A stretch of DNA of 39,828 nt from Rhodothermales bacterium. GTDB lineage: Bacteria > Bacteroidota > Rhodothermia > Rhodothermales > UBA10348. Shown here piece by piece: positions 1-39,828 of the stretch (position 1 is the first letter of the stretch; each line of letters opens with the position of its first letter). Position numbers and translations under genes: made by a program. The stretch spans positions 1 through 39,828 of the forward strand of contig JAURNP010000082.1 of the NCBI GenBank assembly GCA_030830105.1, written 5' to 3'. The notes under the pieces are model-generated. The model was not told where the DNA came from, searched no databases, and worked only from the letters and a program-made list of their open reading frames with translations.

Positions 1-105
1 GAAAGTGGGTGAGTCACCATCCGGTAGTATTGAAGGCCGAATGCTTCCGGTTCTTGTTCTTGACCTTTCTCATCCTTTAGTCCTTCCGATATCCTGAAGT
101 ACTCA

Positions 106-630
106 TTGCTTGATCAGAGGCTGCGTGCTGCGGTAGCCCAGATGTTCAAGGAGACGTTTACGGCTTTGGAAAGTGCGGAAGAAGGAGCACTGATCGCAAG
201 ACTCACGCTGGAGCTGGCAGGGCTCTCAGAGGGTCCCGATGTATTCGGGTATGTTGCTTTGGACCATGATCGGATTGCAGGAGCCATTTTCATGAGTCGC
301 TTGCGTACAGGCGATGAAGATGATCTTTTTTTGCTCTCGCCGTTAGGGGTTCATCCGGACTATCAACGCCAAGGAGTCGGTAGAGCGCTCATTTCGGCGG
401 GTTTTGACAGTCTCCGTCAAATGGATATCGCTGTGTGTGTGAGCTACGGCGATCCTGACTATAACCCTGCTAGTGGTTTTGACTCCGTGAGTGAGGATGT
501 CATCCCTACACCACACGCCCTCTCCATGCCATTCGGTTGGATCGTAGCCTCCATGGATGGGAAAGAGGTACGACCCGTTTCGAGCCCCACCCGATGCGTT
601 GCTACGTTTGATGACCCTTCTCTGTGGTAG
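106..630 (+). CDS. GNAT-family N-acetyltransferase (YhbS-like)
   Basis: This is a GCN5-related N-acetyltransferase, which moves an acetyl group from acetyl-CoA to an amine; its substrate cannot be read from sequence. The acetyl-CoA pyrophosphate loop is visible near residues 87-96 as QRQGVGRAL, preceded by the usual beta-strand ending in GVHPDYQ. The layout (DRIAGAIFMSRL, then LSPLGVHPDYQRQGVG, then a YGDPDYNPASGF segment) resembles the YhbS-like subgroup. The frame opens with TTG at 106; an ATG at 142 is an alternative start and would remove 12 residues without touching the core. There is no strong Shine-Dalgarno at either, and an in-frame stop at 61-63 excludes a longer protein. The gene is convergent with xylB, whose stop lies 59 bp beyond this one. 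Confidence 0.82.
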   Translation: MLDQRLRAAVAQMFKETFTALESAEEGALIARLTLELAGLSEGPDVFGYVALDHDRIAGAIFMSRLRTGDEDDLFLLSPLGVHPDYQRQGVGRALISAGFDSLRQMDIAVCVSYGDPDYNPASGFDSVSEDVIPTPHALSMPFGWIVASMDGKEVRPVSSPTRCVATFDDPSLW

Positions 631-688
631 GGCGGTCGGTCCGGGATCGCATACGTTCGGTCCCGTAACGCACACTGTCGATCAACTC

Positions 689-2158
689 TCAGGCGCCGTT
701 TATTGCGGGGTACAAGGACCTGAATCGATCGTAAGCCTGGCCGTACTGCAAGGTCCGATGTGCATCGGGGAGAATGGGGGAGCCTGTGCGGACAGTCTGG
801 CCGACGGCTTCGGTGACACTGCCCCAGACTCCCGCTCCAACTCCCGCCAAGATGGCAGCGCCGAAGGCAGCTCCTTCTGTGGTTTGGACCGGCTCAAGAG
901 GCGTACCAAGGATATCCGCCAGCATCTGACTCCAAATGGGGCTTTTCAGCGCGCCTCCGCTTGCTCTCATTGATTGCGGAGCACTTACACCGCATTCCAT
1001 GAGCAATCGCTGATTATCCAACAGGCCGAACCCTACTCCTTCGAGCACAGAGCGGGTCACGTGGCCGCGACCATGGGCGAGTGTCAGGCCGACGAATGCG
1101 CCGCGGGCATGCGGATTGGCATGCGGAGTCCGCTCTCCACTCAGATACGGCAGGAACGTCAATTCCTCGCAGCCAATGGGGACGGAGGCTGCTTCGGCTA
1201 CGAGGTGATCGAACGAGACATTTCCGGCAAACGTGTCGCGATACCATTGCAATGAACCTGCAGCCGAAAGCATGACGCCCATCACATGCCATAAACCCGG
1301 AACGGCATGCGGGAAGGCATGCATGTTGCCCCTCGGATCCGTCACTGGCTGTGTGCATGGTGCGAATACGACGCCGGACGTTCCGATAGTCAGGGCGTGC
1401 ACGGAAGGAGAAACGGCGCCGACCCCAACTGCCTGAGCAGCCTGATCGCCTCCACCGGCAACAACAGGCGTGCCAGACGCCAAGCCCGTCTCTTGGGTAG
1501 CCTCTGTGTGGATGATCCCGGTAGTTTCGGTTCCTTCATGAGTGGGAGGAAGCCAGGCGGATGGGATTTCCAGGAGCTCGAGTAAATCATTACTCCAGGT
1601 TCGGGAAGCCAGATTGAGTAGTAGTGTGCCGCCGGCACCGGCACGATCCGTCCCAAACACTCCGGTCAGTCGATAGCGGATGTAATCCTTCGCAGGCAGC
1701 ACCTGGGCAACGCGTTCGAAGTTCTGGGGCTCGTTGTTTCGCACCCACAGCAGCTTTGGGGCGGTAAATCCGGGAAAAGCATCGTTTCCGCTGATTCTGA
1801 CGAGTTCGGCAAGTCCAATACGTTCTCTGATGTATTCGCACTCAGCACTCGAGCGCTGGTCATTCCATAGAATTGCCGGGCGTATCACGCTGCCCTCGGC
1901 ATCCAGCAAGACCAGTCCGTGCATTTGCCCAGTCAGTCCGATTGAACGGATTTCCGAAGCGTCGATTTGTGCCTCTGACAGCACCGCTTGAATGGCCTTG
2001 CACGTTGCTGACCACCAGTCCTCCGGATCTTGTTCGCTCCAAAGAGGTCGCGGAGTGGAAAGCTCATGGGAGGAACTTGCTACCGCTTTAACTTCACCGT
2101 CGGGACCCAGAAGCAATGCTTTGCTGGCCGTAGTCGAGACGTCTATTCCAAGGATCAT
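689..2158 (-). CDS. xylB: Xylulokinase (FGGY carbohydrate kinase)
   Basis: This kinase phosphorylates D-xylulose to D-xylulose 5-phosphate with ATP, feeding xylose carbon into the pentose phosphate pathway in the cytoplasm. The 489-residue length is normal for XylB. The N-terminal FGGY fold starts with GIDVSTTASKALL (residues 4-16). The xylulokinase-typical GQMHGLVLLD sits at 77-86 and ILWNDQR at 96-102. The catalytic aspartate is probably D238 in GGGDQAAQAVG, matching E. coli XylB D233 in context. A C-terminal ASGGALKSPIWSQMLADI segment fits the ATP-binding half. No xylose isomerase gene is visible nearby. The gene lies 48 bp downstream of the membrane-anchored winged-helix regulator gene on the same strand, so the two may be co-transcribed. 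Related FGGY kinases for other sugars remain possible, but the motif set favours xylulose. Confidence 0.9.
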   Translation of the reverse strand: MILGIDVSTTASKALLLGPDGEVKAVASSSHELSTPRPLWSEQDPEDWWSATCKAIQAVLSEAQIDASEIRSIGLTGQMHGLVLLDAEGSVIRPAILWNDQRSSAECEYIRERIGLAELVRISGNDAFPGFTAPKLLWVRNNEPQNFERVAQVLPAKDYIRYRLTGVFGTDRAGAGGTLLLNLASRTWSNDLLELLEIPSAWLPPTHEGTETTGIIHTEATQETGLASGTPVVAGGGDQAAQAVGVGAVSPSVHALTIGTSGVVFAPCTQPVTDPRGNMHAFPHAVPGLWHVMGVMLSAAGSLQWYRDTFAGNVSFDHLVAEAASVPIGCEELTFLPYLSGERTPHANPHARGAFVGLTLAHGRGHVTRSVLEGVGFGLLDNQRLLMECGVSAPQSMRASGGALKSPIWSQMLADILGTPLEPVQTTEGAAFGAAILAGVGAGVWGSVTEAVGQTVRTGSPILPDAHRTLQYGQAYDRFRSLYPAINGA

Positions 2159-2206
2159 GAAGCGAGTTGGTGTCTTTCGATGATGAAGCGGAGGGCGGCG
2201 GCGAGG

Positions 2207-3316
2207 TCATGGGTTACCAACTATTCGTCGGATCCAGCCCCAGGTTCCGACAAGGCAGGCACCGAAAATGAGTCCCTCCATACCAGCCAGTGCAGCTTCA
2301 GCCCATTGACCGTCGTCTAGTTGCCCGAACATTAGGACCAGCGCACCCATCTCCAACCGGGAGTCGCTGAATGAATCAGCCAGCGATCGCAAGCTCCCTC
2401 CCATCAAGTGCCCACCAGCGAGAGAAATGAAAACGCCCGTTAAGCCTGACATGATACCGGCCCCCAACGAGCCAGCCATTCGAACGCTTGTACGAGGACC
2501 TTGCAGAAGGCGTTCTCCCAACAACATGCCGCCGGCGATGGCTGCTCCAAGGGCAGCTCCTTCCATGCCACCGGTCATGTCTTCAGGAGCGTGTCCAAAC
2601 AAAAGATTGAACGCGTCCAGTCCAAGCATCTTGGCAGAGGCTCCAAAAAACATGCTGCTCAAGACGCATCCCATCACCAACCAGAGCGCTCGTGATTGTC
2701 CCGAACGCTGAGAAATCATCCACCCAGCTGTAAAACCAGCTCCCATTCCTGCCCCACCAGCCGTACCAACTAGGACATTCAACGCGATGAGCACCAGCAG
2801 GGTTGAAAGTGTGCCGATGCCGGCCCCTGGGGAAGACAATCCGAATCCGTAGAGTAACCCACCCATCAAACCAGCGAGTGCACCACCTGCGCTCCAGGCA
2901 CCCCACCAGGCGAGCAACGTGCCGATACGAGATCTGATACCGCTATCGAGTTTCGGAAAGTCTTCCGTGGGCGAGTTGGCGATTGCTATATCAGCATTCC
3001 GGGTTACGCTTGCTATGAATCGATATCCGTGACGAGGTACGGTCTGAATGAAGCGCGGATTTCCGGCGTCATCATCAAGCAGGTGACGAAGCTCCTTGAT
3101 GCACTGGGACAATGCATTGTCGCTTACTACGACGTCCTGCCAGACGATGTCGAAAAAGTGATCTTTTTCAACCAGCTGAGGACTGCGATCAACCAGCAAT
3201 GTGAGCGCGTCCAGATAGCGGGCGCTCACGTCAACTCGCTCGGTGCCCTTCCAAAGCTGTCGATCTACGGTATCGAGCGTGAAAGAGCCGAATTGGTAGC
3301 GATCAGAGGAAGTCAC
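2207..3316 (-). CDS. Winged-helix (OmpR/CadC-type) regulator fused to a multi-pass membrane domain
   Basis: Residues 1-105 form a DNA-binding winged helix of the OmpR/PhoB C-terminal type, ending in the typical IQTVPRHGYRFIASV wing and strand. A linker of about 30 residues is followed by roughly 230 residues rich in Gly and Ala with about six hydrophobic stretches (for example around 134-160, 165-200, 208-228, 243-262, 278-302 and 335-362). CadC/ToxR-type regulators usually carry one membrane helix and a periplasmic sensor, so this multi-pass Gly-rich C-terminus is unusual. The natural inference is a membrane-bound transcription factor sensing something in or across the inner membrane. It precedes xylB on the same strand by 48 bp and is divergent from the small membrane-protein genes at 3482-4155. 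The ligand and targets are unknown. Confidence 0.8.
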   Translation of the reverse strand: MTSSDRYQFGSFTLDTVDRQLWKGTERVDVSARYLDALTLLVDRSPQLVEKDHFFDIVWQDVVVSDNALSQCIKELRHLLDDDAGNPRFIQTVPRHGYRFIASVTRNADIAIANSPTEDFPKLDSGIRSRIGTLLAWWGAWSAGGALAGLMGGLLYGFGLSSPGAGIGTLSTLLVLIALNVLVGTAGGAGMGAGFTAGWMISQRSGQSRALWLVMGCVLSSMFFGASAKMLGLDAFNLLFGHAPEDMTGGMEGAALGAAIAGGMLLGERLLQGPRTSVRMAGSLGAGIMSGLTGVFISLAGGHLMGGSLRSLADSFSDSRLEMGALVLMFGQLDDGQWAEAALAGMEGLIFGACLVGTWGWIRRIVGNP

Positions 3317-3481
3317 GGGCTTTTTTCCTAGTTGCTCATGAAAAGATCAGACAATGCTCAAGGCGCTCATGAGCGGGATCGTAACATTTAGGTCGAGACC
3401 TCGGGTCGCTACGGTGAGCCAGTCCAGCCGGAACCGTTGCGATCGTCGACAACATACGATTTGATAAGACAACGAGACGCC

Positions 3482-3955
3482 ATGCCGCTTTTTCTGGAAT
3501 TCGCCCTGCTCGGACTATTCATGTTCGGGCTGTACGCATCGTTCGGATTCCTAGTCAAACGCGCAGCCGGGAATCCTTCCTATAAATTAGGTTTAGCTCT
3601 TGCTTTGGTCGCAGCGTTCATGCTGTTCTGGGTAAACGGAGCAGTTGGCGTTATCGGCTCTGAAAATAATGATGCCAACATGTCCTACTTCGTTCTCGTG
3701 CTAATGGTCTTTCTTGGTTCGATCGCGTCACGCTTCCGCGCCGGTGGACTGCGAATTGTCATGGCAGTAGCCGCCATCGCCATGGTGATAATTGCAACGG
3801 CTGCTCTCGGATTTTCGATGGGTGTGAACGGGCCGATATGGCCGTGGGATGTAGTCTGGATCACAGTGTTCTTTTTTGCACTCTGGTCGCTTTCAGCCTG
3901 GTTTTTCCATCAGGTCACCTTAGAAACCGAAGGTCAAACCAGTTCCGATCCATAA
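3482..3955 (+). CDS. Hypothetical multi-pass membrane protein
   Basis: This is a 157-residue protein with about five hydrophobic segments: LEFALLGLFMFGLYASFGFLV near the N-terminus, LGLALALVAAFMLFWVNGAVG, YFVLVLMVFLGSIA, IVMAVAAIAMVIIATAALGF, and a C-terminal WPWDVVWITVFFFALWSLSAWFF. The ATG at 3482 is preferred over an upstream in-frame TTG at 3437, because the extra 15 residues are polar and the hydrophobic core begins right after this methionine. I do not recognise a characterised family; the pattern resembles small conserved inner-membrane proteins annotated only as hypothetical. A 60-residue membrane protein follows 17 bp later on the same strand, so the two are probably one transcription unit. 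Confidence 0.72.
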   Translation: MPLFLEFALLGLFMFGLYASFGFLVKRAAGNPSYKLGLALALVAAFMLFWVNGAVGVIGSENNDANMSYFVLVLMVFLGSIASRFRAGGLRIVMAVAAIAMVIIATAALGFSMGVNGPIWPWDVVWITVFFFALWSLSAWFFHQVTLETEGQTSSDP

Positions 3956-3972
3956 ATTAGCGGAGGTACGAC

Positions 3973-4155
3973 ATGAGCAAGACTGAATTCGGATGGAAAA
4001 AGGGGGGCGCATATGCGTTGATGGTCCTGGGAATGCTGCTGATGCTGTACATGATCATCTACGAGGATGAACCTGGCGGTATTCCACTGATCATGATTCT
4101 ACTGGGTAGTGCTTACCTGATCTTGCGCAGATTTCAGCATGACGAAGCAAACTGA
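3973..4155 (+). CDS. Small two-helix membrane protein
   Basis: This is a 60-residue protein with two predicted membrane segments, roughly residues 12-28 (GAYALMVLGMLLMLYMII) and 37-51 (IPLIMILLGSAYLIL), joined by the acidic loop YEDEPGG and ending in a charged tail. A good Shine-Dalgarno, GGAGG at 3961-3965, lies 7 bp before the ATG, which supports a real gene despite its size. It begins 17 bp after the membrane protein at 3482 and is probably co-transcribed with it. The function is not recognisable. Confidence 0.65.
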   Translation: MSKTEFGWKKGGAYALMVLGMLLMLYMIIYEDEPGGIPLIMILLGSAYLILRRFQHDEAN

Positions 4156-4307
4156 AATTTGATGGTCGAACTGGTATCCTGGATTGACTTCAAGAGGGGA
4201 CATTCAATGCGTGAATCTTCCGCAATAATCAGGCGCTTTGTTTGACGGAAGAAGACCAGGTGTCGATCATGCTCATCTGAATATGAATTCCTTCAAAATC
4301 GATCTGA

Positions 4308-6512
<2,205 letters not shown>

Positions 6513-6545
6513 GTCCTTTCCGCGTCATCAGCTTGAGATCCTGGA

Positions 6546-6580
6546 GACGTGGCGGTTGTACGATGGGCAACCGCCATGTT
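6546..6580 (+). terminator. Hairpin terminator after katG
   Basis: The arms TGGCGGTTG (6550-6558) and CAACCGCCA (6568-6576) pair perfectly over 9 bp with a 9-nt loop. With G-U pairs the stem extends to 13 bp (6546-6558 with 6568-6580). The following bases are only moderately T-rich, so it may be leaky or act mainly to stabilise the katG 3-prime end. Confidence 0.65.
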
Positions 6581-6607
6581 GTTTGCTCCTGACCTTCCAA
6601 TAGGTAA

Positions 6608-7150
6608 ATGCACAACTTGGATTCTGAACCTGACATGATCGCCACCTTCCGCAGCGAGTTTGCACGCTGCAACACCTATCTCAACGGCGTTCTAGATCAG
6701 ATCGACGATGACACCCTGAATCGGTTGCCGGTGGAAGGGGGGAATTCCATTGCCATGCTCGTGCGGCATCTATATGGGAATATCCGGTCGCGATTCACCG
6801 ATTTTCTGGACAGCGATGGCGAAAAGTCGTGGCGTGAACGGGAAAATGAGTTCGCTCGTGTAGCCATCGATGAACCGGAAGCTCGGCGTCTGTGGGCCGA
6901 AGCATGGGACCTGCTGGATGAAACGCTTGCTAGCCTCAAGCATGAGGATCTGGATCGCGAAGTAGTCATTCGCGGACAGGTTCTTACGGTACGCGCGGCA
7001 CTTCTTCGCAGTCTCGCGCATATCAGCTACCACGTTGGGCAGATGGTTGTAATGGCGCGCGCGGGAGTGGCCGATTCTTGGTCGTTCATGAGTATCCCTC
7101 TAGGGGGTACGGCCGCCTACAATCAGAACCCAACCAAAGAGCGGGGATGA
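6608..7150 (+). CDS. DinB-like / DUF1572 family protein
   Basis: This 180-residue protein looks like a DinB-type four-helix bundle (DUF1572). The three histidines expected to bind a divalent metal are visible as H54 (VRHLYGN) and H138 and H142 (SLAHISYHVGQMV). Family members include thiol-dependent enzymes acting with bacillithiol-type or related thiols and many proteins of unknown function; nothing here fixes the substrate. It starts 28 bp after the katG terminator and ends 40 bp before ppc, so it may share a transcript with ppc. An in-frame ATG nine codons in, at 6635, is an alternative start. Confidence 0.8.
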   Translation: MHNLDSEPDMIATFRSEFARCNTYLNGVLDQIDDDTLNRLPVEGGNSIAMLVRHLYGNIRSRFTDFLDSDGEKSWRERENEFARVAIDEPEARRLWAEAWDLLDETLASLKHEDLDREVVIRGQVLTVRAALLRSLAHISYHVGQMVVMARAGVADSWSFMSIPLGGTAAYNQNPTKERG

Positions 7151-7190
7151 TCCCGTCTCCTCAATAGCCCACTCACGTAATCATTCTAGC

Positions 7191-9737
7191 ATGCCCTCCA
7201 TTTCAGAAGCTTTCCGGCAATATGTGCATGAACCGTTTCTGATGTTCAGTACGTTGTTGCTGAATCTTCCTTTCGAGGGTATCCAGAATACGGGCGAACG
7301 CTTGCCACTGCTATTGCATGCCTGCGAAGATGGTCTTGAGCGGGGAGACGAGCCGTCCGCGATCATGAATCGTTTCTTTCGTGAGACGCTTCAATTGGAG
7401 GACGAATCGCAGCAGATCGATTTCATGTTCAAGGTCGTTCAGTACGTTGAGCGCCAGGTCGTTCTGTTTGACAGTGTTGAAGAGGCTGCAGCCGAGAAGA
7501 TCGGGAGCCGTGATGGCAGCCAGCTCCTGCGCCTGATCCGGAATGACGAGACGGGAGCATATGGTGAGGCGCTCCGGCAATTTCGGGGCCGCATCGTTTT
7601 TACTGCCCATCCGACTCAATTCTACCCGCCGCAGGTGCTGGGCATCATCAACCGCTTGCGTCGGTTCATTGAGCGAGGAGATCGTCGTCGGATGACGGCC
7701 ACTCTGCAGCAGCTGGGTATGACCTCGCTCTTGTCCTCGCGCAAGCCCACACCGCTGGATGAAGCTCATAACATCATCCACTTGATGCGCGAGCACCACT
7801 ACGATGCGGCAGCGCGACTGTATGGCGAGATCAAGGCAGCGACGGGCGATGCGTCATTTGACAATGATCGACTGATCGAACTCGGGTTCTGGCCTGGTGG
7901 AGACCGAGATGGTAACCCCTTTGTGACGGCTGAGATTACGCGTAAAGTTGCAGAGGAGCTGCGCTTGGCCATCATCAAGTGCTATAACCGGGACGTAAAG
8001 CGGCTGGAGGCGAAATTGACCTTCAAGGGCGTACTCGATCGCGTGTCTGCATTGCGTGCAACGATTTATGCTGCGCTTTTCGACTCAGAAGCGCGAATCG
8101 ATCCAATGGATTTGCTGGATCGTCTTCATCACATTCGGGATTACGTCTGCGAGCATTACGAAGGACTCTATGTCGATGAGATTGATCTGTTCATGGACAA
8201 GGTGCGCCTGTTTGGGGCCCATTTTGCATCCATGGATATTCGTCAACACCATCGAATCCACAAGGAGGCCGTTACGGCCGTTCTGAAGGCCAATGGGTTG
8301 ATTTCCAAACGTCTCGACGAGTTGACAGACTCGAATCTGCAACGCATTCTTCTGGAAGAGTCACTCTCGTTAGATACGTTGGATCTGGACTCGCTGGATC
8401 CGGTAGTGGCAGATACGTTCACGACGCTAAGCCTCATCCCTCAGATCCAGGACCGCAATGGTGAACGAGGATGCAATCGGTACATCATCTCGAATGCAGA
8501 TGATGCGTGGTCCATACTGTTTGTATTCGGGTTGGCACGATGGTGTCAGGGGAGTGACGAACCGGCGCTGGATATCATCCCGCTGTTTGAAACCGTGAAG
8601 GGGATGGACGCTGCAGCCGACGTCATGCGTTCCCTTTTTGCGCAACCGGTTTACCGGGCCCAAGTCAGCCGCCGATCCGGACGACAGACCATCATGTTGG
8701 GCTTCTCCGACGGGACGAAAGATGGTGGTTACCTCAAAGCGAATTGGGCGATCCACCAGACGAAAGAGGCGCTTACAGCGGTATGTCGCGAGGCCGACGT
8801 CGAGGTCGTCTTTTTTGACGGACGTGGTGGACCGCCAGCGCGTGGGGGAGGATCAACCAATCGATTCTATGCTTCACAAGGGCCGGCCATTGCGCGGCAT
8901 GCATTGGAACTGACCATTCAGGGGCAGGTGATCACCAGCATGTATGGTACGCCCCACCTGTTTTCCAGGAATCTCGAAGAACTGATCCAGGCTGGAATTG
9001 GCGGGGGAGCGCCGGGCACAATCTCACCAGAAATGTCGGAAGTGGATATTCCTGGGCCAGATCGGCAGTTGTTGGAAGAATTGGCTGACGAAGCCTACAA
9101 GGCATATGAGGCGTTGAAGGAGCATCCCCAATTTGTGCCGTACCTGGAGTGTATGAGCACGCTCCGATTCTATTCCAAGGTCAACATCGGTAGCCGACCG
9201 GTGTCTAGAGGCTCATCTGAAAAGCTCGTTTTTGAAGACCTGCGTGCTATTCCCTTCGTTGGATCGTGGAGTCAGCTCAAACAGAATGTGCCCGGTTATT
9301 TCGGACTTGGCACCGCCCTTGGCCAGCTTGAACAAGCAGGAAGACTCGATGAGGCGGCCCGGCTCTTCCGCGACGTGCCTTTTTTCAAGACGCTGGTTCT
9401 GAACAGCATGATGTCGCTCTCGAAATGCAATTTCCAGCTTACCGCCTATATGGAGGAGGACCCGGAATTCGGGTCAATCTGGCGAGAAATCCGAGATGAG
9501 TACCGACGTACAATTTCCGTGCTTCTCGAAATTTCAGGCTACGATGTACTCATGGAGGAAGAAGAGAAATCGCGCCAATCGGTTTCCATCCGTGAGCGGA
9601 TCGTGCTCCCCTTGCTGGTTATTCAGCAGTACGCCCTGCGGCGGCTCAGTACGAATCCTTCGAACAAGGAGATCTTGGAGAAATTGGTCATCCGTACGCT
9701 GTACGGAAATATTAATGCCAGCCGTAATGCGGTTTGA
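7191..9737 (+). CDS. ppc: Phosphoenolpyruvate carboxylase
   Basis: PEP carboxylase makes oxaloacetate from PEP and bicarbonate, replenishing the TCA cycle. The 848-residue length is close to the usual 870-930. The catalytic histidine is H140 in VFTAHPTQ, the same position as E. coli H138. The second signature GGDRDGNP is at 236-243. The mobile catalytic Arg/Gly-rich loop appears around 543-554 as DGRGGPPARGGG. Differences from the textbook enzyme are visible: HPTQ instead of HPTE, DGRGG in place of the usual HGRGG, TIQGQ in place of the usual TEQGE, and a C-terminus ending NASRNAV rather than QNTG. From memory such variants occur in Bacteroidota PEPCs, so I read this as a lineage form, not a dead enzyme. 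It is followed by 147 bp of non-coding sequence and the DoxX pseudogene. Confidence 0.93.
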   Translation: MPSISEAFRQYVHEPFLMFSTLLLNLPFEGIQNTGERLPLLLHACEDGLERGDEPSAIMNRFFRETLQLEDESQQIDFMFKVVQYVERQVVLFDSVEEAAAEKIGSRDGSQLLRLIRNDETGAYGEALRQFRGRIVFTAHPTQFYPPQVLGIINRLRRFIERGDRRRMTATLQQLGMTSLLSSRKPTPLDEAHNIIHLMREHHYDAAARLYGEIKAATGDASFDNDRLIELGFWPGGDRDGNPFVTAEITRKVAEELRLAIIKCYNRDVKRLEAKLTFKGVLDRVSALRATIYAALFDSEARIDPMDLLDRLHHIRDYVCEHYEGLYVDEIDLFMDKVRLFGAHFASMDIRQHHRIHKEAVTAVLKANGLISKRLDELTDSNLQRILLEESLSLDTLDLDSLDPVVADTFTTLSLIPQIQDRNGERGCNRYIISNADDAWSILFVFGLARWCQGSDEPALDIIPLFETVKGMDAAADVMRSLFAQPVYRAQVSRRSGRQTIMLGFSDGTKDGGYLKANWAIHQTKEALTAVCREADVEVVFFDGRGGPPARGGGSTNRFYASQGPAIARHALELTIQGQVITSMYGTPHLFSRNLEELIQAGIGGGAPGTISPEMSEVDIPGPDRQLLEELADEAYKAYEALKEHPQFVPYLECMSTLRFYSKVNIGSRPVSRGSSEKLVFEDLRAIPFVGSWSQLKQNVPGYFGLGTALGQLEQAGRLDEAARLFRDVPFFKTLVLNSMMSLSKCNFQLTAYMEEDPEFGSIWREIRDEYRRTISVLLEISGYDVLMEEEEKSRQSVSIRERIVLPLLVIQQYALRRLSTNPSNKEILEKLVIRTLYGNINASRNAV

Positions 9738-9884
9738 CCTATCGATGAGGCGTCCGGCAATGACGCTAATGCTCCTAGTTGCAAGAAGGCGTCCTCAAGG
9801 CGTGGTACGCCTCGTGACTCGATCGACGTGTCGCTGGCATTCCACCATTCACTTGTAACCCTGTTTTTAACCCATCCCCTCGCC

Positions 9885-10315
9885 ATGAAAGCAGTTTAAA
9901 AACACCTGGATCTTGGACTTCTCATTGCCCGCATCGGAATGGGAGTAGGCTTCATCTATTACCATGGCTGGGACAAACTGATGGGAGGCGTCGAACGTTG
10001 GGAAGGACTCGGAGGGGCGATAGCCCGCTTCGGTCTCGATTTCTGGCTAACATTTTGGGGGTTTATGGCTTTGTTCGCAGAGTCGATCGGAGCCCTCTTC
10101 ATTCTGTTCGGCATCTTGTTCATGCCGATGTAGATCCTGATTGCCATCACCATGTTCGTTGCCTGGACGGGTCACATCATCTCCGGAAATGGAAACCCTG
10201 GTCACTTGTTCAAGAACATGTTGGTCATGTTAGCTTTTGCTTTGACCGGACCGGACCGGGTAAATTCAGCGTCGATGCATGGCTGGCAGCCAGAAAATCG
10301 GACAGCGGTTCCTGA
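9885..10315 (+). pseudogene. DoxX-family membrane protein, inactivated by two stops and a frameshift
   Basis: DoxX proteins are small four-helix inner-membrane proteins linked to redox homeostasis. The frame begins ATG AAA GCA GTT and meets TAA at 9897-9899. It continues with the typical DoxX N-terminus (LGLLIARIGMGVGFIYYHGWDKL) and family-like FWGFMALFAESIGALFILFG, then meets TAG at 10131-10133. It resumes with ILIAITMFVAWTGHI. At 10245-10259 three tandem copies of ACCGG occur. With two copies the frame would read LTGPGKFSVDAWLAARKS and end at TGA 10313-10315; the third copy shifts the frame. Two nonsense changes plus one slippage event in an otherwise continuous homology make this a pseudogene. 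Internal ATGs at 9939 and 10152 could still yield short fragments of unknown relevance. Confidence 0.85.
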
Positions 10316-10342
10316 CCGAGTAGTCTCAGAATCGGCGAGTTT

Positions 10343-12145
10343 TCAATTTGCGGCGCTCGATGCAGCGCGGTAGGCCTCGAGCGTGCCACGCGCTGCGGCG
10401 GTATCACCTCGGGAGTACTCTAGCCTGGCCCGATTGTACAGCATGATGGCAGACTGAGCGTCTATTCTTTCAGCTTGCTTCAACGCAACTTCGGCGGCTT
10501 CCAATTGGGATTGACGCAGCTGTATGGCTGCGAGAGCATTCCAAAAGTATAGGCGATCCGAGCGGGAAGCGCCTTGAAGGGCCAGCTTTTCAACCAGTGC
10601 GTCGAGGGTGGAGCTCGCCAGGAATCGACCGATGACCTCTTCCATGAGCGCAGCATTGAATGGCTGCCAGTAAAAGAGGGAATGGTAATATCGAAGCGCC
10701 TCGGCCGAGTCACCTTGCGCCAGGTGAAGTTGGGCCCCTTCGAGCAACGCATTCTGCGTGGCAAGAGGGGAGACCATGATGGCTACCGCCAACGAGTCCC
10801 CAATACGTCCTGAATCCTGTCGCTCCCGGAGTTTTGCTGCATAAGTTGAGGTGGAGGATTCAGAGTCGGCATCCAGATTGAAGGGATAGTCGGCCAAGAG
10901 GCGGTCAATTAGAATACCAGACTCGGCTGCTGACAGTTCATCCAGAATCGGCGTTTTCCAATCTATTCCGAGATTGCCAGCATCCAGCGTCTTGGCTTCC
11001 AGCATGGGAGCGGCCCTGACCGAAAAGGCATCCGCCATCAACTCGTACCCTTCGTGCGTAGGGTGCAGGTGATCGGTAAAAAGGTCATATCCCGGGATGC
11101 CCGACGGCGAGGCACGGTTGAAAGCGACTTCCAGGTCCTCCACTTCAACTCCAGGGCGTTCTGCCCACGAACGGATGATGTCGTTCAGCTCACCTGAGGC
11201 CCTGAATCGAATCTGATCCAAGTCCCTTGCTGTTTCGAATAAATCTCTCGCGTTCAGCGTGTCGCCCTCGGCAAAGGCAACTTCCGCAGCACTGAAAGCT
11301 GCGAGGGCATCAGCTGTTTGCGAGAGCGGTTGTTGTCCGGAGAGGTTTCCAACTAGGGTGCCTGCCAGTACGGGAATGTGGGCCGATTCAAAGTGATCCA
11401 GTACGCGATTCATGTTACTCGTGAACTGACGTATTCCCGCTCGATAGATCTCGCCGTCAAGTTCGATTCCGGCGTTCTGAACGACGCGCGCCATTAAAGT
11501 TCGGTCATTGGAACCCGGTTCAAGCCCGTAGTCGGGGGGGCCTAAAAAGAGGTACTCAAGGGCAAGAACGAGGGCTGAGCGCTTCAGTGCGAGGATCGTT
11601 CTTCCGAACCACGGGGATTTCGGCATCCAGTCAGCCGAAGTACCCACTCCATAGGCTCCGTAGAATTCATTGTGGCCTGCATAGATCACGACCAAATCGG
11701 GCTCCATGCGAATTACGTGGCGGGTAAGATCAAGCAGTGTATAGCTGTTTACGGCTGTCATTCCCAGATTGATGACCTCGACCGGGTAACCCGCAAATCG
11801 GTCCATCAGTCTGCGCTCCAGTCCGGCAGGGAATCCGTGGTACCACTGAAACGGAAAACCAGCGGTCGAAGAGCCACCCAGAACCACGACGCGGACCCCA
11901 TTTTCAGGCTTTTCTTCGCGGAATGGCGTGAATCCCACATTTGGCAGGAAGCCGCGGAAATAGCGGCTTGGATACTCCGGATTGAATCCAGTCCATCCCG
12001 ACTCGTTTTCGACAGCCTTGAATGCATGCCGGCGGTCGTCTGCAAACCCGGCCACCCGAAGGCCGACTTCCAGAAACAGAAGGAGAGCGATTGGGATGAA
12101 TACCAGCGCCGCGGTGAATATTCGTTCCCTGGACGAATCAGCCAT
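10343..12145 (-). CDS. Membrane-anchored SGNH/GDSL hydrolase with C-terminal TPR repeats
   Basis: This 600-residue protein has an N-terminal hydrophobic anchor (residues 9-30, FTAALVFIPIALLLFLEVGL) and an SGNH esterase-type domain. The nucleophile block is GGSSTAG (90-96), with S92 the probable catalytic serine; the asparagine block is IYAGHNEFYG; the catalytic Asp/His block is DHLHPTHEGY. The C-terminal third, about 440-600, reads as helical TPR-like repeats (AQGDSAEALRYYHSLFY, QSQLEAAEVALKQAERID, YSRGDTAAARGTLEAY). SGNH domains deacetylate or deacylate glycans and lipids; the substrate is unknown. It is divergent from the LacI-type regulator, and a candidate operator lies 34 bp upstream of its ATG, so it probably belongs to the same glycan regulon. 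The stop at 10343 faces the DoxX pseudogene. Confidence 0.82.
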   Translation of the reverse strand: MADSSRERIFTAALVFIPIALLLFLEVGLRVAGFADDRRHAFKAVENESGWTGFNPEYPSRYFRGFLPNVGFTPFREEKPENGVRVVVLGGSSTAGFPFQWYHGFPAGLERRLMDRFAGYPVEVINLGMTAVNSYTLLDLTRHVIRMEPDLVVIYAGHNEFYGAYGVGTSADWMPKSPWFGRTILALKRSALVLALEYLFLGPPDYGLEPGSNDRTLMARVVQNAGIELDGEIYRAGIRQFTSNMNRVLDHFESAHIPVLAGTLVGNLSGQQPLSQTADALAAFSAAEVAFAEGDTLNARDLFETARDLDQIRFRASGELNDIIRSWAERPGVEVEDLEVAFNRASPSGIPGYDLFTDHLHPTHEGYELMADAFSVRAAPMLEAKTLDAGNLGIDWKTPILDELSAAESGILIDRLLADYPFNLDADSESSTSTYAAKLRERQDSGRIGDSLAVAIMVSPLATQNALLEGAQLHLAQGDSAEALRYYHSLFYWQPFNAALMEEVIGRFLASSTLDALVEKLALQGASRSDRLYFWNALAAIQLRQSQLEAAEVALKQAERIDAQSAIMLYNRARLEYSRGDTAAARGTLEAYRAASSAAN

Positions 12146-12178
12146 GCTTGCGTACGAAAAATGGAAGATGTATCATCA

Positions 12179-12192
12179 TGAAAAGGTTTTCA
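12179..12192. promoter_or_regulatory. Candidate LacI-family operator, site 1
   Basis: The dyad TGAAAAGGTTTTCA has 6-bp perfect inverted arms around a GG centre. It lies in the 97-bp divergent region between the SGNH hydrolase and the LacI-type regulator. The same arms recur twice at 15359 and 15402. LacI-family operators are typically 14-20 bp dyads, so autoregulation plus control of the divergent gene is the natural reading (inference). Confidence 0.7.
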
Positions 12193-12195
12193 GAA

Positions 12196-12209
12196 GATGC
12201 AGCTGCATC
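12196..12209. repeat. Perfect 14-bp palindrome beside operator 1
   Basis: GATGCAGCTGCATC is fully self-complementary and lies 17 bp, centre to centre, downstream of the TGAAAA dyad, in the leader of the LacI-family gene. It could be a site for a second regulator or a small leader hairpin. No second copy was noticed in the window. Confidence 0.4.
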
Positions 12210-12242
12210 GTATGAAGCACCGGAATTCACGGTTGGAAAGGT

Positions 12243-13241
12243 ATGGGAGCTACCATCAGAGACGTCGCAGAGCGAGCAAAGGTATCGATTTCAACGGTAT
12301 CGCGCGTCCTCAATGACACATGCAACGTAAAAGCAGATAAGCGGGATCGAGTTCTCGATGCTGCAGCAGCGCTGGGGTACACGCCTAATCCCGCTGCACA
12401 GAGTTTGCATTCTCGTAAGACCGGGGCCATTGGGATCCTGCTCCCGTACGTGTCCGGCGAGTTCTACGCTGAGCTGTTGAACGGAATTGACAGTGCTGCA
12501 CAGGAAGGGGGACGCTTGTTACTGATATCCACCTCCCATAACTCTGAAGAAGAGTTGGAGGCGGCTATGAAAGGCATGTACCGCCGGGTCGATGGTATGC
12601 TCGTTATGGCTCCTGTTACCACGTCGGAGGCCGTCCTGAGAAGAGCTCCCAGAGACCTTCCTGTAGTGTTCTTGAATACCCGATCAGAAGGGGGCGGTAT
12701 TCCGCTGTTGACGTTTGACAACTACGGTGGCATGCGGGCCATGACGGAGCACCTGATCCAGCGCGGTCACAAGGATATCGGCTTCATTACCGGACCAGCG
12801 GATGCCTTCGATGCCCAGGAACGATTTCGCGGTTACCGTGAAGCCCTTCACGCGTCGGGAATACCTCTTCGAGAAGATCTGATTGCGAATGGCGAATACA
12901 CCCAGCGGGCGGGACATGACGCAGCACGTTATCTGATCGGACTTGCACAGCGCCCCTCGGCGATTATGACCTCGAATGATGACGCAGCCATCGGCGCTCT
13001 GAGTGCCATCCGGGAAGCAGAACTCAGCGTACCTGGTGAGATAGCACTGACGGGCTTTGATGACATACCGAGTGCCATGTTTACCGTGCCACCTTTGTCA
13101 ACCGTACACGTACCGGCACGTGAATTAGGCCGACGGTCGGTGGAGATCTTGGAGATGGCTATCGACAATGGAATCGATGTGGCCTTGGAAGAGACAGGCG
13201 ATTTCTTACCAGTGGAGCTTCGCTTGCGCGCATCAAGCTGA
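12243..13241 (+). CDS. LacI-family transcriptional regulator
   Basis: This 332-residue protein has the complete LacI/GalR layout. The helix-turn-helix and hinge cover residues 3-60 (TIRDVAERAKVSISTVSRVLND, ending YTPNPAAQSLHSRKT), and the periplasmic-binding-protein-like effector domain covers 62-330. Visible landmarks are IGILLPYVSGEFYAELLNGI, VDGMLVMAP, HLIQRGHKDIGFITGP, AIMTSNDDAAIGAL, LTGFDDIPSAMFTVPPLSTVHVP and the C-terminal core. The effector is probably a sugar; the GH16 glucanase next door suggests a beta-glucan oligosaccharide or glucose derivative (inference). It is divergent from the SGNH hydrolase with a candidate operator between them. A short terminator follows at 13346-13368. 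Confidence 0.93.
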   Translation: MGATIRDVAERAKVSISTVSRVLNDTCNVKADKRDRVLDAAAALGYTPNPAAQSLHSRKTGAIGILLPYVSGEFYAELLNGIDSAAQEGGRLLLISTSHNSEEELEAAMKGMYRRVDGMLVMAPVTTSEAVLRRAPRDLPVVFLNTRSEGGGIPLLTFDNYGGMRAMTEHLIQRGHKDIGFITGPADAFDAQERFRGYREALHASGIPLREDLIANGEYTQRAGHDAARYLIGLAQRPSAIMTSNDDAAIGALSAIREAELSVPGEIALTGFDDIPSAMFTVPPLSTVHVPARELGRRSVEILEMAIDNGIDVALEETGDFLPVELRLRASS

Positions 13242-13345
13242 ACGACGATTCAACTGAGGCCATACGTCAAAAGCGGTCATTGAACGGTAGTGTAGGGCGA
13301 AAACGATGGACCTCACCTCAAAACAGCTGATAATCCTTGACACGA

Positions 13346-13368
13346 TGAGGACATGGCCTCATTTTTTC
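13346..13368 (+). terminator. Terminator after the LacI-family gene
   Basis: ATGAGG (13346-13351) pairs with CCTCAT (13358-13363) over a 6-nt loop and runs directly into a stretch of T residues to 13368. The stem is short but the T run is typical of an intrinsic terminator. It separates the regulator from the GH16 gene. Confidence 0.6.
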
Positions 13369-13433
13369 GGCCCGCCTAAAATCAGATCACGTTCCGACTC
13401 CTTTTTGAGAAATCTAGAAAGTACCCCTATGCG

Positions 13434-15290
13434 ATGCTCAGCATGAATAAATCTTTGGGGCTGATGTGGGCCGGTCTCTTTGTGTTGGCTTCCTCAGGCA
13501 CCGCGATGTCCCAAGATTGGCGTTTGGTTTGGAGCGACGAATTCGACAGCGGCGTACAACCAGACCAGACCCGCTGGTCCTATGACGTCGGTGGGGGAGG
13601 GTGGGGCAATCAGGAATTTCAATACTACACGGATTCCCGTCCTCAGAACAGTCGTGTTCAGGATGGCTTATTGATTATCGAGGCCATCAAGGAGGACTTT
13701 TTTGGTTCTACCTACACCTCAGCCCGTCTCAGAACCAAGGGTCAAGGCGATTGGCTATATGGACGTGTTGAAGTGAGAGCAAAACTCCCTGCCGGACTGG
13801 GGACATGGCCTGCCATTTGGATGCTCGCTTCGGAAAGCCATTACGGAGACGGAGGTTGGCCAGACAACGGCGAGATCGACATCATGGAAGGAGTAGGCCA
13901 TGAACCAGACCGTACACACTCAGCCATACACGTCCAGGCTCTCAATCATCAGCTGAATAACAATCCCGGAGCTACATTCATGAAGGAAGACTCGCGAACA
14001 GGGTTCGCCGTCTACGCCATGGACTGGACGCCGAGAACCATCACGACGTACGTCGATGGTGAGGTTAACCTGATTTATGAGCGCGGCAATAGCGATTGGC
14101 AGCGGTGGCCGTTTGATCGCCCTTTCCACTTGATCCTGAACCTTGCAGTAGGTGGATCCTGGGGCGGTATTCAGGGGGTTGACCCGAATGACTTCCCCAC
14201 CCGATTCGAGATTGACTACGTTCGCGTGTTCGAGGATGCAGCCGGGCCTCCAGAGGTTTCTGTATCATCGATTGGCGGACTGACCCAGGTTGATCCGGGT
14301 GAATCCTTGTCGCTTTCTGCGGCGGCAACCGATGCAGCCTCCACAATTGAAGAGCTGGCTCTGTACCAACGAGACGGATTACTCGCTTTTGTGCAAGAGG
14401 GACAGGTTTCTGTCGAACTGGAGAATCTCGCTCCTGGTTGCTATCAAATAAGAGCCGATGCGGTGGATTCGGATGGATGGGAAGCCGGATCGGACACGCT
14501 CAATGTCCAGGTTGGCACCGAGTGCGTGCAAGCCCCGTATCTCATGGTGGCCCCTCTGGTGCCAGGACGCGTTGAGGCTGAGTACTTCGATATTGGCGGG
14601 GCAGGAGAGGCATACCTTGATCTCTCCTCCCAGAACACGGGAGGCGCATTGCGAGCAGATGAAGGAGTGGACATTGGCAGCTCACAGGATATTGGCGGTG
14701 GCTATCAGATTGAAAACGTCACATTGCGCGAGTGGACCGAATACACGGTCAATGTCACGCAATCAGGTTTTTACCGCATGTCGGCGAGACTGGCTGCGAC
14801 GAAGGATGGTTCACTGACCATTTCGGTTGACGACGTTGAGCACGCTGATCCGCTAACGTACAGCTCGACCAACTCGACGTCATTCCACCGGAACGCAGTG
14901 CTGGACGGCCTCTGGCTTGACGAGGGGATTCGCACCGTCAGGGTCGAATACAACGCCATTGGAGCCTACGTGAACCGCTTCGAATTCCGGCTTTTGAGCG
15001 CAACAGGCCTGGAAACGCTACCGGAGTCTTCCGAAATGGAGATCGATGTCTTTCCGAATCCCTTTCAGGACCGTCTCGAATTGATCATCAAGGGAAAGGC
15101 GCCGGGGCCGAGTGTTATCTCCATGTATGATGTCACCGGTCGTCGCGTTTTTCATACATCTCTCACGGGTCATAAATCGACCACAAACCACGTACAGTTA
15201 AACCCTACAGAACGCATGAGTCCTGGTTTGTATCTCGTTGTAATCCAATCGGATACAGACACTTACACAACGACCGTAATCCGGCGCTGA
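13434..15290 (+). CDS. Secreted GH16 endo-beta-glucanase (laminarinase type) with CBM6 and T9SS sorting domain
   Basis: A signal peptide (residues about 4-26, ending GTAMSQ) leads into a GH16 domain (about 27-265). The retaining active site is GEIDIMEG, with E147 as nucleophile, D149 as the assisting residue and E152 as acid/base. The extra residue in E-I-D-I-M-E is the form seen in laminarinases and related beta-1,3(4)-glucanases, so laminarin-type glucans are the likely substrate. An Ig-like linker region (about 270-365) follows, then a CBM6-like module (about 378-523, RVEAEYFD ... GYQIENV ... GFYRMSARLA). The C-terminus (about 533-618) is a type IX secretion sorting domain with DVFPNPFQDRLEL and SPGLYLVVIQ, so the enzyme is expected on the cell surface or outside. 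ATG 13443 is an equally plausible start. No TGAAAA dyad was seen directly upstream. Confidence 0.93.
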   Translation: MLSMNKSLGLMWAGLFVLASSGTAMSQDWRLVWSDEFDSGVQPDQTRWSYDVGGGGWGNQEFQYYTDSRPQNSRVQDGLLIIEAIKEDFFGSTYTSARLRTKGQGDWLYGRVEVRAKLPAGLGTWPAIWMLASESHYGDGGWPDNGEIDIMEGVGHEPDRTHSAIHVQALNHQLNNNPGATFMKEDSRTGFAVYAMDWTPRTITTYVDGEVNLIYERGNSDWQRWPFDRPFHLILNLAVGGSWGGIQGVDPNDFPTRFEIDYVRVFEDAAGPPEVSVSSIGGLTQVDPGESLSLSAAATDAASTIEELALYQRDGLLAFVQEGQVSVELENLAPGCYQIRADAVDSDGWEAGSDTLNVQVGTECVQAPYLMVAPLVPGRVEAEYFDIGGAGEAYLDLSSQNTGGALRADEGVDIGSSQDIGGGYQIENVTLREWTEYTVNVTQSGFYRMSARLAATKDGSLTISVDDVEHADPLTYSSTNSTSFHRNAVLDGLWLDEGIRTVRVEYNAIGAYVNRFEFRLLSATGLETLPESSEMEIDVFPNPFQDRLELIIKGKAPGPSVISMYDVTGRRVFHTSLTGHKSTTNHVQLNPTERMSPGLYLVVIQSDTDTYTTTVIRR

Positions 15291-15358
15291 TTGGAAGCGC
15301 TTCGCCTTCGGGAGGTGCACTCACGCACCAAATGTTACGGTCATTATGAAAACGGATC

Positions 15359-15372
15359 TGAAAACCTTTTCA
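15359..15372. promoter_or_regulatory. Candidate LacI-family operator, site 2
   Basis: TGAAAACCTTTTCA is the exact reverse complement of site 1 at 12179. It lies 103 bp before the ATG of the CBM9-like secreted protein. Its centre is 43 bp from that of site 3, about four helical turns, an arrangement that would let dimers bind on the same face or loop. Confidence 0.72.
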
Positions 15373-15390
15373 TTTCTGAGCAGCTCTTTA

Positions 15391-15398
15391 TACCTTCA
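15391..15398 (+). promoter_or_regulatory. Possible promoter -7 element between two operators
   Basis: TACCTTCA resembles the Bacteroidota -7 element TAnnTTTG at six of eight positions if the two n are counted. No clear TTG -33 element was seen. It lies exactly between candidate operators 2 and 3, so repressor binding would block it. This is a weak call. Confidence 0.3.
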
Positions 15399-15401
15399 GG
15401 A

Positions 15402-15415
15402 TGAAAAGCTTTTCA
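15402..15415. promoter_or_regulatory. Candidate LacI-family operator, site 3
   Basis: TGAAAAGCTTTTCA is a perfect 14-bp palindrome sharing the TGAAAA/TTTTCA arms of sites 1 and 2. It lies 59 bp upstream of the ATG at 15475, probably near or just after the transcription start. Confidence 0.72.
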
Positions 15416-15474
15416 GGGGGAGCAGAAGGCACCTCCTTCCGTCCCTCTAAAAAAAACCAACCTCAAACAACACC

Positions 15475-17709
15475 ATGAACACGAGTGCTACGACACGCTT
15501 CGGCTTCATGTCCGTCCTGATGCTGCTGGCTGCCTCCTTTATTGTGGCCCCCACGCATGCTCAGAGCGGCTTGACAGAGCTGGGCGACGACTTCATTTTC
15601 TTCTTCGATGGTCCGAACGTGCTTATTCCAGAGGCAACGGCTCCGATCGTCAACGATCCGCTCGACCCGACGTCCGGAAACCGTGTACACAAGTACGATT
15701 ACGGTAACTGGTCAGAGAACGGGTATCGTTTCTCCCGTGCGGAAGGACTCGACATGACCCAGAACGTGGGTGCGAGCGGGGGCGAAGGAGACACCCTCTA
15801 TCTCAAACTCCTCGTTGATCCAGCGAACGCCGGGCAGCCCGGCGTTTTCCTGACTATGTTCGACAAGACGGATGACAATCCGAGTAGCGACGGTTCGGCC
15901 GACTTAATGTCGCGTCTCCACTGGCCAATTCCAGAGGAATTGCGCAACGGACAGTGGCACGATTTGGCCATTCCGCTCCCACCAACAACGACGGCGGGTC
16001 TTGCCGCTGCCAAAGAGGGCAACGATATTAATGGTAACCCACTGGCCACGCCGCTGGATGCCAACGCTGCGTTGTGGACTTACGGAGGCGCCTGGTCTGT
16101 CGGTGGTTTTGGTCTTTGGGGCCCTGGAGAATGTAATAATGCCGCTTGTTTCGCCGAATTCGAATGGGATGCTGTTTACAGCCTCACCGTGTTCTTCGAT
16201 AACAACACCGGCGGCGGTCCTGTCTACCTGGACGATGTTTACATCGGTGGTCCTGGTACGGACGTCTCTGCAGCAACGTCGGCACCTGACGCCATGGACG
16301 CAGTCACCGTCGCTGCGGACGGAAGCGCGAACAAAGTCTCTTGGACGCACAACGAATCATTTGGTGGTTACAACGTTTACGCGTCAGAAGACCCCATCAC
16401 CTCGGCGTCTATTCTGGACGGCGGCGCAAGTCTCCTGGGGTCGGTTGCTTTCAATGCAACGGATTTCTCGCTGACGCACGAGCTGGAAATGCCTTTTTCC
16501 ACGCTCGCTGGTGAGCCGCTCTATTACGCTGTGACCTCGAAGAGCTTTTTCGGCGTCGAGAATTCAGATATCTCAGCTTCTTCCGGAAATGTTGCGAACA
16601 CGGATCTTCCGATTGCACCGTTCATCTCCATCCTGACAGATGACGAAGCCAATACCATCTTTAATAACGTCGCAGGTGGTGTTTTGAGCGATGCCGGATT
16701 CCCGGATACGCCTGCCTTCATGATTGATCCAAGCCACTGGCGAGATGGTGACTCCCCGGCTCCGACGGGTGATGGCGCTGCCGCCGACATCTCCGCCATG
16801 GCCAAGGTGGCCATTGATGAGTTTGGCTTCATGTACGTCTATGGGGAAGTAAATGACGATATCGCTGGTTTCCCTGGCGCTAACGCCGATGGCGGTGGCA
16901 CATGGAATTTCGACTCGTTCGAAATCTTCCTGGGCAATTACGATGTCCGTGATGTTGGCGGTAGCCTTCTCTCCGGATCACCGCATGGCCAGTATGGTCG
17001 TGGCGCTGAGGCAGATTTCCAGCTGCGCATGGCAGCGGAAGCTGACGAGGCTGGTAACGTTTCCGGCATCGGCATCTGGGCACATGCTGATCCGGCCGGC
17101 GCAACGGGTTCGACTGCTGTTGGTCCTGTTCAGGGTGCCGGTGGTGTCGCTGAAGCAACGGCAACGGGATACCGTTTCCTCGTGGCCATTCCGCTGGAGT
17201 CGGTTTACGATCCAAGTGCTGATCAGCCACTGGCTCTTCCTGCCTCGAATGAGTTGAAAGTCATTCCATTCAACCTTGCCCTTAATGACAAGGACGCAGG
17301 TGGTGGACGCGAAGCTCAGGTCAACTGGTCGCTGAACGCCTCCGCGGGCGCGTGGAACAATCCGTCCAAGTGGCAGCCTACGGCTATCGTTGGTCGTTCA
17401 CTCTTGACCGATACGGAAGATGTCGAAACGGCTCTACCGATCGAATTCGCGCTTGAGCAGAACTACCCGAACCCGTTCAACCCGAGCACGAACATTGAAT
17501 TCTCCATTCCGAACGCAACGCCTGTTCGCCTGGAAGTATTCAACGTTCTCGGTCAGCGTGTCGCCACGCTGGTCAATGGTCAGACGATGACTGCTGGCAC
17601 GCACTCGGTAGCATTTGATGCTTCCGCTATGACGTCCGGTATGTACATCTACCGTCTGCAGGCAGGAGCCAGCTTCTCCCAGACGCGGACAATGATGCTA
17701 CTCAAGTAG
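15475..17709 (+). CDS. Secreted CBM9-like, FnIII-containing protein with T9SS sorting domain
   Basis: The 744-residue protein starts with a signal peptide (residues 1-29, ending PTHAQ). An N-terminal beta-rich region (30-262) has galactose-binding-like features (NGQWHDLAIPLP, GPVYLDDVYIG). A fibronectin-III-like segment follows (about 268-375, NKVSWTHNESFGGYNVYAS ... PLYYAVTSKS). Next is a CBM9/DOMON-like module (about 400-640, FGFMYVYGEVNDD ... NFDSFEIFLGNYD ... YRFLVAIPLESV). The C-terminal sorting domain begins near 660 (EQNYPNPFNPSTNIEFSIP ... GMYIYRLQAG). No catalytic motif was seen, so a surface glycan-binding role is likely; functionally it could replace SusD/SusE-type binding proteins (inference). 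Two candidate LacI-type operators precede it and a strong hairpin follows it. Confidence 0.85.
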   Translation: MNTSATTRFGFMSVLMLLAASFIVAPTHAQSGLTELGDDFIFFFDGPNVLIPEATAPIVNDPLDPTSGNRVHKYDYGNWSENGYRFSRAEGLDMTQNVGASGGEGDTLYLKLLVDPANAGQPGVFLTMFDKTDDNPSSDGSADLMSRLHWPIPEELRNGQWHDLAIPLPPTTTAGLAAAKEGNDINGNPLATPLDANAALWTYGGAWSVGGFGLWGPGECNNAACFAEFEWDAVYSLTVFFDNNTGGGPVYLDDVYIGGPGTDVSAATSAPDAMDAVTVAADGSANKVSWTHNESFGGYNVYASEDPITSASILDGGASLLGSVAFNATDFSLTHELEMPFSTLAGEPLYYAVTSKSFFGVENSDISASSGNVANTDLPIAPFISILTDDEANTIFNNVAGGVLSDAGFPDTPAFMIDPSHWRDGDSPAPTGDGAAADISAMAKVAIDEFGFMYVYGEVNDDIAGFPGANADGGGTWNFDSFEIFLGNYDVRDVGGSLLSGSPHGQYGRGAEADFQLRMAAEADEAGNVSGIGIWAHADPAGATGSTAVGPVQGAGGVAEATATGYRFLVAIPLESVYDPSADQPLALPASNELKVIPFNLALNDKDAGGGREAQVNWSLNASAGAWNNPSKWQPTAIVGRSLLTDTEDVETALPIEFALEQNYPNPFNPSTNIEFSIPNATPVRLEVFNVLGQRVATLVNGQTMTAGTHSVAFDASAMTSGMYIYRLQAGASFSQTRTMMLLK

Positions 17710-17733
17710 TACTGTCCTAGTATATCGTCGATG

Positions 17734-17768
17734 AAAGTGGGGCCTGCCTACCGGGCAGGCCCCACTTT
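17734..17768 (+). terminator. Strong intergenic hairpin between the CBM9-like gene and the TonB receptor
   Basis: AAAGTGGGGCCTGCC (17734-17748) and GGCAGGCCCCACTTT (17754-17768) pair perfectly over 15 bp with a 5-nt loop. No long T run follows beyond the three T of the stem, so it may be a partial terminator or a 3-prime stabiliser that lets some transcripts continue into the receptor operon. It covers the first codons of the longest possible receptor frame, which argues for the later start at 17806. Confidence 0.75.
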
Positions 17769-17805
17769 CTTTGGCGCTTCTTTCCAACTGGAATCCCTGG
17801 ATCCC

Positions 17806-20562
17806 ATGGTTTCAAAGTCAGCCTTTTTCAGTGCCTTGCTGGTGTTATGGCTAGGCACTGGTGTCACCTCTATGGCCAGCCCCCTCGATGAAGAGGCGGC
17901 CATTTATGGTAAAATATCGGGCCGTGTCGTGGATGCGGCTACTGGAGATCCTTTGCCGGGCGTGAACGTCGTGATCGATGGCACCACCCAAGGAACGGCT
18001 ACAGATCTGGACGGGGAGTACGTGATTATTCGTATACGGCCGGGCAGATATGCCCTCAGAGCCCAATTCATCGGATTCCAGACTCAGGTGATTGAAAATG
18101 TCGAGGTCATTATCGACCAGACTACACGGGTTGATTTCCGTCTCGGCGAAGAGATTCTGGAAGGAGAGGAGATCGTGGTGACCGCAGAACGCCCTATCGT
18201 CCAGGTTGACCGCACTACGACGACGGCCGTTGTTGGAGAAGAACAGCTGGAAGCGCTACCAGTGCTTGGAATTAATGATGCTATCAACCTGCAGGCCGGG
18301 GTTGTGGATGGACGATTCCGCGGTGGGCGCTCAGGAGAGGTTGCGTACTTGATCAATGGTATCCCGATCAATAACGCCTTCAATAATCAAGCCTCCTTCG
18401 AGATTGAGCAAAACATGGTCTCGAACCTCCAAGTGATCAGTGGGGTGTTCAACTCGGAATACGGACAGGCTCAGTCTGGTGTTGTGAACATCGTAACCAA
18501 AGACATTCCCGATTCATGGTCTGGAAACGTTTTGGCGTATGCCGGAACCATGGTTTCCGACCGCGAACTAGAGTTCATGAATCGGACCGTGGGTCCTGGT
18601 AACAATCTTTTGGCCTCAGATTTTGGGTCAGAGACGTACACGTACAATGAATTAGCTCCCATCCGGAATTTGACCGATGTCCAATTTTCTTTCGGTGGTC
18701 CTCTATTGAATGAGAAGCTGGGCTTGCAGGTGACTACACGGTGGCTGGATGACAACGGCAATCAGTTTGGCCGACGTCTTTTTTCGCCGGCCGACTCATC
18801 GGTAGGATTGAATACCGGTCGCGACCCTTCGGAGTGGAATATTGAATCCAACGGAGACGGCGACTTCGTCTCGATGGGGACCAACCAGCGTCTTTCCATC
18901 AACACGGGACTCACGGCGCGCCTCTCTGGCAACACACGCTTTGAGTACAATCTGTTCTGGCAGGACGGGAAGACGACGCCTTACAGTCACGATGCCAAGT
19001 ACGTCCCTGATGGCCTCAACGGAGGCTATTATGGTAGCCAGACGCATATTGCTGCGTTGCGCTACACGGTGGGCACCAAGTCATTCGGTCAGCTCTCCTA
19101 CAGCCTTCTGCGTGACAAATGGGACTACTATCTGTTTGAAGATCCCACAGACCCGCGATATCAGTGGCCACAGAAACGAAACTTGGATGGCCAGAATGCC
19201 TTCGATGTGGGAGGCAACGATTTGTTCAGTGATGATCAGCTGACTGTCACCCACACCATCCTGACGGACTTCACCAGTCAGGTCAACAAACGCCACCTCG
19301 TCAAAGGGGGGCTGATGAGCCGTCTTCACCGCCTGAAGAACCGCTCCTTCGGTATTGAGCGTTCTGCTCGAACAGGGAATCTGCCAGCGGTGTCGCCTGA
19401 CCGATTCGCTGATAACGAGTTGGATGTGAAGCCAACCGAATTCGCAGCATACATCCAGGACAAGATGGAATTCACGGGTCTGATCGTGAACGCGGGTCTG
19501 CGCTTTGATTATTTCAATTCCAACTTCGACATTCCGGTCGAGTGGCGACAGGCACAGGATGCCAGGATTTTTGATCCAGCTTCTCAGGATTCCATTTCCA
19601 ACCGAGTAAAGGCGGATCCGGATATGCAGATCAGCCCGCGTATCGGGATCGCCTTCCCGATTTCCTCCACAGGCGTAATGCGCTTTTCGGCCGGGCTCTT
19701 TTTCCAAATCCCAGCTCTCGCGCTTCTCTATACGAACCCGGAATATGAGGTCAACCCACAGTCCAGCAGCGTCCAGTTTGGAAACCCTGCATTGGAGCCC
19801 GAGCGCACCCTGGCGTTCGAAGTGGGACTGCAGCAGGGGCTGACGGATAACATCGGTCTGGAATTGACCATCTTCTCCAAGGATGTTCGCAACCTGACGG
19901 GTCAAGAGATTGATCGTACCCCGACAGGGGATCAGGTCGTGCAGTGGATCAACCGTGATTTCGGTACGATTCGGGGCTTCACCTTCTCGATGTTCGACCG
20001 CCCGGGCGGTAAAGTATCCTGGACATTTGATTACACATTACAGTTCGCTGAGGGTACCTCTTCGGACCCGGGTGAAGCATTCGGCCGCGCCCAGTCAGGC
20101 CTTGAGCCTATTCTTTCGTTGGTTCGTCTGAATTGGGACCGTCGCCATGTCTTCAATAGTACCGTTACCATTAAGCCTATTGAAGGGCTTTCGGTGACCA
20201 TGGTAAACCGCCTGCGTTCAGGCGAACCGTACACCACGGTTCGTGGTTTTGTACGGTCTACGCGACCAAACAATGCCGACCGCCCCGTGCAGTTCTGGAC
20301 GGATCTTCGGGCCTATTACGCGCCACCGTTCATCGAGCAGGATGTGCAGCTGTTCCTTCAGGTGCAGAACCTGTGGGATCGTGCCAACCAGTATGCGGTT
20401 TGGGCGACGACGGGAAGCTGGGATGAGTCGTTGGAACTTGAACAGTTCCGCGCGACCGGTGCCGCTGTAGGTGGTCTCAATACGTTGGATGAGTATTACG
20501 CTCGTCCGGACTGGGTATCCGGTCCTCGTCAAGTCAGTCTTGGACTCCAATATTCATTCTGA
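17806..20562 (+). CDS. TonB-dependent outer-membrane receptor with carboxypeptidase-regulatory-like domain
   Basis: The protein is 918 residues from ATG 17806. The longer frame from 17731 starts inside a hairpin and lacks a signal-like N-terminus, whereas this start gives VSKSAFFSALLVLWLG and a cleavage region near TSMAS. The mature protein opens with a CarboxypepD_reg-like Ig fold (GKISGRVVDAATGDPLPGVNV ... DLDGEYVIIRIRPGRYALRA). A plug follows (VVTAERPIVQVDRTTT ... GRSGEVAYLINGIPINN ... GEYGQAQSGVVNIVTK-like segment). The rest is a beta-barrel ending LGLQYSF with the terminal aromatic residue of outer-membrane barrels. It should import a ligand using TonB energy, probably an oligosaccharide given the setting. 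No SusD-like gene follows; instead the 1142-aa secreted protein begins 2 bp after the stop. Confidence 0.93.
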   Translation: MVSKSAFFSALLVLWLGTGVTSMASPLDEEAAIYGKISGRVVDAATGDPLPGVNVVIDGTTQGTATDLDGEYVIIRIRPGRYALRAQFIGFQTQVIENVEVIIDQTTRVDFRLGEEILEGEEIVVTAERPIVQVDRTTTTAVVGEEQLEALPVLGINDAINLQAGVVDGRFRGGRSGEVAYLINGIPINNAFNNQASFEIEQNMVSNLQVISGVFNSEYGQAQSGVVNIVTKDIPDSWSGNVLAYAGTMVSDRELEFMNRTVGPGNNLLASDFGSETYTYNELAPIRNLTDVQFSFGGPLLNEKLGLQVTTRWLDDNGNQFGRRLFSPADSSVGLNTGRDPSEWNIESNGDGDFVSMGTNQRLSINTGLTARLSGNTRFEYNLFWQDGKTTPYSHDAKYVPDGLNGGYYGSQTHIAALRYTVGTKSFGQLSYSLLRDKWDYYLFEDPTDPRYQWPQKRNLDGQNAFDVGGNDLFSDDQLTVTHTILTDFTSQVNKRHLVKGGLMSRLHRLKNRSFGIERSARTGNLPAVSPDRFADNELDVKPTEFAAYIQDKMEFTGLIVNAGLRFDYFNSNFDIPVEWRQAQDARIFDPASQDSISNRVKADPDMQISPRIGIAFPISSTGVMRFSAGLFFQIPALALLYTNPEYEVNPQSSSVQFGNPALEPERTLAFEVGLQQGLTDNIGLELTIFSKDVRNLTGQEIDRTPTGDQVVQWINRDFGTIRGFTFSMFDRPGGKVSWTFDYTLQFAEGTSSDPGEAFGRAQSGLEPILSLVRLNWDRRHVFNSTVTIKPIEGLSVTMVNRLRSGEPYTTVRGFVRSTRPNNADRPVQFWTDLRAYYAPPFIEQDVQLFLQVQNLWDRANQYAVWATTGSWDESLELEQFRATGAAVGGLNTLDEYYARPDWVSGPRQVSLGLQYSF

Positions 20563-20564
20563 GC

Positions 20565-23500
20565 ATGTCAAACTTCATGAAACGTACGTTGCGCACTATG
20601 ACGGGTAACAGCCGTCCTATCGCTCTATCCACGTTCCTGGTGGCATTGCTGGTACTGGCAATGGCTACCCCGGCTGTACAGGCTCAGACTCGGATTCCGA
20701 GTGACTACAGGGGAAGCGAGGATATGATTGCTCGCGGAATTCTGGATGGAAATCTGATTGAAACCAACTTCCGCAATCACGGTGAGCTGGCCCGCTGGAA
20801 TGACCTTCCATGGGGCGTCTGGCCTCGAGGCGTTGGCGGTCGTCATATTGACGGTGTAGGTATCATGGCGGCAGGCCGCGTTCGCGCCGAGCGGGAGAAG
20901 TGGCCTTTCTACAACGGAGCGGCCGATACGCTGGTAAACCCGGTCATCTTGACCTACCGCGAGGCCGGTAAGCGGCTTGGTCCTGGAGGCGAGTTGTGGG
21001 GATGGTTGCCGCTGGACGGCTTCCATAATACGCGCCGGATCAACGCCCTGGGACTTCTAGAGCCTGTCCCAGCGCTTTCTGATGATCCGAGCTCATGGCC
21101 GGCATTTTGGCCGGACCGCCTCGACAACCCGGATGATCCGGGTTGGGGTGGAAATTGGAACGGCTTTTTCGGCCGCGGTGTCTTCAATGCTGACCTGGAA
21201 AGCTTCTACGTCATGGACGACTACTCCGACAGGGAGTACCACGTGTCCAGGGTGACAGGGCAGCCGAACTCGCAGTACGGAGTTTTCTACCCCTCGCCGT
21301 CCGATTCCACGATCGGAGGTATGGGCCTTCAAACGCAGGTGCGCATTTTTCAGTGGGCCAACATCCTTGCCGAGGATGTGATGTTTATTCTGTACCGTAT
21401 TTCTAACACTTCCGAAACAGACTACCGCTACAACCTAGAGGGTTCGGAAGGCATGTTTTTCACCCAGATCATGGACTATGGTTTGGGGAATGAGGAAGGA
21501 GACGAAAACGCAGCCTTCAACGCCCGTGAAGACGTGACCTTCGGATGGGATCAGGACGGAATCGGTCAGCGTCAGGATGGAACGCTCTACGATCTAGGAT
21601 ATACCGGATTCGCCTTCCTGGAAAGTCCGACACGTGCCGAAGATGGCCTGGACAACGATGAGGACGGAATCATTGACGAGCAGCGTTTTGGTGGTCCTGG
21701 TCAATTGATTGAAGGGCAAGATGCCATTCGACTCTACGTGTCCAATAACTATGACTTGATCAACTTTGAACTGGCCAACGGTCCAGTCGAAGAGACGCGT
21801 GCTTTCAAAGCCGGTCGGTGGTGGACCGGTGATGAAAACCTCGATTGGCTCGGATTTGACGATGTCAATGGCAACGGAGTAATGGATTCCGGTGAATCGG
21901 CGAACAACGATGTCGGTCTGGATGGGAAAGGTCCTTTCGACCTTGAATATCCCGGACCTGACGAAGGGGAAGCCAATGGCCGCCCGGACGCCGGTGAACC
22001 GAACTTCGATGAGCTTGATGTTGCCGAGTCTGACATGATCGGTCTCACCGGATTCGATCTTTCGTCCCGTCCCTTCTACGAGAATGGCGACAACCTGAGA
22101 GACGACACCTGGATGTTTGATCGCATCCTGAATTTCGCTCAGTTCCCGCTCGGAACGCCCTCGGATGCTTTTGAAGCGGATATTGAGCCGTTCCTTCTGT
22201 TCGTATCGGGTCCGGTAAACCTCTTCCGCGAAAAGGTGGACTTCTTCTCTACCGCATGGGTGTTCGGGGAAGACGAGCAGGACTTCTTCAAGAACCGTCG
22301 GACGGTACAGAGCATCTACGATGCTGACTACAACTTTGCGCAGGCTCCATTCCTTCCAACCCTGACGGCGATTCCGGGTGACGGTCGCGTTGTCCTGACC
22401 TGGGATACCACGTCGGTAGCTAGTTTCGACCGCTTCAGCCAGGAGTTCGATTTCGAGGGATACCGTCTGTACAAGGGTACCAACCCGCTTCTGACGGATG
22501 CGCGTACCATTACCAACGTGGATGGCACGCCGACCTTCATGGAGCCAGTCGGGCAGTGGGACCTCGTGAATGATATTTCCGGACCTGTTACAGTCCTCGA
22601 AAATGAAGCGGTGTATGATCTGGGGGACAACTCGGGTCTTTCCTTCTTCTATGTTGACGAGGATGTCAGCAACGGGATGACCTACTACTACGCGCTGGTT
22701 GCATACGATAGGGGTATTCGGGAGAACGGCGAGACTATCATTGATCCACAGGAGAACATCTTCAATATCTCTGTGGACCTTGCCGGGAATGTTCTGGGTG
22801 TCTCCCAGAACGCCGCGATCGTCATCCCGCGGAGCAAGCCAGCCGGATTTGTTGACGGTAATGTCAATGAGGACCTCTCGTCCGTCACTGATGGTGTGGG
22901 TGCGGGCAGTATGAACGTTCGCATTATCAGCGGAGCGGAAATCAGGTCTGACAATCCATATCGCGTTGTTTTCCGAAGCGAGGAAGACGACAACCCGAAT
23001 GCGGATATTCAGGTGACTACGTCGTTCGACATTGTCGACATGGCGACCAGTGAGGTCAGGGTGCGAAACAATGCTCTGGTCGACGAACCTCCCATGGTAG
23101 ACGGCTTTATCGTCGAGGTCGATAACTACGAAGTGGCCTCTGGAGCCATCGAGTTTGATGAGAACCAGACGGGGTGGGTTGGCAGCGCCGGAACAGCATC
23201 CGAGCTGGTAGACATCGACCCATCCGGGCTAGACGGGGTCTCGACCAACTGGAAAGCGTATGTACGAGCAGATTCGACTACCCTGCACATTCCGACTACG
23301 TTCGACTATGAGGTGCACTGGGTGAATCCGGCTGATTCAACCTATCGGTTACCACGGTTCGGTATCGGCTTCCTGACGGGCTCTGTGCCCATTTTTGTCA
23401 AGAACACGACGACCAATCAGGTTGTGGATTTATTGATCCAGGACCAGAACAATAACCGCGAATTCGACGAAGAGGATGATGTGATTGCGGTGGATCGTGA

Positions 23501-23993
23501 CGGCTTCCAGCGCAAGTTCCGGTTCCGCATATCCTTCTCGATCCCAGAGGGTGCAACGTCATCGGCACCGGACGCGGGCACGGTCTTCCGTATCACGCCT
23601 AAAAAAGAATTCCATACGGGCGACTACTTTCAGTTCACGTTGCGCGAGCCGTACGTGGACGCTCAGCTGGCGGAACAGGAGCTTGATCACATTGGCGTTG
23701 TGCCCAACCCATACGTTGGTGGCTCGGGCTTCGAACAGCGAAGCCAGATCTCCGGCCGCGGTGAACGCCGTTTGCAGTTCATCAATCTTCCGCAGGAGGC
23801 AACGATTACCATCTTCAACCTGCGTGGCGAGCTGGTTGACGAAATCGAGCACTTTTCAACCTCGGACAATGGTTCGGTCTTCTGGGATCTTCAGACCCGC
23901 GGTGGCCAGGACATTGCTTATGGAGTGTACATCTATCACGTGGAGGCTCCCGGTATCGGTGAGCACGTCGGCAAGTTTGCCGTCGTCAAATAG
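20565..23993 (+). CDS. Large secreted protein with Ca-binding loops, FnIII and FlgD/T9SS-like C-terminal domain; receptor partner
   Basis: This 1142-residue protein begins 2 bp after the receptor stop, implying translational coupling. A signal peptide spans about 1-41 (LVALLVLAMATPAVQAQ); ATG 20577 is an alternative start. The large N-terminal region (42-590) matches no family I can name. It contains two acidic loops of EF-hand or thrombospondin-3 type: DGLDNDEDGIIDE at 360-372 and DVNGNGVMDSGE at 433-444. A FnIII-like module covers about 595-720 (PGDGRVVLTWDT ... FEGYRLYKGT ... YYYALVAYDRG). The C-terminal module from about 1045 (VVPNPYVGGSGF ... ATITIFNLRGELV ... GVYIYHVEAPG) resembles FlgD-Ig/T9SS sorting domains, so surface exposure is likely. 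Position suggests it does the job of SusD as lid or binding partner of the receptor (inference). Confidence 0.8.
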   Translation: MSNFMKRTLRTMTGNSRPIALSTFLVALLVLAMATPAVQAQTRIPSDYRGSEDMIARGILDGNLIETNFRNHGELARWNDLPWGVWPRGVGGRHIDGVGIMAAGRVRAEREKWPFYNGAADTLVNPVILTYREAGKRLGPGGELWGWLPLDGFHNTRRINALGLLEPVPALSDDPSSWPAFWPDRLDNPDDPGWGGNWNGFFGRGVFNADLESFYVMDDYSDREYHVSRVTGQPNSQYGVFYPSPSDSTIGGMGLQTQVRIFQWANILAEDVMFILYRISNTSETDYRYNLEGSEGMFFTQIMDYGLGNEEGDENAAFNAREDVTFGWDQDGIGQRQDGTLYDLGYTGFAFLESPTRAEDGLDNDEDGIIDEQRFGGPGQLIEGQDAIRLYVSNNYDLINFELANGPVEETRAFKAGRWWTGDENLDWLGFDDVNGNGVMDSGESANNDVGLDGKGPFDLEYPGPDEGEANGRPDAGEPNFDELDVAESDMIGLTGFDLSSRPFYENGDNLRDDTWMFDRILNFAQFPLGTPSDAFEADIEPFLLFVSGPVNLFREKVDFFSTAWVFGEDEQDFFKNRRTVQSIYDADYNFAQAPFLPTLTAIPGDGRVVLTWDTTSVASFDRFSQEFDFEGYRLYKGTNPLLTDARTITNVDGTPTFMEPVGQWDLVNDISGPVTVLENEAVYDLGDNSGLSFFYVDEDVSNGMTYYYALVAYDRGIRENGETIIDPQENIFNISVDLAGNVLGVSQNAAIVIPRSKPAGFVDGNVNEDLSSVTDGVGAGSMNVRIISGAEIRSDNPYRVVFRSEEDDNPNADIQVTTSFDIVDMATSEVRVRNNALVDEPPMVDGFIVEVDNYEVASGAIEFDENQTGWVGSAGTASELVDIDPSGLDGVSTNWKAYVRADSTTLHIPTTFDYEVHWVNPADSTYRLPRFGIGFLTGSVPIFVKNTTTNQVVDLLIQDQNNNREFDEEDDVIAVDRDGFQRKFRFRISFSIPEGATSSAPDAGTVFRITPKKEFHTGDYFQFTLREPYVDAQLAEQELDHIGVVPNPYVGGSGFEQRSQISGRGERRLQFINLPQEATITIFNLRGELVDEIEHFSTSDNGSVFWDLQTRGGQDIAYGVYIYHVEAPGIGEHVGKFAVVK

Positions 23994-24004
23994 GGAGGCT
24001 GATC

Positions 24005-25054
24005 ATGCGACGTATAATCTCTTTCCTGACACTTTTTGCGCTGGCAGTGACCGTTCAGGCACAGGATGCGCAGTCTGATGATCAGAGTCGTGTCGGTACG
24101 ACGGCAGCAACCTTCCTGACGCTGGGTGCTGGTGCGCCTGGCGCCTCGCTGGGGCACGCCTACACCGCTACTGCAACAGGTGCTGATGCACTCTTCTGGA
24201 ATCCAGGTGGAGCAGCCATTGCCCACCGTTCGGGACAGAGGGGCGGTTTGATGTTCTCGAACAACGAATGGATTGCCGGCATCACATACAACACGGCTGG
24301 TCTCACGTTACCTGCCGGTGGTTCTGGCGTGGTTGGTTTGAGCATCGCTTCCGTGGATTACGGTTCCATGAAAGTGCGTACGATTGCCCGGCCGGAAGGC
24401 ACGGGGGAGACGTTCAGTGCCTCGGACTTGAGTGTAGGCCTGACCTATGCGATGCCTCTGACGCCGGATTTCTACTTCGGAGGTACCTCGAAACTGGTAC
24501 GCCAGTCCATTCGTGACATGCGAGCGCGCACCATGGCCATCGACGTGGGCTTCGTTCTCCTGACGGACTATTTCAACGGTCTGAAGGTTGCGGCATCCAT
24601 CATGAATTTCGGTGGTAAGATGACCATGCGTGGCATCAACTCCGAAATCCAGGTTGATTTGGATTCTCAGCACGAAGGCTCCTCCGAGAGTATTCCAGCG
24701 CGAATCAAAATGGATGCTTGGGACCTTCCCATGTCATTCAAGTTTGGTATCTCGCTTCCTGTCATCAAGACGGGTGCAACCGAACTGGTTGTGCTGGCCG
24801 ATGCCAACCAGACGAACGACAATAACCTGAATGCAGATCTTGGGGCACAGTTCTCGTACATGACGCGTATGCTGAGCTTCAACGCTCGCGCAGGGTATAA
24901 GGACGCTTTCATCGACAATGTGGACTCCCACATTGCTTACGGTGCCGGTCTTGACCTGCAGCTCTCAGGTGTCCGTTTCGGATTCGATTACGCTTATGTT
25001 CCGTTTGATCTCCTTGATCGTTCCCAGACGATTGACTTCCGCATCTTCTTCTGA
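24005..25054 (+). CDS. PorV/PorQ-family outer-membrane protein
   Basis: This 349-residue protein has a signal peptide (residues 1-20, ending VTVQAQ). The PorV/PorQ N-terminal pattern is visible: VGTTAATFLTLGAGAPGASLGHAYTATATGADALFWNPGGAA. It is followed by alternating beta strands and ends in FRIFF, a typical outer-membrane insertion signal. PorV is the T9SS shuttle that receives cargo from the translocon SprA and passes it to the attachment complex; related barrels of the same family sit in other operons. GGGAGG lies 6-7 bp before the ATG, and the gap to the previous stop is 11 bp. A PorV-like barrel encoded directly after a protein with a sorting-like domain suggests dedicated export or anchoring of that protein (inference). 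Confidence 0.87.
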   Translation: MRRIISFLTLFALAVTVQAQDAQSDDQSRVGTTAATFLTLGAGAPGASLGHAYTATATGADALFWNPGGAAIAHRSGQRGGLMFSNNEWIAGITYNTAGLTLPAGGSGVVGLSIASVDYGSMKVRTIARPEGTGETFSASDLSVGLTYAMPLTPDFYFGGTSKLVRQSIRDMRARTMAIDVGFVLLTDYFNGLKVAASIMNFGGKMTMRGINSEIQVDLDSQHEGSSESIPARIKMDAWDLPMSFKFGISLPVIKTGATELVVLADANQTNDNNLNADLGAQFSYMTRMLSFNARAGYKDAFIDNVDSHIAYGAGLDLQLSGVRFGFDYAYVPFDLLDRSQTIDFRIFF

Positions 25055-25055
25055 T

Positions 25056-26723
25056 GTGACGAAGGGATACCCGCAAAAGCAACCTCTCAGACAACGCCCG
25101 GCACTCTTTGGGTGTCTGGCGTTGCTGTTCCTGTTCGTTGCAGGCTGTGGTGCTGACTCCGGCCCCGGTCCCGATCGGGACCCGCGGACGCTTGCTACGG
25201 TCGATGGGTTCGATGTGTCTGTGTCATGGTTCGAGCAGACCTATATCGACTTCCTCGTTCGCTCGGGCTCGAACGACTCAGAAGTCGCTCGTACCGCTCA
25301 CCTTGAGCAGTTGATTGACGCCCTGCTGCTATCGCGCCATTATTCGACCCTGGACCGAGACACGACCCAGGCATTCCGAGAAGAAGTCCGTCGCATTGAA
25401 GCAGAGGAGTTGGGTTCTCGGTTCTTCGAGACGGCCTTTCTGGATACCATGACAGCCCCAACAGACGTTCAGCTTCGACAGGCCTATATCCGAGATCAAT
25501 CGAGGCGTGTTGTAAGGCATCTGTATTTCACGTCAAGCCAGCAGGTTGAGGAGTCGTACGCGCGCCTTCAAAGTGGCGTACCTTTCCTGGAAGAAGCCCA
25601 GTACGTATACGAGCTCTCAGAGTCAGATTCTATGGCGGGATTCCTGGGACCTATCGGCTTCTATTCGGTGGATGATGCCTTCGCCGAGGCCGCATTTTCC
25701 CTGGAGCCTGGTGCATTCTCGGAGCCGGTACGCTCGCGATACGGCTACCATATCATATTGCTTGAGAACATCATCCAGGAGCCGTTGCTCACGGAATCAG
25801 CCTATCTGACACGCCGCTCTGGGCTGTCCAGTCAGTATCGTCAGCGTCGTCGCCGTCTTGAAGGAGGCGTGTTTGTTCGCACCTTCATGAATCAGCTCAA
25901 CGTAGAGGTCAATACACCTGCTATTGAGGCGCTCGACGAATTGATCACATCTATGGACCCGACACTCTATGAGGCAGCCGGTCAGATCGACATTCAAATG
26001 GATACAGGTTGGAAGCAGGATATCGAACCTTCAACGCCGCTTCTGACGTTTGACTGGGATGGAGAGCGGGAAGCATTTACGGCTGGTGATTATGCATTCT
26101 GGTTCGATGCCCTTCCACAGCGGGAGGCCCGCGAGAGAACGGCTGCATCGGTGGGTCGCGCTCTTCGCAATGAGGCGCTCGCTCGGGCTGGAGAAGAGGA
26201 AAAGCTTCGTGACGGTGAGTGGGAGACCGAGGTGGATCGCCGGGTTCGATTGGAGAGGGCTCGATTGATGCGGGAGGATTTACGCATGGAAGACGTCGAA
26301 ATCAATACGTCGTTGGTTCGGCAGGCCTTCGATCGCCTGGGCTGGGCGAATCGCCGTATGGCCATCTTGTCATTTGATGCCATCACAGCGGTTTCCTCCG
26401 ATGCTGTCCAGCGTGCAGCCGCTTTGACCGAGGAGTGGCCTGTCCAGATTCGCGAAGCGACGTTGGAATCTATACCTGAATGGTCGCCCTACGTTGCCAG
26501 CGTGCCTGTCGACTCAGTTGTGTTTGTGGGACGGCGAAATGACTGGGCGGCTATCCGAGTACTGGATCGCCAACGAATCCAACCAAACTGGGTGCGGGAC
26601 CAAGAGGAGATTGTCCGGCGACTGCGCCCATTTGTGGCAGAATACGAGCTGGTGAAGCAGCTGCGAGAAAGAGCCCGAATTGAGATTGACCGCGACTTGA
26701 TGCGCGATATTGCTACGTTCTAG
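25056..26723 (+). CDS. SurA/PpiC-like peptidyl-prolyl isomerase lipoprotein
   Basis: From GTG 25056, one base after the PorV-like stop, the protein has 555 residues. A basic N-terminus and hydrophobic stretch end in the lipobox VAGC with C31 as the lipidation site. A SurA-N-like helical region follows (TLATVDGFDVSVSWFEQTYIDFLV ... LIDALLLSRHY). A parvulin-type rotamase domain lies at about 150-240, with RRVVRHLYF, the GFLGPIGFYSVDDAFAEAAFSLEPGAFSEPVRSRYGYHIILL core and the usual terminal histidine. The C-terminal half is helical. Parvulin lipoproteins fold outer-membrane barrels in the periplasm; here the likely clients are the receptor and PorV-like barrel in the same operon. A longer frame opens at 24918 inside the previous gene but lacks a signal, so the GTG start is preferred. 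Confidence 0.85.
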   Translation: MTKGYPQKQPLRQRPALFGCLALLFLFVAGCGADSGPGPDRDPRTLATVDGFDVSVSWFEQTYIDFLVRSGSNDSEVARTAHLEQLIDALLLSRHYSTLDRDTTQAFREEVRRIEAEELGSRFFETAFLDTMTAPTDVQLRQAYIRDQSRRVVRHLYFTSSQQVEESYARLQSGVPFLEEAQYVYELSESDSMAGFLGPIGFYSVDDAFAEAAFSLEPGAFSEPVRSRYGYHIILLENIIQEPLLTESAYLTRRSGLSSQYRQRRRRLEGGVFVRTFMNQLNVEVNTPAIEALDELITSMDPTLYEAAGQIDIQMDTGWKQDIEPSTPLLTFDWDGEREAFTAGDYAFWFDALPQREARERTAASVGRALRNEALARAGEEEKLRDGEWETEVDRRVRLERARLMREDLRMEDVEINTSLVRQAFDRLGWANRRMAILSFDAITAVSSDAVQRAAALTEEWPVQIREATLESIPEWSPYVASVPVDSVVFVGRRNDWAAIRVLDRQRIQPNWVRDQEEIVRRLRPFVAEYELVKQLRERARIEIDRDLMRDIATF

Positions 26724-26801
26724 GGCGATTTGTAACCAGGAGCCCCTTTTCTTGACAGAGCTATTTATCGATGTGGCCCTCCCGGGCGGTGAAATGCCCC
26801 G

Positions 26802-27128
26802 TCATCTGAGTAAAGGGAATCCCTTCACGGAAGTTGTAAATGGATTGATAGATTCGGATGCCAAATAAACCAGTTTGAAGACGATGAAGACGTAGACCAG
26901 CTTGCCGACAACAGTGGATGCCAGCGTCCCATTCAGAATGGGCTTACGAGGATTGGCCAGGTCGCCAGAAAGGCCCACGCCTACAGTCATGCCGGTGAAC
27001 GCAAGGAAGTCAATGGCAAAAACCAAGAAGAAGAAGAGATCAGCGTCAGCCAGACCGCTCGAGAGGCTCACCTCAGCCGGATCGAATCCTTCCACCGGGA
27101 CTCCGAGGAAAAAAATTATCAGGGACAA
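26802..27128 (-). CDS. Small three-helix membrane protein, probably with a 5-prime frameshift
   Basis: The frame encodes about 108 residues from TTG 27128 and stays open up to 27182. It has three hydrophobic segments: TLTLSLIIFFLGV, DLFFFLVFAIDFLAFTGMTVGVGLS, and TLASTVVGKLVYVFIVFKLVYLAS. Codon use is GC-rich at third positions like its neighbours, which supports coding. No ATG lies in frame at the 5-prime end: an ATG at 27195 opens the neighbouring frame (MKTVTERSAG) and would join by a single-base shift near 27165-27175. Either a non-ATG start or a recent frameshift is possible. The family is not recognised. It is convergent with the SurA-like gene and upstream of nothing obvious on its own strand. 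Confidence 0.45.
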   Translation of the reverse strand: MSLIIFFLGVPVEGFDPAEVSLSSGLADADLFFFLVFAIDFLAFTGMTVGVGLSGDLANPRKPILNGTLASTVVGKLVYVFIVFKLVYLASESINPFTTSVKGFPLLR

Positions 27129-27212
27129 GGTCAGCGTTGCCGCGACGGTATAAAGTGTTTTGACTCCCAGCGCTGCGCTCGGTTACGGTTTTCATCCTAC
27201 TGGTGTAAATGC

Positions 27213-27247
27213 AAAAAAGGAGACCGGCTGATGCCGATCTCCTTTTC
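27213..27247 (-). terminator. Terminator of tRNA-Asn
   Basis: On the minus strand a 14-bp stem with one G-U pair (27215-27228 with 27233-27246) and a 4-nt loop begins 1 bp after the tRNA 3-prime end and finishes in a run of T. On the plus strand the same pair is a C-A mismatch, so the minus orientation fits better. Confidence 0.8.
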
Positions 27248-27322
27248 TGGCTCCCCGGGTAGGATTCGAACCTACGACCCTGCGGTTAACAGCCGCATGC
27301 TCTACCGCTGAGCTACCGAGGA
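27248..27322 (-). tRNA. tRNA-Asn (anticodon GTT)
   Basis: The minus-strand sequence folds into a complete cloverleaf of 75 nt. The 7-bp acceptor stem TCCTCGG/CCGGGGA has one G-U pair. The D arm contains AGCTCAGCGGTAGAGC, the anticodon arm TGCGGCTGTTAACCGCA places GTT in the loop, and the T arm holds GGTTCGAATCC. The discriminator is G and CCA is encoded at 27248-27250. A terminator follows immediately and a promoter-like element precedes it. Confidence 0.96.
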
Positions 27323-27347
27323 GTGTGCTTCAAAGCGGAAGCGGCGG

Positions 27348-27378
27348 CAAAGATAGGACGCTGATTCGCCGAGGACAA
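27348..27378 (-). promoter_or_regulatory. Bacteroidota-type promoter candidate for tRNA-Asn
   Basis: On the minus strand TATCTTTG (27355-27348) matches the Bacteroidota -7 consensus TAnnTTTG exactly. A TTG at 27378-27376 sits 20 bp upstream, in the expected -33 position. The start would fall about 20-25 nt before the tRNA. Confidence 0.55.
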
Positions 27379-27683
27379 GCCTCTTTGCGACCTTTTCAAT
27401 TTCTGCGGCAGAATTCCGTAAAAGGGTACAACTCGCAGCCCCCTGAAAAGACGCGAATGTAATACAATCCACTGTCAAAATGAGAGCGTCGGACTGGGTT
27501 AAGATCATCTGGGTTTAGCACGGCTGATACTCACTACCTGCCACTATTTTCGATGACCATCAACCTGATGATTTGCGACGCCGAGGTCCCTCGGCGTCAT
27601 CGCTTCACGTTTCCCTTCGGATTCGAGTGTGGTAACGAAGCTTGATTTCGCTGGCCTGGTCCCGAGGCTAGGCATCGGCCTAG
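27379..27683. other. Stretch without a supported gene
   Basis: No frame here looks coding on either strand. A 30-codon frame at 27553-27645 (MTINLMICDAEVPRRH ...) is too short to call. The one clear structure is an inverted repeat GACGCCGAGG/CCTCGGCGTC at 27577-27598 with a 2-nt centre, which could form a 9-bp hairpin. It may be decayed sequence. Confidence 0.4.
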
Positions 27684-27773
27684 TGGTATTCAGCGGGGGA
27701 CGATGATGATCTCGCTCGCTTACGAGTTTTCGCCTCCGATCTGGGCTCGTTTCTTTTCTCAAATGTCGAGTGC

Positions 27774-28001
27774 GTGAACTGCGAGGAAAACGAACGCGCA
27801 GAATGGTTCTTTTTCCAATATGAGCTCGAGACGCCTGATGCATTACTGCTTCGCGGGATCAATGACACACATTACAGCGAAGCGCTTTCCCTGATGACGC
27901 GCCCGCGCGATGTACGACGATGCGTCCAGGAGCACATGCTGTACTCGGAGTTCTTCTCGGCAGAGATTCTTCGGTTTACCCGATATGTGGACGAAGAGTA
28001 A
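27774..28001 (+). CDS. Small hypothetical protein (weak)
   Basis: A 75-codon frame opens at GTG 27774 and stays open upstream to 27684 without an ATG. The product has the acidic start NCEENERAEWFFFQYELETPDALLLRG and the ending CVQEHMLYSEFFSAEILRFTRYVDEE. No family is recognised and no Shine-Dalgarno is visible. It could be the 3-prime remnant of a decayed gene that once began in the empty stretch before it. Confidence 0.3.
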   Translation: MNCEENERAEWFFFQYELETPDALLLRGINDTHYSEALSLMTRPRDVRRCVQEHMLYSEFFSAEILRFTRYVDEE

Positions 28002-28148
28002 TCAGTTGGATATATCAAGGGGGAGCAAGTATCCAGCATATCTTGTCTCAACCCCTCAGTTACTCTGATGGCAACCAATACTAAGACGAAAGAGCATCGT
28101 TCAACGGAAGATCAACTCAAGCTTCGGTAGGACCTGTTCGGCAGTGAT

Positions 28149-28177
28149 CTGGGCGGCGGATATATTCCGCCGCCCAG
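28149..28177 (-). terminator. Perfect 12-bp hairpin downstream of the DUF5916 gene
   Basis: CTGGGCGGCGGA (28149-28160) pairs with TCCGCCGCCCAG (28166-28177) around a 5-nt loop. It lies 7 bp beyond the stop of the minus-strand DUF5916 gene. No T run follows on either strand, so the terminator call is based on stem strength and position. Confidence 0.6.
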
Positions 28178-28184
28178 TAGCCGT

Positions 28185-30401
28185 TTAAAAGAGGAATAGA
28201 TAGGTCAGTTTTGCAACGCCCACCGTGCTGTTCATGAGATAGTCAGCGCGGGGATCAAAGAGGACTTCGTTGTCGCCCGTTGCATGCCAGGATGTATTCA
28301 GGACGAGGAACAGGTCCGATCCGGGTGTGTGAATCCAGTTGATACGGATGTTTGCATTTACATCGCGCGAGAAGTTGTCGTACTGGATAAGCGCCTTGGC
28401 AAACAGCTTTCGGCTTACGCTGGCCAGGATATCCACGGACGCCGTAGTGGCGCTGAATTCTCCATTGGCGATGGGCAGATCCACGTCACTCTTCCTCAAA
28501 CTGGCTCCAAGGGTGAGGTGCTTTGACTGACGCCATCCCGCGTTCAAGCCCCAGTCGAAGCGATTCCCACCATAGAATCCACCCGTTTCGAAATTGGCGC
28601 CACCTGAAATGTTCTTACCCGGATCCGTGTTGACTCTGGCTCCAATTCGGGTGAATGTATAGTCATCGACGGCAATCTCTGCGTCTGGACGAATGAAAAA
28701 GGAACTTTCGAGCCGGTCAAACTGATGCGACCCCGAAACCCGCAATGACATGCGGGCCTGAGACGTGAAGCCAATGGAGGGGTCGATTTCCCAGGACTGC
28801 AGTTCGCCATCTTGTCCGTTGGTATGAATACCCATGACGTGGGTCGTCATCTGACGGAACGGGCCACTGTCGAAGTAAGGGGAGTAGGTGGTCGTAGCAA
28901 TGGTCTGACGCATGTCGCGTCGCCGTACGAATCCTAGTGCCGGCCGGTAGTTTTCTCCAACACTGGTGTAAGAGAAAGAGGCGCCATAGATGTCATTCCG
29001 CAGACTGACCGATGCACTTCCAGCCCAGTCCTCGTTGTTCGGATCGGCGTCAGAGACATCGGTGAACCAGATATCGGCGTTGGAGGCCGAGCCAAAGCGC
29101 TGCTGCACATCAAATCCAACGGCGCGGTTCCACTCATCTCCACGCTCATAGCTGGTTACGATGACGCCCGCCGAGCCACGACGTCCAAAGTTGGTTTGCA
29201 CACGGGCCACGGCATTATTTGCTGAGCGTTTGCCGCCGATGCGTCCAAGCTTTTTGCCGATGGATCCTTCATCGGGGCCAGTTTCAATTCCAATCAATCC
29301 TACGTTCAGCCGGCCGACCTGCCCGGTCAGACGACCACCAGCCAAGATCGACTCGGTAAGGCCGATGCGTCGGGAAAAGAAGGTCTGGGTTCGGCGCGAA
29401 TCGCCATGCTCGAAGATGCCCGAACGCTCTAGGAAAAACTCCCTTTTCTCAGGAAAGAAGGGTGAAAAGCGGGTCAGGTTCACCTGTGCGTTGTCTGCTT
29501 CGACCTGTGCAAAGTCCGTGTTGACAGTAAAGTCCAGGGTCAGGTTGGACGTGATGCCGTATTTGATATCGAAACCGGCATCGAAACTGCTATCCTCGAC
29601 CTTGTTATCCACAGACAGGTCAGGACGAACGGTCTGTGCACCTGTGATGACGTATGGCTTGAATTCTATGTTATTGCCACGGCGGATATTCTTGATGCCC
29701 GTGAGGCGTCCGTAGCGGGAAACGGTTTTCATGTCGTCAGAGTACCCACTGCCGTAGGAAAGGGGAATGAGCGGCCAGTTCTGGATCTCGTTCTTGCGGT
29801 TGACGGTGCGGCGCATGAACAGGCCGAAGGTCAATTCCTCTCCCTCTGGGAAGCGGAGCTGACGAAAGGGAATGCGTACCTCCATCGTCCATCCTTCATC
29901 TGTAATCTGCGTCTCGCTGGCGAAGACGGCATCCCAAGAGTAGGAGTCAATGGTCATGTGCTCGTCAGCAATGAGAGCATCGTCTTGCGTTCCCAAGGCA
30001 TTCATTTCAAACAGGAAGGCGTTGCGACCATCGAGGAACGTATCGATGCCGATGTAGGCATGATCATCGCGGTCGTTGCGCCCCCCACGCTCCATGTTCT
30101 TTGCACGAATAAGGTGCGGCTCCTTGTCCGTAAAATTGAATGCGAAATACAGGTTATCACGGTCGTAGGCCACCTTGGCCCAGCTGTACTCGGTAGGTTC
30201 TGCCCCTTCGTTTGGCCAGCGCTGGACAAAATCATCCATGGAGGAGATCTCGTCCCAAATGGTATCGTCGAGCCTACCATCTACGCGAGGCGCTGCTTCG
30301 ATAAACACGGCTTCGAATGACGGAGGCTCAGGATTTTGGGATTGAGCAGATGCGACGCTTACCACGCAGGCAAGCAGTGCGAACGTTAGGAGACGGATCA
30401 T
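28185..30401 (-). CDS. DUF5916 outer-membrane protein with N-terminal CBM9-like domain
   Basis: This 738-residue protein has a signal peptide (residues 1-19, ending VASAQ). A CBM9-like domain of about 200 residues follows (RVDGRLDDTIWDEI ... AYDRDNLYFAFNFTDKEP ... DDHAYIGIDTFLDGRNAFLFEMNALGTQDDA ... WTMEVRIPFRQLRF). The remaining 500 residues are DUF5916 (TVNTDFAQVEADNAQVNLTRFSPFFPEKREFFLERSGIF ... FFSRRIGL) with beta-barrel strand alternation, ending KLTYLFLF. The family is widespread in Bacteroidota and uncharacterised; a glycan-linked outer-membrane role is suggested by the CBM9-like head. It is monocistronic between tRNA-Leu upstream and a hairpin downstream. Confidence 0.88.
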   Translation of the reverse strand: MIRLLTFALLACVVSVASAQSQNPEPPSFEAVFIEAAPRVDGRLDDTIWDEISSMDDFVQRWPNEGAEPTEYSWAKVAYDRDNLYFAFNFTDKEPHLIRAKNMERGGRNDRDDHAYIGIDTFLDGRNAFLFEMNALGTQDDALIADEHMTIDSYSWDAVFASETQITDEGWTMEVRIPFRQLRFPEGEELTFGLFMRRTVNRKNEIQNWPLIPLSYGSGYSDDMKTVSRYGRLTGIKNIRRGNNIEFKPYVITGAQTVRPDLSVDNKVEDSSFDAGFDIKYGITSNLTLDFTVNTDFAQVEADNAQVNLTRFSPFFPEKREFFLERSGIFEHGDSRRTQTFFSRRIGLTESILAGGRLTGQVGRLNVGLIGIETGPDEGSIGKKLGRIGGKRSANNAVARVQTNFGRRGSAGVIVTSYERGDEWNRAVGFDVQQRFGSASNADIWFTDVSDADPNNEDWAGSASVSLRNDIYGASFSYTSVGENYRPALGFVRRRDMRQTIATTTYSPYFDSGPFRQMTTHVMGIHTNGQDGELQSWEIDPSIGFTSQARMSLRVSGSHQFDRLESSFFIRPDAEIAVDDYTFTRIGARVNTDPGKNISGGANFETGGFYGGNRFDWGLNAGWRQSKHLTLGASLRKSDVDLPIANGEFSATTASVDILASVSRKLFAKALIQYDNFSRDVNANIRINWIHTPGSDLFLVLNTSWHATGDNEVLFDPRADYLMNSTVGVAKLTYLFLF

Positions 30402-30550
30402 GGGAAAGGAAGTGAGTTGAACGGATGCAGACCAGACGCAAGCGGCCTACTCCGGATTCCCGAAGAGCGCTCGTTTGAGACTGTGTGACTATCAGACGAT
30501 TGCCGTCTACTGGATGCGAAGTGAAGGGGTTGCGAAAAGGAGTCTTTGGG

Positions 30551-30582
30551 TTGACCTACGTCGGGTTTCTGCCGTACCATTG
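30551..30582 (+). promoter_or_regulatory. Bacteroidota-type promoter candidate for tRNA-Leu
   Basis: TTG at 30551-30553 and TACCATTG at 30575-30582 are 21 bp apart. The second element differs from TAnnTTTG at one position. The predicted start near 30589 would leave a leader of about 35 nt before the tRNA. Confidence 0.4.
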
Positions 30583-30623
30583 CGCTCCGGTTCGCCCTTC
30601 ACAGGGAAAGCGGAATATACTGC

Positions 30624-30707
30624 GCCCAGGTGGCGGAATTGGTAGACGCGCTAGCTTCAGGAGCTAGTGTCAGCAATGGCGTGGAGGTTCGAGTCCTCTC
30701 CTGGGCA
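30624..30707 (+). tRNA. tRNA-Leu (anticodon CAG)
   Basis: A class II tRNA of 84 nt. The acceptor stem GCCCAGG/CCTGGGC is a perfect 7 bp. The anticodon arm CTAGC-TTCAGGA-GCTAG places CAG in the loop. A variable arm (TGTCAGCAATGGCGT) and the T arm GGAGGTTCGAGTCCTCT follow, with discriminator A at 30707. The next bases are CCT, so the terminal CCA must be added after transcription, unlike the tRNA-Asn gene in this window. Confidence 0.96.
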
Positions 30708-30714
30708 CCTTGAG

Positions 30715-30748
30715 AAGCCGACTCTCCGGAAGGAGGGTCGGCTTTTTT
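30715..30748 (+). terminator. Strong intrinsic terminator after tRNA-Leu
   Basis: AAGCCGACTCTCC (30715-30727) pairs with GGAGGGTCGGCTT (30732-30744), 13 bp with one G-U pair and a GGAA tetraloop, followed by further T residues to 30748. Confidence 0.9.
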
Positions 30749-30792
30749 GCGTAGCGGGCGGCCTCGACCGGGTCTGTCCGAAGGGAGGACGA

Positions 30793-31941
30793 CTAGCTCG
30801 TAGGTCGTTCGTAACCGGTCAGCTCCACGTAACCCACACCCGTGATCGGCTCGCCGTTGCTAGAACCCTCGACGTCAATCGCGCCCTCGAAGTAGCGCAC
30901 CGACACATTCAACTCCTGATTCGGCATGACGAGTGTCACGCGCATCGTGAGATCTTCCCCGGGCAATGTGAGCGTCCAACCCGAGGGATACACGGCGCCA
31001 CTCAGAGGGCTTTCCCACTGGCCTTCAACGCGCAAATCCATCTCATCTCGGGTGATGTGTCGGTAGGAGCCGTCGGCGTTGACTAGCGTTCCCCCAGTGA
31101 ACGGACTCTGCGATCCATCCTCACGGCGCAGCTGATAGAACATGATTTCGCGACCGTCGTCGAGCTGCAAGGCAAACCAGTCCCAACCAACCTCGTCATC
31201 TCCAAGCGCCGACGTACTCCACTCGTGATCTTTCCAGCTCGTTCCTTCCACGTCATACTGGCCGTAAGGAATGGTCACGGTGCCGCTCGTACGAATGCGC
31301 GTGAAGGAGAAGTAATAGCTGGCGTTTCCGTTTCCTTCTCCTTTTGGATCCCATCCCCGCTCGCCCTGGAGCACCATGGGCTTGACGGCATCCAGGGTCA
31401 GATCAATCGCAATCTCTTCCTCTGCGACCTGCAACCGAAGAGGAAACAGGGAGGAGGGATCAGTAGCCGTGGATTCCATGGTCCAATCTTCCAGCCAGAC
31501 CTTGAAGGGCGGGCTTTCAGCGCCTGCGAGGCCTGCTGCACCGCGGCTGAACCGTTCGAATGCGTGAAACGTGCCGGTCTCCGGATCAGCCAGGGAGAAA
31601 TGACCCATGTACAGCTGATTGGTTGACCAGTCTGAGGGTGAGGCCAGGGAATCTGGAGGGCGCAAGGCAGAACGAAAGAGAGTAAACTCGTATCCGAATC
31701 GCCGATCGTCTTCGGAGCGCAGATTGCCAGTGAAGTACCACCATTCCGTCTTGAAGTCTGTATGCGCCCCGAAATCGGAAGGAAAGTCAAAGTCTTTAGG
31801 ACCTACAGCACGAGCATACCCAAGGGTGTCTCCACCCATGGCTTCGGCCAGGTTCAAGGCGTCCTCCATTTCCAAGGCGTCGGGCGGCTGGGTGCAGCCG
31901 ACAGCCAACAGAAGCAGCACCAGGGGAATCAGTCGGATCAT
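30793..31941 (-). CDS. Lipocalin-like (AttH/CrtC-type) lipoprotein of an ABC system
   Basis: From ATG 31941 the protein has 382 residues, a signal with lipobox AVGC (C16), and the two-domain lipocalin-like fold of AttH and hydroxyneurosporene dehydrogenase CrtC relatives. Landmarks are FKTEWWYFTGNL, RRFGYEFTLFRSA, YMGHFSLADPETGTFHAFERFSR, YGQYDVEGTSWKDHEWST and VGWDWFALQLDDGREIMFYQLR. Such proteins are found next to FtsX-type permeases (AttEFGH) and may hand a hydrophobic ligand to or from the transporter. The frame extends upstream to 32118, but the ATG at 31941 overlaps the permease stop as ATGA and directly precedes the signal sequence, so it is clearly the start. Confidence 0.87.
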   Translation of the reverse strand: MIRLIPLVLLLLAVGCTQPPDALEMEDALNLAEAMGGDTLGYARAVGPKDFDFPSDFGAHTDFKTEWWYFTGNLRSEDDRRFGYEFTLFRSALRPPDSLASPSDWSTNQLYMGHFSLADPETGTFHAFERFSRGAAGLAGAESPPFKVWLEDWTMESTATDPSSLFPLRLQVAEEEIAIDLTLDAVKPMVLQGERGWDPKGEGNGNASYYFSFTRIRTSGTVTIPYGQYDVEGTSWKDHEWSTSALGDDEVGWDWFALQLDDGREIMFYQLRREDGSQSPFTGGTLVNADGSYRHITRDEMDLRVEGQWESPLSGAVYPSGWTLTLPGEDLTMRVTLVMPNQELNVSVRYFEGAIDVEGSSNGEPITGVGYVELTGYERPTS

Positions 31942-34514
31942 TCGAAGCGAAGCGCCTCCGTCGCGTTCATGCGGGACATGGAGCGTCCCGGGAACCAGCC
32001 AGCCAGCAATGCGGCGATGACCGCGAGAAGTACCGCTTGACCGAGCACCATCAAATCGATCTCGAATTGCAGGGTCCATCCGAAAGAGCGTTGATTGATC
32101 ACGAATATCAGGAGCCAAGCCAGGAGAAGGCCGAGCGGGACCGACAATAGCCCCGAGAGGAGTCCCATGAGACCCGTCTGCGTGGTGACCATACGGTGTA
32201 CCTGGGAGGGCGTCATGCCGTTGGCACGCAAGACTGAAATCTCTCTCGCGCGCTCCAGCTGCAAGGCCATGAGCGCCGTCAGCACGCCGATGAAGGCAAC
32301 CAGGATGGTGAGTAAACGCAGTACGGCCGTCACGGTGAATGTCTGGTCGAATACATCCAGCGATGCCTGTCTCAGAGACCGATTGGACCTGATCAGTAAT
32401 CCCTGGTCGTTGGCAGTGACCGACGTCAAGTTATCGATGAGATCATCCACGTCTACTCCATCGGCCGCATAGACTGCCAGGCCAGAAACCTGTCGGTCAT
32501 CAAAGTGGAATTCATATCTGGATCGCGCCATCTGGACTACGCCCAGATCGGATGCATAGTCGTAGTAGATGGCCCCGACTTCGAAGGGACGAGGTCCGTC
32601 TGATGTTGCAATTTCCAGAAAATCACCGACCTGTGTCCCAAATCGGAATGCATAGGGCTCCGACACCATGACCACGTCTCGTGCGGTCATGGCCTCGCGG
32701 TGATCGAAATCTGGCAGTTCTTTGTAGCGTCCCGGCTCAAGGTCGCTGTCACGTGGCTCAGTAACGATCAAATCCGACATCCGCCCGTCGATGAGTACAT
32801 GCGCAGTTCGCACCGAGTAGGTTTCGGAGACACCCTCCATCGACCGGATGCGCTCTTCGACGGCCGTATCGATGGTTGCATCATTGCGACGGAAAACCAT
32901 GCCCGGCGGGGAGATGTAAACATCGGCTTCCAGGGAGTAGCGCAGCCATGTATCTACCGTGGTGCGGAACGAATCTACCATGATGCCAACACCCGACGTT
33001 GCGGCTACAGCTACCGTCAACGCAGCGATGGCAACCGCGGACCGACTGAGGGAATGGTGGATCCCCGAAGCGGCCATGCGCCCCACAACGCCGAAGAGTC
33101 GGCCCATCAGCGGCCTCACGGCGCGACTTCCGCTGTCGACCAAAAAAGGAACCCACAATGAGGTAGCCAGGATGACGAAGAGGATACCGACATAACTGAA
33201 TGCGATGCTTTCTCCAGAAGTTCGGAGCACCAGAGCGCCAAGAATGCCCAAAATGAGCCCGCTTCCGGCTAACAGCCCCCGTCGTGCTTCTAGGCGTGAT
33301 TCATCCTCAGAACGGCGTAAGGCTGTGGATGGCATGGTACGCGTGGCTTCGCGCGCCGGAGCAAATGCAGCCAGCACAGTTGTACCCAGTCCGACCAATA
33401 CGCCCTTGGCAAGACCCAAAGGGGTAATGTTCAGGTCCTGAATGCGCACGGTGAAATAGAGATCATTGATGGACCGTGTCACCAGATCGATAAGCACACT
33501 CCCCAGGGCAACGCCAGCCACCATGCCAATGGCTGATCCGATCAAGCCTACGACCGCCGCTTCCCCCAGAATGAGTCCGAATATTTCGCTTGAAGTGACC
33601 CCGATCCCGCGTAGTCGACCAATCAAACCGCGGCGCTGCACGACCGAAAAGGTCATGGTGTTATAGATGAGAAACATCCCCACCACCATGGCAAGCAGAC
33701 TCATAGCCGTCAGGTTGAGCGAAAAGGCCTGCGTCATCTGGTCCAGTGTGCTCGAACGGGCCGAAGCCGCCTCGATGCGTGCTCCGGGCGGCAATACGTC
33801 CTCGAGTACGGCAATCTTATCACCCTGCTCCTCTTTACTCAGTATCAGATCTATTCGGCTGAGCTTGCCCGGCGATTCCAGTAATGCTTGCGCCGTGGCA
33901 ATATCGACCACAATCAGATTTTCCAGAGAGGCTTCTGAGAATCCTGGATCGGGGTCGATGATATCCAATATTCTGATCGATGAGGACTTTCCTTCGCGAA
34001 ACGTGGTGAGGTCGTCTCCTGATTGAATACCCAGTCCCTGAGCGGTACTCCGTGAAATGAGCCCTGTCCTCTGTGGTCCAAGAAAGGCTCCGAGATCCAG
34101 CTCTCCTTCAGGACCACCGGTGTACGAGCGGAAAGGCTCTTCAGCCAATGGATCGATGCCCAGAACCTGCAGGACAGGACCGGAGGCTGAGCCTGCGCGG
34201 ATATGGCCTTCCAGGACGGGGGCAGCATTGCGCAAGCCCGAGTCTGCCCGCAGATTTCGATAGGTGTCATCAGCCAGCAGCCCGCTTCCCGGTACGATAG
34301 CGTGAGTGGCTCGTCCAGCAACCGTCTCTGTTGAGAGTCTGAAAGCGGTTCGGGCGCTGGAATTCGCCAGGTCGATACCTACGACCACTGCGACACCGAG
34401 CGCAACGCCCAGAATGGAAAGGGCCATCAGCCAGGGGTGTCGAGCCAAGTAGCGGCGACTGTTGCGACGAAGTAGTCTGCCCGGCCAGCGGGGTGATTGT
34501 ATCGATTCGCCCAT
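31938..34514 (-). CDS. ABC transporter permease with two FtsX domains
   Basis: From ATG 34514 the protein has 858 residues. A membrane helix near 30-52 (PWLMALSILGVALGVAVVVGIDLAN) is followed by a MacB-like periplasmic domain. The first FtsX block of three helices lies near 250-390 (SLLAMVVGMFLIYNTMTFSVVQRRGLIGRLRGIG ...), central helices near 420-470, a second periplasmic domain, and a second FtsX block at the C-terminus (LTILVAFIGVLTALMALQLERAREISVLRANGM ...). This is the type VII, mechanotransmission layout used for lipoprotein or lipid handling. The ATPase stop and this ATG are 1 bp apart, and its stop overlaps the lipocalin-like start by 4 bp, so the three genes are one operon. An ATG at 34553 inside the ATPase gene is a less likely start. 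Confidence 0.9.
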   Translation of the reverse strand: MGESIQSPRWPGRLLRRNSRRYLARHPWLMALSILGVALGVAVVVGIDLANSSARTAFRLSTETVAGRATHAIVPGSGLLADDTYRNLRADSGLRNAAPVLEGHIRAGSASGPVLQVLGIDPLAEEPFRSYTGGPEGELDLGAFLGPQRTGLISRSTAQGLGIQSGDDLTTFREGKSSSIRILDIIDPDPGFSEASLENLIVVDIATAQALLESPGKLSRIDLILSKEEQGDKIAVLEDVLPPGARIEAASARSSTLDQMTQAFSLNLTAMSLLAMVVGMFLIYNTMTFSVVQRRGLIGRLRGIGVTSSEIFGLILGEAAVVGLIGSAIGMVAGVALGSVLIDLVTRSINDLYFTVRIQDLNITPLGLAKGVLVGLGTTVLAAFAPAREATRTMPSTALRRSEDESRLEARRGLLAGSGLILGILGALVLRTSGESIAFSYVGILFVILATSLWVPFLVDSGSRAVRPLMGRLFGVVGRMAASGIHHSLSRSAVAIAALTVAVAATSGVGIMVDSFRTTVDTWLRYSLEADVYISPPGMVFRRNDATIDTAVEERIRSMEGVSETYSVRTAHVLIDGRMSDLIVTEPRDSDLEPGRYKELPDFDHREAMTARDVVMVSEPYAFRFGTQVGDFLEIATSDGPRPFEVGAIYYDYASDLGVVQMARSRYEFHFDDRQVSGLAVYAADGVDVDDLIDNLTSVTANDQGLLIRSNRSLRQASLDVFDQTFTVTAVLRLLTILVAFIGVLTALMALQLERAREISVLRANGMTPSQVHRMVTTQTGLMGLLSGLLSVPLGLLLAWLLIFVINQRSFGWTLQFEIDLMVLGQAVLLAVIAALLAGWFPGRSMSRMNATEALRFE

Positions 34515-34515
34515 G

Positions 34516-35268
34516 TCAGACTCCGGGGGACGCGTTATCCGCCGCTTCCACATCTTGCTGGGCTGCCTCTTTCTGGGCTGCCTCGTGCTGGGCCGCCGGA
34601 GTGACGTCCTTCAACTTTCCGCCCTGAAGCTCCAGCACGCGATCTGCCAGCCGGATGATATCGCGGTCATGCGTGGCTACGAGCATCGTGCGTCGCTCGT
34701 CGTGGACCAGGCGCTGCAGGATGTCCATTACGGTATCAGCCGTGCGGAAATCCAGGTTTCCGGTAGGCTCGTCTGCCAGAATCAAGGATGGCTTGTGGGC
34801 CAGCGCTCGCGCAATAGCTACCCGCTGCTGTTCACCTCCTGAAAGACGATCGGGAAAACTGTCCCCCCGATCTCCCAGGTTCACTTCCCGCAATACGTCC
34901 AGGGCCAGCTGTCGCTGCTCTTGGTTGGCGGTACCCGTGAGCTCAAGGGGAAGGAGGATATTCTCCTCGACGGTCAGCGTCGGGATGAGGTTGAAAGACT
35001 GGAAAATGATGCCGAGATGCTTACGACGGAACAGGGTGCGTGCCGTATCAGACATATTGGTCAGATCCTGCCCCTCGAATTCAATGGATCCAGTCGTTGG
35101 TACATCCATTCCGCTGATCATGTTGAGCAGCGTACTCTTGCCCGAACCGCTTCGGCCCAGCAAAACAATCAGCTCGCCACGATTGATGATAAAGGAAACG
35201 TCCGAGAGGACATCCCTTTGCGAACTCCCTTCGGAATAGCTCTTACGCAGATTGGAGACGTGCAACAT
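34516..35268 (-). CDS. ABC transporter ATP-binding protein (LolD/MacB type)
   Basis: From ATG 35268 the protein has 250 residues. Walker A is GRSGSGKST (38-46), the Q-loop is [18 protein letters not shown], the signature is [14 protein letters not shown] (142-155), Walker B is LILADEP (162-168), and the switch histidine is H200 in ATHD. These match the LolD/MacB/FtsE class. The C-terminal 28 residues form an unusual Ala/Gln/Glu-rich tail ([19 protein letters not shown]). The frame extends to 35346, but ATG 35268 gives the normal family N-terminus [11 protein letters not shown]. It energises the permease encoded directly downstream and is divergent from the glycogen synthase gene. Confidence 0.92.
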
Positions 35269-35464
35269 GGCGGAACAGCGCTGAATAGATGGCAGCTGGC
35301 GACGGGCGGCACTTCCATCCGTTGCGGAAGTTAGGTTGGATGGCAAAGGGTCCCGTTACCCATGTCGTGTTGTATCTCCATGAAATCCATCCCTGGGTTT
35401 TCCGCAAACGAGGCTCGCGACTCGTAAAATGCGGGCAGTAGAAATGGGCACAGACGATAGAATT

Positions 35465-37264
35465 ATGGCACATCTTTCAGCATCCACGCCTTCGAATAAC
35501 CGTCTTCTCGAGATCGGATGGGAAGTTTGTAATCAGCTGGGCGGTATTTACACAGTGTTGCGTTCTAAGGCACCGGAAATGGTGGGTGAATGGGCGGATC
35601 GCTACGCTCTTCTCGGTCCCTATAACGCTTCCCAAGCGGCCATTGAATTTGAAGAGGAGCGACTGGGCGACGAGCTGGACCTGGCCGCAGATATCCTTCG
35701 GGGGAGTGGTGTGGATGTGTATGTGGGTCGCTGGCAGGTGAGCGGAAGGCCACGTGCGGTGCTCATCGACCTGGCGGGTCTGAAGGAGCCGGTGTCCCAG
35801 CAGAATGAGCGTATCCTGGAAACCCTTGACATCGAAATGCCGGCGGATGACGAGCTGGTTCTCGATGTCGTCGCATTTTCCATTGGGGCTGAGCAGTTCG
35901 TGCACGCCTTCGAAAAGGTCCTTGACGGCACCGTCCTATCTCACTATCACGAGTGGATGGCTGCGGTGTCTCTGAGCCTCATGAAGGCGGATGGATGGAC
36001 AGGAAGGGCCGTATTCACGACGCATGCCACGTTGATTGGTCGCTACATGGCCATGAATGAGGAGAATTTCTACAGCCGTTTGGCAGAGTTCGATGCAGAC
36101 ACTGAAGCCGAGAAATATGGCATTCTGGCCCAGCACTTACTGGAGAAGGCTGCCGCCGGAGCCTGCGACATTTTCACGACCGTTTCCGGAATTACAGGGA
36201 AAGAGTGCCTTCACCTGCTGGGCCGGGCTCCGGATGAGTACGTACCGAATGGCTTGAACGTCAAGCGCTACATGGCGCTCCACGAGCTGCATCAGCTGCA
36301 CGCGGAGTATCGGACGCGGTTGCATGATTTCACCATGGGCTATTTTTTCCCGTCCTACTCCTTCGACCTGGAACAGACGCTCTACTTCTTCACCTCGGGT
36401 CGTTTCGAGTACGCCAATAAAGGGATGGATCTGACGCTGGAGGCGCTCTCTGCCCTCAATAAGCGTCTGGTCGAAACAGATTCGCGCAAGACGGTCATTT
36501 TCCTCCTTATCACGAAGGCGCCTGTTCGCAACATGGCCGTCCACAGCCTGGAATATGCCACCATGTTCCGCGAATTCAAGGTGATAGCCAGGGAAGTGAC
36601 CGAAGAGATCCGAAAGAACCTGATCCGGAAGTTGGCCGCAGGAGGGGAGCTGGATCTGAACGAAATGGTGCCCGATTATTGGAAGCTGCGTATTCGCCGT
36701 GCACAGTATGCCTGGAATCGAGACTGGTTACCGCCCATCGTGACACACGACTTGATGGACGATGGAGGAGATCCAGTGCTGAAAAAGCTCCGAGACCTGG
36801 AGATGTTCAACAACGCTCACGACAAGGTCAAGATTGTCTATCACCCTGACTTTGTCCGCTCCACAAATCCGCTTTTCAATATGGACTACGAGGAGCTGAT
36901 TCGCGGATGCCACTTGGGCGTTTTTCCGAGTGCCTATGAACCCTGGGGCTACACGCCGCTGGAAACGCTAGCCATGGGTATTCCCGCCATCAGTTCGGAT
37001 CTGGCAGGATTCGGGGCTTATGCGGCTGAATACCGTCGTTTGCACCAGCGAGCCGGTCTATATGTGGTCAATCGCAACGGACGATCGAATGAGGAAGCTG
37101 TCTCTCAGTTGAGCGACATGATGTTCCAGTTCTGTCAGCAGGAGCGTCGTCAGCGTATCGCCCAGCGAAACAGAGCGGAGAATTTCGCCCAGCACTTCGA
37201 CTGGAGCCAACTCATACATCACTACCGCGAAGCGCATGCGATGGCGCTGAAACTCGAGGACTAG
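35465..37264 (+). CDS. Glycogen synthase, GT3 family (eukaryotic-type)
   Basis: This retaining glycosyltransferase extends alpha-1,4-glucan chains from UDP-glucose. The 599-residue protein matches GT3 (yeast/animal Gsy), not bacterial GlgA. Landmarks are LLEIGWEVCNQLGGIYTVLRSKAP (14-37), HYHEWMAA, FTTHATLIGRYMA, TTVSGITGKECLHLLGRAPDEYVPNGLNV, FTSGRFEYANKGMDLTLEAL (from about 310), and YEPWGYTPLETLAMGIPAISSD (from 491), whose E492 and following loop are the nucleotide-sugar site. It lacks the long N- and C-terminal phospho-regulated extensions of animal enzymes. ATGs at 35429 and 35444 are in frame; 35465 was chosen as closest to the family start, and no Shine-Dalgarno decides. It is convergent with the sulfatase gene. 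Confidence 0.92.
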   Translation: MAHLSASTPSNNRLLEIGWEVCNQLGGIYTVLRSKAPEMVGEWADRYALLGPYNASQAAIEFEEERLGDELDLAADILRGSGVDVYVGRWQVSGRPRAVLIDLAGLKEPVSQQNERILETLDIEMPADDELVLDVVAFSIGAEQFVHAFEKVLDGTVLSHYHEWMAAVSLSLMKADGWTGRAVFTTHATLIGRYMAMNEENFYSRLAEFDADTEAEKYGILAQHLLEKAAAGACDIFTTVSGITGKECLHLLGRAPDEYVPNGLNVKRYMALHELHQLHAEYRTRLHDFTMGYFFPSYSFDLEQTLYFFTSGRFEYANKGMDLTLEALSALNKRLVETDSRKTVIFLLITKAPVRNMAVHSLEYATMFREFKVIAREVTEEIRKNLIRKLAAGGELDLNEMVPDYWKLRIRRAQYAWNRDWLPPIVTHDLMDDGGDPVLKKLRDLEMFNNAHDKVKIVYHPDFVRSTNPLFNMDYEELIRGCHLGVFPSAYEPWGYTPLETLAMGIPAISSDLAGFGAYAAEYRRLHQRAGLYVVNRNGRSNEEAVSQLSDMMFQFCQQERRQRIAQRNRAENFAQHFDWSQLIHHYREAHAMALKLED

Positions 37265-37270
37265 AGCCGG

Positions 37271-38662
37271 TCAGTTCCGGACGAAACCGTCGACCACAGT
37301 TTGATCGTAGCGTTCGAGAGTTCGTGCTTGCCAGCCATCGTTGATAAGCCAGATGGGCTCGGGGTGCGTCGATTCCCAAGCCTCCAAAGACTTGCGAAGG
37401 GGCGTCACCCGTTCCGGATGGACGGCTGAGAGATCATTGGATTCGGAAATGTCCTCGGCCAGATTGAAGAGCCAGTGCTCCTCGTTGGGGGTTCGGACCA
37501 ATTTCCAGTCTCCCGCGCGCACCGCCGCTCCCCATTGCATCTTCCAGAACAGCGTATCGTGAGGAGCTGACGTATCCACGCCCGTCATGAGCGGCAATAG
37601 ATCGGTGCCGTCCAGGGCAGTCGAAGGAGGTACGGGAATCCCAGCGGCAGAAAGGAAGGTGGGAAGAACGTCGAGGGTGATAACCGGATCATCCAGCACC
37701 TGATCGGCGGCAATGTGACCGGGCCAGGACATGACAAAAGGCACGCGGTTGCCACCTTCCAGCGCTGTGCCCTTGGCTCCCCTCAGAGGCGCATTCAGCG
37801 AGCCATTAAAGGGCATGGCGCCTCCGTTATCGTTCGCAAAGAATACCAGGGTATTGTTTCGCAGTCCACCTTCTACCAAAGCGGCAATGATACGCTGAAC
37901 GTTCTGGTCCAGATTGGTCATCATTGCAGCGTAGCGTGCCCGCACATCAGATTCAAAACGTGCTTGCTCTTCTTTCAGCAACTCCTCGGGAGCATGCATA
38001 GGCGTATGGGGCGTCGTGAACGAGACGAAAAGAAAAAATGGATCATCAGTGTGACGCTCAATGAAGTCGATGGCCTGCGAGCCAAATTCGTCCGTCAGGT
38101 AGTCCAGCGAGTCGGGATGAACGAGTGTCGTTCCTTGTTCGATAGTCCGATTCTGTCCTGTGAAGTACGGCCCGCTGCCTTTGCGCATCCCGAAAAACTC
38201 GTCAAACCCCCGCTCTGTTGGGTGAAAGTGATCTTCCAGCCCTAGGTGCCATTTTCCGACAAGCCCGGTAGCATATCCAGCATCGGAGAGCCAATCGGCA
38301 ATCGTCCGTTCAGAAAGAGGAAGACCACGTAGTGAATCGGGCACCATCGGATCTGGCCTGCCCGGCAGGTTGAGCTCATGTCCAAATCGTTGCTGATAAC
38401 GCCCGGTCAACATTCCGGCCCTCGAGGGGGAGCAAACCGAAGCGGTTACGTACCCATTGGTAAATCGTGCACCCGAAGCGGCCAGGCGATCCAGGTTGGG
38501 GGTTCGGATGAGCTCACTTCCGTGGAATCCGAAGTCGGCGTATCCAGCATCATCGGAGAAGAGGATGATGAGATTTGGGGGTGCAGCCGGTGCTGTACAA
38601 CCCGGGACCCAGACAAGAAGCAACGGTAAAAATGCGAGCCAGAAACGGGTCGATCGGAACAT
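37271..38662 (-). CDS. Lipoprotein sulfatase (arylsulfatase A / GalNAc-6-sulfatase-like)
   Basis: From ATG 38662 the protein has 463 residues, with a signal ending in lipobox VPGC (C22). The sulfatase core begins LIILFSDDAGYADFGFHG with metal ligands D37 and D38. The formylglycine site is C77 in VCSPSRAGMLTGR, the C-x-P-x-R type matured by a formylglycine-generating enzyme or anSME. GYATGLVGKWHLG carries the active-site lysine and histidine; later PHTPMHAP, FFANDNGG and a C-terminal domain ending ERYDQTVVDGFVRN follow. Family knowledge suggests sulfate ester hydrolysis on a glycan or small aryl substrate. A longer frame opens at 38758, but the 38662 start precedes the signal. No sulfatase-maturing enzyme is visible in the window. 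Confidence 0.92.
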   Translation of the reverse strand: MFRSTRFWLAFLPLLLVWVPGCTAPAAPPNLIILFSDDAGYADFGFHGSELIRTPNLDRLAASGARFTNGYVTASVCSPSRAGMLTGRYQQRFGHELNLPGRPDPMVPDSLRGLPLSERTIADWLSDAGYATGLVGKWHLGLEDHFHPTERGFDEFFGMRKGSGPYFTGQNRTIEQGTTLVHPDSLDYLTDEFGSQAIDFIERHTDDPFFLFVSFTTPHTPMHAPEELLKEEQARFESDVRARYAAMMTNLDQNVQRIIAALVEGGLRNNTLVFFANDNGGAMPFNGSLNAPLRGAKGTALEGGNRVPFVMSWPGHIAADQVLDDPVITLDVLPTFLSAAGIPVPPSTALDGTDLLPLMTGVDTSAPHDTLFWKMQWGAAVRAGDWKLVRTPNEEHWLFNLAEDISESNDLSAVHPERVTPLRKSLEAWESTHPEPIWLINDGWQARTLERYDQTVVDGFVRN

Positions 38663-38758
38663 GACAGAGCGGGAGGGTTCGATTCTATAATCACCTTCCT
38701 GTGCCTGGGAGTCAACCACTAGTTGATCCCTTTGCGGCTGGGATCTTTTGAGAGTCAA

Positions 38759-38800
38759 TCATACCAAGCCACTCATACCAAACCACTCATACCAAACCAC
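38759..38800 (+). repeat. Three 14-bp tandem repeats before the HmuY-like gene
   Basis: The unit TCATACCAAACCAC occurs at 38773-38786 and 38787-38800, and with one A to G change at 38759-38772. A fourth partial TCAT leads into CATG of the start codon at 38806. The array lies wholly in the presumed 5-prime leader and ends 5 bp before the ATG. Period and identity point to slippage-prone sequence. Confidence 0.9.
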
Positions 38801-38805
38801 TCATC

Positions 38806-39330
38806 ATGAGACACCTTCTTCTCTCAGTTGCGGTCAGCGCTCTGCTCATGTTGCCAGCCGTCTCGGTCCAGGCCCAGGAAATCCAGTTTGCACAGCACGT
38901 TGACGTATCCAGTGATGGATGGGTCTATTACAACCTGGCTGAAAACCGGTTGGCTTCTGAGCAGGAAGCTTCGTTTGGTGCGTGGGACGTAGCCTTCCAG
39001 GGCACAACTGTGAAATTCAACGGACCATCGCAGTTACTTGACTCTCCTCTGGACAGGGTGGAAACCGCCCCTGAAGATGGGTATGCAGAGGATGAGGATG
39101 GAACGTCCCAGCTTCCCAGCGATGCAGAGTCCCGTTGGTTCCACTACGATTTTACCAGTCATGTCATCACAGCCCTTCCGTCCCGAACGGCTGTATTCCA
39201 GACGCGCAATGGAAACTGGGGTAAGCTGAACATTACGGACTACTACAAGGTTGTCTTCGGAGAGGACCCTGTACCGCGTATGTTGTCGTTCCGTTGGGTA
39301 TTCGCTGAGGCGGAGAGCACCCAGTTCTGA
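38806..39330 (+). CDS. HmuY-family secreted protein
   Basis: This 174-residue protein has a signal peptide (residues 1-23, ending VSVQAQ) and the HmuY-like pattern: DGWVYYNLAEN, then SFGAWDVAFQGTTVKFNG, then VFQTRNGNWGKLNITDYYKVV, then LSFRWVFAEAES. HmuY of Porphyromonas binds heme for a TonB receptor; related family members occur widely in Bacteroidota without a shown heme role. The two heme-ligand histidines cannot be confirmed by eye. No hmuR-like receptor is adjacent. It is divergent from the sulfatase and preceded by the 14-bp tandem repeats. Confidence 0.82.
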   Translation: MRHLLLSVAVSALLMLPAVSVQAQEIQFAQHVDVSSDGWVYYNLAENRLASEQEASFGAWDVAFQGTTVKFNGPSQLLDSPLDRVETAPEDGYAEDEDGTSQLPSDAESRWFHYDFTSHVITALPSRTAVFQTRNGNWGKLNITDYYKVVFGEDPVPRMLSFRWVFAEAESTQF

Positions 39331-39454
39331 ATGGATTCCTTCGTGCCGCCGAAAATGTTTGTGTAAGGACCGTCAGGACTTAAAATGGCGCAGCTTCGAA
39401 GCTTGCCATGATGAAAGGCGCCGGGCAGATACGACTTGAATGCTGATCAGGGCA

Positions 39455-39507
39455 GCTAGGATTGATTAGGCATCGCCCTTTATCGCTAGGATTGATTAGG
39501 CATCGCC
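39455..39507 (+). repeat. Two direct repeats, 23 bp each, period 30
   Basis: A 23-bp unit beginning GCTAGGATTGATTAGGCATC occurs at 39455-39477 and again, identically, at 39485-39507. The 7-bp spacers that follow (CTTTATC and GTGCATC) differ. Only two copies are present. Confidence 0.9.
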
Positions 39508-39630
39508 GTGCATCGCTCCCGCATTGCCGTTTATGGCCCCTACATCCCCTAGGAGGGGAGGATTCTAGTCCTGGGATGCATGGAATTCCTGCCTTGCGAT
39601 TTGCGTTAGAGCCGGGATGTCTCCGTTATT

Positions 39631-39664
39631 TCAAGTAGATGGATACCGTTGCAGATCTACTTGA
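39631..39664. repeat. Inverted repeat upstream of the AlkD-like gene
   Basis: TCAAGTAGAT (39631-39640) and ATCTACTTGA (39655-39664) are perfect 10-bp inverted arms separated by 14 bp. The second arm ends 15 bp before the ATG at 39680. It could be an operator for a dimeric regulator or a leader hairpin. Confidence 0.6.
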
Positions 39665-39679
39665 CAACCGGATGATGCC

Positions 39680-39828
39680 ATGACCAAAATCGAAGTGCTG
39701 TCCTATCTAGAGGAAAACCAGGATGCACGCGGCATCGCCCATTGGGAATCACATGCCGGCAAAGCGGGCGGCTTGAGGACCTATGGGGTTGGGCTGACAA
39801 GGCTGCGAAAATTTGCCAAAGGCCTATC
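39680..39828 (+). CDS. DNA-alkylation-repeat protein (AlkD-like), 5-prime part only
   Basis: A frame opens at ATG 39680 and runs off the window after 49 full codons. The product (MTKIEVLSYLEENQDARGIAHW ... GGLRTYGVGLTRLRKFAKGL) resembles the first HEAT-like helices of AlkD-type DNA glycosylases, including the GVGLTRLRKFAK segment typical of the first repeat. AlkD removes alkylated bases such as 3- and 7-methylpurines, but many family members have no shown activity. The catalytic region lies beyond the window. Confidence 0.68.
   Translation, partial: MTKIEVLSYLEENQDARGIAHWESHAGKAGGLRTYGVGLTRLRKFAKGL

Follow-up and report, generated by a model that had tools for sequence, protein, structure and literature searches.

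The window analyzed here, meaning the whole stretch of 39,828 nucleotides, comes from a MAG of 2.5 Mb (below, its own genome), in which it is contig C39, and the relatives with which it is compared are Rhodothermales MAGs. It carries a cassette of four plus-strand genes separated, in the ORF calls within the window, by 2, 11, and 1 bp. These are the gaps that an earlier sequence-only reading had reported, and the gene ends (20562/20565, 23993/24005, and 25054/25056) agree with it. The cassette and the features that precede it are as follows.

12243–13241, plus strand: LacI-family regulator, part of the context (Pfam LacI and Peripla_BP)
13434–15290, plus strand: GH16 enzyme resembling beta-glucanases, with CBM6/35 and a T9SS tail of type A, also context (Glyco_hydro_16, 1.2e-20; Por_Secre_tail, 2e-9)
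15475–17709, plus strand: 744-aa surface protein with a CBM9-like domain and a type A T9SS tail (CBM9_1, 8.4e-9; TIGR04183, 6.8e-10)
17733–17769, plus strand: perfect 17-bp hairpin and then a T-rich tail, between the 744-aa surface-protein gene and the receptor gene (from the sequence; −48.5 kcal/mol, z = −6.9)
17806–20562, plus strand: TonB-dependent receptor (TBDR), 918 aa from ATG 17806 (CarbopepD_reg_2, Plug, OMP_b-brl_3)
20565–23993, plus strand: the partner, 1142 aa, founding member of its family (ORF and family search)
24005–25054, plus strand: PorV/PorQ-family barrel, the proposed dedicated shuttle or anchor (NF033709, 139.6 bits, above the cut-off of 90)
25056–26723, plus strand: parvulin-type PPIase lipoprotein with a GTG start and the lipobox LFVAGC (Rotamase PF00639, 35.2 bits, above the cut-off of 21.7)

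The family assignments that had been made for the TBDR, the barrel, and the parvulin lipoprotein are thus all correct. The receptor scores 75 bits against TIGR04056 (SusC/RagA), which is below the cut-off of 368. Its ORF opens at 17731, upstream of ATG 17806, and this ATG is the likelier start because a strong hairpin occupies positions 17733–17769. The hairpin may be a terminator, or a stabilizing hairpin like that of malE-malF, that sets different expression levels. Inverted repeats of 14 bp or more are present at this position in 23 of 63 cassettes, with sequences unrelated to one another; the same count gives 1 of 63 in a coding control and 13 of 63 after the barrel gene. The 744-aa protein is a candidate surface glycan-binding protein. 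A tRNA-Asn gene lies between the cassette and a minus-strand gene (28185–30401) for a protein with DUF5916 and CBM9_1.

Within the partner gene the following segments can be distinguished, all on the plus strand.

20565–20684, plus strand: signal peptide, type I-like, with cleavage after VQA and no lipobox (from the sequence; the pattern is family-wide)
20685–22352, plus strand: beta-rich N-terminal domain, mature residues 1–556 (AlphaFold2 pLDDT 89.2, pTM 0.90; Foldseek)
21651–21680, plus strand: Asp-rich putative Ca-binding loop DNDEDGIIDE (D323, D325, and G328 invariant)
21861–21896, plus strand: second Asp-rich putative Ca-binding loop, DVNGNGVMDSGE (conserved)
22353–23696, plus strand: beta-sandwich (FN3-like) repeats (AlphaFold2 secondary structure; Foldseek matches to fibronectin-type structures)
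23697–23990, plus strand: T9SS C-terminal domain (CTD), VVPNPY...KFAVVK, PorZ-like (profile comparisons)

Two Ca-binding loops and a sorting-like C terminus had been claimed for this protein, and two conserved Asp-rich loops and a T9SS-type CTD are indeed present. Pfam searches gave no significant family and recognized no catalytic domain, and no relative was found in the PDB by phmmer or by profile search. Structure prediction of the full-length protein (AlphaFold2 with 61 homologs, pLDDT 85.7) gave a beta-rich model with few helices; its Foldseek results were dominated by generic FN3 matches (TM ~0.1), and the N-terminal domain was therefore folded alone. The best Foldseek matches of that domain are carbohydrate-active enzymes with beta-supersandwich domains (E 1e-5, TM ~0.3). 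In a predicted model, this resemblance is a hint and not an assignment, and it points weakly to sugar binding. The view that the N-terminal ~550 residues are uncharacterized holds, but they now have a confidently predicted fold with a weak beta-supersandwich likeness. That the best matches are enzymes with such domains could also mean that the partner is itself an enzyme, one of an undescribed family, that acts on glycans outside the cell and feeds the receptor. We consider this very improbable, given that neither Pfam nor the PDB reveals a catalytic domain, that the Foldseek TM is only ~0.3, and that one family found beside varied enzyme classes (below) is a better fit to a binder or a lid.

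The partner occupies the position that SusD has in classical loci, yet, as the sequence-only reading supposed, it is not SusD-like. Its profile aligns with SusD at 0.3% probability (hhalign), and SusD is not among the best 50 Foldseek matches listed for either the full-length or the N-domain model. In Pfam model searches, SusD_RagB had no match in any of seven sampled genomes of the genus, the own genome and six others, and SusD-like_3 and SusD-like_2 had none in the own genome or in five relatives from the genus; SusD-like models do score in a Bacteroides control and in more distant relatives. Several relatives encode SusD as well as the cassette, and it is therefore too simple to call the cassette a SusD substitute.

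The CTD of the family comprises the last ~97 residues (VVPNPY...RGELV...AYGVYIYHV...GKFAxIK) and aligns with type A tails from the same genomes (hhalign, E 4.7e-10, 96.7%). The window partner scores 13.8 bits against TIGR04183 as a whole protein and 18.6 bits with the CTD alone (cut-off 23), and 31.8 bits, through the CTD only, against the PorZ equivalog (cut-off 260), in each case short of the cut-off. Across the family, the PorZ model matches 58 of 58 partner CTDs, the PorU model 53, TIGR04183 37 (weakly), and the type B model 1; the scores stay under the cut-offs of the PorZ, PorU, and type A models. In a control set of 11 type A tails, all 11 match TIGR04183 and 5 also match the PorZ model, which rules out the PorZ-model match as a property specific to partner CTDs. 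By these profile comparisons, the partner CTD appears to be a T9SS domain nearer to PorZ than to type A. With a Sec signal and a CTD homologous to T9SS CTDs, the partner has the sequence hallmarks of a T9SS substrate, and SprA is encoded in 60 of 60 relatives. Previous studies have found that the CTDs of PorU and PorZ are not removed (PMC11285876), that PorU:PorV and PorQ:PorZ form subcomplexes, indicating anchoring by barrels (PMC5562754), and that, within the translocon, loops of PorV bind the CTD (PMC10994853). For type B CTDs, linked cognate substrate-barrel pairs are established (PMC9143113, PMC12618676).

The cassette barrel reaches neither the PorQ equivalog cut-off (74.8 bits, cut-off 220) nor that of PorV (41.9 bits, cut-off 250). 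The cassette barrels group in one clade with support 0.855, from which the PorV and PorQ of the own genome are excluded and which includes one barrel of a variant locus. In this variant, on contig C200 of the own genome (L016, 1–5487), the gene next after the TBDR is that of a PorV-family barrel, a lipoprotein gene comes third, and no family partner lies between TBDR and barrel. The barrel had been suggested either to export or to anchor the partner; a role as anchor or shuttle is the more likely of these, and it is unlikely to be an exporter since the own genome has SprA, PorQ, PorZ, and a canonical PorU-PorV pair at other sites.

The PPIase has a single Rotamase domain; the SurA N-terminal domain has no Pfam match in the window protein, and SurA_N matches are found in Marinimicrobia homologs. 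A PPIase gene lies at most 3 kb downstream in 32 of 66 loci, a sample weighted to the window's ortholog group that is not a population estimate. It may follow the barrel gene, lie between partner and barrel (Marinimicrobia), or lie upstream of the TBDR. An optional folding helper would be the simplest reading of this pattern, and the assembly factors that the sequence-only reading ascribed to the unit are better described as an anchor and an optional chaperone. Linkage of the PPIase in three arrangements might also suggest that partner, barrel, and PPIase are receptor assembly factors or a local BAM-like canopy (compare BamG-BamH and the PPI domain of BamM) and not an uptake machine, and the Bacteroidota BAM does include a FadL-type barrel with an extracellular protein as well as PPIase-fold subunits (PMC12611786, PMC12578637). 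However, BAM has many clients, whereas here there is one divergent partner per receptor (within-genome partner paralogs are 25–43% identical), the partner CTD and the barrel are of T9SS type, and the PPIase is missing from about half of the sampled loci; we regard such a role as very unlikely.

Of 60 related genomes, 57 have a match to the partner family, as do 88 of 198 genomes in an evenly drawn phylum-level sample. Named contigs that carry it come from Balneola, Gracilimonas, Calditrichota, KSB1, Ignavibacteriae, and Marinimicrobia, and weakly from Krumholzibacteriia. A gene-neighborhood survey found the gene order kept in Rhodothermota, Balneolota, Ignavibacteria, and beyond, and the linkage is seen in both MAGs and isolates from six lineages. 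With duplicates removed, a TBDR gene lies directly upstream of the partner in 71 of 72 testable loci, the sole exception being L071, where a 171-aa ORF intervenes. A PorV-type barrel gene lies downstream in 74 of 74 loci, directly so save in four Marinimicrobia loci with the PPIase between. The own genome has 29 TBDR matches in its 2.5 Mb, and chance adjacency is excluded by the conservation of this order. The unit is real and widely conserved, with a core of three genes in place of the four described earlier and the PPIase gene as an optional addition.

Partner relatives in the own genome are found on contigs C28 and C113, each flanked by a TBDR and a PorV-family gene, and at the ends of C112 (after a TBDR gene) and C137 (before a barrel gene); the last two pieces may belong to a single gene that the assembly divided. 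We also note a 776-aa protein on contig C10 (L015, 2893–5223) with partner-like FN3 and CTD regions and no adjoining TBDR or barrel gene, and, on a Marinimicrobia contig (L118, 9559–12291), a further partner-like gene, shorter than the first, that lies downstream of the barrel.

Partner distances correlate with TBDR and barrel distances (Spearman 0.82 and 0.74, uncorrected values to which species relatedness contributes). The best-matching cassette agrees for partner and TBDR in 333 of 421 comparisons and for partner and barrel in 293 of 421, with ~175 expected. Such correlated sequence distances support, but do not prove, coevolution of the cassette genes. They bear on the possibility that the partner, secreted by the T9SS as an adhesin or a surface glycan-binding protein, forms no complex with the TBDR and is linked to it just through a common operon, the barrel being only a transport shuttle as in type B/PorP-like pairs. 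A T9SS CTD and a neighboring PorV-family gene would suffice for this, there is precedent for it (PMC12618676), and another T9SS-tail protein, outside the partner family, also adjoins the TBDR gene. On the other hand, the cross-phylum linkage to the TBDR (71 of 72) and the partner/TBDR covariation exceed usual operon sharing, and we think this arrangement rather unlikely.

The genes around the cassettes are informative about possible ligands. In the window, the genes for the LacI regulator, the GH16 enzyme, and the CBM9-like T9SS-tail protein lie upstream on the same strand, and from this gene content the cassette probably closes a beta-glucan locus. The cassette of Gracilimonas mengyeensis (L126) is near two GH16 genes and a GH3 gene, and the GH16 gene here together with those genes indicates that the window ligand is probably a beta-glucan. 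Another locus (L089) has the order GH13, TBDR, partner, barrel, CBM20, and the two contig ends of the own genome (C112 and C137) carry GH13 + SusG_C and CBM20 + MFS + GH13. Further cassette neighbors are GH13 (L086), GH130 (L140), and PF10091 enzymes (L078 and L085). Glycan transporters would be expected to show just this variety of glycan enzymes beside paralogous cassettes. For some cassettes a role with glycans is less clear, since one paralogous group (L011, L138, and L141–L144) has FG-GAP proteins nearby (L138) and a T9SS-tail protein nearby (with Amidase_2 in L011), and another group adjoins a TPR/cytochrome-like gene.

The reading that we favor, with moderate confidence, is that the genes of the locus specify a TonB-dependent complex for glycan uptake, like SusCD but without SusD, in which a T9SS-exported partner is held by a dedicated PorV/PorQ-type barrel. 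In it, the TBDR would be the energized pore. The partner would use its Sec signal and then cross the outer membrane via the T9SS (SprA) through its CTD, and we infer that it would sit above the receptor at the cell surface, in complex with it, as the ligand-binding partner or lid in transport. We also infer that the CTD would be kept, as it resembles the PorZ CTD, which stays on, and that the adjacent barrel would bind it, taking it from the translocon and holding it at the membrane. This last step is modeled on PorQ/PorZ and on PorP/SprF-like barrels with their cognate substrates. The PPIase lipoprotein may be an optional folding helper.

Comparison with known systems is useful here. Like SusCD of Bacteroidota PULs, the cassette combines a TBDR with a single large, putatively surface-located partner encoded directly downstream, in glycan loci, and its paralogs lie beside varied glycan enzymes, including a starch-type locus with GH13, CBM20, and MFS genes. 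Unlike SusD, the partner has no lipobox, is about twice as large, is dissimilar in profile and fold, and has a T9SS CTD followed by a PorV/PorQ-family barrel gene, and the receptor is below the SusC/RagA cut-off. As in PorQ-PorZ and PorV-PorU (PMC5562754), a CTD-bearing surface protein, whose CTD is nearest the PorZ model, would be held by a PorV-family barrel, but the partner has no PorZ similarity beyond the CTD, the barrel falls below the equivalog cut-offs in a separate clade, and the genes are linked to a TBDR. Type B CTD/PorP-SprF-like pairs (PMC9143113, PMC12618676) likewise have a substrate gene adjoining that of a dedicated outer-membrane barrel, whereas only 1 of 58 cassette CTDs matches the type B model, the barrel is of the PorV/PorQ family, and the substrate is tied to a TBDR. 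Finally, BamG-BamH-BamM (PMC12611786, PMC12578637) shares a FadL-type barrel, an extracellular partner, and a PPIase-fold subunit with the cassette, but BamH and BamM are lipoproteins in one general machine and the cassette has one set per receptor. In agreement with the sequence-only reading, the combination of genes appears uncharacterized, as no description of it was found in the open-access literature searched.

There is about an even chance that the cassettes represent an unrecognized TonB-dependent uptake class across the FCB superphylum, with a T9SS-exported lid, not a surface-exported lipoprotein, and one PorV/PorQ-type anchor barrel for each lid, and that the receptor-lid-anchor unit diversified by substrate in parallel to SusCD. 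If so, glycan uptake in Rhodothermota, Balneolota, Ignavibacteria, Calditrichota, and Marinimicrobia, several of them seldom studied in pure culture, uses a transporter type that SusC/SusD-based PUL searches miss. Many hypothetical genes would gain a role, and the expanded PorV-family barrels of the carrier genomes would have a function as dedicated anchors. The existence of cultured carriers (Gracilimonas mengyeensis and probably Rhodothermus marinus) makes the proposal testable.

The probable R. marinus genome (G042) has one cassette of the L011/L138/L141–L144 group, on its 125-kb replicon. The R. marinus xylan locus (TBDR Rmar_1070 and a T9SS-tail hypothetical protein; PMC6987092) was considered as a further example and set aside, its partner being unmatched by the family. 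In the probable R. marinus genome, L137 (5152–13771) has a TBDR gene and then genes for T9SS-tail proteins of another kind, which fits the hypothetical genes of that xylan locus and is perhaps a second SusD-free arrangement.
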